DNA of 64,000 nucleotides. Origin: Halorussus sp. MSC15.2 (lineage in GTDB: Archaea > Halobacteriota > Halobacteria > Halobacteriales > Haladaptataceae). Shown in pieces: positions 1 through 64,000 of this stretch. The DNA lies in NCBI RefSeq assembly GCF_010747475.1, contig NZ_VSLZ01000004.1, forward strand, positions 62,001 to 126,000, in the 5' to 3' direction. The notes beneath the pieces are model-generated. The model had not been told where the DNA came from and ran no database searches. It saw nothing but the letters and a program-made list of their open reading frames with translations. How positions within the stretch are numbered: the first letter of the stretch is position 1; every line of letters begins with the position of its first letter. A program made the position numbers and the translations under genes.

Positions 1-348
1 CGTCTCCACGGTGGCGATGTCTCCTGTTCCAGTCAGCATGACACCGCCTGTACAGGAACGACGCGTAAACCTATTTCCGATGGTCTCAGCGACTCGCGGT
101 TTCCACTTTCGTCGCATCGTCTCGATAGGAAAACCTTTCGCACCGCTGGCACCGCTTCGCCTGCTCGTCGTCGCGGGCGTCGGCAGCACCGGGAGTCGTA
201 ACGGAGCGGCCGGCAGTGAACGTCGCCGTCACGACAGTGGTGTTGTTCGAACGCTCACGTCCCGATGATATTTCATACAATAAATAACAAAAAATATGAC
301 TATAATAAGAAAGGTTCATAATAAGTCGATGTTCAATCCACTACTGCA
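1..348. other. 5' flank, no supported gene
   Basis: No convincing coding sequence is seen. Open frames here are short, rich in Arg and Ser, and antisense to one another. The last 85 bases become strongly AT-rich, unlike the rest of the window, and appear to be the promoter region of the secreted-protein gene that begins at 349. Confidence 0.5.
317..325 (+). promoter_or_regulatory. TATA-like box before the secreted-protein gene
   Basis: The string CATAATAAG lies 24-32 bases before the ATG at 349, the spacing expected of a leaderless haloarchaeal transcript. It sits in an AT-rich stretch (about 268-325) with further TATA-like strings, so the exact element is uncertain. Confidence 0.45.
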
Positions 349-1245
349 ATGTCGGAGAAGAACGAACTGACACGTCGGAAGGCCCTCTCGGCTTCCGCCG
401 GACTTAGCGGTGCGATAGTAGGAATTCCATCCGTCGTAGTAGGTCAGTCGAAGAGTAACGACGACTCTCACGCACAGACTCCGGCAAAGGTCACGGAGAT
501 AGTCGAAAACTCCGAACACTTCGTCGCGAAGCCAGAAGCGTACCATCGGGTCAAGGAGCAGTCGATATCTCCCGAGTCCCTTCCCCCGTCCGCCACTCCC
601 GACGACGTCGAAATCTACTTCGGGAAGTATAAAAACGCGAAACCGCCGTCGGGTAGGTTCGCCGAGTTGGGAAGTCCCCTTGAGGTCCAGCAGAACGACG
701 GTCCACTAGCCCTCGAAAGCGACTCCCAAAACCGTCTCGTAACGGACGGTGCCGTCGTCGAACCGCAGGTCAGCGACCTCTTCTACATGGAGAAGAACCT
801 CGGTACCCATACCATCAAGGAAGCTGGACACAGCATCGACGTCGGTGTCAAAGTCGGTGCTGGTCTCAAAATCGACCTGATAACTTCGGACCTCCAAGTG
901 GGCGCTACCCTCTCGTGCGACATCACGCTCACAGTCGGCGGAGCGAGCCTCACGGTGACCCCCGCGAGTTTCGGCGTTTCCGCAGGACCCAGTGAGAAAG
1001 ACGGTTACTGTATCGGTCCGGTGAAGTTCGATTGGGCGAACCTGCCCGGAGGAGAAGTCGAGTTGTGCGGTGCCCTACAAGTCCTGACGCATTCCAACGG
1101 CGAGATTAGCCTGAAGGTCTCGCTCAAGGGACTCGACGTCTGTGCAGACCCGTGTCCGGGAATCAACTGTCCCGTCTGTGCGTCGGTTCTGTCGGGGTCC
1201 GTCGGTCTCACGACTCCACGGTTCGACCCGGGCGCCTTCATGTAG
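349..1245 (+). CDS. Secreted protein of unknown function with Tat-like signal and C-terminal Cys cluster
   Basis: This 298-residue protein begins with a Tat-like export signal (TRRKALSASAGL, then a mildly hydrophobic stretch ending near VVVGQS), so it probably acts outside the membrane. The mature part is acidic and has no membrane segment. Residues about 170-255 look beta-rich, with alternating hydrophobic Val/Leu/Ile segments. Near the C-terminus, from residue 265, there are four cysteines in CADPCPGINCPVC, with more Cys upstream (SCDIT, YCIG, LCGAL), which suggests disulfides or metal binding. I do not recognise the family. It stands alone, with an AT-rich promoter and a T-tract after it. 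The ATG at 349 is chosen because it places the RR motif at the N-terminus. Confidence 0.75.
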   Translation: MSEKNELTRRKALSASAGLSGAIVGIPSVVVGQSKSNDDSHAQTPAKVTEIVENSEHFVAKPEAYHRVKEQSISPESLPPSATPDDVEIYFGKYKNAKPPSGRFAELGSPLEVQQNDGPLALESDSQNRLVTDGAVVEPQVSDLFYMEKNLGTHTIKEAGHSIDVGVKVGAGLKIDLITSDLQVGATLSCDITLTVGGASLTVTPASFGVSAGPSEKDGYCIGPVKFDWANLPGGEVELCGALQVLTHSNGEISLKVSLKGLDVCADPCPGINCPVCASVLSGSVGLTTPRFDPGAFM

Positions 1246-1299
1246 GGTTGTCGGGTTCGGTAACGGGTAACTCCCCGTATAAACGCTCCGTCCGAGACC

Positions 1300-1306
1300 T
1301 TTTTTT
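1300..1306 (+). terminator. Oligo-T transcription terminator
   Basis: A run of seven T follows a GC-rich stretch 55 bases after the stop of the secreted-protein gene. Oligo-T tracts are the usual archaeal termination signal, and no stem-loop is needed. Confidence 0.45.
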
Positions 1307-1373
1307 CGGCGCGTAATCGAACGAGTGTGCGTGTCCGTCCTTCGTCCGGTCGAGCGAATCGGAACTCCCCGAC

Positions 1374-2258
1374 TCAGCCGGAGCTTTGGAAAACGACGAA
1401 CAAGAACGACGAGAGGAGGATGCCGAACGTTACGACGTACGTGAGAGCCGCCCGTCCCGACAGTGTAACGGTCTCCGATGGGGTCGAAGGCGAGAACCAC
1501 GCGGCGTAGCTATCGGGGTCGGGGAGCCGTTCGGCACGAAAGCGCCCCCATTCGAGGAACAGCTTCAACGCGAGGAACGACCCGGCCCATAGCAAGTAAA
1601 CTCCCCAGTGCGGAAGGACACCGTTCAGGAGCGCGCCAACTAGTAGCGCGTAGAGGAAGAACGGCGGAACGAATGCGAGGTACACGAGGATGAACCGTAC
1701 CGGCGGTTCGAGGGTCATGTACGCCGACAGCTCTTCGTGTTTTCCCCGACGAACGTACCGACGGTAGAGAGTAACGACGTGTACGCCGAGTATGACCGCT
1801 CCGACTCCGAGCACGAGTGGTGAGGCGAACACCGAAAACATCGATAGGAACTCCACCGGATTCCCCGGACTGCCGATGTTGCTCTCCAGAGTGCCCGCCA
1901 TCCAGTCCGCACCGGCGGTGAACAGTATCACGAACACCACGAAAATCAGCGTCGGAAGGATGACCCGCAGGTTCCGAGTGTATATCGGGGGGAGGAACCG
2001 GCTGAGAGTCCGTGGCGTCTGACTCCAGTATCCGTTTGCAACTGTCCCGGGGAGCACCGTGTACTCCCGTTCTTCGACGCGGCTCTCGGGTTGTGCGAAC
2101 ATCGCGTAGCCGCTGTAGACGAGCATCAACGCCACTGCGTCGCACCAATAGAGTAGTCCGATGACGAGTAACTCCCAGTCGAACAGAAAGAACCCGACAA
2201 GCGGCAGGAGATTGGCGAGTCCCACCAGTCCGAAGTCGATAGCATCGTTTCTGTTCAT
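1374..2258 (-). CDS. Polytopic membrane protein, DUF6498-like
   Basis: A 294-residue integral membrane protein with about six to seven hydrophobic segments: LVGLANLLPLVGFFLF near the N-terminus, then LLVIGLLYWCDAVALML, VILPTLIFVVFVILF, LVLGVGAVILGVHVV, FILVYLAFVPPFFLYALL, a segment around WGVYLLWAGSFLALKLF, and a last helix at the C-terminus. The WDWEL...YWxD pattern in the first hairpin and the overall layout resemble the haloarchaeal DUF6498 family, whose function is unknown. The ATG at 2258 is preferred to an in-frame GTG at 2282. It is transcribed towards the secreted-protein gene and has no operon partner. Confidence 0.75.
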   Translation of the reverse strand: MNRNDAIDFGLVGLANLLPLVGFFLFDWELLVIGLLYWCDAVALMLVYSGYAMFAQPESRVEEREYTVLPGTVANGYWSQTPRTLSRFLPPIYTRNLRVILPTLIFVVFVILFTAGADWMAGTLESNIGSPGNPVEFLSMFSVFASPLVLGVGAVILGVHVVTLYRRYVRRGKHEELSAYMTLEPPVRFILVYLAFVPPFFLYALLVGALLNGVLPHWGVYLLWAGSFLALKLFLEWGRFRAERLPDPDSYAAWFSPSTPSETVTLSGRAALTYVVTFGILLSSFLFVVFQSSG

Positions 2259-2788
2259 CGCGTATCGCTTCGTAGTAATCACCCACTGCTAATAGCTCCG
2301 GTGGTCCGTCTTTCCCTGCGAGAAGACCCACCGGAGAGCGGCGGTTCGTCGGGGCTACCTTTCGAGAGGGGGCAACCGCTGTCCACTTGGACGTCTCCTC
2401 ACGTCGGTTTACGAATCACTCGATTGGGCTTCTCCATTGGAGTTCCCCGAAGCACGTGACCAGTTCCTCGGTGGGGGTGTCGTCGAGGTCACCGTTCCGA
2501 TGCCGACGACTCGTACCGACGACCGCACCGACCACTCGACGGGCGAATGTCAGCACGCGGACTGGAACGACACCGTCGTACCCGAGTTATCTCGTCCCTA
2601 ATCGGACCGATTTCGGTCCGTCTCTGTCCGTCGTCACCGACAGTAGCCACAACCTTCACTGACGAGAAACGCCCGTCTGGGACGCTATTGTCTCGGATTT
2701 GGCACTGCGTAACGCGCTGGCCCACTGTTGGGTTCCCAATCGAAAAGATGGCCCGAAGAGTATAGTGTTTCGGGGTTGCCTAGAATTC
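2259..2788. other. Intergenic region, about 530 bases, no supported gene
   Basis: This stretch separates the divergent DUF6498-like and arylsulfotransferase-like genes. On the plus strand a frame stays open from about 2317 to 2601, but it has no good start before 2500 and its translation matches nothing I recognise. It is treated as non-coding. The rest probably holds promoters for the two flanking genes. Confidence 0.4.
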
Positions 2789-4117
2789 ATGGTCCGACCG
2801 ACACTTCCGACTATCGGGCGGCCGTCGAGGACCACCGCGGTTCGCTCCGTGTTCGCGGTTCTGCTTCTGCTCTCCGTTCTCCTGCTCGCCGGGAACTACG
2901 TGACCACCGCGCTGGGAACGTCGGACCGAAACGCGGCGTCGCTGGCCGGTAACGGGGTGACCGTACTCACCGAACAGACCGGTCCGCTGGAGGTGTACGG
3001 ACCGAACGAGACCGAACTGAACGAGTACGAACGCTACGCGCGCTACTGGGACGTAGACGAGAGTCCGGTCGGGAGTCGAACCCTGCTCTACACCGCGACT
3101 AAGTGGGTCCCGAAGACCGAGTGCGACTGGAAGCGCTGCCGACGTAACGTCGTCGGGCGACTGAATCTCACGACCGGCGAACACACCGAACTGTTCTCGC
3201 GCATCTACTCGGACCGGGGGAGCAACGAGTGGCACGACGCCGACCGCGTCAACGGGACCCACGTGGCCGTGGCCGGAATCCGCAAGGACCGCGTGTTCTT
3301 CGCCGACGTCGAGAGCGACCGAATCACGTGGCAGTGGCACGCCTCCGAGCGGTATCCCCGCGACATCGGTAGAGGCCAGTACGACTGGACGCACCTCAAC
3401 GACGTCGAGGTGCTGGACGACGGCCGCGTCATGGCCAGCGTCCGGAACATGGACGAGGTGGTGTTCATCCGCCCGGGGCGCGGCGTCATCGACGACTGGA
3501 CGCTGGGTTCGAACGACAACTACGACGTGCTGTACGAACAGCACAACATGGACTACATCCCCCGCGACCGGGGTGGTCCGGCGGTTATCGTCTCCGACAG
3601 TCACAACAATCGCATCGTGGAGTTCCAGCGAGTGAACGACCAGTGGCGTCAGTCGTGGGTCTGGAAGGACGCCAAGATGCAGTGGACGCGCGACGGCGAC
3701 CGCATGCCCAACGGTCACACCCTCATCACGGACACGAACGGCGACCGGGTGTTCGAGGTGAACGAACGCGGGGAGGTCGTCTGGCTCGTCGAGACCACCA
3801 AGGCGTACGAGGCCGAGCGACTGGGAACCGGCGACGAGAGTCGGGGCGGGCAGAGCGCCGCGGCGCTCGGACTGCCGTCACACACTACCGCAGGCGGTCC
3901 GTCGGGGTCGAAGTACTCGCGGTTCACGCTCGAAGTCTGGCAGTTGTTCAGCGACAACGCGCCGCCCTACATACTCAACAGCATCCTGTTCGTCCTCCCG
4001 CCGTGGATAGACCCCGTCCAGTTCCTCCCGCTCGGTGTCGCCGGAACGACGCTCGTCAGTTGGTCCGGTATCGAGTTGTACTGGCGGGTGGACTGGCGGC
4101 GACTCCTCCCCGTCTAA
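2789..4117 (+). CDS. Arylsulfotransferase (ASST)-family propeller protein, membrane anchored
   Basis: A 442-residue protein with an N-terminal membrane helix (about residues 21-42, FAVLLLLSVLLLAGNYV) and a hydrophobic C-terminal tail (ILFVLPPWIDPVQFLPLGVAG). Between them are repeated propeller-like strands typical of the ASST family: NDVEVLDDGRVMASVRN, EQHNMDYI, DSHNNRIVEFQ, and MPNGHTLITDTNGDRVFEVN. In bacteria such proteins transfer sulfate between phenols. In archaea the activity is untested, and many members may be only propeller binding proteins. The ATG at 2789 is chosen because the longer upstream reading adds 30 residues of no recognisable type. Its stop overlaps the stop of the facing GH5-like gene by four bases. 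Confidence 0.8.
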   Translation: MVRPTLPTIGRPSRTTAVRSVFAVLLLLSVLLLAGNYVTTALGTSDRNAASLAGNGVTVLTEQTGPLEVYGPNETELNEYERYARYWDVDESPVGSRTLLYTATKWVPKTECDWKRCRRNVVGRLNLTTGEHTELFSRIYSDRGSNEWHDADRVNGTHVAVAGIRKDRVFFADVESDRITWQWHASERYPRDIGRGQYDWTHLNDVEVLDDGRVMASVRNMDEVVFIRPGRGVIDDWTLGSNDNYDVLYEQHNMDYIPRDRGGPAVIVSDSHNNRIVEFQRVNDQWRQSWVWKDAKMQWTRDGDRMPNGHTLITDTNGDRVFEVNERGEVVWLVETTKAYEAERLGTGDESRGGQSAAALGLPSHTTAGGPSGSKYSRFTLEVWQLFSDNAPPYILNSILFVLPPWIDPVQFLPLGVAGTTLVSWSGIELYWRVDWRRLLPV

Positions 4118-5328
4118 TCGCTGGCGTTCCGCTTCGGTTTCAGTTCCGAGGCCCACTCCGGCCATTCGCGGCGCTGTTCGAATCCGCTCACGTCCGCGTC
4201 GCCCGACATTGCCTTGATGGCCTTCGCGTCCGCGCGGTTCCAGACCGCCCCGTCCTCGTGGAACAGTCCGTTGATGATGCCGCGCTTGCGCATGTACCGG
4301 ACGTAGGCCGGTTTCACCATCAGCGACCAGAAGAAGTTGCCGACGCCGTACTGGTGAATCGTCGGCGCGATGGAGGCGTAGTCGGGTTGCCACTGCTCGA
4401 CCTTGCCGCTGCTACCCCATCCGTAGTCGGCGACGCGCTGCCACTCGGTCAGGTAGACCGGCATGTCGAGGTCCTCGCCGAGTTCGACTGCGTTCGGGAG
4501 CAGGTCGTGAAACACGTCGGTGCTGTTCGGGAAGTTGTAGTGGAACTGGAGGATATCGACGCCCCAATCGACGTACTCCGCGTTGTTGGAGAGGCTGGTC
4601 GAACCCACGGTCAGCGGGACCGACCCGCGGTTCTCCGCCATGGTCTCGAACATGGCGCTCGCGAACCGCTTCATGGTCGGGAGCCACCCCGGTTCGTTCA
4701 TCACTTCGACGGCGAACAGGCGGTCGTCGTCTCGCCACCGGTCCATGAACCACCGTACGTACTCCCGCGGGTCGTTCCACAGACTGCTGTACTGGACGAC
4801 CTCGCTCGACGGCGACTGGACCGGCGGCGCGGTCCGCGGGTCGGTATCGTGGAGGTTGCGTTCGGTCGGTTCCCTGCCGACGCTCTCGAACAGGCCGAAC
4901 AGTACTTCCATCCCTCGGTCGTCGGCCACCGTCAGGAAGTGGTCGATGGACCGCTCCAACTCGTCGGGGCTTTCGAGCCACTTTTCGTAACTCACCCACG
5001 TCCGGATGGCGTTGAGGTTCACGCGCTCGGCGTATCCGAGGTCGCGCTCGACGACCTGTTCGTCGTAGTCGTCCCACATCTGGAAGGTATTCCACGCCCG
5101 CGAGGGGACGTAGAGCGCACCCCGAACGTCGATGGGGTCGGCGGCAATCTGAGTCGTCGTCTCCGTCGCCGCGTCGGTAGACGAGGACCCGTGGCCGCTC
5201 TCCTCGTCGTGGGCGGAACTGTTCCGTCGCGGCCGACTCCCGGTCGGACCGGTGCACCCCGCTCCCCCGACGAGTCCGGCCGAGACGCTAGCTCCCAGAA
5301 ACCGCCGACGAGTGTACCGCTGGGTCAT
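4114..5328 (-). CDS. GH5-like glycoside hydrolase, Tat-exported lipoprotein
   Basis: A 404-residue protein. The N-terminus has a Tat motif (RRRFLG) and a lipobox ending at Cys25 (GGAGC), so it is exported folded and lipid-anchored. An acidic linker (about 30-60) follows, then a (beta/alpha)8-barrel catalytic domain. NEP at 211-213 gives the likely acid/base Glu212, and TEW at 294-296 gives the likely nucleophile Glu295, the pattern of GH5/clan A retaining beta-glycanases. The substrate cannot be told; mannan or beta-glucan are typical. The start is ATG 5328, supported by the signal peptide and a TATA-like box 26-32 bases upstream. It is convergent with the ASST-like gene, with a 4-base overlap of stop codons. 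Confidence 0.85.
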   Translation of the reverse strand: MTQRYTRRRFLGASVSAGLVGGAGCTGPTGSRPRRNSSAHDEESGHGSSSTDAATETTTQIAADPIDVRGALYVPSRAWNTFQMWDDYDEQVVERDLGYAERVNLNAIRTWVSYEKWLESPDELERSIDHFLTVADDRGMEVLFGLFESVGREPTERNLHDTDPRTAPPVQSPSSEVVQYSSLWNDPREYVRWFMDRWRDDDRLFAVEVMNEPGWLPTMKRFASAMFETMAENRGSVPLTVGSTSLSNNAEYVDWGVDILQFHYNFPNSTDVFHDLLPNAVELGEDLDMPVYLTEWQRVADYGWGSSGKVEQWQPDYASIAPTIHQYGVGNFFWSLMVKPAYVRYMRKRGIINGLFHEDGAVWNRADAKAIKAMSGDADVSGFEQRREWPEWASELKPKRNASD

Positions 5329-5353
5329 TGAAGCCCGCCACGACAGCATCTCG

Positions 5354-5360
5354 TGTAAAA
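5354..5360 (-). promoter_or_regulatory. TATA-like box of the GH5-like gene
   Basis: On the minus strand this reads TTTTACA, 26-32 bases before the ATG at 5328, at the expected distance for a leaderless transcript. It supports the choice of start. Confidence 0.5.
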
Positions 5361-5435
5361 GTGTACTTACGTTGCGCGATAGGTTGCGATTTCCGCGCTG
5401 GACAACGCCCAGTTTCCCGGGCGTCGGACGAACTC

Positions 5436-5759
5436 CTATCGCGTCCCTCGGAGCACGATTTCGGCGTCGCACTCCGGACAGGCACCCCGGTCGGCGTCGA
5501 ACTCGGTCTCGCAGAACGGGCAGAGGTGGTCGCCACTCCGGTCCCGTTCGGCTGACGCCGAGTCGTCGCTCGTCGTCTCCGACCGGTTCGGAGTAGCGTC
5601 GCACGACTCGCTGGTCGTCGAACGCGAGTCGTCCTCGCACTCCGGCCCGGCCGTCACCCCGGACTCGTCGTCTCGTCGCGTGCGTTCGTCGCCTCCTCGC
5701 AGTCCGCTGGTTATCTCTCTCAGGTCCATCTTGTTGAGTCGTCTGGGCCACGGTTCCAT
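5436..5759 (-). CDS. Small protein with C-terminal double-CxxC zinc ribbon
   Basis: A protein of 107 residues (97 if it starts at ATG 5729, MDLREITSGL). The middle is a disordered, acidic and Ser/Thr-rich linker. The last 30 residues form a zinc ribbon: CPFCETEF, then CPECDAEIVL. Such minimal ribbons are common in haloarchaea and usually bind nucleic acid or protein; no specific role can be given. It lies upstream of, and on the same strand as, the GH5-like gene, but a gap of about 107 bases and a separate promoter argue against an operon. Confidence 0.6.
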   Translation of the reverse strand: MEPWPRRLNKMDLREITSGLRGGDERTRRDDESGVTAGPECEDDSRSTTSESCDATPNRSETTSDDSASAERDRSGDHLCPFCETEFDADRGACPECDAEIVLRGTR

Positions 5760-5941
5760 TGTTATGGCGCGCCTTATCCGCCGTAGGAGGCTCCTAGGAC
5801 CGCACAGGTCGGACCTGTCCGACGGCGGTCGTCGGTCGCCGCGGATGAACCGCGCGAAAGAAGCGTTCGTTGGGCCGACGGTCGTCGCCGCTGGGCCGAC
5901 TGAATCGGGTCCTACCGCGTGCGTTCTCGTCGCGCACCGCG

Positions 5942-6250
5942 TCACGCGAGGCGGTCGAGCGCGCGGAGCGCGACGCGGGCCGCGAACAGCGCCAGCACGG
6001 GGACCGCAGAGGCCGCGGCGACCGTCGCCGCGGCGGCCGCGAGCAGGGCGAAGGGGTGGCCGGGCAGGGTCGCCAAGACGACGCCGAGCGCGAACGCGAC
6101 GGCCGCCGTCCCGACCGCGAAGGCCGCGGCGGCGACGGCGAAGACGGCCGTCATCTTGGCGTAGCGGTCCGCGACGTAGCGCGTTCGCGAGACCGCGTTC
6201 CGCAAGGTCGTTCTCGTTGGTCGTTCGGGCGTGTACTGCGTGTATCGCAT
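5942..6250 (-). CDS. Small membrane protein, unknown function
   Basis: A 102-residue protein. It has a basic N-terminus (MRYTQYTPERPTRTTLRN) followed by two Ala/Val-rich hydrophobic hairpin segments (about 34-57 and 62-90) and a short Arg-rich tail. The codon pattern is strongly GC3, like real genes here. The ATG at 6250 is chosen because upstream sequence in the same frame is Arg-rich and unlike protein. It probably shares a transcript with the gene at 6358-6663 just upstream on the same strand. I do not recognise a family. Confidence 0.55.
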   Translation of the reverse strand: MRYTQYTPERPTRTTLRNAVSRTRYVADRYAKMTAVFAVAAAAFAVGTAAVAFALGVVLATLPGHPFALLAAAAATVAAASAVPVLALFAARVALRALDRLA

Positions 6251-6357
6251 TGGTCTGGGTCTGGTCTTGTCGGTAGTCGAGCGATGCGTCGCCTCCGCAC
6301 GGCGTCGAGGTCGGTGGGTCGTCGCGGAGTCGCCGAGACCGACCCGGAGCGGCCCGG

Positions 6358-6663
6358 TCACGCCGACCGGTCGGTCTCGACGGCCGTGACGGTCCGGACG
6401 CCGAACTGGTCGGCGACGGTCTCGCGGACGGCCGCCCGCTCGTCCTCGACCGAGTCGTCGAGTCTGAGGTGCAGGCGGACCGAGGCGTCCACGCGGAGGT
6501 CGTTGAGCGTCGGGGTGACGCCCGAGATATCGACGACCTCCGTGTGGTCGACCGCGGCGCTCCGGCCGAGGACGGTGACGATGCCGTCCTGTAACGTACC
6601 GTCGTCGCCGCGCGGGACGTGGATTTCGAGGTCTGCGGTCGCGTCGATTGTCGGTGCGGTCAT
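6358..6663 (-). CDS. Small acidic alpha/beta protein, unknown function
   Basis: A soluble, acidic 101-residue protein (MTAPTIDATADLEIHVPRGD at the start). It alternates beta-like strands (VRLHLRLD, VRTVTAVETD) with one helix (VEDERAAVRETVADQFG), a pattern suggesting a small ferredoxin-like fold. It lacks Cys, a signal peptide and membrane helices. It lies 107 bases upstream of the small membrane protein on the same strand and is a likely partner in a two-gene transcript. The family is not recognised. Confidence 0.6.
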   Translation of the reverse strand: MTAPTIDATADLEIHVPRGDDGTLQDGIVTVLGRSAAVDHTEVVDISGVTPTLNDLRVDASVRLHLRLDDSVEDERAAVRETVADQFGVRTVTAVETDRSA

Positions 6664-7078
6664 GGTAGTGCGGATTGTGTGGTGGTGTGGTCGTCAGGTC
6701 GGGTTCGGTGCGATTCGGTTCGAAGTGGGCGTGTTTGTCGCGAGTGCGGTCGATGCGTTCCGGTCGGTCGGCGTGGCCCGGTGCGGACGCGGCGGTCTCG
6801 GTCGGTGTCTCCCTGCGAGCCTTCGCTCGCGGCCGCGAGACGCGGCGCTATCGGGAGCGCAGATGTGTCTCTTCGTTCGGAGACCGACTCGCGCGGACGA
6901 GTCGCGACTACCGGGTCGATGCGCCGGAGAAGGACGTGGCCGAACGGACCACGCTCCCGACGCACGCCGCTCGCTTCCGAGTTGTGAGTTCGAGAGGAAG
7001 CGAGCCGACCCGGCGTCGCAGTGCCGACGGAACGTCGGCGTCCGCGAACGCCCTACGCGGTCGGGGTGGTCCGTTCGA

Positions 7079-7097
7079 GGCAATACGTACTATTGCC
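7079..7097. repeat. Inverted repeat, 7-base arms
   Basis: The sequence GGCAATA-CGTAC-TATTGCC is a hairpin-capable inverted repeat in non-coding DNA, about 310 bases before the first gene of the respiratory island. It could be a protein binding site or a remnant; nothing further supports a role. Confidence 0.35.
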
Positions 7098-7317
7098 CAT
7101 GTGGTCCACCTGTCCGGCATCGCAGGGCATCACCGGAATCACTCCGGTCGGACCCGCGGACACCGAACCTCCGGACGCGATGCTGTCGGCTTCCGTGCCG
7201 AAAGCGCTCGCCCGGAGTGGTGGACAGTTCATGGGTGTATCACCTCGCGCGCCCAGTCGTTCTGGGCGGCTGAAGTGTTTCCTGCTATTATCGGTTATCT
7301 ATTAAAGCTGACTGAAC

Positions 7318-7329
7318 ACTGTTAACAGT
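7318..7329. promoter_or_regulatory. 12-bp palindrome, candidate operator
   Basis: ACTGTTAACAGT is a perfect palindrome located 78-89 bases before the ATG at 7408 and about 32 bases before a TATA-like string. The position just upstream of a promoter fits an activator or repressor site, but this is inferred from symmetry and place alone. Confidence 0.4.
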
Positions 7330-7360
7330 CACCAAACTAGCGACCGACGGACACCGGGTC

Positions 7361-7370
7361 AATCTTTATG
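7361..7370 (+). promoter_or_regulatory. TATA-like box of the first gene in the respiratory island
   Basis: AATCTTTATG lies 38-47 bases before the ATG at 7408, so transcription would begin about 12-20 bases before the start codon. A second AT-rich string, TTACTATCTAAC, lies nearer the gene. Confidence 0.4.
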
Positions 7371-7407
7371 CCTGTTACTATCTAACAACCGTACAGGGAC
7401 GACTCTC

Positions 7408-7842
7408 ATGGCCGAAACAGCCTACCTGGCGAGCGCCGCCGTGACTGGAATCGCCGTACTCGCGGTCTGGGCGTTCGTCACACGGATGGAGGACTGGCGG
7501 CACTACGACGCCGCGAACGCCGAGGGCGCGCACACGTCACGGTCGCCAGACGCGACCGACTCGGTCGGGACGTGGGCCGCGGCCTTCTTCGCGCTGGTTC
7601 TGGTCGCGGGCGGCGGGGCGGTCCTGCTCGTCAGCGACGTCGGGGTGGCGTCCGCGGTCGGCGACTGGGTCGCAGTGGGGTCGGTCTTGGGGGTGTCACT
7701 CCTCGGATTCCTGCTCTGGGGTACCTACAGCTCCGCCCGGTTCCGCGGTCTCCGGAGCGCGCAGGCGGCGCTTCTGAGCGCGTGGCTGTTTGGGTCGCTG
7801 TTCGTGGCGGCCGTCGCGGTCAAACTCGTCCTCGGTGGGTGA
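7408..7842 (+). CDS. Haloarchaeal oxidase-locus membrane protein
   Basis: A 144-residue protein with an N-terminal helix (about 8-24), then the motif TRMEDWRHY (25-33), a hydrophilic stretch, and three further helices (about 52-75, 88-108, 118-141). The same 'helix + TRxEDWxxY' module starts the second oxidase subunit I in this window (TRIEDWQSY), which ties this protein to respiration. It may be an accessory or assembly protein of a heme-copper oxidase; no catalytic motif is visible. It overlaps the next gene by four bases (GTGA), so the two are translationally coupled. Confidence 0.7.
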   Translation: MAETAYLASAAVTGIAVLAVWAFVTRMEDWRHYDAANAEGAHTSRSPDATDSVGTWAAAFFALVLVAGGGAVLLVSDVGVASAVGDWVAVGSVLGVSLLGFLLWGTYSSARFRGLRSAQAALLSAWLFGSLFVAAVAVKLVLGG

Positions 7843-8132
7843 CCGTGAGCGTCACAGACTCCGAGGTCCGGGTCCCCGACGACGAGACGCCCGCGCGGTG
7901 CCCCCACTGCCGCCGTCCGTTTCGCAGCGAGCGACTCCGCGCGCTCCACCTCGGCGACTTCCACGGCGAGGACTGCTCGACCGACCAGCGCGAGGCCTAC
8001 GAGGACGCGCTGGAGGCCGAGCGCGAGGACCTGTTCCTCTACCACCTCAAGGTCGTCGCGGCGCTGGTCGGGGTGTACGCGTTCTTCTTCCTGACGTATC
8101 TCGCGGTCTCGATGGCGCAGGCACCGGGATGA
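7839..8132 (+). CDS. C2H2 zinc-finger protein with C-terminal membrane helix
   Basis: A protein of about 97 residues; GTG 7839 overlaps the preceding stop as GTGA, and a second GTG at 7845 is possible. It has a classical finger, CPHCRRPFRSERLRALHLGDFH (residues about 20-41; two Cys then two His), an acidic helix, and a final membrane segment (VVAALVGVYAFFFLTYLAVSM). A finger tethered to the membrane is unusual. The gene is coupled to the preceding membrane protein and lies beside oxidase genes, so an assembly or copper/heme-related role is possible but inferred. Confidence 0.7.
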   Translation: MTVSVTDSEVRVPDDETPARCPHCRRPFRSERLRALHLGDFHGEDCSTDQREAYEDALEAEREDLFLYHLKVVAALVGVYAFFFLTYLAVSMAQAPG

Positions 8133-8171
8133 ACCGCTCCCGGTCGCTCGGCGTTCGACCGCGCGGCCCGA

Positions 8172-8342
8172 TTACTCGTACCTGACCGCGAACTCTTCGC
8201 CACACCGATTGCAGAACCCGTCACGGACCTTCCGACCGTCGTACTCCTCGTGGACGCGTCGGACCGAGCGTCGCGCCGGTATCGTCGCTCCCGTTTTCTC
8301 TTCGCAGTGCGGACAAGTCACCCGAACACCTTTCTCCGCCAT
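8172..8342 (-). CDS. 56-residue zinc-ribbon protein
   Basis: A short gene reading MAEKGVRVTCPHCEEKTG, then a basic segment, then GFCNRCGEEFAVRYE. The two CxxC knuckles (CPHC, CNRC) about 32 residues apart form a zinc ribbon. It has a proper stop (TAA) and strong GC3 usage. It is convergent with the zinc-finger membrane protein and upstream of subunit IV on the same strand. Its function is unknown; similar micro-ribbons occur at several places in this window. Confidence 0.65.
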   Translation of the reverse strand: MAEKGVRVTCPHCEEKTGATIPARRSVRRVHEEYDGRKVRDGFCNRCGEEFAVRYE

Positions 8343-8467
8343 ACGCTACGTGGTCTCGGCCGTCCTGAAAAGTTTTGAGGTATGGTAATTTCTGTTCCGC
8401 GCGGTCGCCAACTCGTCCCGCTGCGTCGGTCTCTCGACAGCGCGGCGGACAGACCGTCGCCGCCGTC

Positions 8468-8731
8468 CTACAGTATCGAGTACGCCGCCGCAGTCGTCAG
8501 CGCCAGCGCCGCGAGCAGGCCGACGAACATGGTGAACGCCACCGACCGGGGTTCCCACTTGAGGTGCTGGTAGTACCACGCCACCATGAGCGCCTTCACG
8601 AACGAGAGCGCGATGATGACCCAGAACGCGGTCCAGTAGGGCAGTCCGCCCGACTGCTCCACGAGGACCTGCGCGGTCGCGAAGACGAACAACACGACGT
8701 AAATCGCGGTATAGAGCTTGAGTCTTGTCAT
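8468..8731 (-). CDS. coxD: Cytochrome c oxidase subunit IV
   Basis: An 87-residue protein with three membrane helices (about 5-22, 30-50, 65-85). It carries the conserved prokaryotic subunit IV core ALSFVKALMVAWYYQHLKWE, in which the second helix ends in a K-x-x-x-V-x-x-Y-Y-M/Q-H-L pattern. It stabilises the oxidase subunit I/III complex and has no cofactor. It is the last gene of the subunit II - I+III - IV set on the minus strand, 52 bases after the end of the I+III gene. Confidence 0.85.
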   Translation of the reverse strand: MTRLKLYTAIYVVLFVFATAQVLVEQSGGLPYWTAFWVIIALSFVKALMVAWYYQHLKWEPRSVAFTMFVGLLAALALTTAAAYSIL

Positions 8732-8783
8732 GGTCGGGTTCGTGATGTCGGTTCGGTGGTAATTGGGATGTTGCCGGTCATGG

Positions 8784-11380
8784 TCACAGGATGTAGAACA
8801 GCGGGAACAGGAACAGCCACACGATGTCCACGAAGTGCCAGTACAGGCCGAAGTACTCGACCGGCCGGTCGTCGTCGAGGTACGCGCCGTTCCACGCCCG
8901 CACGATGAGATACAGCGTGACTATCAACCCCGCGACGACGTGCAGGCCGTGTAAGCCGGTGGTCAGGTAGAACGTCGAGGACGCGACGTTGTCCCGATGT
9001 CCCACCCGTGCGGGAACGCCTCGGTGTGGACGTGGAACAGGTGGAGCCACTCCAGCGCCTTGTTGACGAGGAACGCGATACCGAGGACGAACGTCGTCAC
9101 GAGCGACCCGACCAGTCCCCAGCGACTTCCCCGCTCGGCCGCGACGAGTGCCAGCACGACCGTGAAACTGCTCGTCAACAGGATGTACGTGTTGATGAGT
9201 CCCGGGAGCGGAACGTGGGCGGCCGGTATCAGGTGGTGCCAGTCGGTCCACCCCTCCGCGACCCGGATGAAGGCGTACGACCCGATGAACGCGCCGAACA
9301 GTACCACGTCGCTGGCGAGGAATATCCAGACGCCGAGCTTCGTGTTCCCGACGTCTTCGAACGGCCAACTCTCGCCGAACGGACCGGTCAGGGCGTGGAA
9401 CTCCTCGCGGGCCATCCTGACCAGCGCCCACAGTCCGCCGAGCAGACCGCCGACCGTGAGGGCGACGTAGAACCCGCCTTCGAGTCCGTCGGGGTAGCTC
9501 GCTTTCTGCAGGCCTGACAGCCCCAACAGCAGGACGAACGACGCGAGTCCGATTACGAACGGCCAGATGCTGGCGTGGCTCTCTTCGTTTTCGTCTCCCG
9601 CGTGCGTGTCCGCGAGTTGCCCCTGTGCGTCCCGCGCGACGCCGCCGTCGGTCGCCTCTTTGCCCGCTAACTCGCCGCCGTCGGCCACGCCGCCCGCGCC
9701 GCGTCGGAACTCCAGCGACCCGCTGGAGAACGACGGCTTGCCGGGGAAGTTCTCGAGGGGCGGCGGCGATGGAAGCGCCCACTCCGTCGTGGTCGAGTAG
9801 CGCCACGGATTGTCGTCGGCGTCCTCGCCCCGCCAGAGACTGGCGAACAGGTTGTAGAACATCACGAGGAACGACGCGCCCAGCAGGAACCCGCCGACGG
9901 TCGATAGCTGGTGCCACTGGAGGAACGCCTCCGGATAGACGAAGTCCCGGCGCGGGGTCTCCCACGCGAGGAACATCGGGAAGTACAACAGGTTGAACCC
10001 GACGAAGTAGAGCGCGAAGTGGACCTTCCCGAGGAACTCGTCGTACATCTTGCCCGTCATCTTGGGGTACCAGTAGTAGAGACCGCCCACCAGCGCGGTC
10101 ACGCCCCCGACCATCACGTAGTGGAAGTGCGCGACGACCCAGTAGGTGCCTCGGAACTCGTAGTCGAGGACGACTGCGCCGAGGAAGACTCCGGTGATGC
10201 CCCCGAGGATGAACAGTATCAGCGCGCCGAACGAGAACAGGAACGGCGTGGCGAACCGGACCTTCCCCTTGACGGTGGTGTAGATGAGCGCGAACACCAT
10301 CAGGTCGAACGGCAGCGAGATGCCGATGGTGGTCGCCATGAACAGCGTCTTTATCTGGAGGTTGATGCTCGTCAGGAACATGTGGTGCATCCAGACGAGG
10401 AAGCTCTGGAGCGCCACCAGCACCATCGCCGCGATGAACCACTTCCGGCCGACGAGACGCCGCCCCGTGAACGTCTGGAACGTCTCGGCCATCACGCCGA
10501 GCGCCGGGAAGAAGACGATGTACACCTCCGGGTGGCCGAAGAACCAGAACAGGTGCGCCCACAGCAGCGACCCGGCGTGACCCGTCGCCGCGAAGTACTG
10601 GGTCCCCAGCAGGCGGTCGGCCGAGAGAATCATCAGCGCTGCCAACAGCGCCGCGAACGCGAACAGCATCATCCACGTCGTGAGCAGGATGGTCCACGTG
10701 AACAGCGGCATCCGCCGGAGAGTCAACCCCTCGGCGCGCATCCGGTGCATCGTCGTCAGGAAGTTCACCGACCCGACAGTCACCGACGCGGTGAACATCA
10801 CCAGCGCCAGCACCGCGGTGCTCGCGCCGATGTTCGGAGTGTACACCGGGAGGTTCAGCGGCGCGTACATCGTCCACCCGCCCCCGAAGGTGCCGCCTTG
10901 GAAGAACGAGACGCCCATCAGAACCCCCGAGAAGAGGTAGAGCCAGTACGACAGCGCGTTCAACCGGGGGAACGCGAGGTCTTTCGCGCCGATTTGCAGG
11001 GGCACCACGTAGTTGGCGAACCCGAACGCGAACGGCGAGAGGAACCAGAACACCATGATGAGACCGTGGGCCGAGACGGCCTGATTGTACTGGAGTGGTT
11101 CGAGCAGGCTCACGCCCGGCGTCCACAACTGGAGGCGCATCAACAGCGCCAGCACGCCGCCGAACACGAGGAAGAACAGCGCCGTGACGGTGTAGAGGAT
11201 GCCCACGTCCTTGTGGTTGGTCGTGACCAGCCACCGCTTCACGCGGCCGGGGTCGGGCAGGTCGTGGTGATGGTCGGTCCCGTGTGAGGCGTTCGCCACG
11301 CCGCCGTCCGTCTCCGTCCCGCCGTCCGTCTTCACACCGTCGTCGGTCTCCGCGTCACCGTCGGCGTTCCCGTCGGTCAT
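8784..11380 (-). CDS. coxAC: Cytochrome c oxidase subunit I+III fusion, interrupted by an apparent 1-nt deletion
   Basis: A heme-copper oxidase core fused to subunit III; it reduces O2 to water and pumps protons. In subunit I: heme ligand His105, Cu-B ligand His283 in FGHPEVY with the cross-linked Tyr287 and the D-channel Glu285 of A-type oxidases, HH at 332-333, and HFH at 418-420. Subunit III helices follow an acidic linker. The frame from the ATG ends early at 8963 after HGWDIGTT, but the next frame continues with [21 protein letters not shown] to the natural end at 8784. The break is near 8986-8992, where one base seems lost. The total length of 2,597 is one short of a multiple of three. 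It overlaps subunit II by four bases (ATGA). Confidence 0.85.
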
Positions 11381-12213
11381 GCGCCCACCTCCAGCGCGTT
11401 CGCGTTCGCGAGCGAGGTTGCCCCATCACCCGGAGCGACGGCGTCGCCCGGACCGAGGAGCGCCGAACTGTTCGACGCCGACCCGTTCGCACTCGTGGTG
11501 TTGGCGTACCACGACTCGTACGCCTCGGCGTCCATCACCACCACGTCCGCGGTCATGTAGGAGTGGCCCGCCCCGCAGAGTTCGAAACACCTCGCCTCGT
11601 AGGTCCCCGTCTCGTTCGTGCGGAACCACGTGTCGGTCCTCTGGCCCGGGATGGCGTCGGTCTTCACCCGTAACTCCGGCACCCCGAACGTGTGGAACAC
11701 GTCCTCGGACGTGACTCGGAGGTGGACCGTCTCGTTCTCGGGGACGCGCAGCGTACTGGACGTGTGTCCGTTCGGGTAGACGAAGTCCCACCCGAACCGA
11801 TAGCCCACCACGTCGATTTCGAGGCCCTCCTCGCCCTCGCCGGGCGGATTCTCTTCGACGTAGAGCAGCGTCCCGTAGGTCCACGCGATGAGCGAGACCA
11901 CGATTATCGTACTCAGTCCGAACGAGAAGAACAGTTTCCGACCGCCGCCCCCGCCCGTGGGGAGTTCGCCGAGGCGGGGTCCCTCGTCCTCGGTCGCCCG
12001 CCCGTCCCCGTCGCGGTACTTGTACGCGTTGTACACCATGTAGCCGATGACGACCACACCGACCAGCGTCCCGAGTACCAAGAACACCGTGAATATGCGC
12101 TGGAACACCTCCACTCTGGTTCCCTTCGGTACTATCCCGGACTGGGCCGGGAGGAACTCGCTGGCGGCGAGGAGTAGCGCTCCGGCCGACGATACCATGA
12201 CAGTTGATAACAT
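11377..12213 (-). CDS. coxB: Cytochrome c oxidase subunit II
   Basis: A 278-residue protein. A hydrophobic N-terminal segment is followed by two membrane helices (about 42-64 and 97-118) and an extracytoplasmic cupredoxin domain. The Cu-A site is complete: His174 (VFHTF), then Cys209, Glu211, Cys213, His217 and Met220 in CFELCGAGHSYM. It accepts electrons, in haloarchaea probably from a blue-copper halocyanin, and passes them to subunit I. It is the first gene of the II - I+III - IV set. ATG 12213 is used; ATG 12198 is an alternative. Upstream, a divergent promoter region holds a 14-bp palindrome. Confidence 0.92.
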   Translation of the reverse strand: MLSTVMVSSAGALLLAASEFLPAQSGIVPKGTRVEVFQRIFTVFLVLGTLVGVVVIGYMVYNAYKYRDGDGRATEDEGPRLGELPTGGGGGRKLFFSFGLSTIIVVSLIAWTYGTLLYVEENPPGEGEEGLEIDVVGYRFGWDFVYPNGHTSSTLRVPENETVHLRVTSEDVFHTFGVPELRVKTDAIPGQRTDTWFRTNETGTYEARCFELCGAGHSYMTADVVVMDAEAYESWYANTTSANGSASNSSALLGPGDAVAPGDGATSLANANALEVGA

Positions 12214-12236
12214 CGTACGTGTACTTATCGGTTTCC

Positions 12237-12250
12237 CACGAATATTCGTG
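12237..12250. promoter_or_regulatory. Perfect 14-bp palindrome between divergent oxidase-locus genes
   Basis: CACGAATATTCGTG is fully self-complementary and lies 24 bases from the coxB start and 44 bases from the divergent membrane protein start, inside the 81-base shared promoter region. The AATATT centre could also act as a TATA-like core. Position and symmetry make it a strong candidate for a dimeric regulator that controls both genes. Confidence 0.5.
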
Positions 12251-12294
12251 AAAGAGGGAGAACGCTTTTGGATTGTCGAACGGTATCGTACACC

Positions 12295-12825
12295 ATGGAG
12301 GGGGACGAACCGGAGCTATCGACGGACCTGCACGAGGACGTGACCGAGGGGACGGAACCCGACTTCGACCACCTGTGGGGAATCGTGACCGACGGCTTCA
12401 TCGGCGCGGTCGGCGGGTTGGTCGGCACCGGCGCGCTGACGGTCGGACTGCTCATCGCGGCGTCGCTGGATGCGTTCCAGATAGAGAGCTTCGGAACGCT
12501 GGCCGAACTCACGGGGTTCAACGCGATTCTACCGCTCGACCCGACCGCGGTCGGGTACGTGCTGTTCCTGTTGACCGGGATGGTCATGTGGCCGCTCCTG
12601 TTCGCGTCTATCGGGGCGTATCTGCCGGGCGAGAAGTACGCGACGAAGGGAATCCCGTTCGGATTCGTCCTCTGGACCGGGTTCGCGCCCGCCTTCTACG
12701 AGGGGTACACCGGACTGGCGATGGCGCTCTACCTCGTGCTGACGCTCGGTGCGCACTTCTCGTACGGGTTCACGCTCGGAGCCGTGTTCGACTACCTCGG
12801 GGACCGCCCGGAGACGCTGGTCTGA
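12295..12825 (+). CDS. Four-helix membrane protein of the oxidase locus (DUF6789-like)
   Basis: A 176-residue protein with an acidic cytoplasmic N-terminus (about 1-28), then four hydrophobic segments: GFIGAVGGLVGTGALTVGLLIA, VGYVLFLLTGMVMWPLLFAS, GFVLWTGFAPAFYEG with its neighbours, and the final ALYLVLTLGAHFSYGFTLGAVF. The family, DUF6789 as far as I can recognise it, is widespread near haloarchaeal cytochrome oxidase genes and has no assigned role. It is divergent from coxB and shares the promoter region with the 14-bp palindrome, which suggests common control. ATG 12295 is preferred to an upstream start that would add nine residues. Confidence 0.75.
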   Translation: MEGDEPELSTDLHEDVTEGTEPDFDHLWGIVTDGFIGAVGGLVGTGALTVGLLIAASLDAFQIESFGTLAELTGFNAILPLDPTAVGYVLFLLTGMVMWPLLFASIGAYLPGEKYATKGIPFGFVLWTGFAPAFYEGYTGLAMALYLVLTLGAHFSYGFTLGAVFDYLGDRPETLV

Positions 12826-12981
12826 CCTCGAGACGCTATTTTCGACGGGCAGTAACGAGGGAATATCGACCGATACCGACGGTACTGATACCGATACCAG
12901 CGATTCCGATACCGACGCTCTCCGACCGCGCCCGAAGACGTTCGGCGGAAGCTATCCGACGGGAGCCTCCCTTCCGCCGAT

Positions 12982-13131
12982 ATGCACAGCGACTCCCTCG
13001 GCGTCGTCCTCGCGGTCGGTGGACTGGCGCTCGGCTACTACGTCGGCGGAACGCAGACGGCGGTTCTCGTGGCGCTGTTCGGGTTCTTCCTCGGAAAAGT
13101 GACGGATAGTCTGACGAAGACGGTCGGGTGA
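12982..13131 (+). CDS. 49-residue membrane protein
   Basis: A very small protein, MHSDSLGVVLAVGGLALGYY followed by VGG, a second hydrophobic stretch and a Lys-containing tail (KVTDSLTKTVG). It forms two short membrane segments in a hairpin. It lies between the DUF6789-like gene and the convergent second oxidase subunit I. It could be a small oxidase-associated subunit, as these are often this size, but there is no direct evidence. Start and stop codons are clean. Confidence 0.55.
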   Translation: MHSDSLGVVLAVGGLALGYYVGGTQTAVLVALFGFFLGKVTDSLTKTVG

Positions 13132-13162
13132 GGAGTCGAGCGAGGGTTCGGTCGCCCTCGTT

Positions 13163-14950
13163 TCACTCCCGCTCGCCGCCGTCGGGGAGCGGTTTCTCAC
13201 CGTCGTCGGCCGCCGTCGTCTCGCCGCCGTCGGTGGCGGCGAGCGCGGTCTCGCGCTTGCGCTCGAACCACGCCCACTCGTGGGTCAGCAGTCCGTCGTC
13301 GGCGAGGTCCCACGGGTCGCCGTCCTCGACCTCCGGGCCTTCGAGCCACGACTGGACCACGTTCCAGACGAAGATTAGTTGGCCCAGCGCCAGCAGGTAG
13401 ACGCCGACAGTCGCTATCTGGTGGAGGTTCGCGAAGTACGAAACGGGGCCGACCGTGAGGTCGTACCCCGCGTACCGACGGGGCATCCCGCCGTACCCCA
13501 GCAGAATCATCGGGAAGAACGTGACGTTCGTCCCGACCATCGACAGCCAGAAGTGCGCCTTGGCGAGCGTTCGCTGGTACATCCGACCGGTGTACAGCGG
13601 GAACCAGTAGTAGACCGCCGCGAAGACCGCGAACGCGATAGCGCCCATGATGACGTAGTGGAAGTGCGCGACGACGTGGTACGTGTCGTGGAGGACGAGG
13701 TCCACCGGAATCGCGGCCTCGAACACGCCCGTGACGCCGCCGACGATGAAGTTGGCGACGAATCCGACGCAGAACAGCATCGGCGCGGTCAGCCGAACTC
13801 TGCCGTTCCACATTGTCGTTATCCAGTTGAACACCTTGACCGCGCTCGGGAGCGCGATGGCGATAGAGACCGCCATGAAACTCGCCCGAATCCGGGGGTC
13901 GATGCCGGTGGCGAACATGTGGTGCGCCCAGACGCCGAAACTCAGGACGCCCAGCGCGAGTGTGGAGTAGACCACGAACTTGAACCCGAACAGCTTCCGG
14001 CCCGAGAATCGCGGCAGGATGAGACTCACTAGACCCATCGGCGGCAGCACGAGGATGTACACCTCCGGATGGCCGAAGAACCAGAACAAGTGTTGCCACA
14101 GCAGCGGCCCACCGCCCGCCTGTGCGAAGAACTGGGTCCCGAAGTTCCGGTCGAGCAGGAGCATCACGAGCGCGCTCCCGAGCAGCGGGAACGAGAACAG
14201 AATCTGTCCGGACTGGACCAGCACGGTCCACGAGAACAGGTCGAGCGTCGCCCACGACACGTCCTCGTCGCGCTGGGTGAAGATGGTCGCGATGAAGTTG
14301 ATGGCTCCCATCGTCGCCGAGACGCCCGAGAGGTGTAACCCGAGCAGCATCAGGTCGATGCCCGGGTTCGCCTGTTCGACAGAGAGCGGGGGATACATCG
14401 TCCACGCCGTCTGCGCGCCCGAGATATCGCCGACGAACGGTTCCAACAGGACGCCGCCCCAGATGAGTAACGCGGCTATCGGCAGCAACCAGAACGCGAT
14501 GGCGTTGATGCGCGGGAACGCCATGTCGTCCGCGCCGATGAGCAGCGGGATGAGGTAGTTCGAGACGGCCGCCAGAATCGGCGTCCCGAACAGGAACAGC
14601 ATCGTGATGCCGTGGGTGGTCATGAGCGCGTTGTAGAACGTCGCGCCGAGCAGGTCCACCGGCGGCGTCACAAGTTCGGTCCGCATCAGCAGGACGGCCA
14701 CGCCGCCCCACGCGAACGAGAGCAGGCCGAACGTCCCGTAGAGGATACCGACGTCCTTGTGGTCCACGGTGGTCAACCATCGCACGATACCCGACGGTTT
14801 CTCGGCGGTCCCGTGCCCCGATTCGTGGCCTGCCGCCCCGCCGACGGCGGGGGTGTACGACTGCCAGTCTTCTATCCTCGTCAGCCACCACCCGACGCCG
14901 AGAAGCAAGAGGCCCATCAGTACTGTCAGGGCCGGTCGTACCGTTGCCAT
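13163..14950 (-). CDS. coxA: Second cytochrome oxidase subunit I (no fused subunit III)
   Basis: A 595-residue protein with an extra N-terminal membrane helix and the TRIEDWQSY motif before the 12-helix oxidase core. Ligands are all present: His113 (TTHGI) for low-spin heme, His294 with Glu296 and Tyr298 in FGHPEVY, His343-His344, and HFH at 429-431. The Glu marks an A-type D-channel. It differs from the fused subunit in lacking subunit III and in its acidic C-terminal tail. No separate subunit II lies beside it, so it may share the coxB product or use one encoded elsewhere. The ATG at 14950 is chosen because upstream residues lack family character. Confidence 0.9.
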   Translation of the reverse strand: MATVRPALTVLMGLLLLGVGWWLTRIEDWQSYTPAVGGAAGHESGHGTAEKPSGIVRWLTTVDHKDVGILYGTFGLLSFAWGGVAVLLMRTELVTPPVDLLGATFYNALMTTHGITMLFLFGTPILAAVSNYLIPLLIGADDMAFPRINAIAFWLLPIAALLIWGGVLLEPFVGDISGAQTAWTMYPPLSVEQANPGIDLMLLGLHLSGVSATMGAINFIATIFTQRDEDVSWATLDLFSWTVLVQSGQILFSFPLLGSALVMLLLDRNFGTQFFAQAGGGPLLWQHLFWFFGHPEVYILVLPPMGLVSLILPRFSGRKLFGFKFVVYSTLALGVLSFGVWAHHMFATGIDPRIRASFMAVSIAIALPSAVKVFNWITTMWNGRVRLTAPMLFCVGFVANFIVGGVTGVFEAAIPVDLVLHDTYHVVAHFHYVIMGAIAFAVFAAVYYWFPLYTGRMYQRTLAKAHFWLSMVGTNVTFFPMILLGYGGMPRRYAGYDLTVGPVSYFANLHQIATVGVYLLALGQLIFVWNVVQSWLEGPEVEDGDPWDLADDGLLTHEWAWFERKRETALAATDGGETTAADDGEKPLPDGGERE

Positions 14951-15218
14951 GTGGGCCGATTGCCGGCGAACCGATATGGAAATTGTCGGGCACATGTTCG
15001 GTCGGGTGTTTTACTGTCCCTTCGGTGGTGAGCGTAGCCCTCCGTTCTGACCGTGAGTGCGTCCTCTCCGGTGATTCCGTTTAGCCCGACTTCCCACCTC
15101 CAAATAGTACGATTACTATCAGCAATCGTCCGTCTGTAGTGACTGTTCTCTGGTCAGCGCGTAGTATCGTCTCCGCTATTTCCGTCGCTCTGATGAGCGG
15201 TGCCATCAATCCGAAACT

Positions 15219-15746
15219 ATGAACGCACCTACTCCCGATTCGGCCGATTACGTTTCCGCGCGTGCCCTGCAGTTGGTGGGTCTCGGGATTCTCCTCGTCT
15301 CGGCGGGGTGTACGGTCGGCCCGTCCGGTCGAGAGGGACCCGTTCCGTTGCGGTAAACAACTCGGCGAACGACCTCACACCTTCGAAGTTTCGGTCGTCG
15401 AAGGACCGTCGATAGGCGTGACCATTCGGAAGCGTAACGGGACCGTCGATTCGACGTCGCCCGGGGAGGGGTTGAGTACGTACGAATTCGGTAATGACTA
15501 CGAGACCGTTACGTCGGTCGAATTACCGGAACCGTCGCGCCCCTACGCAGGTACACGCTCGCTCCCGTCGGAGTTCCGCCGGTAATCTCTCCGAGAATCC
15601 GACGATAGTCGTCATCGCTTTCGACCGACGACCGCGTCGTCTCGCTAGTGACCGCCAACTGTGGTGGCGACTTGGTGTTCTTCGACGTAACTATGCGTTA
15701 CTACGGTTCGGACTCGGCGTACAACTGCCGGGAAGGTCTCTACTAA
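15219..15746 (+). pseudogene. Lipoprotein gene broken by several frameshifts
   Basis: The first frame gives MNAPTPDSADYV, then a signal helix and lipobox (LVSAGC), and stops after 44 residues. Coherent protein sequence then continues in other frames: SVAVNNSAND, then HTFEVSVVEGPS...VTIRKRNGTVDST, then RYTLAP, then NLSENPTIVVIAFDRR, and finally DRVVSLVTANCGGDLVFF to NCREGLY and a stop at 15744. Together the pieces form one lipoprotein of about 175 residues with an immunoglobulin-like beta fold typical of haloarchaeal surface lipoproteins. At least four frame changes are needed, so this looks like real gene decay rather than a single reading error. Confidence 0.7.
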
Positions 15747-15985
15747 GCGACGGTGGTTCGCTCCACCAAGCCCGTTCGACCGTGAACCGGCCACGGAAGG
15801 TCTCGTCAGGGTCTCGTCCGGCCGTCTCTGAACTCGTCCCAGAACACCATTTCCATATATCGAAATACAATTTATACGTTCGGCCGGCGACCGCCGGCAA
15901 TTTCCCGTGGGTTTAACGGACTCCACCAGTCGGTTATACCCACAAAATTATAAGCAAAGCGTGAGAAACGCTCGACCACCCGAAA

Positions 15986-16069
15986 ATGCCGACCTTAGAA
16001 TACTGCACCCCGAACGCGACCGCCTTTCCCCCTCGAACGACGCCACGGGAGGTGTTCGTCCGTGAGTGA
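15986..16069 (+). CDS. Possible 27-residue leader ORF overlapping the recombinase start
   Basis: ATG 15986 opens a short frame (MPTLEYCTPNATAFPPRTTP then REVFVRE) that ends with TGA at 16067-16069, eight bases inside the recombinase gene that starts at GTG 16062. The ribosome binding site for the recombinase lies within this small ORF, so translation of the leader could couple to, or regulate, recombinase synthesis. There is an AT-rich promoter-like stretch (about 15933-15957) before it. Whether it is translated is unknown. Confidence 0.35.
   Translation: MPTLEYCTPNATAFPPRTTPREVFVRE
16048..16054 (+). promoter_or_regulatory. Ribosome binding site of the recombinase gene
   Basis: GGAGGTG, a near-perfect complement of the archaeal 16S 3' end, stands seven bases before GTG 16062. 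This fixes the unusual GTG start of the recombinase and shows that its mRNA is not leaderless. Confidence 0.6.
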
Positions 16070-17330
16070 GACCGTCCGGAAAGCGTCAGGGGACCCCTTC
16101 GCCGACGTGCGCTGGACGACGTGTTCGCTGGAGGACTTCTGCGAACTCTACTGGGAGAGCGTCGCGCCCCGCCTCGAAGCCGACGGCCGAGACCCCGAGA
16201 CCCACCGTCCCAGCCACCAGTGGTTCCGAGACGAGGGGCTTCGGGGGTTCCTCGCGGCGCTCCGACGCCACCACGACCGCTCGTTCGGGGATTTCTGGCG
16301 CGAGGACCTCGGACTCGGCGACGACACCGGCTACGACTGGGCGACTGACCACGACGAGACGCTCGACGCCCTGCAGGCGTTCCTCGAAAGTCGGCGCTCG
16401 CGCCACTCGCTTCGGGAGTCCTCTATCGCCGCCAAGCGGCGTCGTCTCAACCGCTACGTCGAAGCCTACCGCGAGGCCAACGACACCGACGACCTGCTCT
16501 CGCCCGTGGTTCGCGATTCGGACGTGCCGACTCACGAGGCGGTTCACGCCTGCTACGCCGCGTTCGACTGGCTCAACGACCGCGAGTACGGTGCCCGTAC
16601 GAAGCTTCGAGTCCGGAGCGTCGTGGACGACTGGTACCAGCACCTCGTCGGTCGCCGCCTCGCCGCGGTCAATCCCGCGACCGGACTCTACGACGAGTTC
16701 AAGTGGCAGGTCGAGGAGTCCGACCCGTCGCAGTTCTCTCCGGACCACGTCCGCGCGCTCGTCCGCGCGGCCGAGTCGCCTCGCGAACGTTTGCTGGTCG
16801 TCGCGCTCGCGGCGTGGGGTCTGCGCGCGAACGAGGTCGCCAGCCTCCACGTCTCCCAAATCGAACGCGACGTGGCCGACGACGAGACAGCCTACGTCAC
16901 GTTCGAGGAGCGCAAGAACGGACCGGGCGAGGTGAACCTCGTCTACGGACTCGGCGCGCTGGACGCTAGACTCGACGACCTCGTTGGTGACGAGTGGTCC
17001 GGCTACCTCTTCCCGTCCAATCAAGGCGCTACTGCTCACGTGACCCGCGAGACGGTCTGGTCGTGGTTTCGCGAGTTGGCCGAGCGCGCGGACCTGCCCG
17101 AGGAAATCGACGGCGAGCGCCCGAGTCCGCAGCTCTGTCGTCGGTTCTGGTACGACACCTACACGTCCGTTCTCGAGTCCGTGATGGAGGGACTGGAGGA
17201 CATCGCCGCCGAACAGGGCAGCGACGACCCCCGCGTCGTCCTCTCGAACTACCTCTCCGCGGAGCGCTCGCGGAAGGTTCGCCGCGAGTTCATGCGCCAA
17301 GAGCTGTCCGAGGTGTTCGAGACGGAGTAA
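16062..17330 (+). CDS. Tyrosine recombinase / integrase-like protein
   Basis: A 422-residue protein. The N-terminal ~220 residues form helical DNA-binding regions (including an Arg/Lys-rich SSIAAKRRRLNRYVEAY helix). The C-terminal half has the tyrosine recombinase layout: Arg255 in AWGLRANEVASLH, a probable beta-hairpin Lys285 (EERKNG), CRRFWYDTY around 359-367 in place of HxxR, and Tyr397 in NYLSAERSRK as the likely nucleophile. The His of HxxR is not evident, so activity is uncertain. Domesticated versions occur on many haloarchaeal chromosomes. No tRNA gene or att repeats are seen nearby, so this is not clearly a mobile element. Confidence 0.75.
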   Translation: MSETVRKASGDPFADVRWTTCSLEDFCELYWESVAPRLEADGRDPETHRPSHQWFRDEGLRGFLAALRRHHDRSFGDFWREDLGLGDDTGYDWATDHDETLDALQAFLESRRSRHSLRESSIAAKRRRLNRYVEAYREANDTDDLLSPVVRDSDVPTHEAVHACYAAFDWLNDREYGARTKLRVRSVVDDWYQHLVGRRLAAVNPATGLYDEFKWQVEESDPSQFSPDHVRALVRAAESPRERLLVVALAAWGLRANEVASLHVSQIERDVADDETAYVTFEERKNGPGEVNLVYGLGALDARLDDLVGDEWSGYLFPSNQGATAHVTRETVWSWFRELAERADLPEEIDGERPSPQLCRRFWYDTYTSVLESVMEGLEDIAAEQGSDDPRVVLSNYLSAERSRKVRREFMRQELSEVFETE

Positions 17331-17418
17331 TAAATCCTATTTTGCTATATTGAACTTCGGAGAAGTAGTCGCTCTCTCTCGGGCTATCGACGAAACGGCT
17401 CGACGAGAAAAATCCGAA

Positions 17419-17619
17419 TTACGCGTTGTTCATCCGCTTGCTCGTCGTCTCCCCACACTCTAGACACTCGGCGACCCGGTACGGTTCGCGCGAGAACTCG
17501 GTGTTCTCGGACTTCTTGCTCTCGGTCTGGATTTCGATACGCACGTCGTGAGGCGTCGATTCACCGCAGTCCTCGCACGATTCGACGGTCTCCGAGAACG
17601 CTGAACGTTGTGCTGTCAT
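17419..17619 (-). CDS. 66-residue zinc-ribbon protein
   Basis: A small protein, MTAQRSAFSETVESCEDCGE at the start, with CEDC near residues 15-18 and CLEC at about 52-55, the pairs being separated by a charged strand-rich segment (HDVRIEIQTES). This is a typical haloarchaeal zinc ribbon. Role unknown; binding to RNA, DNA or a protein partner is usual for the fold. It faces the recombinase gene convergently. Confidence 0.7.
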   Translation of the reverse strand: MTAQRSAFSETVESCEDCGESTPHDVRIEIQTESKKSENTEFSREPYRVAECLECGETTSKRMNNA

Positions 17620-17879
17620 TTTCTCTTCCCCCGACTAACACCTCGGGTCACAGGCCCATGAAGTGGTAACTCGGTTGAGCGACGTTTCACGGGTTCGAAC
17701 GGTTTCGGGACGTGACAACGCGGGTTTGAACTCGTCGTTCCGCGTTCGACGGACGGTTCACGAATCGTTCAAACGTTTCACCGACTCGAACCGACCGAAC
17801 TATCGCAACGCCTCACAGTAACGGTCGGGTAACGACCCCGCCGGACTCCACGTTTTTAGGACCCCCTGTCGTAGTTCGC

Positions 17880-19202
17880 GTGGTGTCCGGGGGGAGAGAA
17901 ATCGCGGACGGCATCGTCGCGCGGCGACGGAACGCGCTCCTTTCGTGGGTATTGGTAGCTTGTCTCATCATCGCTGCGGGGGTGAGCGCGAGCGCCGGCG
18001 ACCTGCTCTGGGCCGGACTCGGACTCGCTGCGATAGTCGTGACTGTCGTTCCGGCCGTCGCCTACCGTCGGTGGACGGCGACGCTCCCGTGGGAGGTCTC
18101 GTTGTTCGTGGCGTCGCCCTACGCGCTCCAGTCGCTCGACCTGCTCCTGCCGCGTTCGGTCGCGACGTACCTCGTCGTCCCGGCGCTCGCGCTGGCGGTC
18201 GCGGTCGAGTTCGACGCCTTCACTGCGGTCGAGATGTCGCCCGAGTTCGCCGTCGTCTTCGTTGTCACGGCGACGATGGCCGCCGCAGGTACGTGGGCGG
18301 TGGTCCGGTGGGTCGCCGACCTCGCGTTCGGGACGCGAAATCTGCGGGGTCTCTACCGCGTGATGTGGTCGTTAGCCGCCGCGACCGGGGTCGGGGTCGT
18401 CGCCGGCGTCGCCTTCGCCGCGTACTTCCGTCGCGTGGACCGCGAGCGACTCGGCTTCGCGACCGGCCATCCGCGCAAACGCTCCGCGGTCGGCGCGTCG
18501 AGTGTGGCCCGACCTCGGTCTTCACGCGACGCTCGGTCCGAATCCGGGGAGAGTGCTTCCGAATCCTCCGGACGGCTTCGACTGTCCGACCGCCGCCAGC
18601 GACAGGTCGTCCGGGGGTTGCAACTCGCGTTGGTCGTCGTCCTCGTCGTTGGTCTCGTCCGGCGGAGCGTCGGCGTCGTGGTCAACGCCGCCGTCGCACT
18701 CGCGGTGATGGAACTCCCCGGTCTGCTCGAACGCGACTACGGATTGCCCATCGACGCCGGACTCACGCTCTGGATAGTCGTCCCGGTGTTTCTCCACGCG
18801 CTCGGGTCGTTCGGTCTCTACGACGCCATCGGACTCTGGGACAACCTCACCCACACGCTCTCGTCGTCGCTGGTCGCGGCCGCGGGGTACGCGACGGTGC
18901 GCGCCTTCGACGTTCACGACGCCGACGTCTACTTCCCCCGGAAGTTCGTCGCCGCGTTCATCCTCGTCTTCACGATGGCGTTCGGCGTCCTCTGGGAACT
19001 GCTGGAGTTCGGCATCGACGGATTCGCGTCCCAGACTGGCGTGGAGAGCATCCTCGCTCAGCACGGTCTCGCCAACACGATGACCGACCTCGTGTTCGAC
19101 TGCTTCGGGGCGGTCGTGGTCGCGGTCTGGGGCGGGGCGTACCTCGCCGGGGTCTCGCGCTCGCTGGCCGACCGATTCGCCGCCGACGGCGAGTCGGAGT
19201 GA
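17880..19202 (+). CDS. Polytopic membrane protein with C-terminal DUF2238/YjdF-like domain
   Basis: A 440-residue protein with some ten membrane helices and a Ser/Arg-rich hydrophilic loop in the middle (about residues 200-240). The C-terminal part carries WDNLTHTLSSSLVAAAGY, FVAAFILVFTMAFGVLWELLEF and MTDLVFDCFGAVVVAVWG. The spaced His, Glu and Asp residues facing the membrane are a pattern of the YjdF/DUF2238 family, whose function is not known. The start is GTG at 17880, with a second GTG directly after it. The gene appears monocistronic; a 50-base gap separates it from the next. Confidence 0.7.
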   Translation: MVSGGREIADGIVARRRNALLSWVLVACLIIAAGVSASAGDLLWAGLGLAAIVVTVVPAVAYRRWTATLPWEVSLFVASPYALQSLDLLLPRSVATYLVVPALALAVAVEFDAFTAVEMSPEFAVVFVVTATMAAAGTWAVVRWVADLAFGTRNLRGLYRVMWSLAAATGVGVVAGVAFAAYFRRVDRERLGFATGHPRKRSAVGASSVARPRSSRDARSESGESASESSGRLRLSDRRQRQVVRGLQLALVVVLVVGLVRRSVGVVVNAAVALAVMELPGLLERDYGLPIDAGLTLWIVVPVFLHALGSFGLYDAIGLWDNLTHTLSSSLVAAAGYATVRAFDVHDADVYFPRKFVAAFILVFTMAFGVLWELLEFGIDGFASQTGVESILAQHGLANTMTDLVFDCFGAVVVAVWGGAYLAGVSRSLADRFAADGESE

Positions 19203-19252
19203 GTCCTGCCAGTAGTTCTCTATACCCCGTCGCCGTAGAACGTGGAACACCT

Positions 19253-19663
19253 ATGACCGACGTTCAGCACCCGTTCTCGGACGACCGAATCGCGGCCGTC
19301 GCCGACGAACGCGGCGTTGACGAGACCGACCTCGACAGCGCGCTGGCCGCCGTGCAGGACGCCATCTCCCGCACCACCGGCGACGACGAGTACGAGTACT
19401 CCTCCCAACACAACTACGGGTGGCGCGACGAGGAGGCGTACTACCTCTACGGCGACGGCATCTGGGAGACGCTCCGCGGGGAACTCTCACTGTCCGAGAC
19501 TGTCGCCGAGGCCGCGCGCGAGGTCCACCGTCGCAAGATGGTGGCGTCGGCCGAGGAGCGCGACGAGCGAGCGTCCGTCGAGGAGATGCTGGCCGACGGA
19601 ACGGAACCGCTCGTCGTGGTCGATACCGCCAGCCAACCGCCGCTCTACGGGCAGGACGTGTAG
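19253..19663 (+). CDS. Haloarchaeal conserved protein, unknown function
   Basis: A soluble acidic 136-residue protein with no Cys. The N-terminal half is helical (DRIAAVADERGVDETDLDSA, which resembles a small DNA- or protein-binding helix pair), followed by a Tyr-rich patch (EYEYSSQHNYGWRDEEAYYL) and another helix (ETVAEAAREVHRRKMV), and ending in PLVVVDTASQPPLYGQDV. The family is not recognised. It is downstream of the YjdF-like gene on the same strand and convergent with the FAD protein gene, 23 bases from its stop. Confidence 0.65.
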   Translation: MTDVQHPFSDDRIAAVADERGVDETDLDSALAAVQDAISRTTGDDEYEYSSQHNYGWRDEEAYYLYGDGIWETLRGELSLSETVAEAAREVHRRKMVASAEERDERASVEEMLADGTEPLVVVDTASQPPLYGQDV

Positions 19664-19686
19664 AAGAGTCGGTCCGATTTCGCCGA

Positions 19687-20241
19687 CTACTCGTCGTCCG
19701 GCACGTCGAAGTCGTGGACCGGTTCGCCCGCCTCCTCGCTCATAATCTGGAGCGCGGCCGCGCCGCCGTCGCCCGCCGAGATGACGGCCTCCCACTTCTG
19801 GTCGCGTATCATCGACCCGACCGCGTAGGCGTTCTCGACGCTGGTCCGCATGTTGAGGTCCACGTCCACCAGACCGTCGTCGGTCGTCTCGCAACCCAAC
19901 TGCTCGGGGAGTTCGGTGTCGGTCCCCGTGGCGAAGACGACGTACTTCGCGTCGTACTCGTCGTCATCGGTGGTGACGATGAACGCGTCCCCGGCGTCCT
20001 CGACGTCGGTGACCTCCTCGCCGACGCGGAGGTCGGCGTCGAAGTTCTCGACCTGCTCGCGGGCGTCCTCCATGAACTCGGTCCCGCGTATCTCGTCGAT
20101 GCCGAGGTAGTTGTACACGTGCGCCTTGTGCATCCACGTCTCGTCGGTGTCGAAGACGACGGTCCTGAGGTCGTTTTTTGCGGTGAACAGTCCGGCGCTG
20201 AGTCCGGCGGGTCCGCCGCCGACGATTGCGACTTTTGGCAT
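19687..20241 (-). CDS. Single-domain FAD-dependent oxidoreductase (thioredoxin reductase-like)
   Basis: A 184-residue protein with the dinucleotide-binding motif GGGPAG (8-13) at the N-terminus, an acidic end of the second strand (VVFDTD), the ATG motif (VVFATGTDTEL), and a C-terminal FAD motif (NAYAVGSMI). Compared with thioredoxin reductase (about 310 residues), the inserted NADPH-binding domain and redox CxxC are missing, so electrons must come from elsewhere or the protein has a different job. This shortened form is seen in many haloarchaea. The start at ATG 20241 is set by the Rossmann motif. Confidence 0.8.
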   Translation of the reverse strand: MPKVAIVGGGPAGLSAGLFTAKNDLRTVVFDTDETWMHKAHVYNYLGIDEIRGTEFMEDAREQVENFDADLRVGEEVTDVEDAGDAFIVTTDDDEYDAKYVVFATGTDTELPEQLGCETTDDGLVDVDLNMRTSVENAYAVGSMIRDQKWEAVISAGDGGAAALQIMSEEAGEPVHDFDVPDDE

Positions 20242-20309
20242 ACGGAACCTTCTTCGACCTCTTGGCGGGTAAGTATTTTCGCGGACGGCCGGTACTGCCG
20301 GTTTCAGGG

Positions 20310-21371
20310 TCAGAAGTCGTCCAGTCGCGTCTGGTCGCCCAGCAGCGGCCGGGCGTCGTAGCCGAGGTGTGTCGAGAGGTGGTCGGCGAATTCCTCGTCG
20401 AACCCGTGGTGAGTGTAGACCGTGTCGGGGTCTACCGCCTCGACGGTCTCGACCAGTTCGTCGAAGTCGCAGTGGTCGGTCAGCGGGAAGGTGGCGTCGT
20501 AGCCGCCCCGGTAGCGGAACGACTCGTCCACGGCCCACCCCGAGAACCCGGCCTTCAGGCCGTCGTGGTCGTCCACGAGGTCCTCGACCCAGTCGGTCCG
20601 CGCGAGGTGGGTCGGCAGAACCACGATTTCGTCGCCCGAGAGGGCACCGTCCTCTCGGTCGGCCAGCGACTCGGCCGGAAACGAGAGGTCGGTCGCCGAC
20701 TCCACGGCGTCGTTGACGGTCCGAATCGCGTCGTGGACGACGAGCGGCCGATTCGTCGCCTTCCGCGCGAGTCGCTGGAGTTTCTGGGCGCGACCCAGCG
20801 AGTACCCGAACAGGAACAGCGGCACTTCGGAGTTGTCCATCAACCAGTCCCGAATCCGGCCCTGTAGTTCCGGTTCGGGCGGGAAGCGGTAGTCCGGCAC
20901 GCCGTACGTCGTCTCCATCACCAGCACATCGGCGTCCACGGGTTCGAATCCGTCGAGGTAGAGGCGGTCGCGGACCGAGAAGTCGCCGGTGTAGAGGTAG
21001 CGCCGGTGGTCGCCGGAGTCCTCCGACTCACCGCCGTCGGTCGCTCCGGCCGCGCCGGGTTCGACCAGCGCGGCCCGCGACCCGACGACGTGGCCCGACG
21101 GGAGCAGCGTCACCTCGTCGGTTTCCTCGCGGAACTCGGGGACCGTCGCGCCGGTCCGGGCCTCGACCAGCGCCGCCGTCGCGGCCGAACAGACCACGGT
21201 CTCGGGCGTCCGCCGGAAAGTGTGGTCGGCGTGGGCGTGGCTCACGACGTTCACGTCGCCGACCGCACTGGAGGCGTCGGCGACGAACGTCCGTGCGTCT
21301 CCGGACGAGTCTCTACCGGAACTGCTCGCGGAGACCTCGATGTGGATACCGTCGTCGCGTCGAACCGCCAT
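20310..21371 (-). CDS. MBL-fold hydrolase, mRNA 3'-end-processing-factor-like exonuclease
   Basis: A 353-residue metallo-beta-lactamase fold protein: HAHADH at 45-50 is the metal-binding motif; downstream are GHVVGSRA, the YTGDFS aspartate, METTYG and, near the C-terminus, DHCDFDEL and the final His of VYTHHG. The layout (COG1236-like) matches archaeal proteins annotated as mRNA 3'-end processing factors or DNA-repair exonucleases related to SNM1/CPSF. Both nuclease roles are known for the family; which one applies cannot be decided here. ATG 21371 is chosen because upstream residues are Arg/Ser-rich and unlike the family. Confidence 0.8.
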   Translation of the reverse strand: MAVRRDDGIHIEVSASSSGRDSSGDARTFVADASSAVGDVNVVSHAHADHTFRRTPETVVCSAATAALVEARTGATVPEFREETDEVTLLPSGHVVGSRAALVEPGAAGATDGGESEDSGDHRRYLYTGDFSVRDRLYLDGFEPVDADVLVMETTYGVPDYRFPPEPELQGRIRDWLMDNSEVPLFLFGYSLGRAQKLQRLARKATNRPLVVHDAIRTVNDAVESATDLSFPAESLADREDGALSGDEIVVLPTHLARTDWVEDLVDDHDGLKAGFSGWAVDESFRYRGGYDATFPLTDHCDFDELVETVEAVDPDTVYTHHGFDEEFADHLSTHLGYDARPLLGDQTRLDDF

Positions 21372-21632
21372 CGACGGACCTCGGAACCGCAGAGTAATCA
21401 GTGTCGCGCTCCCGAACCGGATGGACGTTCTTGTACGACGGCGCGCCGTTCTCCGCGATACTCTACACCGGCGCGAACCCCGCGGTTTCCGCTGTCTTCT
21501 CTCACCGGTCGTTCCGCCGACACCGACGTTTCCGCTGTCTCTCCTGCGGTCCACCGTCGGACTCGGCTCGCGATTCCCGCCGCCGCGGCGGTCGCCGACT
21601 CGCTTTTGGTTCGTCGGCTACTCTCTACGGAC

Positions 21633-21773
21633 GTGATTCGCCTCCCGATTCGTCGGTGTCCGAACTGCTGGTACGTCGGCCCGACGCGGAAGTTCGCCGC
21701 GGGCGAGAGCGCCCGCTATCGCTGCCCGCGCTGTGGCCGCGAAGTCGAGCGACCGGACCCGCGACTCAACTGA
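21633..21773 (+). CDS. 46-residue zinc-ribbon protein
   Basis: A GTG-initiated micro-gene encoding a double CxxC ribbon: IRLPIRRCPNCWYVGPTRKF, then RYRCPRCGREVERPDPRLN. The knuckles CPNC and CPRC are 22 residues apart. It is basic, as expected of a nucleic-acid-binding ribbon. It lies in the gap between the MBL hydrolase and the membrane protein/regulator pair, with a clean TGA stop at 21771. Confidence 0.55.
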   Translation: MIRLPIRRCPNCWYVGPTRKFAAGESARYRCPRCGREVERPDPRLN

Positions 21774-21863
21774 CGGCCACACCACGATTTCCGCTGTCTC
21801 TCGTCGGACACCGCCGGTGCCCGACGCGGATATCCCGTTGCCAGTCGGGAAACGGGAGACCGG

Positions 21864-22322
21864 ATGCGCCGTCTCCAATCCGAATCCGTAAATCGTCCCG
21901 GCGCGTACCGGACGAGTGTGCAACTCTCACCTTCGGGGTGGACGCTCCTCCACGCCGGTCACGGCGGGAGCGCGGACCCGGCCTTCCTCGCGTTGCTGGC
22001 GCTCGCGGGGCTGGGGTCGGCGGTCGTCCTCGGACTCGCGCTCGCCGCGCTGGTCCGGCGGCGCTCGCGCTCGTATCTGCTGGTGACGCTGGCGCTGGCG
22101 ACCCTGCTGGCCCGGACCGCGGTCGCGGTGCTGTCGCTCACCGGGTCGGTCGCCGAGGGGTCACACCACCTGCTCGAACACGGACTCGACGCCGCCATGG
22201 CGGCGCTGGTCGTCGCGGCCGTCCTCGACGCTCGGTCGGTCCGCCAGTCGGCCCGCAGTGACGACTCGCGCGACCCGCGTACGGGCGTGCCCACCGACGA
22301 CGGCGGGGGTGAGGAGCGATGA
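21864..22322 (+). CDS. Small membrane protein coupled to a wHTH regulator
   Basis: A protein of up to 152 residues; the more likely start is GTG 21918 (VQLSPSGWTLLHAGHG), giving 134. It has three membrane helices: FLALLALAGLGSAVVLGLAL, YLLVTLALATLLARTAVAVL and LDAAMAALVVAAVL. A conserved-looking EGSHHLLEHGLD sits between the second and third. Its stop overlaps the next gene's start (ATGA), so this is a two-gene unit of a membrane sensor-like protein and a winged-helix regulator. Known haloarchaeal gene pairs share this layout, but the sensed signal is unknown. Confidence 0.7.
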   Translation: MRRLQSESVNRPGAYRTSVQLSPSGWTLLHAGHGGSADPAFLALLALAGLGSAVVLGLALAALVRRRSRSYLLVTLALATLLARTAVAVLSLTGSVAEGSHHLLEHGLDAAMAALVVAAVLDARSVRQSARSDDSRDPRTGVPTDDGGGEER

Positions 22323-22831
22323 ACGCGACTCGCCGCACTATCGCCGACCACGTCCGGGCCAATCCGGGCGTCCACTTCAACGCGGTCGTCCGGGCGCTCG
22401 ACGTGGCCCCAGGGCAGGTCCAGTACCACCTCCGACGACTCCGCGACGACGGGACGGTCGTGACCGACGAGGTGCAGGGCCGGACCCACCTCTACCCGCC
22501 GCGGTTCGACGACTGGGAGCGCTCGGCGCTCGCCATGTTCCGGCGCGAGACGGCCCGCGACGTGCTGGCCGTCCTCCTCGACGCCGGGGAGACGACGCCC
22601 GCCGAACTGACCGACGAACTGGGTCTGGCCCGGAGTACGGTCGAGTGGCACCTCGACAACTTGACCGACTACGACCTCGTGGACAAGCGCCGGGAGGGCA
22701 ACCGCGTCTACCTCGAACCCGCCCGCCCGGAGGCCACCGCCGACCTACTGGCCAAGATAACCCCGTCGCTCCCCGAGCGCATGGTCGACCGGTTCACGAA
22801 ACTCGTGGACGGACTCGTCGAAGAGCGGTAG
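22319..22831 (+). CDS. Double winged-helix transcription regulator
   Basis: A 170-residue protein with two wHTH domains. The first (about 1-65) includes HFNAVVRALDVAPGQVQYHL RRLRDDG; the second (about 80-145) includes TTPAELTDELGLARSTVEWH LDNLTDYDLVDKRREGNRVY. Both recognition helices are of the ArsR/MarR-like archaeal type that ends in 'xxYHLRRL' or 'EWHLDNL'. It is translationally coupled to the membrane protein just upstream by a 4-base overlap, which suggests that protein modulates its activity at the membrane. The target genes are unknown. Confidence 0.8.
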   Translation: MNATRRTIADHVRANPGVHFNAVVRALDVAPGQVQYHLRRLRDDGTVVTDEVQGRTHLYPPRFDDWERSALAMFRRETARDVLAVLLDAGETTPAELTDELGLARSTVEWHLDNLTDYDLVDKRREGNRVYLEPARPEATADLLAKITPSLPERMVDRFTKLVDGLVEER

Positions 22832-22926
22832 TCTCGGCGACCCCGGCGGCCGATTTCGAGTCCGGCCGGGGACCGGGTTCGGCTCCGCCCCGACTCCGGC
22901 GTGTCACCCATCGTCGGTCCAGACTG

Positions 22927-23640
22927 TCACTTCTCGTCGAAAAAGATAGAGAGCAGTTTTCGCTCGGCCGTCCGGAGGTGCTGGGAGAACGTGGTGTTGG
23001 CGATGCCGAGGTCCTCGGCTATCTCCTCGCCCGACTTCCCCCGCGGCCAGTCGAAGTACCCCTCGTCGAAGGCCGCCCGCAGCACCTCACGCTGGCGGGG
23101 CGTCAATCGCTCCTCGACTATCGTCTCGAACTCTCGCCGGGTGAACATCGGACTCGTCCGGTCCTTCTGGCGACACGCGACGACTTCGACCGTCGGGTGA
23201 ACCGAGAGGAACCGGTCCACGACCGTCGAGACCTGATACATCGCGGGCACCTCAGCTACGATTTTCGCCACGCCGTCCGCGCTTCGAATCTCCCGCGGTA
23301 TCGCTCCGGCGTCGGTCAGCGCGACCACGAAGTGCTCGTCGGGACTCGTCACCAGAACCTCGACGACGCCGTCGCTCTCCCGACCGCTGACGCGTCGGGC
23401 CTCGATGTTCTCGTGTTCGTTCACGAGTTCCACGACGTCCTGCGTCGCCCCCACAATCTGGTAGAACACCGCGTAGGTGTCGTTTCCCCGTGGCACTATC
23501 TCCTCGACGTTCGCTCGACAACCGGTCCGTTCCGGTATCGAGACGAGCGGATACCGGGAGTCGGTGATTCGGAACTCGAGTTCGACTACCGAGTCGGTCG
23601 GTGTCTCGGACACGGGACGCTCTCGTGAAACCCAGTCCAC
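22927..23640 (-). CDS. Bat-type HTH_10 transcription regulator
   Basis: A 237-residue protein. The N-terminal ~160 residues are the haloarchaeal bacterioopsin-activator-like sensory region (beta/alpha, no cofactor motif visible). The C-terminal HTH_10 domain starts at LTPRQREVLRAAFDEGYFDW and contains EEIAEDLGIANTTFSQHLR, the usual recognition helix. These are transcription regulators of very diverse targets. The gene is divergent from the DyP-like Tat protein gene, with only 165 bases between, so it may control that neighbour. GTG starts slightly inside the frame are possible. Confidence 0.8.
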   Translation of the reverse strand: MDWVSRERPVSETPTDSVVELEFRITDSRYPLVSIPERTGCRANVEEIVPRGNDTYAVFYQIVGATQDVVELVNEHENIEARRVSGRESDGVVEVLVTSPDEHFVVALTDAGAIPREIRSADGVAKIVAEVPAMYQVSTVVDRFLSVHPTVEVVACRQKDRTSPMFTRREFETIVEERLTPRQREVLRAAFDEGYFDWPRGKSGEEIAEDLGIANTTFSQHLRTAERKLLSIFFDEK

Positions 23641-23805
23641 GAACGCAGTTGAGTGTTTGGATGACTGAGATGAACTCGCCCAACAGCGACGTGTTTGCGA
23701 TTACACTGCCGAACGAGTTACCCGTCGAGTCCGGTGGACGGTCCGCGGTCGTTTTCGACGCCCGAACCAGAACCCCCTTTCGCGTCCCGTTCGTACTCAC
23801 CGCCG

Positions 23806-25158
23806 ATGGACGACACCCAACGAAGCGACGCCGAACGGCGACCGGCCGAAGGTGCCGACGGTGGTCCCGCCGAGGGCGGCCGGGCCGGCGGACTCTCCCG
23901 TCGCCAGTTCGCCAAGGCCGCGGTCGCTATCGGGGGTGGCTCCGCGCTGTCGGCGTGTCTGGGGCGAAACGGCGACCCCGACGTGCCGACGGGACCGGAC
24001 GACCTCTCGACGCTCCCCGCGCGCCAGCACGCGTGGAACGAGTTTCTGGCGACCGACGACCACGGGAACCACGTCGCGCCGCGCCACCGCGTCCTCCTCC
24101 TGCTGAACTACCGCGGCGAGGGGACGCCGAGCGACGCCGAGCGCGAGACGGTCGAGTCGGCGTTCCGGAGCCTCGAACGCGCGTACCGCCGGGGTAACGA
24201 CGGACTGCTGTTCACGGTCGGTTACTCGCCGTCCTACTTCGAGCGATACGACGAGGCGCTTCCCGACTCCGTGGACTTGCAACAGCCGAAGCCCCTCGCG
24301 CCGTTCGAGGACCCGAAACTCGACCGGCAGGACGCGGTGGTCCACCTCGCCAGCGACCACGCGTCGGTCGTGTTGGCGGCCGAGCAGGCCCTGCTGGGCG
24401 AGCAGTCGAAACTCAACGGCGTCGAAGTAGCGACCGACCTCTCGGGGGTCTTCGACCGGGCCGACCGCCGGACGGGATTCGTCGGCGACGGTCTGCCCGC
24501 CGACCATCAGGACGTGGCGGGGATTCCCGACTCGAAGCCGGTCTCGGACGACGCGCCCCTCTACATGGGATTCAAGTCCGGGTTCCGCAAGAATCAGGCG
24601 AGCGAGGACCGCGTGACGATTCGAAACGGACCGTTCGCGGGCGGGACGACCCACCAGCTATCGAAGATTGCGCTGAATCTGGAGCAGTGGTACGACCAGG
24701 ACAGCAGGTCCCAGCGCGTGAGCAAGATGTTCTGCCCGGTCCACGCCGAGGAGGACCTCGTGGAGGGCGCGGGCGACAACCTCGGCGACTCGGCTCAGAT
24801 GGCGGAACGCGGCTGTCCCGCCCACGCGGAGGACCACGCCCGCACGAAGGGCGTGGTCGGCCACTCACAGAAGTCCGCGCGCGCACGCGACAGCGACGGC
24901 TCCCCGCTGATGATTCGGCGTGACTTCGACTCGACCGACGGCGACCGGGCGGGTCTTCACTTCGTCTCGCTCCAGCGCACCGTCTCGGACTTCGTGGACA
25001 CCCGCGACGCGATGAACGGCGAGGACCTCGCCGAGCGCTCTGCAGTGGGCCAGAAGAACAACAACGGCATCCTCCAGTACATGGAAGTCCTCCGGCGCGG
25101 CAACTTCCTGCTCCCGCCTCGGAAGCATCGGTCGCTTCCAGCGCCGAATCCGTCGTGA
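23806..25158 (+). CDS. Tat-exported DyP-type-peroxidase-like lipoprotein
   Basis: A 450-residue protein with a Tat motif at 31-35 (SRRQF) and a lipobox ending at Cys51 (ALSAC). The body resembles dye-decolorising peroxidases of the EfeB group, with two ferredoxin-like halves. Near the C-terminus, MIRRDFDSTDGDRAGLHFVS corresponds to the family's 'RRGxxY...GLxFxxxQ' segment. The haem-pocket GxxDG motif and proximal His are not clearly seen, so catalytic activity is doubtful. EfeB proteins act in periplasmic haem or iron uptake. ATG 23806 is set by the signal peptide, although the same frame is open further upstream. A divergent Bat-type regulator lies just upstream. Confidence 0.65.
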   Translation: MDDTQRSDAERRPAEGADGGPAEGGRAGGLSRRQFAKAAVAIGGGSALSACLGRNGDPDVPTGPDDLSTLPARQHAWNEFLATDDHGNHVAPRHRVLLLLNYRGEGTPSDAERETVESAFRSLERAYRRGNDGLLFTVGYSPSYFERYDEALPDSVDLQQPKPLAPFEDPKLDRQDAVVHLASDHASVVLAAEQALLGEQSKLNGVEVATDLSGVFDRADRRTGFVGDGLPADHQDVAGIPDSKPVSDDAPLYMGFKSGFRKNQASEDRVTIRNGPFAGGTTHQLSKIALNLEQWYDQDSRSQRVSKMFCPVHAEEDLVEGAGDNLGDSAQMAERGCPAHAEDHARTKGVVGHSQKSARARDSDGSPLMIRRDFDSTDGDRAGLHFVSLQRTVSDFVDTRDAMNGEDLAERSAVGQKNNNGILQYMEVLRRGNFLLPPRKHRSLPAPNPS

Positions 25159-25243
25159 CGATTCTCCTGCGTGCTTCCGCCCCGTCACCGTCGTTCTCCG
25201 CCGATTAGCGTCTCGACCTCCGTATCGAGGCGTCCGGTGCCGA

Positions 25244-26277
25244 TTACGCGCCCCGAATCACGTCGGTGAGACCGACGGTCTCGCTGACGACCCACGCGAC
25301 GAACAGAAGGTACGCCGCCAGCAGGCCGTACGCCTCGGCCCCGGTCAGCGAGAGGTCGGTCCGAAGGACGACGAAGAGCAGAATCGTCGCGAGCGTCAGC
25401 ACGCCCATCATCGGGACGGCGACGGCGAAGTTGACCGGCGCGGTGCCCACGATGAGGACCCCGAGTGGGATGGCGACGAGCAGGTCGAACGTGTTCGACC
25501 CCAGCACGTTTCCGAGACTCGTGGCACCGCTCCCGGTACGGGCCGCCCGGACGCTCACCAGCGTGTCCGGGAGACTCGTCGCCGCGGCGATGATGGTGAC
25601 CCCGGCGAGGAACTGCGGGATGCCGAACGTGTGGTTGAGTCCCTCGACTGCGCCGACCAACTGCTCGACCGCGACGAGGATGACGAGGAGTCCGGCGGCC
25701 AGTTTCCCCCACTGGCGCAGCACAGCGATGTCGCCAGCGTCATCTTCGCTCTCGTGGTCGCGCACGTCCTGCCACTGGATGAAGAGGTAGAGACCGTACA
25801 GCAGAATGGGGATGACCGCCAGCGGGCGGGTCAGGGTCCCCCCGAGACTCGCGCCGTCCGTCGGATAGTAGATGACCGCGAGCGCGAACGTGACCAGTAG
25901 CACGGAGACCGCTATCATGTAGAACTGGGCCTCCTTGTACACGATAGTGCGACTCGACTCGACGTCCTCGTCGGTCGTGGTCCCGGCCAACCCGGGGATG
26001 ACGAGGATGTTGAATATCGCCGACCCGACGATAGCGCCGACGCCCATGTCGAACGACCCCGCGAGCGCGGTGAAGACGACGCTCGCCAGTTCCGGAAAGC
26101 TCGACCCGACCGCGACGACGATGGAACCCTGCACGACCGCCGGGAGACCGTAGTGGGTCGCGAGGTGTTCCGCGGAGCTTTCGAGCCACCCGCTACCGAA
26201 CCAGATGAGACCCGTCGCGCCGCGACGACGAACGCGTAGACGACCGGCGAGTCCGGGAGGAGTCCACCGAGTACCAT
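25244..26277 (-). CDS. Na+/Ca2+ exchanger-family (CaCA) antiporter with an apparent frameshift
   Basis: The coding sequence should give about 344 residues with ten or eleven membrane helices. Both alpha-repeats are clear: VVAVGSSFPELASVVFTALA with GSAIFNILVIPGLAG, and later AATSLPDTLVSV with GSNTFDLLVAIPLG. These GSxxPE and GSN(T/I)FN motifs bind the cations. The true N-terminus MVLGGLLPDSPVVYAFVVA is in a different frame from the rest. One base seems lost near 26214-26224, where a run GCGGGCGCG is expected and GCGGCGCG is found. The length of 1,034 bases is one short of a multiple of three. It could be a sequencing error or a real mutation. Confidence 0.8.
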
Positions 26278-26430
26278 CGTTCGGACCAACCGATTCGGCG
26301 TGTAAATAAGTACGGTAACTGACTCGAATCGCGTCGGTATCGAACCGCCCGGTAGTTCGTCGGCCAGTCTCCGGGGGACCGAGTCCGTCGTCACGGCGAA
26401 GAACCCGAAGCATTCGCCGCACCGCGAACC

Positions 26431-26437
26431 TCTTTAC
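26431..26437 (+). promoter_or_regulatory. TATA-like box of the FAH-family gene
   Basis: TCTTTAC lies 24-30 bases before the ATG at 26461, giving a leaderless transcript. It supports that start. Confidence 0.5.
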
Positions 26438-26460
26438 CCCGCCCCGACACACCCGATACC

Positions 26461-27192
26461 ATGCGACAGGTACGATTCCGCGACCCCGCAGGCTCCACCA
26501 GAGTCGGCGAGTGGACCGACGAGGGCATCGAAGCGGCCGGACAGACCTACGACGAGCGCGAGGTGGACGTCCTCCCGCCAGCCGACCCCTCCAAAATCGT
26601 CTGCGTGGGGCTGAACTACGCCGACCACGCCGCCGAGCGCGACAAGGAACCCCCGGAGCGTCCGCTGTTGTTCCTCAAGCCGCCGAACGCCCTCTCGGCC
26701 CACGGCGACACCGTGACGCTCCCGGCCGGAAAGGAGCGCGTGGACCACGAGGCCGAACTCGCCGTCGTCGTCGGCGAGCAGGCCCGGAACGTCTCGGCCG
26801 ACGAGGCCATGGAGTACGTCGCCGGGTTCACCTGCATGGACGACGTGTCGAACCGCGACGACCAAGACCGCGAGCAGAACTGGGTTCGGGGGAAGGCGTT
26901 CGACAACTCCGCACCCCTCGGCCCGGTGCTGGCCACTCCCGACGAGGTGCCCGACGACGCGTCGGTCGAACTCCGCGTGAACGGCGAGACCCGCCAGCGG
27001 TCCTCGCGCGACGAGTTCATCTGGTCGGTACCGGAACTAATCGAGGAGATAACGACGTACCTCACGCTCGAACCCGGCGACGTCATCTCGACCGGGACGC
27101 CCGCGGGCGTGGCCCCGCTCGAAGGCGGCGACGAGGTCGAAGTCGAAGTCGAGGGCGTGGGTGTGCTCCGCCACGGCGTCCGGGAGGACTGA
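26461..27192 (+). CDS. Fumarylacetoacetate hydrolase (FAH)-family protein
   Basis: A 243-residue protein of the FAH superfamily. After an N-terminal strand region (1-40), the catalytic fold has KIVCVGLNYADHAAE, the metal-binding Glu pair in VDHEAELAVVVG, the Asp in GFTCMDDVSNRD, the Lys in VRGKAFDNSAPLGP, and the closing segment LEPGDVISTGTPAGV. These residues match hydrolases, isomerases or decarboxylases acting on acylpyruvate-type compounds, as in aromatic amino acid or sugar-acid breakdown. The exact substrate is not set by sequence. It is a single gene with a leaderless-type promoter. Confidence 0.88.
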   Translation: MRQVRFRDPAGSTRVGEWTDEGIEAAGQTYDEREVDVLPPADPSKIVCVGLNYADHAAERDKEPPERPLLFLKPPNALSAHGDTVTLPAGKERVDHEAELAVVVGEQARNVSADEAMEYVAGFTCMDDVSNRDDQDREQNWVRGKAFDNSAPLGPVLATPDEVPDDASVELRVNGETRQRSSRDEFIWSVPELIEEITTYLTLEPGDVISTGTPAGVAPLEGGDEVEVEVEGVGVLRHGVRED

Positions 27193-27224
27193 GAGACCTC
27201 TCGACGGTCGGCCGGAGCGAGAGC

Positions 27225-27230
27225 GTTTTA
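27225..27230 (+). promoter_or_regulatory. TATA-like box of the small Cys protein gene
   Basis: GTTTTA lies 26-31 bases before the ATG at 27256, at the leaderless spacing. Confidence 0.4.
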
Positions 27231-27255
27231 CGGACCGCGGCCGTCCGTCCGGACG

Positions 27256-27492
27256 ATGCCAGACGAGCGCGTGACGGTGACGTGTCCCGACTGCGGTCTC
27301 GACGAGACGTTCGAGAAACTCCGAACTGCTCGGACCCGCATCGAGGACCACCGGACGGAGACCGGTCACGAGGCCGAGTGGGAACTCCACCGACTCGATT
27401 CGGGGGTCGAACGGGCCGGGGACGAGGCGGGGGTGTGCGGTCGCCCGGAGTGCACGGACGAGGACTCGCCACTCTTCCGGGACGACCTGTGA
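27256..27492 (+). CDS. 78-residue zinc-finger-like protein
   Basis: A small acidic protein (MPDERVTVTCPDCGLDETFE at the start). CPDC near residue 10 and two His in DHRTETGH give a Cys2-His2-like set; a further CGRPEC pair lies near residue 62. The first half resembles a short rubredoxin-like or C2H2-like knuckle for metal binding. Its role is unknown. It follows the FAH gene by 63 bases but has its own promoter-like sequence. Confidence 0.65.
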   Translation: MPDERVTVTCPDCGLDETFEKLRTARTRIEDHRTETGHEAEWELHRLDSGVERAGDEAGVCGRPECTDEDSPLFRDDL

Positions 27493-27565
27493 CCGCCCGG
27501 CGTCTCCCGCCTTTTCGACGCGTGAACCAGAATCGGTATTCGTGCCACCCGGCTAGCTTCCGGCA

Positions 27566-28624
27566 ATGAGACGACGCGACTTCCTCCGCGCCAGTGCGCC
27601 GCTGGGACTGGCCGGTATCGCCGGATGCATCGGCAACTTCCAGACTCGTTCGTCGGCCTCTCGTCAGTTCACCACGGTCGCCAACCGGAAGGAGAAGGTC
27701 TACTATCCGACGCACATCGACGGGATGAAGATGGTCGGGATGGGCGGCACGGGGCGCTACAAGGTCGGCCTGATGTACAGCAGGCCCCACGCGTTCTGGA
27801 CGATAACCGACACCGACACCAACCTTTCGCAGGTCCCCGAGAAGTCGACGGCCCACCTGATGGCGACGATATGGGACAAGAAGACCGGGACCGTCCTCCC
27901 GACCGCCAACGTCGAAGCGAGGATTCTGAAGGACGGCGAGGAGGTCGATTCGAGGCCCCTCTGGCCGATGCTCTCGCAGAACATGGGCTACCACTTCGGC
28001 GACAACGTGGAACTCTCCGGCGGCGGCACCTACACCGCGAAGCTCTCCGTCGGGGCGATGCAGGCCCGCCGGATGGGCGAGTTGCGCGGCGCGTTCGGCG
28101 AGCAGACGAGCATCGACGTGGAGTTCGAACACACTCGGAGCAAACTCGGGAGCGTCGCCTACGAGAAGTTGCCCGACAAGAAGGGCGACGCCGGCGCTAT
28201 CGCACCGGCCGACATGAAGATGCCAATCTCACAGGTCCCGAAACGCACGGACCTGCCGGGTGCCCTCGCGACGGGCGTCAGCGGCGACGCCGACTTCGTC
28301 GCGTTCTCGCCCGAGCAGAACCCCCACTTCGTCGCCGACGGGAAGCGCTACCTCGGGGTGTCTGCCCGGACGCCGTACAACCGCTACCCGCTCCCGTTCA
28401 TGTCGCTGTCGGCGACACTGACCCGGGACGGCGAGACGGTGTACGACGACATCCTCCGTCCCGCGCTCGACCCCAACCTCGGCTATCACTACGGCGCTGG
28501 CGTGGACGGACTCCAGTCGGGCGACTCGCTGACGGTGACGGTGGACGCGCCGCCGCAGGTCGCCAGACACGAGGGCTACGAGACCGCCTTCATCCGGATG
28601 CCGAAGATGGAGATGACCGTCTGA
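27566..28624 (+). CDS. Tat lipoprotein of the Tp34/P19 iron-binding type
   Basis: A 352-residue protein with a Tat motif (RRRDFLRAS) and a lipobox (AGIAGC). Two copies of a similar beta-sandwich seem to follow one another (about residues 30-180 and 190-352). Each has a 'NxGYHxGxxV' segment: QNMGYHFGDNVELSGGGTY and PNLGYHYGAGVDGL. Many Met and His residues (DGMKMVGMGG, IRMPKMEMTV) suggest metal binding. The pattern resembles periplasmic P19/Tp34 proteins, which bind Fe or Cu for uptake. A role in iron capture next to the DyP/EfeB-like protein 2.5 kb upstream is attractive but inferred. Confidence 0.65.
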   Translation: MRRRDFLRASAPLGLAGIAGCIGNFQTRSSASRQFTTVANRKEKVYYPTHIDGMKMVGMGGTGRYKVGLMYSRPHAFWTITDTDTNLSQVPEKSTAHLMATIWDKKTGTVLPTANVEARILKDGEEVDSRPLWPMLSQNMGYHFGDNVELSGGGTYTAKLSVGAMQARRMGELRGAFGEQTSIDVEFEHTRSKLGSVAYEKLPDKKGDAGAIAPADMKMPISQVPKRTDLPGALATGVSGDADFVAFSPEQNPHFVADGKRYLGVSARTPYNRYPLPFMSLSATLTRDGETVYDDILRPALDPNLGYHYGAGVDGLQSGDSLTVTVDAPPQVARHEGYETAFIRMPKMEMTV

Positions 28625-28672
28625 GTTCCGCGGCGTCGAAACCGCCGCAATCGGCCGACCGAACTCCGGTCG

Positions 28673-29068
28673 TCACTCCTCGACTTCCTCGGCGTCCACC
28701 AACGCGAAAAGGTCCTCGTAGTCGTCCGGGAGTTGCGCCCGGACCTGTTCGAGTTCGCTCGCCGGAACCAACTCGCTCACGAGTCCGACCACGACCTTGC
28801 CGTAGTAGACCGCGTCCGAGCGCTCGATTTCGGCCCGGTCCGCGACGCGCCCCACGAACTCGTCGTAGTCGAACCGCTGGCCCGAGTCGGCCGACTCGAG
28901 GTAGTAATCGACCTCCATCGGCAGGGGTCCCGCGAGGTCCGTGGCTTCGCCTCCCTGCAAGCGCTCGCCGAGCGTCTGGAGGACCGCGCGCGTCGCGCGG
29001 ACCGCCCGGCCGGTGTCCGGCAGTTCGAGTCGGTTCTGGACCTGCCCCATGAAGTCGTCGTACTTCAT
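28673..29068 (-). CDS. DUF2267 family protein
   Basis: A 131-residue, all-helical acidic protein with two related halves, as in DUF2267: the first around MKYDDFMGQVQNRLELPDTG RAVRATRAVLQTLGERL, and the second around FDYDEFVGRVADRAEIERSD. The first copies end in LxxxLPMEVDYYLE, typical of the family. Function unknown; the family often appears with stress or storage proteins. It lies alone between convergent and divergent neighbours. The start ATG 29068 is supported by a TATA-like stretch upstream on the minus strand. Confidence 0.85.
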   Translation of the reverse strand: MKYDDFMGQVQNRLELPDTGRAVRATRAVLQTLGERLQGGEATDLAGPLPMEVDYYLESADSGQRFDYDEFVGRVADRAEIERSDAVYYGKVVVGLVSELVPASELEQVRAQLPDDYEDLFALVDAEEVEE

Positions 29069-29142
29069 GTCCGGGGGTACTACAGACGCCGGAAAATACG
29101 TAACGGCGGGGTCCCGGCCGGGCCGAATACGTAGAGCGTGGT

Positions 29143-29745
29143 TCAGTCCTCTGCCGGTTCCGCCGCCGCGGATTCACCGTGCTGGACGTCAGTCCCCAGC
29201 ACGTCGAGGAACTGCGAGAGCCACTCCACGTGGTCGCTCCAGTCGCGGCCCGTCACGAGGTTCCCGTCGGTGGTCACGCCGTCGTGGTACGTGCCGCCCG
29301 CGTCCTCCACGTCGTGTTCGAGCGCGGAGTACGCAGAGCAAGTCCGGCCCTCGATTACGTCCGCGGCCGCCAGAATCTGGGCCGCGTGACAGATGGCCGC
29401 GACCGGTTTGTCCGCCTCGAAGAAGTGCCGGACCGTCGAGAGTACCTCGTCGTAGGTCCGGAGGTACTCCGGCGCGCGCCCGCCGGGCAGCACGAGTCCG
29501 TCGTAGTCCGCCGGGTCCACCTCGTCGAGCGAGGCGGTCAACTGGAAGTCGTGGCCCCGCGATTCGACGTAGGTCTGGTCGCCTCGGAAGTCGTGGACCG
29601 CGGTCTTGACGGTATCGCCGTCCTCCTTCTCGGGACAGACCGCGTCCACCTCGTGGCCCACGGCCTGCAAGGCCTGAAACGGTACCATTATCTCGTAGTC
29701 CTCGCCGAAGTCACCGACTATCATCAGCAGTTGTTTGCCGGGCAT
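29143..29745 (-). CDS. DJ-1/PfpI family glyoxalase or protease-like protein
   Basis: A 200-residue protein of the DJ-1/PfpI class I amidotransferase-like fold. The nucleophile elbow is AICHAAQ with Cys119 and His120, the N-terminal strand is LLMIVGDFGEDYEIMVP with the conserved Glu, and LPGGRAPEYLR precedes the elbow. Members act as protein or methylglyoxal deglycases or intracellular proteases; the activity here is not decided. The start fits the family N-terminus. It is followed downstream by DUF2267 on the same strand, 74 bases away. Confidence 0.9.
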   Translation of the reverse strand: MPGKQLLMIVGDFGEDYEIMVPFQALQAVGHEVDAVCPEKEDGDTVKTAVHDFRGDQTYVESRGHDFQLTASLDEVDPADYDGLVLPGGRAPEYLRTYDEVLSTVRHFFEADKPVAAICHAAQILAAADVIEGRTCSAYSALEHDVEDAGGTYHDGVTTDGNLVTGRDWSDHVEWLSQFLDVLGTDVQHGESAAAEPAED

Positions 29746-29903
29746 GGCTCTCCCCGTGGAGCTACGACGGGAGTCGAAAAGTAGGTATCGCCGACCGGCG
29801 GCCGGTCGCTTCTCGGACGCCAGAGATGGCGAGGTTGTTACATCTACGCGAAAGCCACAAAGGGGTGGGGCATGAGAAGGGAGACAACGAGCAATCTCAC
29901 AGG

Positions 29904-31526
29904 ATGAAAGAACACGAAGAAATACTCAACAGAATGACGGACGCCTTCTTCGCACTTGACGACGAGTGGCGGTTCACCTACGTCAACGAACGCGCCGAAG
30001 GGATTCTCCGTCCGGCCACCGCTTCCGGAGTTGTCAAGGACGACCTCCGGGGCGAGTCCATCTGGGAGGCCATCCCGGAGGCGGTCGATACGCGGTTCCA
30101 CGACAAGTACCGCGAAGCGATGGCGACCCAGCAAGCAGTCAGTTTCGAGGAGCGCTACGAACCGCTCGACGCGTGGTTCGACGTCCACGCGTACCCCTCC
30201 GAGACGGGTCTCTCGGTCTACTTCCGGGATATCAGCGAGCGGAAGCGACTCGAAGCCGACTTGCGGCGACGCGACGAGGTGTTCCAGCGCGTCTACCGGA
30301 TTATCGCGGACAAGTCCGCGTCGTTCGACGAGAAAATCGAGTCGCTTCTTGCCATCGGTAGCGACGCGCTGGACACCGATTACGGCGCGCTCTCGCGCGT
30401 TGCGGACGACGAGTACGTGTTCGAGTTCGTCCATCCCATCGACGGGGACGCCCGACCGGGCGACACCCAACCGTTGGACGAGACCCACTGCGAACGGGCA
30501 ATCGCCACCGAAGAGACGCTGGTCGCCTCGGACATCGCCGTGGACGCGCCGGACCTCACGGACCGGGCGGGCTACACCGAGCAGGGAATCGAGTGTTACG
30601 TCGGGACGCCGGTACTGGTCGATGGAGACGTGTACGGAACCTTCTGCTTCTACAACGACGACCCCCGGCGCGACCCGTTCTCCGACTGGGAGGTCACGCT
30701 CGTCGAACTCATGGGCAACTGGGTCAGCTACGAACTGGAGCGCGAGCGCCGCGAGACCGAACTCTCCCGACAGCGCGACCGATTCGAGGAGTTTGCGGAC
30801 GTCATCTCCCACGACCTGCGCAACCCCCTCAACGTGGCCGAGGGGCGACTGTCGCTGGCCCGCGAGGAGCACGATAGCGACCACCTCGACGTGGTGGCCG
30901 ACGCGCTCGGCCGAATCGAGACCATCGTGGAGGACACGCTGACGCTGGCCCGCGAGGGGCGGACCGTTTCGGACCCGCAGTCGGTCTCTCTCGGCGACCT
31001 CGCGACGGAATGTTGGGGGATGGTCGAGTCCGAGGACGTCGATTTCACCGTCCTCGACAACGGTCGAATCAGGGCCGCCCCCGACCGCTTGCGACGGGTC
31101 TTCGAGAATCTCTTTCGAAACGCCGTGGAGCATGGCTCCACGTGTCCTCGTTCGCACGCTCACGAGGATGCCGTCGAACACGCCACGCCGGTGGGTCGCG
31201 AAGTGCTCGAAAATACCGCGGAACACGGCGCTCCCGGTGAACGCCGGTCGGTGTTCGCCGAGGAGGAGGGGGACGCCGGGGTCACGACCGTCAGGGTCGG
31301 CCGACTCGACGGACGCGGTTTCTACGTCGAGGACGACGGGCCGGGCATCCCGGAGGACGAACGCGAGGCTGTGTTCGACCCGGGCTACACGACGTCCGAG
31401 TCCGGAACGGGACTGGGACTAGCTATCGTCGCCCGCATCGCCGAGGCTCACGGTTGGACCGTCGATATCACCGACGAGACCGACGGCGGGACCCGGTTCC
31501 GGTTCGAGAACGTCGAGTTCGTCTGA
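29904..31526 (+). CDS. PAS-GAF sensor histidine kinase with an insert between the N- and G1-boxes
   Basis: A soluble kinase of 540 residues with no membrane helix. Domains in order: PAS (about 1-115; DAFFALDDEWRFTYVNERAE), GAF (about 130-275; GIECYVGTPVLVDGDVYGTF), HisKA with H-box SHDLRNPLNV (His303), and HATPase_c with N-box LFRNAVEHG, G1 EDDGPGIPEDE and G2 GTGLGLAIV. Between the N-box and G1 about 45 extra residues occur, including DAVEHATP and NTAEHGAP, which echo the N-box. It probably senses small ligands or redox through PAS/GAF and passes phosphate to a response regulator encoded elsewhere. ATG 29904 is chosen over an earlier ATG because the added residues have no PAS character. Confidence 0.9.
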   Translation: MKEHEEILNRMTDAFFALDDEWRFTYVNERAEGILRPATASGVVKDDLRGESIWEAIPEAVDTRFHDKYREAMATQQAVSFEERYEPLDAWFDVHAYPSETGLSVYFRDISERKRLEADLRRRDEVFQRVYRIIADKSASFDEKIESLLAIGSDALDTDYGALSRVADDEYVFEFVHPIDGDARPGDTQPLDETHCERAIATEETLVASDIAVDAPDLTDRAGYTEQGIECYVGTPVLVDGDVYGTFCFYNDDPRRDPFSDWEVTLVELMGNWVSYELERERRETELSRQRDRFEEFADVISHDLRNPLNVAEGRLSLAREEHDSDHLDVVADALGRIETIVEDTLTLAREGRTVSDPQSVSLGDLATECWGMVESEDVDFTVLDNGRIRAAPDRLRRVFENLFRNAVEHGSTCPRSHAHEDAVEHATPVGREVLENTAEHGAPGERRSVFAEEEGDAGVTTVRVGRLDGRGFYVEDDGPGIPEDEREAVFDPGYTTSESGTGLGLAIVARIAEAHGWTVDITDETDGGTRFRFENVEFV

Positions 31527-31587
31527 ACGACCGCACCCGTCACGTAGCCGGGGCTACTCGTCGGTTCGACGCCGAAGAAGAGACGTT

Positions 31588-32586
31588 TTAGGCCGGAACA
31601 GCGCCGCTCTCGGAGGCTTCGAGCAGTTCGTGGTAGCGGTTCCGAATCGTGACCTCGCTGACCTGCGCGACGTCGCTGACCTCGGCCTGCGTGACCTTCT
31701 CGTTGGTCAGGAGCGGTCCGGCGTACACCGCGGCGGCCGCGAGACCGACCGGCGACTTGCCGCTGTGGATGCCCTGCCGCTTCGCGTTCCGGAGGAGTTC
31801 CCGGGCGCGGCGCTCGGACTCGTCGGAGATGCCGAGTTCGCTGGCGAACCGCGCGACGTAGTCCTCGGGGTCGGCGGGCTGAATCTGGAGGCTGAGTTCG
31901 CGGACGATGTAGCGGTAGGTCCGCTTGAACTCCATCTCGTCGATTCGGCTGACGTTCGCGACCTCGTCGATGGACCGGGGCGTCCCGGTCTGGCGGGCCG
32001 CCGCGTACACTGCCGCGGTGGCGACGCCCTCGATGGAGCGGCCGGGGAGGAGGTCCTCGTCGAGCGCGCGGCGGTAGATGACCGACGCGGTCTCGCGGAC
32101 TTCCTCGGGGAGACCGAGCGCGCTACCCATCCGGTCGATTTCGCCGAGCGCCTGTTTGAGGTTGCGCTCCTTGGAGTCGCGGGTGCGGAAGCGCTCGTTC
32201 CACTTGCGGAGACGCTGCATCTTCTGGCGCTGTCGGCTACCGAGCGACCGACCGTAGGCGTCCTTGTCCTGCCAGCCGATGTTGGTCGAGAGTCCCTTGT
32301 CGTGCATCATCTTGGTCGTCGGGGCACCGACGCGGCTCTTCTCGTCCTTCTCGCTGGCGTCGAACGCGCGCCACTCCGGCCCGCGGTCCACGTTGTCCTC
32401 CTCGACGACGAGACCGCACTCCGCACAGACTGTCTCGCCGTGTTCCTCGTCGGCGGTGACGTTCCCGCCGCACTCGGGACAGACCTGCTCGTCCTCGCGT
32501 TGGGTCTCTTCGGTCCGTTCGTCCTCGTCCGTTCGTTCGGTTACGCCGGTCTGTTCGTCGTAGCTCTGGATGCGTGTACTCGTCAT
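31588..32586 (-). CDS. tfb: Transcription initiation factor B (TFB)
   Basis: A 332-residue TFIIB homologue that bridges TBP and RNA polymerase. After an acidic N-terminus comes the zinc ribbon CPECGG...CAECGL (about 36-58), the B-reader and linker (ASEKDEKSRVGAP), then two cyclin repeats (about 125-220 and 225-320; GRSIEGVATAAVYAAARQTG, and GKSPVGLAAAAVYAG with the helix-turn-helix EKVTQAEVSDVAQVSEVTIR). All expected elements are intact. Haloarchaea carry several TFBs that give promoter choice. The TATA-like box lies about 39-48 bases before the start, so the mRNA has a short leader. Confidence 0.97.
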   Translation of the reverse strand: MTSTRIQSYDEQTGVTERTDEDERTEETQREDEQVCPECGGNVTADEEHGETVCAECGLVVEEDNVDRGPEWRAFDASEKDEKSRVGAPTTKMMHDKGLSTNIGWQDKDAYGRSLGSRQRQKMQRLRKWNERFRTRDSKERNLKQALGEIDRMGSALGLPEEVRETASVIYRRALDEDLLPGRSIEGVATAAVYAAARQTGTPRSIDEVANVSRIDEMEFKRTYRYIVRELSLQIQPADPEDYVARFASELGISDESERRARELLRNAKRQGIHSGKSPVGLAAAAVYAGPLLTNEKVTQAEVSDVAQVSEVTIRNRYHELLEASESGAVPA

Positions 32587-32624
32587 GGTTGATTGATTGG
32601 GTGAGGCGCGGGGAGGGGAGAAAA

Positions 32625-32634
32625 CCTAAATAAT
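32625..32634 (-). promoter_or_regulatory. TATA-like box of the tfb gene
   Basis: On the minus strand this reads ATTATTTAGG, 39-48 bases before ATG 32586, placing transcription start roughly 12-20 bases before translation start. The stretch between is rich in C and G. Confidence 0.5.
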
Positions 32635-32870
32635 CTCCGGGGCCTCGCTTCCTAACCAACAGTTAGCCCGTCAAGTACTTAAAGATTTCGTTGAAGTGTG
32701 CTATTGACACACTCAAACCCGGCAATTTAGGCCGCGTTTCGGAGCGGTTCTGAGTCCGGAAAATCTGGACCATAGGCCTCTTGTATACCGATAATACGAG
32801 AACCCAGAAGAGGAATGACCGAGAACTGTCGTGCTCAATTTTTACAATACTATCGTCGGCCGTGAGTATC

Positions 32871-33494
32871 TCACCGTTCGAGGTACGACATCGCCTCGTC
32901 GTCCGTGACCTGACCGAACGACCGGTAGAACTGGCCGACCGCGTCGAAGTGGGGCGGCGTCTCGACCGCGACCACGTCGTCGGCCTCGGCGAGGAGTCGC
33001 TCGATGGCACTCGGCGAACCGACTGGCACCGCGAGGACGACGTGACTCGCCCCCGCAGCGCGGACCTGTCGGAGCGCCGCGATGGTGGTCGCGCCAGTGG
33101 CGAGTCCATCGTCCACGACGAGTACGCGTTTGCCGTCTAGGTCCGGCAAGTCGGTCGTACCGCGGTAACGTTCGAGTTTCCGGCGCGCCGCCTCGACTTC
33201 GGATTCGCGCTCTCGCTCGACGTACGATTCCTCGACGCCGAGTCGGTCCAAGAGGTCGTCGTTTCGCCAGACCGACCCGTCGCTCGCCACGGCACCGATT
33301 GCGAGTTCCGGATTGTCCGGCGCGCCGATTTTCGACGCGACCACGACGTCCAGTGGCACGTCGAGCCCGTCCGCGACCGGCCGCGCGACCGGCAGGCCGC
33401 CGCGCGGTATCCCCAGTACCACGTCGGCCTCCACGTCGTGGTGGTCCAGAAGGTCGGCTAACTGTCGTCCGGCGTCGGTACGGTCTTGAAACAT
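32871..33494 (-). CDS. Phosphoribosyltransferase-domain protein
   Basis: A 207-residue PRTase type I fold. The PRPP-binding loop is VLVVDDGLATGAT (124-136), preceded by the usual VVLGIPRGGLPVA and the flexible loop region. The N-terminal 'FQDRTDAGRQLADLL' and the 'RGGxPVA' segments mark a broad family (COG1926) often encoded next to erythromycin-esterase-like or hydrolase domains; here it stands alone. Nucleotide or nicotinate salvage cannot be told apart. It is downstream of and on the same strand as a 61-residue protein, 63 bases away. Confidence 0.85.
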   Translation of the reverse strand: MFQDRTDAGRQLADLLDHHDVEADVVLGIPRGGLPVARPVADGLDVPLDVVVASKIGAPDNPELAIGAVASDGSVWRNDDLLDRLGVEESYVERERESEVEAARRKLERYRGTTDLPDLDGKRVLVVDDGLATGATTIAALRQVRAAGASHVVLAVPVGSPSAIERLLAEADDVVAVETPPHFDAVGQFYRSFGQVTDDEAMSYLER

Positions 33495-33557
33495 GGTCCC
33501 CCGAGTGTAGCGCCGGTAGCAGTTGGCTTAAACCTAGCCGCGGCCCCCGGAAAGGGG

Positions 33558-33743
33558 TCAAAATCGACTTCGGAGGCGGTCCCAGACCGTCCTGAAGAGC
33601 GACCCTTCGGACTCCTCACGCGGGCGTGGAACGTCGTCGTACTCTCCGTTCGGCAGCAGGTCCTCGGGCGAACGGTCGTACGGCGGCGTCTCGCAGTAGG
33701 TCTCGATGCGCTCCCGTTCGTCGTCGCTCAGTTCGGAACTCAT
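33558..33743 (-). CDS. Small acidic protein, unknown function
   Basis: A 61-residue protein: MSSELSDDERERIETYCETP, a Pro-rich acidic middle (PYDRSPEDLLPNGEYDDVPR), and a basic hydrophobic tail (SLFRTVWDRLRSRF) that may attach to membranes as an amphipathic helix. This arrangement recurs in haloarchaeal small proteins but has no known role. It lies upstream of the phosphoribosyltransferase on the same strand and may share its transcript. Confidence 0.6.
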   Translation of the reverse strand: MSSELSDDERERIETYCETPPYDRSPEDLLPNGEYDDVPRPREESEGSLFRTVWDRLRSRF

Positions 33744-33984
33744 CGGTAGCGGCGGTTCGGTCTCGACGCAGAAAGGCGGTCGCGATTCTTGGTCTCAGTC
33801 GACCCCGATTAACCGGAATTAAGGCCCGTAACGTGTCGTGGGACGCCGCATATCGACCGAGTACCGGCGATTCTCGGACACTCTTCTCGCAGAGCGACTC
33901 GAACTACTCGGACGGGTTCAACGAGCTATTGAACCGTCGGAACGCGGTCGAGACGGCGCGTCCACCTCTCGGTCGGACTGACCG

Positions 33985-34155
33985 CTACCAGACCATCTGC
34001 CCGTCTTTGGTGACGCTCCCGACGTAGAGCAGGTGTGCGAACGGAACGAACGCGATGAACTCGTCGTCACCGTCGTAGAGTTCCACGCCTCGCTCGCCGA
34101 CCTCGTAGCTGTCGCACTCTATCTGCTCGCCGTCGGAGATTTGGGCCTTGAACAT
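33985..34155 (-). CDS. 56-residue beta-rich protein
   Basis: A short protein, MFKAQISDGEQIECDSYEVG, continuing to ...VELYDGDDEFIAFVPFAHLL and ending YVGSVTKDGQMVW. The alternating strands suggest a small SH3-like beta-barrel. The single Cys is not part of a metal site. It is chosen to start at ATG 34155, because residues before it in the same frame are Arg/Gly-rich and out of character. It is divergent from the HalOD1 protein gene at 34329. Function unknown. Confidence 0.6.
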   Translation of the reverse strand: MFKAQISDGEQIECDSYEVGERGVELYDGDDEFIAFVPFAHLLYVGSVTKDGQMVW

Positions 34156-34328
34156 CCGTGGCGTATCGCCAACGCCGACCGGCAAATGATTGTCGGCGGG
34201 TCTCCGAGCGCCGCCCGAAGTCCCTCGACTGCGCGACGCCATAACCCGTTCGCCGCCGATTTATTCCGACTCGCCCGCGAGGAAACTGGGGGTGAAACTT
34301 TCGACGTTTCGGGTCTACATTCTGCGTG

Positions 34329-35257
<929 letters not shown>

Positions 35258-35297
35258 CAGTTTTCGGCGATGTCAACTCACCTCACCTAACCTCATC

Positions 35298-35996
35298 TCA
35301 CTGCTGTACTCTCGTCACACCCCTCTCGGCGACCCACAGCACCGCGACCAGACCCGCGGTGATGAGGAAGTGGTTGGCGACGAGGCTGAGGGAGATACCG
35401 ATGGAGTAGGCCGCACTGTCGAGTTCCAGCGTCGGCGGCGACCCCCTCAGCCACCGGGTCCCGTACCATCCCGCCAGCGCGACCGCGGCGAGGTGCGGCG
35501 CGTACCGAATCCCGGACGCCACCGGGGTCCTCCCGGAGAACTCCCGGAGGGCGTCGGCCCGAAAGACGAACGGCACGTAGACGAACACGAGCGCGTAGAC
35601 GAAACTCGACCCGAGGACGCTCTCGGCCCCCTGCGCGTACCCGCTGAGGATGACGAGGAGGACCGAGACCACCAGGGTGACGAACGCGTACATGAAGACG
35701 GCGAAGCCGAATAGCAGCAGGTAGTCGCCGTGGCGTCGCGCTCGCTCGGTGCAGCGGTAGGAGTTCTTGACCGCCACGAACGACGTGAGCAGGAACAGGA
35801 GCAGGACCGCGCCGACAGCGCCGGTCCTCGTGGCGGTCGATTGCCGGAACTTCATCAGGTAGACCGAGAGCGCACCGAAGATACCGATGACGGTGAACAA
35901 CTGGTGGTTTGATTCGAGGAACGCCTCCATCGAGGGCGGTCGCTCGTCCCCGGTCTCGGCGCGTCCCTGTCGTGCGAGTTCACCCCAACGACCCAT
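35298..35996 (-). CDS. Polytopic membrane protein, unknown function
   Basis: A 232-residue protein with six or seven helices: FTVIGIFGALSVYLMKF, VGAVLLLFLLTSFVAV, LLLFGFAVFMYAFVTLVVSV, VLGSSFVYALVFVYVPFVF, HLAAVALAGWYGTRW, and ISLSLVANHFLITAGLVAVL. A Cys-containing hydrophilic loop (KNSYRCTERARRHGDY) sits between the second and third. No known transporter motif is seen. ATG 35996 is chosen from two in-frame options; a later Met at MEAFLESNHQL is also possible. It is convergent with the cupin gene, 40 bases apart. Confidence 0.7.
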   Translation of the reverse strand: MGRWGELARQGRAETGDERPPSMEAFLESNHQLFTVIGIFGALSVYLMKFRQSTATRTGAVGAVLLLFLLTSFVAVKNSYRCTERARRHGDYLLLFGFAVFMYAFVTLVVSVLLVILSGYAQGAESVLGSSFVYALVFVYVPFVFRADALREFSGRTPVASGIRYAPHLAAVALAGWYGTRWLRGSPPTLELDSAAYSIGISLSLVANHFLITAGLVAVLWVAERGVTRVQQ

Positions 35997-36134
35997 GGGT
36001 ACTGGAGTCCGAGGACCGTGCATAAAGGCGGCGTAACTGCCGTCCGACAGGTCGCCCGCGCGACGTTCGTCCCCGGTCTCGCTAGCACCCCGGGAGTACG
36101 CTGAAGTCGGTCCGCCTCGTGTATAGAGAATCGA

Positions 36135-36266
36135 ATGACCCTACTCATCGACATTCCGTGTCCGGACTGCGGCCGGCGACGCGGCGTGAGAAAACGCGGT
36201 CTCGGTCGGTACTACTGCTCGAACTGCGACCGCGGGTTCACCCAGTCGGAGGTTCTCCCCGAATGA
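36135..36266 (+). CDS. 43-residue zinc-ribbon protein
   Basis: A micro-gene: MTLLIDIPCPDCGRRRGVRK, then RGLGRYYCSNCDRGFTQSEV and LPE. The CPDC and CSNC knuckles are 19 residues apart and surrounded by Arg/Lys, suggesting nucleic-acid binding. It is divergent from the membrane protein gene and convergent with aglF. The start ATG 36135 and TGA stop at 36264 are clear. Confidence 0.6.
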   Translation: MTLLIDIPCPDCGRRRGVRKRGLGRYYCSNCDRGFTQSEVLPE

Positions 36267-36306
36267 TTCCGTTCGCCGAACACTGCGATGTACGGAGGAA
36301 GGGGAA

Positions 36307-37062
36307 TCAGTCGCTCTCTGCCGACGTTTCGGTCGGTTCGGCGTCCGCGCTTCGACCGTCGAGCAGACGCTCGGCCCTGTCGCGGTCTTCGGGGTATCCC
36401 ACGTCCACGCGCCATCCGTCCATCCGAATCGCGTCGATGGTCCGGCCGCTCCGAATCAGGAGGTCGATGGCCTCGCTGATTTCGTACTCGCCGCGGTTCG
36501 AAGGCTGGACGAGGTGGCAGGCGTGGAAGATGGCGGGCGTGAAGGTGTAGAACCCGGTCATCACGAGGTTCGACGGCGGGTCCTCGGGCTTCTCGACCAC
36601 GTCGGTGATTTCGCCGTAGTCGTTGGTGTCACAGACGCCGTAGCGGTCGGCCTCCTCGTAGGGAACCTCCTCGGTCAGGAAGGCGGCGTCGGCCCGGTCC
36701 TCCCGCTGGCGCTTGACCACGTCGCCCAGATTCGCGTCGAAGATGTTGTCGCCCAGCATCAGCATGAAGTCGTCCTCGATGTACTCCTCGACGGTCAACA
36801 GCGCGTGGGCGAGACCCTGCTGTTCGCGCTGGTGAGCGTACGTAATCGGAATCCCGTCGAACTCGTCGCCGTAGTAGTCGATGATGTCCTGTTTCCGGTA
36901 GCCGACCACGACGACGAACTCGTCGGCGTCCAGCGCCGACAGTTCCTCGAAGCAGTGGCTCAGAATCGGTCTCCCGTCTACCTCCACCATCCCCTTCGGC
37001 TTGTCCTCTGTCAACGGGCGTAAACGGCTCCCCTCTCCTGCAGCTAAGATGACGGCTTTCAT
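36307..37062 (-). CDS. aglF: Nucleotidyltransferase AglF-like (glucose-1-phosphate uridylyltransferase)
   Basis: A 251-residue nucleotidyltransferase. The N-terminal MKAVILAAGEGSRLRPLTED KPKGMVEVDGRPIL is the pyrophosphorylase signature, followed by HQREQQGLAHALLTVEEYI, LGDNIF with the catalytic Asp, and VVEKPEDPPSNLVMTGFY. It is very like AglF of Haloferax volcanii, which makes UDP-glucose from UTP and glucose-1-phosphate for N-glycan synthesis; a related dTDP-glucose role cannot be excluded. ATG 37062 is set by the signature. It lies well away from the glycan cluster of the last 15 kb but could supply its precursor. Confidence 0.85.
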   Translation of the reverse strand: MKAVILAAGEGSRLRPLTEDKPKGMVEVDGRPILSHCFEELSALDADEFVVVVGYRKQDIIDYYGDEFDGIPITYAHQREQQGLAHALLTVEEYIEDDFMLMLGDNIFDANLGDVVKRQREDRADAAFLTEEVPYEEADRYGVCDTNDYGEITDVVEKPEDPPSNLVMTGFYTFTPAIFHACHLVQPSNRGEYEISEAIDLLIRSGRTIDAIRMDGWRVDVGYPEDRDRAERLLDGRSADAEPTETSAESD

Positions 37063-37260
37063 TCCCATCCCCAGCGAGACGACCACCCGTTCTTTGAAAT
37101 ATCTCCTGTTCAATTGAATCGGTTCGGCGCTCGGAACTTACTCCGCTGGGACCGCTGTAGTGACCGGCGCAGGAACTGACTCGTCCGAACTGCCGCCGGA
37201 ATCGTCGCCGGAGGGCGTCTCGCCCGAAGGAATAACCCGACGCACTCCGAAGGGAACGCC

Positions 37261-37818
37261 ATGTGGCCTTGGGGGCATCTCGCGGTGGGGTATCTCCTGT
37301 ATACCGCTTTCGTCCACCTCTGGCACCGCCGAGCGCCCGACGGCCCGCCGACCGTCGCGCTCGCGTTCGGCACGCAGTTCCCGGACCTCGTGGACAAGCC
37401 GTTAGCGTGGACGCTCGACGTTCTCCCGACCGGGCGCTCGCTGACCCACTCGCTGCTCACCGCCGTCGTCCTCGTCATAGTCCTCGAACTCCTGCTCCGC
37501 AGGCGCGACCACGGTACCGTGGCCACGGCGTTCGCGGTCGGCTACGGTTCACACCTCTTCGGCGACGCGCTCTACCCCGTGCTGGACGGGACCTTCTCTT
37601 CGCTGCGCTTCCTCGTGTGGCCGCTCCTCCCGCCGATAGAGTACTCGACCGGACAGAGTTTCATCGCGCACCTCGACCAGTTGTCGCTCGATTCGCTCGT
37701 CGTGTTCGAAGTCGTGTTCGGCGTGTGTGTCTTCGCACTGTGGCTCTTGGACGGTGCCCCCGGTCTCCGAGTCCTCGCGGCGATTCCGCGATGGGTCGGA
37801 CGGAAGATTACGGTGTAA
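37261..37818 (+). CDS. YdjM-type membrane metal-dependent hydrolase
   Basis: A 185-residue membrane protein of the LexA-regulated YdjM/DUF457 group. The N-terminus MWPWGHLAVGYLLYTAF supplies the first His; LAFGTQFPDLVDKPL supplies an Asp pair; SLTHSLL and YGSHLFGDALYP supply further His and Asp residues. These lie around four or five helices and form the expected metal site. The substrate is unknown. It is divergent from aglF and ends just before the mucin-like protein gene, with which it may be transcribed. Confidence 0.8.
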   Translation: MWPWGHLAVGYLLYTAFVHLWHRRAPDGPPTVALAFGTQFPDLVDKPLAWTLDVLPTGRSLTHSLLTAVVLVIVLELLLRRRDHGTVATAFAVGYGSHLFGDALYPVLDGTFSSLRFLVWPLLPPIEYSTGQSFIAHLDQLSLDSLVVFEVVFGVCVFALWLLDGAPGLRVLAAIPRWVGRKITV

Positions 37819-37929
37819 TCCGGACCCGGCGGGCGGGCGACTCCTCTCTCAGGGGGCTGAGAACCCGTGTATCGTCCGCCAGCGGATTTATCCCAATCGT
37901 CGTATACTGTCCGGCGGGGGAGAAAATCG

Positions 37930-39735
37930 ATGAGCCGAAAGCACACATCTTTAGCGATAATGTTAGTGACAGCGATGATTTTCGGGGGAGTGGCCACCAC
38001 GCTCGGGGCCACAGGTCCCGACGCCGGTGACGTCCAGTCGCCACCGAGCGACGCGGTACGAGACGTTCAGACGCAGGCGAACACCACGATAACTTTCGAA
38101 AATCAGACCAGTAACGGGACGGTCGTCACCATCTCGCAGGTGACGCTCGAAGAAGGGGGATTCGTGGCGATACACAACCGGAGTCTCCTGAACGGGTCGG
38201 TCCTCGACAGCATTCTCGGGACCTCGCAGTACCTCGAAGCCGGGACTCACGAGAACGTGCAGGTGAGACTCGACGAACCGATAAACGAGTCCCAGCGCCT
38301 CCTCGCGGTGGCCTACCGGGACACCAACGCTAATCAGGAGTTCGACTTCGTGGAGACCCAAGGACAGGAGGACGGCGCGTACACGGTAGACAATCAGGTC
38401 GTCGTGGACGAGGCGTTCGTCACCGTCGAGGAGGCTGCTGAAACGACAACGACCACGACGGAGACGACGACCACGACGGAGACGACGACCGAGACCACTA
38501 CTGAAACGACAACCACGACTACCGAAACGCCGACGGAGACGACTACGACAACTGAGACGACAACCACGACCACAGAAACCACCACAACCGAAACGACGAC
38601 AACGACGACGGAGACGCCGACGGAAACGACGACGACCACGACAGAAACACCGACAGAGACGACCACGACCACGACGACGGAGACGCCGACGGAAACGACG
38701 ACAACGACAACGGAAACGCCGACTGATACCACGACAACTACGACAGAAACACCGACAGAGACGACCACGACCACGACCACGACGACGGAGACGCCAACCG
38801 AAACGACTACGACGACGACTGAGACGCCCACGGAAACCACTACAACGACCACGACTACGACCGAAACGCCGACAGAGACCACCACGACTACGACCGAGAC
38901 GACGACGGAGACTACCACGCCGGTCGAACAACCGGTCGAAGAACGGAAGATTACCTTCACAATCGAGAGGGTTCACATCGAGAACTTCTCGTTCGTCGTC
39001 GGAGACGCCGACGAGGTAGACCGGACGGTCGTCGTGGACAACATCTCGATAAGTGACCGAACGGTCCACCTCGACCTCACGAAACTCCTGAGCGGTGCGT
39101 CGCTCAAGGAGAGTCTCGGCGATGCCGCGGCCGACAAGACCGAGATTTCGAAGTCCGACCTCCAGAGCGTGAGGTTCGTCGTCCGCGACGTGACCATCGA
39201 GAACGTCACGTTCGTCGTCAACCTGCCGGAGGACGTGAAATCGCAACTGCCCGACGAAACGACGACTACGACGGAGACGACTACGACCACGACCGAAACG
39301 CCGACCGAGACCACGACGACGACCGAAACGGAAACCGAGACGCCGACAGAGACTGAGACGCCGACAGAAACGACCACCACCGAGACGACGACCACTGCCG
39401 AACCATCGCTCCAGGTCCCCGAACTCAGTGCACCCGACACGTTGGTCTTGAACGACGGCCAACTGGTCGTGAACGCGAGGGTCAGTAATCCCACCGACCA
39501 ATCCGTGACCGAGACGGTGGAACTCCGAATCGACGGGACGGTTATCGCGGAACAAACCGTGACGGCAGAACCCGGCGAGTCGCTGCAGGTACAGTTCAAG
39601 GTGGACAAAACCGACCTCGGTCTCGAACCGGGCGAGGCGTTCCTCGAAGTTCTCACCACGGACTTCGGCAAGTCCATCACCATCACGGTCGAGGACCGAC
39701 AGGCCGACTCGGAAACCACGACCGCCGAAGCGTAA
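37930..39735 (+). CDS. Secreted mucin-like protein with DUF7282-type domains and Thr/Glu/Pro repeats
   Basis: A 601-residue protein with a Sec signal (SRKHTSLAIMLVTAMIFGGV to about residue 27). Domains: a beta-sandwich (about 47-165, ending VDEAFVTVEEA) of the DUF7282 kind, a low-complexity stretch of Thr with 'ETPTETTTTT' units (about 168-332), a second beta domain (about 335-440; KITFTIERVHIENF), a short second Thr/Glu stretch, then a CARDB-like domain (LQVPELSAPDTLVLNDGQLV). It is Thr-rich and suited to O-glycosylation, so probably a surface or biofilm protein. No C-terminal PGF-CTERM or membrane helix is seen, so it may be released. ATG 37930 is chosen because of the signal peptide. Confidence 0.75.
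   Translation: MSRKHTSLAIMLVTAMIFGGVATTLGATGPDAGDVQSPPSDAVRDVQTQANTTITFENQTSNGTVVTISQVTLEEGGFVAIHNRSLLNGSVLDSILGTSQYLEAGTHENVQVRLDEPINESQRLLAVAYRDTNANQEFDFVETQGQEDGAYTVDNQVVVDEAFVTVEEAAETTTTTTETTTTTETTTETTTETTTTTTETPTETTTTTETTTTTTETTTTETTTTTTETPTETTTTTTETPTETTTTTTTETPTETTTTTTETPTDTTTTTTETPTETTTTTTTTTETPTETTTTTTETPTETTTTTTTTTETPTETTTTTTETTTETTTPVEQPVEERKITFTIERVHIENFSFVVGDADEVDRTVVVDNISISDRTVHLDLTKLLSGASLKESLGDAAADKTEISKSDLQSVRFVVRDVTIENVTFVVNLPEDVKSQLPDETTTTTETTTTTTETPTETTTTTETETETPTETETPTETTTTETTTTAEPSLQVPELSAPDTLVLNDGQLVVNARVSNPTDQSVTETVELRIDGTVIAEQTVTAEPGESLQVQFKVDKTDLGLEPGEAFLEVLTTDFGKSITITVEDRQADSETTTAEA
38434..38922 (+). repeat. Thr/Glu/Pro-coding low-complexity repeat
   Basis: A run of imperfect ACN/GAN codons that spells (TTTETPTETTTT)n in the mucin-like gene. 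The codons vary at third positions (acg, aca, acc, act), so the repeat is kept at the protein level more than at the DNA level. On the other strand it would read as Val/Ser-rich, which is not a gene. Confidence 0.8.
39256..39402 (+). repeat. Second Thr/Glu/Pro-coding repeat of the mucin-like gene
   Basis: A shorter block of the same kind ('TTTTETPTETTTTTETETETPTETETP' type, about 49 codons) between the second beta domain and the C-terminal CARDB-like domain. It acts as a linker or stalk. Confidence 0.75.
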
Positions 39736-39854
39736 CGCGACGCCGCTTTCTTTTCGACTGACTCGGCAGTTCGTCCGACTGCGTAGAAACGAGGGACGGG
39801 CGACAGAACTGAACGAGAAGTGACTGGTCCGACTCCCGACCCCGAGCAGGGAGG

Positions 39855-41312
39855 CTACAGATATCCTAAGTCCGCTAACTGCTCTCTCATGTCGTCGGTG
39901 AACTCCGCCTCGTCGGTCTCGGCCGCGGTCCAATCGACCCACTCGTCGGCGACGCCCGAGAGCGTCTCGACGACCTCCGGGTAGTCGTCGCTCACGTCCG
40001 TAGTCTCGTCGGGCAACGCGAAGAGGTGGGAGTCCGCGGCGCTTTCGAGATACTTGAACTCGCGCGTCCGAATCGCGCTGACCGGGTGTTCGTGGAGGAG
40101 TTCGGTGTCGAACGCGGAGTTTATCTCGAAGAACTCGTCTAAATCGGCGCGCCCGCGCTGGCTGAGACAGTACGCTCGCTCCTCGGTCCGGAGGTCGTAC
40201 CCGCGGAACTGCTCGTGGTCTACCCCCGCGATGCTTGCGACGGTCCGGGTCACGTCCACGTGCTGGACGAGTTCGTCGCCGTCGCAGTCGAGGTCCGCCC
40301 CGGCGACGACGAGCGGAACGTGTGTCAGCGCGTCGTGGAGGACGAGGTTGTGGCCGACGAGTCCGTACTCCCCGAAGAGTTCACCGTGGTCGGCCGTGAC
40401 GACGAAAATCGTGTTTCCGTCGTCGAGCGCCCGGACCTGATTCACGATTTCGCGAACGCAGTCGTCGGCGTAGGTGATTTCGGTGTCGTACAGCGTCTCG
40501 ATGGCGTCCCACTGGTCGTCGTCCAGCGGACTCCCGTTCGCGTTGAGTCGTCGTATCTCGTCGCTGCCCGCGTAGGTGTCCAGCGAGAGGTCTATCGCGT
40601 CCTCCATCGAGGTCGGGAGTTCGTCGCGGAACCTCTCCCGCGCCCGCCGCGGCGGGCAGTACGGGTGGTGCGGGTTCCCGACGTGCGCGTAGAGGAAGAA
40701 GGGGTCCTCGCCCTTCGTGACGTCCGAGACCCACTGCTTTGCGATGTCGGTGGTGAGGTACGCGAGGTTGTGGCGGTCCTTGTCGAGTGTCAGTCCCGGC
40801 CCGTGGGACCTGACGTTCAGCGCGTACTTCAGGAGTCCCCGGGTCTTCTCGTTGAGCGGACTCCCCTCGTGGGGCCCGAGGTTCAGGCCGTACTTCACCA
40901 AGTCCGCAACGCCGCCGTCGGCCAGATTCTTCGAGAGCCAGTAGAAGTCCTGAAACCCGCGGTCGAGTCCGTTCGCGGAACTCAAGTAGCCGTTCGGCGA
41001 GAGGCAGGCGGTCCGATACCCCTCGTTCGAGAGGAGTGCGGGCAGCGTCGTCAGGTTCGGCGGTAACTTCCGCATCCCGGTCCCCTCCTTTCCGACCCCG
41101 TGGTCCGAGAGGTACGTCCCCGTGAAAATCGACGCGCTGGAGGCGGGCGTCCACATCGAGTGCGCGAAGCAGTTCTCGAACGCGGTCGCGTCGGACTCGG
41201 CCGCCAACTGCGCGATTGCGGGCGTCGTGTTCCGCTCGTACCCACCCATCGGCGTGTGGTCGGCCCTGACACTCTCCAGCGTAAGCCACACGACGTTCGG
41301 AGCGTCGTTCAT
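39855..41312 (-). CDS. Sulfatase / alkaline-phosphatase-superfamily protein without the usual Cys
   Basis: A 485-residue cytosol- or membrane-side enzyme. VVWLTLESVRADH (8-20) gives the first metal Asp site; MWTPASSASIFTGTYLSDHG (53-72) is the nucleophile region; VVTADHGELFGEYG contributes Asp-His; VGHNLVLHDALTHVPLVV follows. In true sulfatases the nucleophile is formylglycine from Cys/Ser in C-x-P-x-R. Here that position is Trp54-Thr55-Pro56, so Thr55 is the likely nucleophile, as in phosphoglycerol or phosphoethanolamine transferases. It may add or remove sulfate or phosphate on surface glycans. There is no signal peptide. It ends ADLGYL, common in haloarchaeal sulfatases. Confidence 0.8.
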   Translation of the reverse strand: MNDAPNVVWLTLESVRADHTPMGGYERNTTPAIAQLAAESDATAFENCFAHSMWTPASSASIFTGTYLSDHGVGKEGTGMRKLPPNLTTLPALLSNEGYRTACLSPNGYLSSANGLDRGFQDFYWLSKNLADGGVADLVKYGLNLGPHEGSPLNEKTRGLLKYALNVRSHGPGLTLDKDRHNLAYLTTDIAKQWVSDVTKGEDPFFLYAHVGNPHHPYCPPRRARERFRDELPTSMEDAIDLSLDTYAGSDEIRRLNANGSPLDDDQWDAIETLYDTEITYADDCVREIVNQVRALDDGNTIFVVTADHGELFGEYGLVGHNLVLHDALTHVPLVVAGADLDCDGDELVQHVDVTRTVASIAGVDHEQFRGYDLRTEERAYCLSQRGRADLDEFFEINSAFDTELLHEHPVSAIRTREFKYLESAADSHLFALPDETTDVSDDYPEVVETLSGVADEWVDWTAAETDEAEFTDDMREQLADLGYL

Positions 41313-41477
41313 GCAACCAGCACTCGGTAGACCGATGGATAGCTGTTTCGGCTAGACGAGCGAAACCGCGGGCCACAGCGCGGATAGACCGTGTTCTCCC
41401 CGGGACGACCGACGAAACTCCGAGCCACGACTCGCGAGGCCAGCAAGCCTTTCGTCTCGCGCGTCCACCGGTTCGTC

Positions 41478-41867
41478 ATGGACCTCGGACCCGACGAACA
41501 AGGCCAACCCATCGAAGTCACCGTCACGGACGAACCGCCCGCGATGGAGCGCGTCCGAACCGTCGCGAGGTTACTCGACGAGGCCATCGAACTCCCGGTC
41601 GTCAACTACAAAATCGGACTCGATCCGATTCTGGGCATCCTGCCGGTGGGCGGCGACGCGGTGTCGGCGGCCATCTCGCTGTACATCGTCGCCGAGGGTG
41701 CCCAGATGGGGGCGTCGCGCGATACCCTGCTGAAGATGCTGTTCAACGTCGGCGTTGACGCGGTCATCGGTTCGGTTCCGGTCCTCGGGACCATCGTGGA
41801 CGCGGTCTGGAAGGCAAACGAGCGCAACGTCGCGCTGTTGGAAGAGGAGTTCAGCGACTCGGTGTAA
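41478..41867 (+). CDS. DUF4112 membrane protein
   Basis: A 129-residue protein. After a hydrophilic N-terminus (MDLGPDEQGQPIEVTVTDEP) the DUF4112 core begins at RVRTVARLLDEAIELPVVNY KIGLDPILGILPVGGDAVSA, followed by a membrane hairpin (LLKMLFNVGVDAVIGSVPVLGTI) and the conserved DAVWKANERNVALLE. Function unknown; the family may bind membranes and appears in bacteria and archaea. The ATG 41478 is preferred to an earlier one at 41391 that adds Arg/Ser-rich residues. Confidence 0.85.
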   Translation: MDLGPDEQGQPIEVTVTDEPPAMERVRTVARLLDEAIELPVVNYKIGLDPILGILPVGGDAVSAAISLYIVAEGAQMGASRDTLLKMLFNVGVDAVIGSVPVLGTIVDAVWKANERNVALLEEEFSDSV

Positions 41868-41969
41868 GCCGGAGTCGTCGAATCGACGGTCACTATTCTC
41901 GGCCGTCTCACGGATACCTCGATTCCCACTCGGCTATCGCACGGACTTCGAATTGTCGCCACTCCGCGA

Positions 41970-43706
41970 TTACACGGACTCCTCGACTCGTACCCAGCAG
42001 AACCCGTACCGACCCAACTCGAAGCGCCACTCGTCGGCGCTCCCGTCCTCCCCGCCATCGCTCTCGACGGCGACTCTATCGGCGACGCGCTCGAAGGCCG
42101 CGTCGCCGAACAGGCGGACGGGTTCGTCGTCCAGTTCCAGCGTCGCTTCGGCGCGCTCCTCGCCGAGATTGTGGACCGCGACCACCTGCCCGTGGTCGCT
42201 GGTCATGCGGTGGGCGAAGACCGCCGGGTCGTCGGCGTCGAGGACTTCGCAGTCGCCGTGACCGATTTCCGGACATTCCGAACGGAGGCGGTTGAGGCGC
42301 GAGAACCACTGGAACAGCGAGTCGGGGTCGCCGCGCTGGTCGGCGACGTTGACCGTCTCGTAGCCGTACTCGCCGCCGGAGACGACCGGCCGCACGAGTT
42401 GCTCGCGGTCGGCCGACGAGAACCCGCCGTTCTTCCCGCTGGACCACTGCATCGGGGTCCGGACCGCGTTTCGGCCGGGGAGACTCAGGTCGTCGCCCAT
42501 GCCGATTTCGTCGCCGTAGACCAGCAGCGGCGCGCCGGGGAGCGAGAACAGGAGGCTGTAGGCGAGTCGGATGCGGTCGGGGTCGCCGTCCAGCATCGGC
42601 GCGAGGCGTCGCCGGATGCCCCGGCCGTAGATGCGCATCTCCTCGTCTGGCGCGAACGCCTCGAACACTCGCTGCTGGTCCGCCTCGGGGAGGCGACCGA
42701 TGTTGAGTTCGTCGTAGTTCCGGAGGAAGTTGGCCCACTGGCCGCCCTCGGGCGGGACGGGCAGGATGTCAAGCACCTCTCGAATCGGTTCGGCCTCCCG
42801 CTCGGCCAGCGCCAACACGAGGTAGGCGTCGAGCAGGAAGTTGAGCATGACGTTTATCTCGTCGCCCTCGTCGTGTTCGACGTCGGACCCCGAGTCGGCG
42901 TCGGGCGAGCGTCGGCCGCGAGTGCTCCCGAAGTAGTCGCCGAGTCGGTCGGGCGCGTCGTCGGCCTCGGCGAACAGGATGGCGTCGTCGCCGCGCCGCT
43001 CCACGAAGTGGCGCATGTCTCGGAGGACGCCGTGCGGGTCGTCGAGTCGCGTGGATTCGAGACCGCCCTTGTTGTCTATCATCAGCGTGGCGGCGTCCAC
43101 CCGGAACCCCGAGACGCCGAGTTCGAGCCAGAACCCCATAATCTTGCGAATCTCCTCGCGGACGTCCGGGTTGGCGGTGTTGAGGTCGGGTTGGAAGTGG
43201 TAGAATCGGTGGTAGTAGAACGCCTCGGCCGCTTGGTCGTAACTCCAGACGGTGTCCTCTTCGCCGGGGAACACCGGGCCGCGGTGCGGGTCCGGGTCAT
43301 CGGGCGGGTCCTCCTGCCAGACGTAGTAGTCGCGGTACTTCGAGTCAGGGTCCTTCCGGGCCTTCTGGAACCACGGATGCTGGTCGGACGTGTGGTTGAC
43401 CACGAGGTCGACGATGACTCGAAGTCCCCTGCGGTCGGTCTCGCGGACGAACTCCACGAAGTCGCCGAGCGTCCCGTGGCGGTCGTCCACGCCGTAGTAG
43501 TCGGTCACGTCGTAGCCGTTGTCCCGGTTCGGCGACGGGTAGAACGGGAGGAGCCAGATACAGTCGATGCCGAGACTCTCGAGGTAGTCGAGTCGGTCGG
43601 CCATCCCCTCGAAGTCGCCGACGCCGTCGTCGTCGCCGTCCGCGAACGCCTCCACGTCGATGGCGTAGAACGTCGCGTTCTCGTACCAGTGGTCTTTCGT
43701 TCCCAT
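41970..43706 (-). CDS. GH13 enzyme, trehalose synthase-like
   Basis: A 578-residue alpha-amylase-family enzyme, close to GH13_16 (maltose alpha-D-glucosyltransferase, trehalose synthase). Catalytic residues: nucleophile Asp204 in GFRVDAA, acid/base Glu247 in LFAEADD, and the transition-state Asp332 in RNYDELN. His105 (VNHTSDQH) belongs to the first conserved region. The usual 'NHDEL' His is Tyr331 here, so one substrate-binding residue differs. The C-terminal beta-domain (about 490-578) is complete. It probably interconverts maltose and trehalose, giving compatible solute. It stands alone and is convergent with the DUF4112 gene. Confidence 0.82.
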   Translation of the reverse strand: MGTKDHWYENATFYAIDVEAFADGDDDGVGDFEGMADRLDYLESLGIDCIWLLPFYPSPNRDNGYDVTDYYGVDDRHGTLGDFVEFVRETDRRGLRVIVDLVVNHTSDQHPWFQKARKDPDSKYRDYYVWQEDPPDDPDPHRGPVFPGEEDTVWSYDQAAEAFYYHRFYHFQPDLNTANPDVREEIRKIMGFWLELGVSGFRVDAATLMIDNKGGLESTRLDDPHGVLRDMRHFVERRGDDAILFAEADDAPDRLGDYFGSTRGRRSPDADSGSDVEHDEGDEINVMLNFLLDAYLVLALAEREAEPIREVLDILPVPPEGGQWANFLRNYDELNIGRLPEADQQRVFEAFAPDEEMRIYGRGIRRRLAPMLDGDPDRIRLAYSLLFSLPGAPLLVYGDEIGMGDDLSLPGRNAVRTPMQWSSGKNGGFSSADREQLVRPVVSGGEYGYETVNVADQRGDPDSLFQWFSRLNRLRSECPEIGHGDCEVLDADDPAVFAHRMTSDHGQVVAVHNLGEERAEATLELDDEPVRLFGDAAFERVADRVAVESDGGEDGSADEWRFELGRYGFCWVRVEESV

Positions 43707-44061
43707 GTAGAACACACCCTCTCACCACGTCTGTCGGTTCCGAGTAGAAAAAGTCGTGTGGCGGTCGTGACGCGGCGACCGTGGGGAGGCACCGCAGAGT
43801 GGGTCGGCCGAACCCCGCAATGATGCGCCGTGAGCGCCGGAACGGGCGGTCGAAATCGGCGGTGACGCTCAGTCGCGCCGTCCTGTCGCGCTCCTAACGA
43901 GAGGTTTCCAGCGTGGGGGCCGAACTTTCCAGTGTGGGGGCCGAACTAACGTCCACGTACGAGTCGAAACGCCGGACCGGGTGACCGCAATCTACCCGTT
44001 ATATGGTGGGAGGATTCGCACGAACTCGGCCATTCAATAGCGTTCTTCGCCAATCGAGTCC
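43707..44061. other. Intergenic region, about 355 bases, with a tandem repeat
   Basis: No supportable gene is seen. The feature of note is a two-unit tandem repeat at 43905-43946. The rest probably holds promoters for the GH13 gene (minus) and the HalOD1 protein (plus). Confidence 0.5.
43905..43946. repeat. Two-copy 21-bp tandem repeat
   Basis: TTTCCAGCGTGGGGGCCGAAC is followed directly by TTTCCAGTGTGGGGGCCGAAC; only one base differs. The block lies in non-coding DNA 116 bases before the HalOD1 gene. It may be a pair of regulator sites or a chance duplication. Confidence 0.7.
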
Positions 44062-44379
44062 ATGAACGAGGACAACACCGTACAGATACTCGCCACGGAC
44101 CCCGAAGACGGGACCTACCGCGTGACCTACTCGTACCCGTCGGACCCGCCGAGCATCGCCGTTCCGCTCGCCATCGTGGAGATGACCGACTCCGACGTGA
44201 TGGACCTGCGACCGCTCTACGAGGCCACCGAGGTGGACCCCGACGCGCTCGACGACCTCTTCCGGCCGACCGCGAGCGGTGCCGTCCGCGAGTGTAACGT
44301 GACGTTTCGGTATCACGGCTACGAAGTCACCGTCAAGAGTTACGGCCGTATCGTCATCCGCGAGACGGTGTTCCAGTAA
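44062..44379 (+). CDS. Stand-alone HalOD1-domain protein (second copy)
   Basis: A 105-residue protein. The HalOD1 signature runs SIAVPLAIVEMTDSDVMDLR PLYEATEVDPDALDDLFRPT and ends in VTFRYHGYEVTVKSYGRIVI. It is related to, but distinct from, the HalOD1 protein at 34329. The 'LRPLYEATEVDPDALDDLF' helix is a typical form. No receiver domain is attached, so it may act as a separate output or an antagonist of larger regulators. Confidence 0.8.
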   Translation: MNEDNTVQILATDPEDGTYRVTYSYPSDPPSIAVPLAIVEMTDSDVMDLRPLYEATEVDPDALDDLFRPTASGAVRECNVTFRYHGYEVTVKSYGRIVIRETVFQ

Positions 44380-44496
44380 CCGGTCGAACCGACTCGGAAC
44401 GCCGCGAACCCTTGATTTAACACCCTCTCAGCGGTGAACGGCCTGAAACGCTAAGTGTGTCGGCGTCGTTTACACTCTCGTTCTGGTGGGGGACTG

Positions 44497-45255
44497 ATGG
44501 ACGCGAGTACGCGAACAGCGACGGAGGAATCGGACCGGAGAGAGGCCGTGGTGGAGTGTACGAGGGTCACGCGGACGTACGCACGCGGGGGCAGCGGCGG
44601 GTGGTTCTCGTTCGGCGGCGACGACCGCGACGACCGCCCGACGGTCACCGCGCTCGAAGACGTGTCGCTGACCGTCGAGCGCGGCGAGTTCGTCGGCCTG
44701 TCGGGACCGAGCGGGAGCGGCAAGTCCACGCTCATCCACCTGCTCTCGGGGTTGGACGTGCCGACGGAGGGCACCGTCACGCTCGCGGGCGAGGACGTGT
44801 CGGCGCTCTCGCAGGGGGAGTTGACCCGCCTGCGACTGGAGCAGGTCGGCATCGTCTTCCAGCGATTCCACCTCCTACCCTCGCTGTCGGCCCGGACCAA
44901 CGTCGCGCTTCCGCTGGTCGAGCGCGGGATGAGGAAGTCCGAGCGCCGCGAACAGGCCGCCGACCTGCTCGAACGCGTCGGACTGGGCGACCGACTGGGC
45001 CACCGCCCCGGAGAACTGTCCGGCGGCGAGCAACAGCGGGTCGCGGTGGCCCGCGCGCTCGCCGGGGACCCCCTCGTCGTGTTCGCCGACGAACCCACCG
45101 GCGAACTCGACACCGACACCGGCGCGGTCATCCTCGACCTGCTCGCGGACCTCGCCGAGGACCGCGCGGTGGTGCTGGCGTCCCACGACGAGCGAGCGCT
45201 CGACCGGACCGACCGGGTGATTCGACTCCGCGACGGACGGGTGAAAGATGCGTGA
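44497..45255 (+). CDS. ABC transporter ATP-binding protein (MacB/LolD type)
   Basis: A 252-residue ATPase. Walker A GPSGSGKST, Q-loop (VGIVFQRFHLLPSL), signature LSGGEQQRVAVARAL, Walker B VVFADEPTGELD and the switch His in LASHDERAL are all present. The VTALEDVSLTVERGEFVGL SGPSGSG opening and 'RFHLLPSLSARTNV' are those of the MacB/LolD group, which extracts or exports lipids, peptides or drugs. A Gly/Ser-rich insertion (GGSGGWFSFGGDDRDD) precedes the core. It is first in an operon with two FtsX-type permeases. ATG 44497 fits the family. Confidence 0.93.
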   Translation: MDASTRTATEESDRREAVVECTRVTRTYARGGSGGWFSFGGDDRDDRPTVTALEDVSLTVERGEFVGLSGPSGSGKSTLIHLLSGLDVPTEGTVTLAGEDVSALSQGELTRLRLEQVGIVFQRFHLLPSLSARTNVALPLVERGMRKSERREQAADLLERVGLGDRLGHRPGELSGGEQQRVAVARALAGDPLVVFADEPTGELDTDTGAVILDLLADLAEDRAVVLASHDERALDRTDRVIRLRDGRVKDA

Positions 45256-45313
45256 AGGGGGTCGTCTGCGATGGTGAGGGGGAGCGATGCGTCCGAGACG
45301 CCGAGGAGCAGCC

Positions 45314-46552
45314 ATGAGTAGGTTCACGCGCTGGGTCGGTCTCGTCGGGGTCGCGCTCCGCCGGACCGCCACCAAGGCGACCCGGACCGCACCGCGCCAG
45401 ACCGCGGTCAGCGTCCTCGGCGTGGCCGTCGCGGTGGCGCTCATGCTGGTCGTCACCGCGACCGGTCTCGGTCTGGTTCAGGGCACGACCGTCCGCGGGG
45501 ACGCCGTGGACTACTGGGTCGTCCCGGAGGGCGGGGGCGCGTCCACGATGGTCGTCTCCACCGAGTCGGCGCAACTCGGCGACGTTCACGCCAAGAGCGC
45601 CGCGCTCAACGACGACGGACGAGTCGAGTACGCGACGCCAGTGCAGATTTCGGTGCTGAAGGTCCGGTCCGGCGGTACGACCGAGTACGTCCTCGGGGTC
45701 GGCGTCGTCCCGGACCCGAAACTCGACCGGGTGGCCGGACTCCCGACAGCGCCGCTGTCGCCGGGCGACCCCCACTACGCGAACGGGAGCTACGACGGCG
45801 AGTGGACCGGTCAAGCCGTCCTCTCGACGGGCGCGGCCCGGCGTCTCGGCGTGAACCGGACCGCAAACATCTCGGTCAGCGGGGCCGTCTCCGGGTCGGC
45901 GAACCGCGACCTGCGGGTCACGGCCGTCGAGAGCGCCGCGGTCCAGTCGGGCCTCTCTGGCATGCCCGTAATGGTCGTCCACCTGAGCGAACTCCAGACC
46001 GTCACCGGCGCGCAGTCGGGCGACTTGGCCGACCAGATTCTCGTCCAGTCGAACGCGGGTGGCCTCCAGTCGTCTCTCGAAGACCGATTCCCGACTGCGA
46101 ACGCCGTCACCCGCTCTGGGTTCACCGCACAGAACTCGACTGACTCCGACCTCCCGCTGGCGATGGGGGTCGCGGCCCTGCTCATCGCCGTCGTCGTCGG
46201 GACGCTGTTCGTGGCGACTACGCAGGGACTGCAGGTCGAGGCCGACAGCGAGCAGTTGGCGACGCTCACCGCCGTCGGGTTCTCGCGGCGCGCTCGCGCG
46301 GTCCTGCTCGTGGTGCAGGCGCTCGCGCTCACGCTGGTCGGGGGCGCGCTCGGAATCGTCCTCGCGTATCTCACGACCGCGGTCACGAACTACGCCGCGG
46401 TTCGCGCCATCGCTCCCGTTCCCATCGCCAACTTCCACCCGCTGCTGGTGGCCTACGGGTTCGGCGTGTCGTTGCTCATCGGCGTGCTGGTCGCGCCGTA
46501 CCTGCTGGCGATGGAGAGCCGGACCGAGGGCGTCGCGGAGGTGATTCGGTGA
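45314..46552 (+). CDS. ABC permease, FtsX/MacB type (first)
   Basis: A 412-residue permease. It has an N-terminal helix (VSVLGVAVAVALMLVVTATG), a large extracytoplasmic domain (about residues 55-285), and three C-terminal helices (MGVAALLIAVVVGTLFVAT, VLLVVQALALTLVGGALGIV, and VAYGFGVSLLIGVLVAPYLL). That layout, one helix, extracellular domain, three helices, is the FtsX family. It partners with the ATPase just upstream. A GAGGAG sequence at 45303-45308 favours ATG 45314 over ATG 45287. Two short overlapping frames sit between this gene and the next. Confidence 0.85.
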   Translation: MSRFTRWVGLVGVALRRTATKATRTAPRQTAVSVLGVAVAVALMLVVTATGLGLVQGTTVRGDAVDYWVVPEGGGASTMVVSTESAQLGDVHAKSAALNDDGRVEYATPVQISVLKVRSGGTTEYVLGVGVVPDPKLDRVAGLPTAPLSPGDPHYANGSYDGEWTGQAVLSTGAARRLGVNRTANISVSGAVSGSANRDLRVTAVESAAVQSGLSGMPVMVVHLSELQTVTGAQSGDLADQILVQSNAGGLQSSLEDRFPTANAVTRSGFTAQNSTDSDLPLAMGVAALLIAVVVGTLFVATTQGLQVEADSEQLATLTAVGFSRRARAVLLVVQALALTLVGGALGIVLAYLTTAVTNYAAVRAIAPVPIANFHPLLVAYGFGVSLLIGVLVAPYLLAMESRTEGVAEVIR

Positions 46553-46655
46553 CTCGCCGTTCGCGTCGTCACCGGACTCCGGAGGTGGTCGCGTGAGCGG
46601 GCGCAACGAGCGAGCGCGGGTACGCCAGAACTCGGTTCTGGAGGTGGTCGCGTGA
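46549..46655 (+). promoter_or_regulatory. Chain of two GTGA-overlapped micro-ORFs between the permease genes
   Basis: The first permease stops at TGA 46550-46552; GTG 46549 overlaps it and opens a 15-codon frame that ends at TGA 46594-46596. GTG 46593 overlaps that stop and opens a 20-codon frame that ends at TGA 46653-46655, which in turn overlaps the second permease start, GTG 46652. An 18-base string GGAGGTGGTCGCGTGAGC is present twice, at 46581-46598 and 46640-46657, and supplies a Shine-Dalgarno site for each later start. This looks like a duplicated start region that lets ribosomes pass from one gene to the next. Confidence 0.45.
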
Positions 46656-47863
46656 GCAGACTCCGCGTCGCGGCCTCGGTCGCGGCGGCCCAACTCCGCC
46701 ACGACCGCGCGCGGACCGTCCTCGCGGTGGTCGGCATCGCGGTCGCGGTCCTCTCGACCACCCTGCTCGCCAGCCTCGGCTACGGCGTCTTCGAGACGGG
46801 CCAGCAGAAGTTCGACGCGTCGGGCCGGGACCTCTGGGTCACCGGCGGGTCGCTCTCGAAGGGTCCCGGCGGGTTCGGCACGTCCATCCTCGACGCACAC
46901 AACGTGTCGCGCGACATCGAGTCGCGCGAACGGGTAGAATCTGCGGTACCGATGGCGTTTCAGGCGGTTTACGTGGGCAACGGCTCCGGAGAGATGCAGA
47001 CGCTGGTCGGGGTCGGCGTCCCCGGCGGCGGGCCGTTCGTCTCCTACGAGAAGGGCGAACTCCCCCACGGCGACGGTCACTACCAGAACGGCACGTACAA
47101 CGGGACGATGCACTACGACATAGTCATCGACCCGCGGACCGCCGAGATGCTCGATGTCGGGGTCGGCGACACCATCTACGTCGGCGGGTCGGTCGAGAGC
47201 GCCCGCGAACACGAGTTCGAGGTCACCGGCATCTCCTCGACGTTCTCCAGTTTCCTCGGCGCGCCGACGGTGACGACCTACCTCAGCGAACTGCAGGAGG
47301 TCACGGGCACGACGGGCACCGACAAGGCGACGTTCATCACCGTCAATCTGAAGGAGGGCGCGAACACGAGTGCGGTGGAGCGCGAACTTCAGCGGGCCTA
47401 CCCGGACTACACGATTCGGACGAACGACGAGCAGATGCGCTCGGTCCTCCGACACAACGCGGTCGTCATCGCGGTCGGCGGTGCGCTGGTCGTCCTCGCG
47501 GTGGTCGCGGGGTTCGCGCTGACGCTCAACGTCCTCTCAATCGTCGTCTTCCAGCAGAAGGAGGAACTCGCCGCGCTGACCGCGCTCGGGGTCTCCTCGA
47601 AGACGGTGGTCGGGATGGTCGCCGCGCAGGGCGTCCTGCTCGGCGCTGTGGGCGGTCTCGTCGGCGTCGCGGTCACCCCGCCGTTCGTGGCGGGACTGAA
47701 CTACGTCGCCGCGGAAATCGTCGGCTTCGAGGGACTGGTGCAGGCGCCGGGGTCGGTTCTCGTTCTCGGCGGAGCCATCGCGCTGGTCATCGGGACGCTG
47801 GCGGCCGCGGTGGCGGGGTGGCGGACGCTCCGGACGGTCGGCGTGGACCAGCTCATGCGGTAG
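46652..47863 (+). CDS. ABC permease, FtsX/MacB type (second)
   Basis: A 403-residue permease with the same plan as its partner: an N-terminal helix (VLAVVGIAVAVLSTTLLASL), an extracytoplasmic domain with DLWVTGGSLSKGPGGFGTSI near its start, and three C-terminal helices (VVIAVGGALVVLAVVAGFAL; MVAAQGVLLGAVGGLVGVAV; VLVLGGAIALVIGTLAAAVA). The two permeases are likely a heterodimer driven by the upstream ATPase. GTG 46652 is chosen because of the GGAGGTG 6 bases before it. The exported substrate is unknown; SIMPL-domain genes next door often belong to envelope functions. Confidence 0.88.
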   Translation: MSRLRVAASVAAAQLRHDRARTVLAVVGIAVAVLSTTLLASLGYGVFETGQQKFDASGRDLWVTGGSLSKGPGGFGTSILDAHNVSRDIESRERVESAVPMAFQAVYVGNGSGEMQTLVGVGVPGGGPFVSYEKGELPHGDGHYQNGTYNGTMHYDIVIDPRTAEMLDVGVGDTIYVGGSVESAREHEFEVTGISSTFSSFLGAPTVTTYLSELQEVTGTTGTDKATFITVNLKEGANTSAVERELQRAYPDYTIRTNDEQMRSVLRHNAVVIAVGGALVVLAVVAGFALTLNVLSIVVFQQKEELAALTALGVSSKTVVGMVAAQGVLLGAVGGLVGVAVTPPFVAGLNYVAAEIVGFEGLVQAPGSVLVLGGAIALVIGTLAAAVAGWRTLRTVGVDQLMR

Positions 47864-47915
47864 TAAGTGACATAGTTGGGGAAACCACATTTTCCCAGCC
47901 GACGTTTCGACTCCC

Positions 47916-48566
47916 ATGACGGACTCGACGATTACGACCGGCGCCGTCGGCCGAACGCGAGCGCCTCCGGACCGCGTCGAACTCGTGTTCGAGACCCGCG
48001 TAGTCGAACCCGAGGTGACCGCGGCGCGACGGAGCGTCGCCCGGCGAGCGACCGAACTCCGTCGCGTCGTCGTCGACGCCGGTGCGACCGACGAGAACGT
48101 CAGGACCGCTCGGTTCCGGGTCAGACGACAACCACCCGGACACGGCGGGGACGCCGAGCGCGACCCCGAGTCTCGCCCCTTCGAGGCGACCGAGACCGTG
48201 GCCGTGACGCTCGACGACCTCGATGCGCTCGGCGACATCCTCGCGGCCGGAGTGGACGAGGCAGAAGCCGAAATCGAGGACGTGACGTTCACGTTCCGGA
48301 CCGAGACGAAGCGCGAACTGGAGCGCGAGGCAGTCACTGACGCGGTGACGACTGCACGACGGAAGGCCGAAGCCGCCGCCGCGGCGGAGGGGGCCGACGT
48401 CGGCGGCGTGCGCTCGCTGACGACCGAGGACCGCTCGCGCGCCCGTCAGTCGGGTGCCGCGCTCGGCGCGGGGGCGGCCGAGCAGTCCGGGACCGCCCCG
48501 TCGAGCGGACCCATCGACGTGACGGTCGGTGTCACCGTCGAGTACGAACTGGTCGAATCGCCCTAG
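47916..48566 (+). CDS. SIMPL-domain (DUF541) protein
   Basis: A 216-residue protein of the SIMPL family: TITTGAVGRTRAPPDRVELV FETRVVEPEVTAARRSVARR forms the first beta/alpha repeats, followed by VTLDDLDALGDILAAGVDEA and a long helix (LEREAVTDAVTTARRKAEAAAAAEGA), ending with IDVTVGVTVEYELV. No signal peptide is visible, so unlike bacterial relatives it may be cytosolic. Function is not known in archaea. It follows the ABC exporter by 52 bases. Its stop shares four bases with that of the convergent PL14-like gene (CTAG). Confidence 0.82.
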   Translation: MTDSTITTGAVGRTRAPPDRVELVFETRVVEPEVTAARRSVARRATELRRVVVDAGATDENVRTARFRVRRQPPGHGGDAERDPESRPFEATETVAVTLDDLDALGDILAAGVDEAEAEIEDVTFTFRTETKRELEREAVTDAVTTARRKAEAAAAAEGADVGGVRSLTTEDRSRARQSGAALGAGAAEQSGTAPSSGPIDVTVGVTVEYELVESP

Positions 48567-50053
48567 AGGGAGATGGACTGGTTCCGCTTCGTGACGCTCC
48601 CGGCCGCGTCCTTCACGCGGAGGGTCACGTCCATGGTGGTCCCCGCGGGGAACTGGAACAGTTCCCATCCGGAGGCACTGGACCCGCTCACGTCGTTCAC
48701 TGCGAAGTTCACGTCGGTGGAGCCGTCGTTGACGACCGCCTCGACCGTGTCGAGGTCGCCGTCGGCGTCGGCCGCGGCCCACTTGACCGAGAACATCCGG
48801 TCGCCGCCGAGCTTGTTACTCGTAGACACGTCGAACCGCTCGACGCTCGGCGCGGCCGACGGCAGGAGTTCCTGCACGCCGACTTCGGTCCCGTCGTACC
48901 GAATCGTCCACTTGCTCTCGTCCAGACTCATCGAGGTGAAACTCCCGTCCACGTAGTAGGAGTCGCCGTAGCCGTTGCCCGACTTTCCGGTCACCGTCAC
49001 CGTGCCGTCGCCGTTGTCGGTTATGGAGTCGTTGGTCTCCGCGGCCTTGTCGCCCGCCGACGTGTTCTTGGTGACGCTCCCCTCGACGGTGAACTCGTAC
49101 TGCACGTCCGAGGTGTTCGACCCCGCGACGAGTTCGAGCGGTTTCCCCTGCGTCTGGTCGCCGCTACCGGACGTTCCGCTCCCCGAGATGTCCGGCATCT
49201 GGGTCGTGCTGAGTGCCCAGTTGTCGAAGTAACACGCCTGGTCCTGAGGCGCAGGATTGCTCCCGCCGTGCCAGACGTGCCAGATGTAGTTGATGCCGTC
49301 TTCGGGGTGGTTGGTGAACCGCATCGAATGCTCGTCGGTGGTCTTCTGACCGTCAATCCACTGTTCGAGGACGCCGTCACGGTTAGCCGAACCCCCCGAA
49401 GTCGTGTTGAGCTTCAGGTGTTGGTCGATACGGTGCCAATCACCTTTCGTCACGCGAGTCGCGCCAAACGTGTCGCCGTAGGTACCGTCCATGTCCATGT
49501 GGTACACGTAATTACCGAGTGTAATCTCTGAACCGGAAGCAGTACTATTGTAGAAGGTAGCTCGCGCGCTCCACCCAGTCCCGTCTGACGGATCGCCACC
49601 GTGACCCGTACCGCTCTCGATGTTCCCCGGACCCGGCAGTTTCTTTCGGTGGTCACCGTTCTCGAAGTCCTGATCGAATCGTACCCAGTAGCTCGAGTAC
49701 AATTCGGTCGTGTTCTCCGACAGGTACCCCGCTTCTACGGGGTCGACGCGTGCAATCATTCCGTCGAAGTAGCCCTCGGGGAAGCCCACTCTCATTGCGT
49801 TGCTCCCGACCTTCGAGGGGGACTCAACGACCGAATCCTGCCAATTCCCTTCGTCGTGGACGTCCGTGAAGTGTTCACGATACGTACCGTCTTCGAACGG
49901 TTCGTGGAGGAGTGTGTCGCTCGACTGAGCCGCGGTTCCCGCGCTCGTTGCGACAACGGAAGCTGCGGCCGCACCCGCTAGCCGCAGGTAACTTCGTCGG
50001 TCGAGTAGCGAACGGTCTGCGTTCGTCTCTTCTGCCATTTCGTCGCGTGCCAT
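48563..50053 (-). CDS. Tat-exported polysaccharide lyase (PL14-like) with C-terminal beta domains
   Basis: A 496-residue secreted protein with a Tat signal (DRRSYLRLAGAAAA). The catalytic region (about 45-290) is a jelly-roll like family-14 polysaccharide lyases: KLPGPGN, GTGWSARATF, YVYHMDMDGTYGD, DWHRIDQHLKLNT and DGVLEQWIDGQK. It is followed by a Ser/Gly-rich linker (about 292-310) and two further beta domains. Such enzymes cut glucuronate- or mannuronate-rich polymers. A paralogue sits at 57753, at the other end of the cluster. The stop overlaps that of the SIMPL gene. TATA-like box 25-34 bases before ATG 50053. Confidence 0.75.
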   Translation of the reverse strand: MARDEMAEETNADRSLLDRRSYLRLAGAAAASVVATSAGTAAQSSDTLLHEPFEDGTYREHFTDVHDEGNWQDSVVESPSKVGSNAMRVGFPEGYFDGMIARVDPVEAGYLSENTTELYSSYWVRFDQDFENGDHRKKLPGPGNIESGTGHGGDPSDGTGWSARATFYNSTASGSEITLGNYVYHMDMDGTYGDTFGATRVTKGDWHRIDQHLKLNTTSGGSANRDGVLEQWIDGQKTTDEHSMRFTNHPEDGINYIWHVWHGGSNPAPQDQACYFDNWALSTTQMPDISGSGTSGSGDQTQGKPLELVAGSNTSDVQYEFTVEGSVTKNTSAGDKAAETNDSITDNGDGTVTVTGKSGNGYGDSYYVDGSFTSMSLDESKWTIRYDGTEVGVQELLPSAAPSVERFDVSTSNKLGGDRMFSVKWAAADADGDLDTVEAVVNDGSTDVNFAVNDVSGSSASGWELFQFPAGTTMDVTLRVKDAAGSVTKRNQSISL

Positions 50054-50426
50054 GCAGATTTCAATGGGTTAGCGATTACTTAAATAACCACCGGTCCCCT
50101 CCCCGAGATACTAAATACATACACTTTAGGCAAGAAATTTATATTGCTAGATTATTCTACTCAATGTCTCCCGACGAATCATCGTGACAAGTAGGAAATT
50201 TGAGGTTGAATGCGGTATCGGGTCATCAAACTCGATAATATCTCATCTATGTTGCCCGAATAAATTTATGTGTGATATTTATCATTTCATCAGTGAAGAG
50301 AACGGGGGGCGAAACCGCAAACGTGCAGTCGTCGTATTCCTGCTAAAACGGCGAACGAAGAACGCTTCTCCCGCGACTGACCGTGATAGCCCAAAGGAAT
50401 ATACAGTATGCTATGGTGGTAGGTCT
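50054..50426. other. AT-rich intergenic region, about 370 bases
   Basis: This stretch is far richer in A and T than the rest of the window (for example 50105-50165 and 50270-50295) and separates the PL14-like gene from the divergent methyltransferase. In-frame sequence upstream of the methyltransferase can be read as far as 50184, but it is Cys/Arg-rich and unlike the family, so it is taken as non-coding. It may hold promoters or mark an insertion boundary of the polysaccharide cluster. Confidence 0.5.
50078..50087 (-). promoter_or_regulatory. TATA-like box of the PL14-like gene
   Basis: On the minus strand this reads TTATTTAAGT, 25-34 bases before ATG 50053, a classical leaderless spacing. 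Confidence 0.55.
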
Positions 50427-51146
50427 ATGGTCATCGACCGGTCCTACTACTTTATGAAAGCGGGCCTGAATTTAGCGCGCGCGCTATTCGTCACCAATCA
50501 AACCGAGAAGAAACAACAGGCGGAGTTGGGCTACTGGCAGTTGCAAAAAGCGAAGAGCGGCGAGTTGTCCGCCGACCATTACGAGTACTTTTACACTACT
50601 CACTTCGATATCGACAAGGAGGAGTACCGGGGGAAACGGATTCTGGACATTGGCTGTGGTCCCCGTGGGTCGCTCGACTGGGCGACGATGACGAAGCGAC
50701 GGGTCGGACTGGACCCGCTAGCCGAGGAGTATCAGCGTGCTGGTCTGATTCGGGACTCCGGGATGGAATACGTGGACAGTGGGGCCGAGGAGATACCGTT
50801 TTCGGACGACTTCTTCGACGTAGTCGTCTCGTTTAACTCGCTCGACCACGTCGACGACTTAGAAAAGACCATCAGTGAGATAACACGCGTCACCGCGTCT
50901 GGTGGTCTCTTCCTGCTCATCACGGACGTGAACCACGACCCGACTGTGACTGAACCGGTTTCCTATGAGTGGGACGTCGTCGATAGGTTCACGCCGCAGT
51001 TCGAACTTCACTGGAAGGACTGTCGAGAGAAATCCGAAGACGGAATCTACGCGAGTGCACGGGATGGGGAACCCTACGATTTTTCGAACGACGAGGCCCG
51101 GTACGGAGTCCTGTCCGCAAAGTTCGTGCGAGTCCCGGACGAGTAA
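50427..51146 (+). CDS. Class I SAM-dependent methyltransferase
   Basis: A 239-residue protein. SAM-binding motif I is ILDIGCGPRGS, the acidic end of the second strand is VGLDPLAEEY, and motif IV is FFDVVVSFNSLDHVDD. The N-terminal 70 residues form an additional helical cap. Such proteins often methylate sugars in polysaccharide clusters; the location at the start of the glycan gene cluster fits this. ATG 50427 is chosen because sequence before it is not of the family. Confidence 0.85.
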   Translation: MVIDRSYYFMKAGLNLARALFVTNQTEKKQQAELGYWQLQKAKSGELSADHYEYFYTTHFDIDKEEYRGKRILDIGCGPRGSLDWATMTKRRVGLDPLAEEYQRAGLIRDSGMEYVDSGAEEIPFSDDFFDVVVSFNSLDHVDDLEKTISEITRVTASGGLFLLITDVNHDPTVTEPVSYEWDVVDRFTPQFELHWKDCREKSEDGIYASARDGEPYDFSNDEARYGVLSAKFVRVPDE

Positions 51147-51147
51147 C

Positions 51148-51162
51148 TCTCCCGGGGAGAGA
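51148..51162 (+). terminator. Short inverted repeat after the methyltransferase
   Basis: CTCTCCCGGGGAGAG has 7-base arms around one base and starts immediately after the methyltransferase stop. It lacks a T-tract, so it could be a terminator stem or a chance palindrome. Confidence 0.25.
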
Positions 51163-51212
51163 TAGGGCAAACGCCGGGCGGAGACGCCTGACTAATTCGT
51201 AATTGGGGGAGA

Positions 51213-52165
51213 ATGAACGCAGACATTTCACGACCCGAGAAGATAGGCGCTGTTCAAAAAATATTGACATATAGGTCGCTCTCGATGGAAGTGATAATTG
51301 TTCTGGGAGTCGCGGCTGGACTCCTCGAAGGCATCGGACTGAGTTCCCGAGTTCCGATAATCGACGCCATCCAGTCTAGCATGTACCCGTTGGGCAAGGG
51401 CGGCGCAGTCGAGATGTTCGCCCGCACTTACACGGCGATGGGAGTTCCGTTCACGCTCGATATCATCGTGGTGGGTCCCGTGGTCGTGGTGGGAGCCAAG
51501 TACGCGTTCGACTTCGGCGCGAGTGACGAAACGAGTGGAGACTTCCGCAGTGTGGTCGATTCGTCCGTGAACGCCACGGTCCGACTCCGGCGTAACGAGA
51601 CGGCGGCCAACAACGTTTACCAGTTCGCCAGCGCCATCTCGATATTCGTGCTGATATACCTCGCAGTCACGTTCACGTCGAAGAGCCTCGGGATGCTGGG
51701 CGTGTTCCTGTTCGCCATATTCAGACTCGCCCCGATTTCAAGTATGCTCAACCATCGGGGCTACCCATCGGAAGGCAACCTCTCGAATGGCAAGTCCGTC
51801 GTCTCGGTACTGAATCGGATGTACTTCCCCGAGAAGGCCAAGCTAACCGCCGACCACGGCCAACTCTCGGGCGACGTCGTGACGTCGGTTCCAATCCGAG
51901 AGGGTACGGCCATCTCGGCGTTCACATCGACACGCTCCTCGAAGTGCGGTTGGTCTGCGGACACGACGCCCACAAGCAAATCGTCGCGGAGTCGCCCGTG
52001 GACGCGCCCTACCCGGACCTGCAACCCCACGACGCGAGTGAACGTACCGGGGAGACGCTCCGGAACCTCGGCTATTTGCCGGAGAGAGGCCGTGGGACTC
52101 CCGATAAGCGAACGGCGAACGCTTCCAGAACCGACGGTCTCCCAGAAACCGTTAGTCCCCGCTGA
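51213..52165 (+). pseudogene. Decayed duplicate of the ABC flippase-type transporter, fused to an unrelated C-terminal fragment
   Basis: The first ~225 codons match the transporter at 55843-57639: MNADISRPEKIGAVQKIL versus MSGNISRGEKVAALKELV, then FTLDIIVVGPVVVVGAKYA, NNVYQFASAISIFVLIYLAV, and LNRMYFPEKAKLTADHG versus LSRMYLPDDGEITVDG. Two large in-frame deletions are visible: about 145 residues of the membrane domain, and the region from the linker through most of Walker A. After about 51900 the original frame turns Ser/Arg/Thr-rich, while another frame reads GYGHLGVHIDTLLEV...LRNLGYL and ends at 52163, similar to the C-terminal part of haloarchaeal sulfatases. It cannot make a working transporter. 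Confidence 0.75.
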
Positions 52166-52179
52166 GTTAGACGGACGAT

Positions 52180-53400
52180 ATGTCTGATAAATTTTCGGCG
52201 GGCGACACGTCAGAGGGGGTCTCGACGACCGATGAGGCTGACAGCGGTTCGACGACCGACGCGCCGGACGGCGTCTCGACCGCCGACGCCGCCGAGAGCG
52301 ACCCGACGGTCCTCGGGTTCACCGACCTGCGCCCGGAGGAACTGGTCGGACCGCTCGACGCCGTCGATTCGGGGAGTCGCGTCCTCTCGTTCCCGGAGGC
52401 GGGTCCGGCCGCGAAACTCGTTCACTCGGTCGTCGGCGGGGTCCGCGTCCTCCGGGAGTCGGACGTCGATGCGATACTGCTCTACAACGGAACCGGCGTG
52501 CTGGGTCTAGTCTCGGTCGTCCTCAGTAGACTCTTCGGCGTCCCCCTCCTGTTGCGGGTGAACGGGGACATCTACAGGCAGCACGCAGACAGGATGCGCG
52601 AACTGTGGGAGACAGACCGGTACGGTCGGACCGCGGTCTTCCTCATCTACCACCTCCTGACGAGACTGACGTATCTGGCCGCGAGCGGTTACGTCACCGT
52701 CTCGGAGGACCTGCGCGACCGACTCGATTCCGAATCGAGCTACCCCGACCGGACCGCGGTCAGTGCGCACAATCCGGTCGATGCGTCACGATTCGCCGAC
52801 AGCGACGGGAGAGAGGCCGTCTGCGGCGTGGACCTCGACGGGACGCGAGTGCTGTTGACCGTGACGAACCTGAACTACGAGGGGAAGTATCGCGGCGTGG
52901 TCGAAATCGTCGAGGCTGTCACTGACATCCTCGCCGAACGCGAGGACGTGGTGTACGTCGTCGCGGGTGACGGAACTTACTTCGAGCGGTTGGCCCGGTA
53001 CGTCGAGGCGAACGTTCCCGAGGAGGTGGCCGAGCGAATCCTCCTCCCGGGCTACGTCGAGGAGGTCCCGCCGGTGTTCGCCGCGGCCGACGTGTTCGTC
53101 TACAAGTCCTACATCGATGGCTACCCCAACGTGGTTCTGGAGGCTCAGGCCGCCGGACTCCCCGTGGTCGCGAATCCGGACTGCGGTATCGACGAGCAGG
53201 TCGCCGACGGCGAGACCGGGACGCTCGTCTCGGCGGCCGACCAGTCGGCGTTCGCCGACGCGGTGGACCGACTGCTGACCGACGAGAATCTTTGCGCGAG
53301 GGTGGGTCGGAGCGCGACCGAGCGTGTCCGGGCGCGGAACTCGAACGAGCGCGTCGGTCGCGAGTTGTTGGACGCGGTCGCCCGGATTCTGCGGTCGTAG
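52180..53400 (+). CDS. GT4 glycosyltransferase
   Basis: A 406-residue glycosyltransferase of the GT-B fold. An acidic, Ser/Thr/Asp-rich N-terminal extension (1-40) precedes the acceptor domain (VLLYNGTGVLGL, VPLLLRVNGDIYRQH). The nucleotide-sugar-binding domain has VYVVAGDGTYFERLAR, VFVYKSYIDGYPNVVLEAQ and AAGLPVVANPDCGIDEQVAD, where the Glu pair (VLEAQ...GIDEQ) is the GT4 E-x7-E-like site. It likely adds a sugar to the growing surface glycan. It starts 14 bases after the decayed transporter and is the first intact glycan gene on this strand after the methyltransferase. Confidence 0.88.
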   Translation: MSDKFSAGDTSEGVSTTDEADSGSTTDAPDGVSTADAAESDPTVLGFTDLRPEELVGPLDAVDSGSRVLSFPEAGPAAKLVHSVVGGVRVLRESDVDAILLYNGTGVLGLVSVVLSRLFGVPLLLRVNGDIYRQHADRMRELWETDRYGRTAVFLIYHLLTRLTYLAASGYVTVSEDLRDRLDSESSYPDRTAVSAHNPVDASRFADSDGREAVCGVDLDGTRVLLTVTNLNYEGKYRGVVEIVEAVTDILAEREDVVYVVAGDGTYFERLARYVEANVPEEVAERILLPGYVEEVPPVFAAADVFVYKSYIDGYPNVVLEAQAAGLPVVANPDCGIDEQVADGETGTLVSAADQSAFADAVDRLLTDENLCARVGRSATERVRARNSNERVGRELLDAVARILRS

Positions 53401-53583
53401 TCGGGACACGGTGTTGTCCCGGACCGCCGCGACGTTTCGGTGTTTCCGACCGTTTCGGTAACCTCGGTTCTCTCGACGGTCTCGGCGCTCCCGCCGTTCC
53501 TGACGCTTCCGAACGAGGTGACGAGTAGTTCCGAACGAAACGACGAACAGAGCGGTTCGTATCGCACCCCGCCGCAACGTATT

Positions 53584-53593
53584 TCTATATATG
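53584..53593 (+). promoter_or_regulatory. TATA-like box before the nucleotidyltransferase
   Basis: TCTATATATG lies 39-48 bases before ATG 53632, followed by a G-run (CTGGGGGG) near 53611-53618. It gives a short-leader transcript. Confidence 0.45.
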
Positions 53594-53631
53594 CGTATTT
53601 GATACGGTGTCTGGGGGGTTCCGACGTACTC

Positions 53632-54399
53632 ATGAAAGCAGTCATGTTAGGGGCTGGGCAGGGGTCTCGCTTGCATCCTCGGACCGACGGTAATCCGAAA
53701 CTGTTCCTCGACGTGGACGGGGAGACGATATTCGAGCGCCAACTCGACGCGCTCGCACCGCTGGTCGAGGAGGGACTGGTAGACGAGCGCGTCGTCGTCG
53801 TGCTGGGATACGGGTTCACCGAGGACACGCTCGACGGTCGGAGTCGAACCGAGAAGATAGACGAGTACGTCCGTATCGACGACCGGTTCGAGTTCGAGGT
53901 CGTCGTCCTCCCGTACTGGAACGCGGTGGAGAACGCCGCCTCGGCGCTCGCGGGTCTCAACGTCGTGGACGACGACGCGCTGTTGCTCTGCGGCGACGTC
54001 ATCACGACGGCGGAAGTACTCTCGACGGTGGTCGAGCAATTCCGCGACGACCACCGCCCGGACGGATACAGCACCGTCGCGGCCATCGAAGGCGTGCAGG
54101 ACGAGATGACCGCCGTCCAGTGGGACGAGTCCGGAACCGTCACCGACTACGGCGCTATCGAGGGTCATCAGGAGGCGGGCATCTTCGTCCTGAACCGCGA
54201 CCACTTCGAGACTGCCGGTCGGGTACTGAGTTCGAACGCGGTCGAAGACTGGTTCCCCATCGTCTTTCCGGCGGTGCCGTCGAAGGCCGTGACCATCGAC
54301 CCGCGGCAGCACGTCGAGATAAACACCGAGGACCACTTCCGGGAGGCGGTGCGGAGTCTCCCGCTCGAACCGACGGACAGGAGCGAAATCGAACTGTGA
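53632..54399 (+). CDS. Sugar- or polyol-phosphate nucleotidyltransferase
   Basis: A 255-residue nucleotidyltransferase. MKAVMLGAGQGSRLHPRTDG NPKLFLDVDGETIFERQLDA is the signature with the Gly-rich loop and Lys of the pyrophosphorylase fold; LLCGDVITT carries the catalytic Asp, and EAGIFVLNRDHF and PRQHVEINTEDHF form the C-terminal side. Its closest type by eye is the CTP/UTP phosphocholine- or sugar-phosphate group rather than AglF (shorter, different core). Since a glycerophosphotransferase-like gene follows, it may make a CDP-polyol or CDP-sugar donor. ATG 53632 is fixed by the signature. Confidence 0.8.
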   Translation: MKAVMLGAGQGSRLHPRTDGNPKLFLDVDGETIFERQLDALAPLVEEGLVDERVVVVLGYGFTEDTLDGRSRTEKIDEYVRIDDRFEFEVVVLPYWNAVENAASALAGLNVVDDDALLLCGDVITTAEVLSTVVEQFRDDHRPDGYSTVAAIEGVQDEMTAVQWDESGTVTDYGAIEGHQEAGIFVLNRDHFETAGRVLSSNAVEDWFPIVFPAVPSKAVTIDPRQHVEINTEDHFREAVRSLPLEPTDRSEIEL

Positions 54400-54408
54400 C
54401 GCTCACTG

Positions 54409-55680
54409 ATGAGTGACCCACTCACCGACGCGGTCGGCGCGGTCGTCTCGTACCTGCTCCGGCCGCTCGTCTTCCTCCTGTCGCATCTCGTGCCGCGTAA
54501 CGACCGCGTCTGGGCGTTCACCGCTGACCAGAGCGGTCGATTCGCGGAGAACGGTAAGTATCTCTTCCTCCACGCCGTCGGGCGGTCCGACGAGATTCGT
54601 CCGATATGGCTGGCCCGCGACCGCGAGGTGTTGACGGAACTGCGGGGGCGCGGCTACGAGACCTACCACGTAGACGACTGGCCGGGCAAATACGTCGCGT
54701 TGCGTGCCAGATGCGTGTTCACGTCCCACGGAGTTCCGTTCTGGCAGTACATCGGGGGCGCGACGGTCGTTCAGATGTGGCACGGGAACGCGCTGAAGCG
54801 ACTCGGCAACGACATCGAGTCGGGCACTTCGTTGCTCGTCCGGTCGCACCGGAAACACGTCATCCGCAACTGGGACAGATTCGTGACGACCGGCACCGCC
54901 GACGCACTCGCGCCGTTCACCTCGGCGTTCGACGTCACTCCCGAGCAGGCGCTTCCGACCGGCTACCCCCGCGACGACGTGTTCTTCGAATCGGTCGAGG
55001 GAGCGACGGTCGGTCTCGGCGAGTACGACCGACTCCGGGAGTTGAGCGAGGAAGCCACCCTGATATCGTACATGCCGACCTCCCGCAACGCGTTCGAGGG
55101 CGACCAGGGGACCATCGACGGGAGCGAACTGGGAATCGAGGAACTCGACCGGACGCTGGTCGAACACGACGCGTACCTGCTCCTCAAGGCCCATCCGTGG
55201 TCGAACGTGGAACTCGACGAAGCCGAGTTCGACCGCGTGATTCTGCTCCCCTCCGACCTCGACATCTACCCGGTGCTCCCGCTGGTGGACGTGCTCGTGA
55301 CCGACTACTCGTCGATTTACTTCGACTACCTCCTGCTCGATAGACCGGTGGTGTTCTACGCCTACGACCTCGACGCGTACCGCGACGCCCGCGGGTTCTA
55401 CTTCGACTACGACGAGGTGACGCCGGGACCGAAACCCGAGACCTCGGACGAACTGCACGAGTGGCTACGGCACTTCCTTCAGGGTGACGACGGGTTCGAG
55501 GACGAACGCGCGCGAGTCCGAAATCGGTTCTTCCGGCATCAGGACGGTGGCGCGTCCGAGCGCATCTACCGCCACGTCCGGGACGAGGTTCTCGACCTCT
55601 CGGCGGACAGGTCCGATTCGGTCGAGGACGGCACGCGACGCGACACCGAACGGAGTGTCGAACCCGGGCGGTCGCTGTGA
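54409..55680 (+). CDS. CDP-glycerol glycerophosphotransferase-family (TagB/TagF-like) protein
   Basis: A 423-residue enzyme. Features of the family: an amphipathic N-terminus, [48 protein letters not shown] (the base and acceptor region), the C-terminal [14 protein letters not shown] and [21 protein letters not shown] that bind the CDP-activated donor. Such enzymes attach glycerol- or ribitol-phosphate to glycan primers in bacterial wall teichoic acid. In archaea they are rarer and their product is unknown. It follows the nucleotidyltransferase by nine bases in what is clearly one operon. Confidence 0.85.
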
Positions 55681-55795
55681 AAGCGCCGGACGCGACGGGG
55701 AACCCCCGTAACTGATACACCTATCGGCGGTGAGGAACGTCCGGACCGTTTCGTCTCGCAGGACCCTCTAGGCCGTTATGCTTACGAGTCGGGTC

Positions 55796-55805
55796 CAAAT
55801 ATAAG
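55796..55805 (+). promoter_or_regulatory. TATA-like box of the ABC flippase gene
   Basis: CAAATATAAG lies 38-47 bases before ATG 55843, with a G-run (ATTGGGGGA) between it and the start. The same ATTGGGGGA sits in front of the decayed duplicate at about 51202, so it belongs to the duplicated promoter. Confidence 0.5.
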
Positions 55806-55842
55806 GGAACGGGGATTCTAATCGGACTGTGATTGGGGGACG

Positions 55843-57639
55843 ATGAGCGGGAATATCTCTCGGGGGGAGAAGGTAGCAGCACTCAAAGAACTCGTCTACT
55901 ACAAGCCGCTCCTCATGGGGGTGATAATGACGTTGGGAGTCGTCGCGGCGGTCCTCGAAGGTCTCGGCTTGAGCTTCCTCATTCCGATAATCGAGATTAT
56001 CCAGTCCGGCGGCGAACCCGCCGCGGAGGGCGGCATCGTGGGCGGGTTCGCCCGCGTCTACTCGTTCGTGGGCATCCCGTTCACGCTCGAAACCATCGTG
56101 GCGGGCGTCATCGTGGTGATGGGCGTCCGGTACGCCTCGGGGTTCGGCGTGCTGTGGCTCGGACAGGCGCTCCGGAGCTACTACGAGGGCGACCTGAAAC
56201 GGCAGGCGTTCGACTCGGCACTCGGCGCTCGAATCGCGTACTTCAATCAGAACGGCTCCGACGAGATACTCAACGCCATCGTCACGCAGTCGAAGTACGC
56301 GGCCCGGAGCGTCTCCTACATGGTGAAGATTCTAGAGCGGTCGCTGCTCGCGTTGATGTACGTGGCTATTGCGCTCTACCTCGCGCCGGTGCTGACGCTG
56401 GTGACTGGGACGGTGTTGGCCGCCGTCGCCATCGGAATCCGACAGGGACTCGAATCGGGGTACTCGGTCGGTGACCGCGTCACCGACGCCAACGAGCGGA
56501 TTCAGGAGTCGGCACAGGCCGGGACGCAGGGCATTCGCGAGGTGAAACTGTTCGGCCTGACCGAGGAGGTCCGCCAGAACTTCCACAGCGCCGTGGATAC
56601 GTTCGTGAACTCGACGGTGCGACTCCGGCGGAACGAGTCGGCGGTCAACAACGTCTACCAGTTCGCCAGCGCCATCTCGATATTCGTGCTGATATACCTC
56701 GCGGTCACGTTCACGTCGATGACCCTCGGGATGCTGGGCGTGTTCCTGTTCGCCATGTTCCGACTCGCCCCCATCCTGAGCGTGCTCAACCGCCGGGTCT
56801 ACCAGTTGGAGGGGAACCTCCCGCACGTCATCAGGACCAACAACTTCGTGGCGGAACTCGAACAGAATCAGGAACCGACCACCGGAAGTGAGACGGAGGT
56901 CGACGAGGTTCGGGAGATAGTGTTCGACGACGTCTCGTTCTCGTACGCGAACGACGAACCGGTCCTCGACGGCGTCTCGTTCAGCGTCTCCAAGGGCGAG
57001 TTCGTCGCGTTCGTGGGCCAGTCCGGGGCCGGGAAGTCCACCATCGTTTCGTTGCTGAGTCGGATGTACCTCCCAGACGACGGGGAGATAACCGTGGACG
57101 GTCTCCCAATCGCCGACATCGACCTCGAGACGTGGCGGTCGAAACTCGCCATCGTCAGGCAGAACCCCTACGTCTTCGACGACACCCTCTGGTACAACCT
57201 GACCGTGGGGAACCGGTCGGCGTCGCGCGACGAGGTCGAACGCGCCTGCGAAATCGCGCAGGTCAACGAGTTCCTCGACTCGCTGGCGGACGGCTACGAC
57301 ACCGAACTCGGCGAGGAGGGCGTCAGACTGTCCGGCGGCCAGAAACAGCGAATCGCGCTGGCGCGTGCGCTGTTGAAGGAGGACGCCGACGTCCTCGTAC
57401 TGGACGAGGCGACCAGCGACCTCGACTCGGTGACCGAACAGCGCGTGCAGGCCGGAATCGAGTCGATGGAGCGCGAGTACGCGGTCATCACGATAGCCCA
57501 CCAACTCTCGACCATCCGGAACGCCGACGAGATAAACACTATCGAAGACGGTCGCATCGTCGAGCAGGGGAGCCACGACGTCCTCCTCGACAACGAGGGC
57601 ACCTACGCCGACCTCTACAGTCGTCAGTACTCCGACTGA
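55843..57639 (+). CDS. ABC transporter, membrane-ATPase fusion (PglK/MsbA flippase type)
   Basis: A 598-residue half-transporter. Six membrane helices (about residues 20-330, with a long extracellular loop near AEGGIVGGFARVYSFVGIPF) are followed by a nucleotide-binding domain with Walker A GQSGAGKST, signature LSGGQKQR, Walker B VLVLDEATSDLDS, and H-loop (IAHQLST). It acts as a homodimer. In a glycan cluster the likely task is flipping a lipid-linked oligosaccharide or polymer across the membrane, as PglK does. It has an almost identical but broken copy at 51213. It follows the glycerophosphotransferase-like gene by about 160 bases and has its own promoter. Confidence 0.92.
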   Translation: MSGNISRGEKVAALKELVYYKPLLMGVIMTLGVVAAVLEGLGLSFLIPIIEIIQSGGEPAAEGGIVGGFARVYSFVGIPFTLETIVAGVIVVMGVRYASGFGVLWLGQALRSYYEGDLKRQAFDSALGARIAYFNQNGSDEILNAIVTQSKYAARSVSYMVKILERSLLALMYVAIALYLAPVLTLVTGTVLAAVAIGIRQGLESGYSVGDRVTDANERIQESAQAGTQGIREVKLFGLTEEVRQNFHSAVDTFVNSTVRLRRNESAVNNVYQFASAISIFVLIYLAVTFTSMTLGMLGVFLFAMFRLAPILSVLNRRVYQLEGNLPHVIRTNNFVAELEQNQEPTTGSETEVDEVREIVFDDVSFSYANDEPVLDGVSFSVSKGEFVAFVGQSGAGKSTIVSLLSRMYLPDDGEITVDGLPIADIDLETWRSKLAIVRQNPYVFDDTLWYNLTVGNRSASRDEVERACEIAQVNEFLDSLADGYDTELGEEGVRLSGGQKQRIALARALLKEDADVLVLDEATSDLDSVTEQRVQAGIESMEREYAVITIAHQLSTIRNADEINTIEDGRIVEQGSHDVLLDNEGTYADLYSRQYSD

Positions 57640-57752
57640 CTCGGAATCAGCCACGACCCGTTCACATATTTACACTGTCCTTATGCACTCCGGGTGCGCT
57701 AGCGATTCGTACGGGCCAGTCCCTGCTGGCGATTGTCCCCCGGGTACAGTCA

Positions 57753-59027
57753 ATGAAACCGACGCGACGACGGGTGCTTCTCGGTCTCGGCGCGCTCGCG
57801 GGCGGCGCGGGTCTCACCTACGCGGTGCACGACGACGGTCGAACGGGGAGCGACGAACCTCACGAGCGGGCACCGAAGACGAGGCGAACGATGCGACCGA
57901 CTCGACGCGGTCCGAACTTGACCACCGAAGGAGGGGCGGAGACGACGGGCGAGCGCGGGGCGGAGACGACCGAAGACGCGGCCGAGACCACCACCGAAGA
58001 CGAGGACGAGACGACGAGCGAGCGCGACGTGGACTTCCCCGAGCGATTCGTCGAGTTCTCGTTCGACCGGCGGAACTCCCTCGGGAAGTTCACGGAGCGC
58101 GACTTCGAGTCCAACCTCGAAATCGACGACCGCGGTATCTCCTCGGGGTCGGACTCGCTTCAGGTGACGTTTCAGAAGGGCAGTCACTACGGCACGTCGC
58201 TCCACTACAAGTTCGACGAGGCGGGGTACGCCGACTCCGAGGAACTACACGCACGCTACTACCTCCGGTTCTCGGAGACGTTCGACCTGCCGCGCGGTGC
58301 CGGCGGGAAGTTACCCGGCCCGGCCGGGACGTACGGGCGGGCGGGATGGGGCGGCCGTAGAGCGGACGGAACGAACGGGTGGTCCGCGCGGATGTACTTC
58401 ACCCCGAGCGACGCCCCCGAGCGCCCGATTCAGCTATCGAGCTACGTCTACCACGCCGAGATGGACGGTCGCTACGGCGACATCTTCGAGTGGGACGAGT
58501 CGGCGGCGGGGCGTCTGGAACTCGGTAAGTGGCACCGAATCGACAACTACATCCGATTGAACACTCCCGGCAAGAACGACGGCGTGTTGAGGGGGTGGGT
58601 GAACGGAGAGCGCACGCTCGACGTGACCGACCTTCGATTCCGCGACGTGTGTTGGCTCAGAATCAACCAGTACTGGTTCGACTGCTACTGGGGCGGGTCG
58701 TCCCCCTCTCCCACCGACAATCGGGTGTACTTCGACCGAATGACGCTGTTCTCCGAACACCAACATCCGAACGAGTGGGCCGGGACCGAGACGGGGATGA
58801 CGCCCAGACCCGAGACGTCCGAGGGGACTACCGGACCCGTGGACGCTGAGACCACTGCAACGAACGAAGCGACCGACGCTGACGCTGCGAACACGACCGG
58901 CGGGGAGACCACCCAGAGGACCACGGAGGCGACGGAGACGAGGGAAGCGGAGACGACGATGGAAGCGGAGACGACGAACGAAACGGCCGAGCGGACCACG
59001 ACGGCCGACGAGCAGACGACGAAATAG
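57753..59027 (+). CDS. Tat-exported PL14-like protein with Thr/Glu-rich ends
   Basis: A 424-residue paralogue of the protein at 48563. It begins with a Tat-like RRRVLLGLGALAGGAGLTYA signal (no lipobox Cys) and a disordered Glu/Thr linker (about 40-95). The catalytic jelly-roll (about 98-350) has GGKLPGPAGTYG, GTNGWSARMYF, YVYHAEMDGRYGD and KWHRIDNYIRLNT. The tail (about 355-424) is Thr/Glu/Ala-rich, possibly O-glycosylated or a surface linker. It probably cleaves or binds the surface polymer made by this cluster. ATG 57753 is chosen on the signal peptide; in-frame sequence upstream is Arg-rich. Confidence 0.72.
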   Translation: MKPTRRRVLLGLGALAGGAGLTYAVHDDGRTGSDEPHERAPKTRRTMRPTRRGPNLTTEGGAETTGERGAETTEDAAETTTEDEDETTSERDVDFPERFVEFSFDRRNSLGKFTERDFESNLEIDDRGISSGSDSLQVTFQKGSHYGTSLHYKFDEAGYADSEELHARYYLRFSETFDLPRGAGGKLPGPAGTYGRAGWGGRRADGTNGWSARMYFTPSDAPERPIQLSSYVYHAEMDGRYGDIFEWDESAAGRLELGKWHRIDNYIRLNTPGKNDGVLRGWVNGERTLDVTDLRFRDVCWLRINQYWFDCYWGGSSPSPTDNRVYFDRMTLFSEHQHPNEWAGTETGMTPRPETSEGTTGPVDAETTATNEATDADAANTTGGETTQRTTEATETREAETTMEAETTNETAERTTTADEQTTK

Positions 59028-59120
59028 TCCGCTCGGCGGAATCGCGTGGTGGAACGGAGGACTCGTCCCTCGGAAGCGACTCCGTTTAACCGCCGGAAGA
59101 GCATTCAAATATCTGCCGAG

Positions 59121-59130
59121 ATTTTTATAC
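59121..59130 (+). promoter_or_regulatory. TATA-like box of the GT2 gene
   Basis: ATTTTTATAC lies 24-33 bases before ATG 59154: a clean leaderless-type promoter, and it supports the shorter start. Confidence 0.6.
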
Positions 59131-59153
59131 TATCGGGTTGGCTGTTACGACGG

Positions 59154-60443
59154 ATGAGAACCGTAATCGCGTTCCTGCGGGCCGCGTTGGCGGGGTCACT
59201 GTTGACGGTACTGTACACGAACCTCCTCTATCCGGTGTCGGTCGGACTGGTCGGCGCGATACGGGGACCGGAGTCCAGTGACTCGGGGGATGGGGCATCA
59301 CCCGGCGGAGAGTCCTCGGGCGCGTCGTCGGCGAGCGCCGAATCGACTGACTGCGGGCCGGAAGCATCCCTCCCGAGCGTGTCGCTCGTCGTCGCGGCGT
59401 ACAACGAGGAGGACGTCATCGCCGACAAGATAGAGAACAGTCTCGCGCTCGACTACCCCGACGAGAAGTTGGAAATACTCGTCTTCTCGGACGCGTCGAG
59501 CGACGCCACCGACGACATTGTCCGGTCGTACGAAGGCGTCGAACTGATTCGGGTCGAGGGTCGGGTCGGCAAAACCGAGTGCCAGAACGTCGTCGCCGAC
59601 CGGGCCGACGGCGACATCCTCGTCTTCTCGGACGCCAACAGCATGTACGAACCCGACGCGATACGCCGACTCGTCGCCCGATTCGACGACGACGTGGGGT
59701 GCGTGGTCGGGGGTCTCCACTACGATAACGTCGGCGACAACACCGGCGGCATCCCCGTCTACCGGCGGTTCGAGCGGTTCGTCCAGCGCGCGGAGTCCCG
59801 GACCGGGTCCATCGTCAAGGGGAACGGTGCCATCTACGCGGTTCGGGCCGACGACTACGTCCCGCTCGCGCCCGACCTGATGAGCGACTTCGCCGAACCG
59901 ATGGCGATTCGGTCGCTGGGCAAGCGGGTGACGTTCGCGCCCGACGCGGTGGCGCTCGAACGCGCTCGCGACGACCTCGACTCCCAGCGCGACGCCGAGA
60001 ACCGAATCACGACGCGGTCGTGGCACACGCTCTCGTCGTTCACCGAACTGCTGAACCCCGCCGAGTACGGCACGTACTCGGTCAAACTCTGGTCGCGGAC
60101 GGTGCTGCTGTGGCTCACGCCGGTCTTCCTCGGCGTCGCCGGGTCGTCGGCGCTCCTGCTAACGCTCCTCGAACCGACGCCGCTCCACCTCCTCGTTGCC
60201 GGAGGGTTCGGGGCGTTCGCGCTCTCGGTGGGCGTCACCGCCGGGGCCAAGCGGCGCGGTCGGTCGGTCCCGCTTCCACTGCAGGCGACGTACTACTTCG
60301 CGCTGCTCAACTACAGTCTGCTCGTCGGACTCTCGAACTTCCTCCGGGGTCGCAACGTCGTGACGTGGGACACCGACGAGCGGACCGACGAGACCGACGC
60401 GAGCGAAGCCAGCGAGACCGGCGCGGTCGACCCGCAGGACTGA
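59154..60443 (+). CDS. Membrane GT2 glycosyltransferase
   Basis: A 429-residue protein. An N-terminal helix (FLRAALAGSLLTVLYTNLLYP) is followed by a Gly/Ser-rich loop. The GT2 catalytic domain has SLVVAAYNEEDVIADKIENS, the DxD-like ILVFSDANSMYEP, and MSDFAEPMAIRSLG as the acceptor-Asp region. Two C-terminal helices (about 320-350 and 385-405) follow. The layout resembles processive or polymer-extending GT2 enzymes (CESA-like without the QxxRW motif, which is not seen). It probably adds sugars at the membrane to the cluster's glycan. ATG 59154 is chosen from the promoter spacing; the next gene starts 45 bases after the stop. Confidence 0.85.
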   Translation: MRTVIAFLRAALAGSLLTVLYTNLLYPVSVGLVGAIRGPESSDSGDGASPGGESSGASSASAESTDCGPEASLPSVSLVVAAYNEEDVIADKIENSLALDYPDEKLEILVFSDASSDATDDIVRSYEGVELIRVEGRVGKTECQNVVADRADGDILVFSDANSMYEPDAIRRLVARFDDDVGCVVGGLHYDNVGDNTGGIPVYRRFERFVQRAESRTGSIVKGNGAIYAVRADDYVPLAPDLMSDFAEPMAIRSLGKRVTFAPDAVALERARDDLDSQRDAENRITTRSWHTLSSFTELLNPAEYGTYSVKLWSRTVLLWLTPVFLGVAGSSALLLTLLEPTPLHLLVAGGFGAFALSVGVTAGAKRRGRSVPLPLQATYYFALLNYSLLVGLSNFLRGRNVVTWDTDERTDETDASEASETGAVDPQD

Positions 60444-60454
60444 CTCAGCCGGAT

Positions 60455-60463
60455 GGTTTTACC
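60455..60463 (+). promoter_or_regulatory. TATA-like box of the second GT4 gene
   Basis: GGTTTTACC lies 25-33 bases before ATG 60488, consistent with a leaderless transcript separate from the GT2 gene. Confidence 0.45.
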
Positions 60464-60487
60464 GTCAGTTCGTCGTACGCCGTCTCG

Positions 60488-61693
60488 ATGCCGGACAACC
60501 GAGAGCGAACCGGAGGGTCGCGGGTGACTTCGTCGTCGGCGACCGGTGGCGAACAGAAGGCGTCCGAACCGGGGGTTTCGTCGGCCGACGACGTGCGCAC
60601 GTCCGGGGATGCACCGAGCGCCGAGGCGCAGGTGTTGCACCTGCCGCACTTCGACTCGAACCCGTATCAGAAGAATCTGGCCGAGGCGCTCGAAGCGCGC
60701 GGCGTCTCGGTCACGCTGGCGAGCGGGTATCCGCTGGAGACGATGCGGACGGTCGCGTCCGAGGGGATTCCGGACGTCCTCCACCTCCACTGGATTTCGC
60801 CGTACCTCGTCGGCGACGGGCGACTCCGGAGCGCGGCGAAGGCCGCGGTGTTCCTCGCGGGACTGTTCGTCGCGCGACTCCTCGGCGTCCGAATCGTCTG
60901 GACCGCCCACAATCTAGTCGAACACGAGCGCAGGCACCCGACGTTCGAGCGATTCTGCAAACGATTCCTCGTGCGTCGCGTCTTCGACCGGGTGTTCGTC
61001 CACTGGTCGAGCGCGCGACTCCGACTGGTCGAGGAGTACGGCCTTTCGGGCGAGGAGCGCGCCGACCTCGTGACGATTCCTCACGGCCACTACGTCGAGG
61101 ACTACGAGAACGACATCGACCGCGAGACGGCCCGAAACCGACTCGGTCTCTCCGACGACGCGTTCGTCTTCCTCTACTTCGGTCGCATCCGCCCGTACAA
61201 GCAGGTGCCCGCGCTGGTCGAGGCGTTCGGCCGACTCGACGCTGCCGACGCGCGCCTCGTGGTCGCCGGGAACGCGACCGACGACGAGTTGCACGAGCGG
61301 GTCGCCTCCCGGGCCGCCGCGGACGACCGGGTCCGGTCGGTCCTCGAATACATCCCCGACGACGAGGTACAGACGTACATGAACGCGGCCGACGCCGTGG
61401 TCTTCCCCTTCCGCGATATCTTCACGTCCGGCAGCGTCCTGCTCGCCATGTCGTTCGGAAAGGCGGTCGTCGCACCCGAGTCGGGGTGTCTCCCGGACGT
61501 GGTCGGCGAGTCGGGCGGCGTCCTCTACGACCCCGACGACCCTGTGGGCCTGCCGACCGCCATCCGGAAGGCGCTGTCCCGGGACGTGGCGTGGATGGGT
61601 CGTCGCAACTACGAGACCGCGGTCGGCTACTCGTGGGACGACGTGGCCGAGCGAACCGCCGCCGCCTACGCCGAACTGCTGGACTCGCGCTGA
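60488..61693 (+). CDS. GT4 glycosyltransferase
   Basis: A 401-residue GT-B protein. After an acidic, disordered N-terminus (1-35), the acceptor domain reads VLHLPHFDSNPYQKNLAEAL and VLHLHWISPYLV, then VRIVWTAHNLVEHE. The donor domain has VFLYFGRIRPYKQVPALVEA, VLEYIPDDEVQTYMNAADAV and DIFTSGSVLLAMSFGKAVVA PESGCLPDVV, a GT4-type site. It probably acts at an earlier step of glycan assembly in the cytosol. It is convergent with the formyltransferase fusion gene, 28 bases apart. Confidence 0.87.
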   Translation: MPDNRERTGGSRVTSSSATGGEQKASEPGVSSADDVRTSGDAPSAEAQVLHLPHFDSNPYQKNLAEALEARGVSVTLASGYPLETMRTVASEGIPDVLHLHWISPYLVGDGRLRSAAKAAVFLAGLFVARLLGVRIVWTAHNLVEHERRHPTFERFCKRFLVRRVFDRVFVHWSSARLRLVEEYGLSGEERADLVTIPHGHYVEDYENDIDRETARNRLGLSDDAFVFLYFGRIRPYKQVPALVEAFGRLDAADARLVVAGNATDDELHERVASRAAADDRVRSVLEYIPDDEVQTYMNAADAVVFPFRDIFTSGSVLLAMSFGKAVVAPESGCLPDVVGESGGVLYDPDDPVGLPTAIRKALSRDVAWMGRRNYETAVGYSWDDVAERTAAAYAELLDSR

Positions 61694-61721
61694 GTGGGGT
61701 CGTCGCTCGCCTCCACCGTCG

Positions 61722-63446
61722 CTACGGACCCAAATTCCGGGCTATCTGGTCGGCGGTCCGCCGCAGGTTGTAGGCGTTCCAGACGAATCGGTGACCGTCG
61801 AGGAGCGTGAGACCGCCGCCCGACGAGATGGTGTGTCGCCCGGCCGACAGCGGACCGTCCTCGTTCGGTGCGATGTCGGCGACCGCCTCCTCCGAGAACG
61901 CTGTCGGCGTGAGTTCGGTCACGCGATTGACGACGATTCGGTGCCCGTACCACTCGGCGCAGTCCTGCGTCGGCCGATAGAGGTCGCCGTCGGTCACCCA
62001 CGGCGTGCCCGCCGGTCTGGCCGCCCGAACGTCGGTCTTGACCGGGTTGTTCGCGTGTGGACGCCACGGACCGGTCAGTTCGGGGGCGTGCCAGAGGTAG
62101 AGGTTCGTGTTCACCATGTCGTCGCGCTTCGTGAAGAAGAGCCACCACCTGCCGTCGTGACGGACCGGCGTCGGGTCCACGCCCGCGACGTCCGGTATCA
62201 GGGTTCGCTCGCGCTCCCACTCGTCGGGCGATTCGACCCGGTACAACGCTATCTCGTTCGCCTCGTGCATCTCGGGCGTCGCGTAGAGGTCGCCCTCGTG
62301 TCTGAAGAGGTACGGGTACGAGAGGTGGTAGGGTCTGTCGAGTGCGGTTCCGACGGTGGGGTCGGGGTCGTCGTAGTTCAGGTAGGAGATGTTCCCGGAG
62401 TCGTCCTCGTAGGAGTACTTCTCGAAGAAGACGAAGGTGTCGCCGTCTATCGCCGCGGGGAAGGGGTCGGCGACGAACTCGGTGTCGGTCGGCGAGGAGT
62501 ACCACTGGACGGTGGGCGACCGCTCGTCGTCCACGAAGTCCCGGACCGACGCGTCCGACACGCCGATGCTCCACTTCTCGTACCCGCGCGCCACCTCCCG
62601 GAGCATGGCGGCGGCCCGCCGCGCGTCGAACCGCAGAATCTGGGACGGACTCGGCGACCGATAGACGGGCGCGTCCGTCTTCGAGGGGGGCTGTTCCAGA
62701 TACCCCGCCTCCCCGTTCAGGATGTCGGTGGCGACCTGCGCGGGCCACCGCGAGGTACCGGACAGCGTCCGGTCCAAGTTCGTGCTCCACGAGAACGGCA
62801 CCGTGGGGAAGTACCCCCGTCGAAGGATGACGCCGCCGTCGAGGCGCTCGGTCAACCGCTGTAACACCGCCCCTGTCACGGAGTCGTCCTCGTATATCTC
62901 CCAGAAACACGGCGGCAGGCCCCTGTACTTCTGCTCGTCGCCGTGGTGGAACGACCAGACGCCGTACCGCGACGCGTCGAGAATCTCGCCCTTGATGATT
63001 CCGAAGGCGAACCGCAGAACGAAGTCGAGGTCGAACGACCGAATTCGGTCGACGTCCGACGCCGAGAAGTACTCGGCGTACCCCTCCTCTCGCACGTCGC
63101 AGTGGATTCGCTCGACGCCGTCGAGTTCGGCGGACAGGTCCACCGGCTTTCGCGACTCTCCGTCGCCCGCGACGTGGTGCTTGTACAGTCGCCACGTCAC
63201 CTTGTTCACCGTCTCCCTCGCCCCCTCGGACTCCACCGTCTCGACTACGGACCGCGCCATCTCCGCGACCCGGCCGAGACCCGACTCGGGAGTCGCGTCG
63301 TTCACCCGTCGCTCGTCGACGACGAGGAGTCTCGGCCGGACGTTCTCCACGTCGAGCAGGTGTCGAACACACTCGGCCTGCCAGTGGTCGAACGTCGTGC
63401 CGGTACACATGATGCCGAAGTCCAGCGTCGAACTGTCCTCGCTCAT
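61722..63446 (-). CDS. Formyltransferase domain fused to a GINT1-like propeller glycosyltransferase
   Basis: A 574-residue protein. The N-terminal half (about 1-265) resembles formyltransferases acting on sugar nucleotides: LRFAFGIIKGEILDASRYGV, SFHHGDEQKYRGLPPCFWEI (in the place of the 'HPSLLPxYRG' motif), and LDGGVILRRG. The C-terminal half (about 300-574) is a five-bladed propeller-like region of the GINT1/GH43-like type: EFVADPFPAAIDGDTFVFFE, YLFRHEGDLYATPEMHEANE, TPVRHDGRWWLFFTKRDD, and GGGLTLLDGHRFVWNAYNLR. GINT1 is a glucosamine inositolphosphorylceramide transferase in plants. Here the protein may modify an amino sugar or transfer it in surface glycan synthesis. ATG 63446 starts in MSEDSSTLDFGIMCTG. 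Confidence 0.75.
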   Translation of the reverse strand: MSEDSSTLDFGIMCTGTTFDHWQAECVRHLLDVENVRPRLLVVDERRVNDATPESGLGRVAEMARSVVETVESEGARETVNKVTWRLYKHHVAGDGESRKPVDLSAELDGVERIHCDVREEGYAEYFSASDVDRIRSFDLDFVLRFAFGIIKGEILDASRYGVWSFHHGDEQKYRGLPPCFWEIYEDDSVTGAVLQRLTERLDGGVILRRGYFPTVPFSWSTNLDRTLSGTSRWPAQVATDILNGEAGYLEQPPSKTDAPVYRSPSPSQILRFDARRAAAMLREVARGYEKWSIGVSDASVRDFVDDERSPTVQWYSSPTDTEFVADPFPAAIDGDTFVFFEKYSYEDDSGNISYLNYDDPDPTVGTALDRPYHLSYPYLFRHEGDLYATPEMHEANEIALYRVESPDEWERERTLIPDVAGVDPTPVRHDGRWWLFFTKRDDMVNTNLYLWHAPELTGPWRPHANNPVKTDVRAARPAGTPWVTDGDLYRPTQDCAEWYGHRIVVNRVTELTPTAFSEEAVADIAPNEDGPLSAGRHTISSGGGLTLLDGHRFVWNAYNLRRTADQIARNLGP

Positions 63447-64000
63447 GTCGCGGGTTCCCCGTGGGTCGCCGACGCGGCGCGGAAACGACTCTCGGTGCTC
63501 TCTGCGGTTGGAAAGACCCCTCTCATGTTCACCCGCCGGGACGACGGCGCGAGCGCTCAAATAGCTCTCGGTAGTTTGACAGCCGCGGCGGCGGGAAATT
63601 ACCGGTTGCGGACCAGGTGGGGTCGATGGTCGTTCGCGGCCGCCGACTGCTCTTCGAATCGACGTCTCGGTATCCGGAGACCGACCGCGTCTTCTGGTGG
63701 TCCGCCGCTGCGTCCGGGGTTTCGGCCGCGTTCCGAACCGGACGTACCACGGTCAGTATACTTATGACGGTCGTCGTGGAAGCTTCCACGAAGCGACCGG
63801 TTCGCGGGAGCGGATGCGAGCGCGGGCGTGGAGGTGGATGGGAATGCGGACGCAGGAGAGAACACGGACGCGAATGGGAAACCGGGAGTGGGGAAGCGCA
63901 GGACCGCATCTGCTATCCGGCGTTTCGGCGACCAGTGGGCACTGAACGAACCGGCAAACCGCGAGACTGCGGGCGAGACGAGACTACGGGGGAGTAGAAC
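63447..64000. other. 3' flank, no supported gene
   Basis: Sequence after the fusion gene start contains only short Arg/Gly-rich frames on both strands, typical of non-coding GC-rich DNA. The upstream part must hold the promoter of the fusion gene (minus strand). An AT-richer string (GTCAGTATACTTATGACG, 63750-63767) could be a promoter for a gene beyond the window. Confidence 0.4.

Follow-up and report, generated by a model that had tools for sequence, protein, structure and literature searches.

Phosphopolyol chemistry of the teichoic type is regarded as a bacterial trait, and the question raised by this locus is whether a haloarchaeon carries a version of it. A first-pass annotation of a 64,000-nucleotide stretch of the Halorussus sp. 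MSC15.2 genome (here called the window) described a nucleotidyltransferase gene at 53632 and a gene for a CDP-glycerol glycerophosphotransferase-family protein at 54409, nine bases apart. It likened the two to a bacterial pairing that makes an activated polyol phosphate and polymerizes it, called the second enzyme TagB/TagF-like, named TagD, TagF, and TarI for comparison, and suggested a phosphopolyol or phosphosugar surface polymer. Here, we investigated both proteins, their island, and their relatives in other haloarchaea.

A selected gene pair in a surface polysaccharide island

The positions and families of the two genes agree with that annotation. The nucleotidyltransferase (NT, P0001; PF12804) has a stop codon ending at 54399, and the ATG of the transferase (P0002; PF04464) is at 54409. 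NT orthologues are found in H. aquaticus (94% identity, on the 434-kb plasmid unnamed1) and H. salinisoli (84%). Compared with two Halorussus orthologues, the NT has a dN/dS of 0.14–0.15 and the transferase one of 0.22–0.30, showing purifying selection on both. Neither protein reaches an NCBIfam equivalog cut-off. A viral origin was rejected, as a pattern scan found no related proteins in viral contigs.

The reported setting of glycosyltransferases, a flippase, and Tat-exported lyase-like proteins also holds up, as GT4 and GT2 glycosyltransferases, an MsbA-type exporter, and PL14-type twin-arginine proteins are all present (Table 1). The island on the H. aquaticus plasmid has matching genes in the same order, save that its counterpart of 51213–52187 is intact. 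In the window, this segment has no Pfam match and was rejected as a working island member; by blastn, it matches the exporter gene at 86% and 72% and the intact H. aquaticus gene (L066:7330-8304) at 80.5%. The window's own island contains no glycerophosphodiesterase (GDPD) gene, and the annotation of the 48-kb island in H. aquaticus lists no teichoic linkage-unit enzymes, TagGH exporter, or peptidoglycan anchoring genes.

Past the window end (C4:126001 onward, L065:3734-10565) lies a nonulosonic acid locus with NeuB, DegT aminotransferase, SDR, and alpha-2,8-polysialyltransferase-family genes. With these genes nearby, the island glycan may also carry nonulosonic acids. The protein encoded by the adjoining gene at 61722–63446 (reverse strand) combines a GINT1_N domain with an N-terminal half that, on visual inspection, resembles a formyltransferase, and it might serve in sugar formylation.

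Table 1. Features of the island around the gene pair, in window positions
Feature	Position	Strand	Basis
PL14-like secreted protein, twin-arginine motif	48563..50053	-	PF21294, E 5.9e-8; N-terminus RRSYLRLAG
Pseudogene: two ABC exporter gene fragments, then 3' remnant of an alkaline-phosphatase-superfamily gene	51213..52187	+	blastn
GT4 glycosyltransferase	52180..53400	+	PF13692/PF00534
LicC/IPCT-like nucleotidyltransferase (NT, P0001), 255 aa, predicted CTP:polyol-phosphate cytidylyltransferase	53632..54399	+	PF12804, AlphaFold, Foldseek
TagF/TarF-family transferase (P0002), 423 aa, predicted CDP-polyol phosphotransferase	54409..55680	+	PF04464, TagF 3l7i, WHG, Foldseek
MsbA/HepA/PglK-like ABC exporter, candidate flippase for lipid-linked product	55843..57639	+	PF00005/PF00664; NCBIfam HepA, MsbA, and PglK below cut-off
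PL14-like secreted protein, twin-arginine motif	57753..59027	+	PF21294, E 3.3e-19; N-terminus MKPTRRRVLLGLG
GT2 glycosyltransferase	59154..60443	+	PF00535; PGAP name of H. aquaticus orthologue
GT4 glycosyltransferase	60488..61693	+	PF13692/PF00534

The transferase has the TagF fold and catalytic residues

PF04464 matches residues 22–390 of P0002 with an E value of 2.4e-68 (231 bits against a cut-off of 22.1) and covers positions 3–365 of the 367-position profile. P0002 itself matches TagF (PDB 3l7i) at E 2.7e-25. A search of the PDB with the P0002 family profile returned TagF (E 6.6e-52), TarL (1.3e-39), Bcs3 (2.3e-31), and Cps3D (5.6e-30), and nothing else at E ≤ 0.01. The same four proteins lead a Foldseek search with the predicted structure of P0002 (pLDDT 81.5), where TagF is matched at E 2.7e-22 and a TM score of about 0.70. 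The next folds are UDP-GlcNAc 2-epimerases at E 5e-10 and worse, a gap of at least four logs.

In an alignment of ten homologues, H125 (within a WHG motif), H262, S301, S302, and D306 of P0002 are invariant. Both TagF catalytic histidines are therefore kept, as is the DYSS...D segment of the TagF family. The predicted structure begins with a hydrophobic helix (residues 4–25), as would be expected of a membrane-associated enzyme. P0002 thus shares its fold, both histidines, WHG, DYSS...D, and the N-terminal helix with the TagF, TarF, and TarL wall teichoic acid transferases, but it is only 20–23% identical to them in fold alignments and its host is archaeal. Cps3D and Bcs3, TagF-like capsule polymerases of Gram-negative bacteria, likewise have a CDP-polyol transferase domain amid capsule-type glycan genes; they are 1100-aa multidomain polymerases, whereas P0002 has a single domain. 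Sequence and model together give good support, at the level of family function, for P0002 as a TagF-type CDP-polyol phosphotransferase. The glycerophosphotransferase fold and histidine site on which the original annotation depended were both found.

The nucleotidyltransferase resembles LicC rather than TagD or TarI

The NT matches PF12804 over its cut-off (E 6.9e-10), and its AlphaFold model has a pLDDT of 91.5. Foldseek places LicC first, then PntC and IPCT, with generic sugar NTs so close behind that the fold is not enough to assign the nucleotide. Identity to the solved enzymes matched by Foldseek is below 25%, too low for the matches to fix either nucleotide or substrate. LicC, PntC, and IPCT are all CTP enzymes, and the NT probably uses CTP as well.

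The GxGxR...PK and GD motifs of the NT (A8, G9, G11, R13, P22, K23, G121, and D122) are invariant in 19 homologues, and so are N101 and E229/N231. Where LicC has NNFYSL and IPCT has GNGYSL, the NT has ENAASAL, with the same or similar segments across its clade. Its C-terminus reads HVEIN, in which EIN fits the EID of NNxYSL-type NTs (W-V-E-I-D beside other PF04464 genes). Most NTs adjoining other haloarchaeal PF04464 genes have the canonical NNxYSL, with EID or EVD where that pattern was found. Given the altered motifs of its clade, the NT may differ in substrate from LicC and IPCT. Its length is near that of LicC.

The partner of the TagF-like protein is the part of the TagD/TagF/TarI comparison that did not stand. 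No ORF with both HxGH and RTxGIS[TS] was found in the window or the related loci scanned, which rejects a TagD-type identity. A TarI/IspD identity was rejected because PF01128 scores 21.3 bits against a cut-off of 27. The pair differs from wall teichoic systems in this partner and in its surroundings, where we noticed no linkage-unit or peptidoglycan-anchoring genes in the island. To our knowledge, archaea have no peptidoglycan.

The pairing recurs across haloarchaea

PF04464 proteins over the cut-off occur in 95 of 392 haloarchaeal genomes, about a quarter, some of them in a divergent short form. We surveyed 12–20 kb around each of 50 full-length PF04464 genes. An NT lies within 3.5 kb in 46 of the 50 loci and within 600 bases in 23; ten loci had been picked via the NT itself, and without those the NT is within 3.5 kb in 36 of 40. 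A GDPD gene is found within 1.5 kb of the PF04464 gene in 17 of the 50, and such genes are rare, at about one to two per genome.

Several arrangements can be told apart. In arrangement A, the type seen in the window and also in Halococcus morrhuae and Halarchaeum, a P0001-type NT adjoins or lies near the transferase. Natrarchaeobius has a P0001-type NT beside a weak, short PF04464 homologue. (The related-sequence scan of named genomes used 8 queries and gave five named hosts.) In arrangement S, an NNxYSL-type NT is the immediate neighbor of the PF04464 gene in 15 of 17 loci; across 2000 shuffles within loci, the mean was 2.1 and the highest count 8, and the adjacency of NT and PF04464 genes is beyond chance. 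A small alkaline-phosphatase-superfamily protein with the motif LLDACRxD, barely seen by Pfam, recurs next to the pair in about half of the A and S islands (L068:4477-5421, L069:12624-13508, L093:11537-12391, and others).

Arrangement D (17 loci) consists of a transferase, a GDPD gene, and then a fusion of about 560 aa between an NNxYSL-type NT and a HAD-IIA phosphatase. The genome studied here has such an operon of its own (L063:15155-19435, equal to C1:1111154-1115434). A gene for a TIM-barrel sugar-phosphate isomerase-like protein is near the operon in 12 of the 17 loci. In class B operons, a P0001-type NT is joined to a divergent TagF-like protein that has RHG in place of WHG. Most of these operons also include a GDPD gene, which follows the NT in eight of ten operons examined. 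One of these, too, is in the same genome (L064:10029-12499, on C1), with an overlapping NT start and a GDPD gene. Sequenced plasmids of Halobaculum and Haladaptatus also carry a class B TagF-like protein with a P0001-type NT. An EEP-family phosphatase/nuclease gene adjoins the class B operon in some other species.

In a phylogeny of 59 transferases, supported branches require no fewer than five changes of the window-type NT label. P0001-type NTs thus stand beside several separate transferase lineages, and their association with the transferase was formed or retained more than once.

Proposed function and alternatives

We regard it as probable that the product of the NT is a CDP-polyol, with CDP-glycerol the likeliest, and that P0002 places polyol phosphate on a glycan made and exported by the island. 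The NT would join CTP and a polyol phosphate, with glycerol phosphate (sn-1 or sn-3) the most likely one. P0002 would be held at the membrane through its N-terminal helix. Its WHG histidine, the likely base in TagF according to a 2024 study (PMC11666461), would act as the base, and the second histidine would act on the pyrophosphate as one or more polyol phosphates pass to the glycan. The acceptor is probably built by the island's GT4 and GT2 glycosyltransferases. As a candidate flippase, the ABC exporter may then carry the product, linked to lipid, to the cell exterior, and the result would be a surface polysaccharide that contains phosphodiesters.

Glycerol phosphate is favored because the GDPD genes of arrangements D and B and the phosphoglycolate phosphatase-related phosphatase of arrangement D fit glycerol-phosphate turnover. 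The rarity of GDPD genes, together with our noticing no biosynthesis gene for another polyol beside the pairs, points the same way.

It falls only a little short of an even chance that the pair merely decorates an ordinary exopolysaccharide, adding a single polyol phosphate per repeat or at the chain end, with no phosphopolyol polymer. P0002 has one transferase domain, with no TPR and no second GT domain, and its best named NCBIfam model is that of TarF, a glycerol-phosphate transferase, with a score below the cut-off. TarF adds short stretches only. Several island glycosyltransferases could build the glycan backbone. The length of P0002 is not decisive, however, since short PF04464 proteins can work with other proteins. 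As worded, the polymerizing step of the first-pass annotation is not supported; its placement of a CDP-polyol-type pair in a surface polysaccharide island was borne out.

Somewhat unlikely, in our estimate, is that the NT activates another phosphorylated alcohol (inositol-1-phosphate, phosphocholine, aminoethylphosphonate, ribitol-5-phosphate, or glycerol-2-phosphate) whose group P0002 then transfers. LicC, PntC, and IPCT being the nearest NT structures speaks for it, as does a bacterial pair of the same two families on plasmid pDCAR1 of Solidesulfovibrio carbinolicus (L134 3923-5820). There, a PF04464 gene overlaps a LicC-type gene named "phosphocholine cytidylyltransferase family," which makes choline or another alcohol possible. 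That pair is uncharacterized and, unlike the window pair, has no glycan island around it (9 kb). Against such an alcohol, the GDPD linkage points to glycerol, and we noticed neither a choline kinase gene nor a phosphonate or ribulose-phosphate reductase gene in the island or recurring around its relatives.

The reading of the NT as an ordinary sugar-1-phosphate uridylyl- or thymidylyltransferase that neighbors the transferase by chance is improbable. Its best NCBIfam N-terminal match is AglF (E 1.7e-14, far below the cut-off). However, the AglF-type motif is absent from the NT, while a true AglF-type uridylyltransferase gene sits elsewhere in the window (36307–37086), with QGLAHAL at the NNxYSL place and a different C-terminus. 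The pairing is also conserved far beyond the shuffles and across several transferase lineages. Sequence features thus disfavor an NT restricted to hexose-1-phosphate with UTP or dTTP. It is very improbable that P0002 transfers hexose phosphate, as related GT-B enzymes do (PMC11666461). The same study assigns WHG to glycerol-phosphate polymerases and QHG to hexose-phosphate transferases. WHG and not QHG is present in P0002 and, of the 40 haloarchaeal PF04464 proteins that showed the motif pattern, in 38; TagF-group folds also lead the Foldseek matches of P0002.

A possible haloarchaeal counterpart of bacterial chemistry

Returning to the CDP-polyol reading, the pair is a real and conserved module of CDP-polyol type in haloarchaea, a variant of the bacterial chemistry, whose family-level function is well supported. 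The claim of an undescribed pathway needs narrowing. The enzyme families are already known in bacteria, the plasmid pair described above is one example, and many haloarchaea have homologous pairs, to which NCBI has already given generic names. A description of such a pathway in haloarchaea was not found in the open-access literature (most subscription journals fall outside this scope).

In archaea more widely, the 2010 genome paper of Methanobrevibacter ruminantium noted homologues of teichoic-acid genes and suggested phosphate-rich teichoic-like polymers (PMC2812497); this organism is a pseudomurein methanogen, with a cell wall different from that of our haloarchaeal host. Lysates of Archaeoglobus (A. 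fulgidus) have a CTP:glycerol-phosphate activity preferring glycerol-1-phosphate, for which the enzyme was still unidentified as of 2021 (PMC8262930). Relatives of the P0001 NT could be its source, and they supply named candidates for the glycerol-phosphate cytidylyltransferase of archaea. A broader and rather doubtful extension is a general haloarchaeal CDP-glycerol pathway, which would draw on archaeal glycerol-1-phosphate through a LicC-type cytidylyltransferase family of its own, place glycerol phosphate on surface glycans, and recycle it through the linked glycerophosphodiesterase.

Teichoic-acid-like chemistry may therefore exist in archaea with no known record of it. Because the pair is conserved and has the fold and catalytic residues that this chemistry calls for, an archaeal counterpart can be tested directly. 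If the proposed function is true, a phosphate-bearing polymer would be added to the known components of the haloarchaeal envelope.
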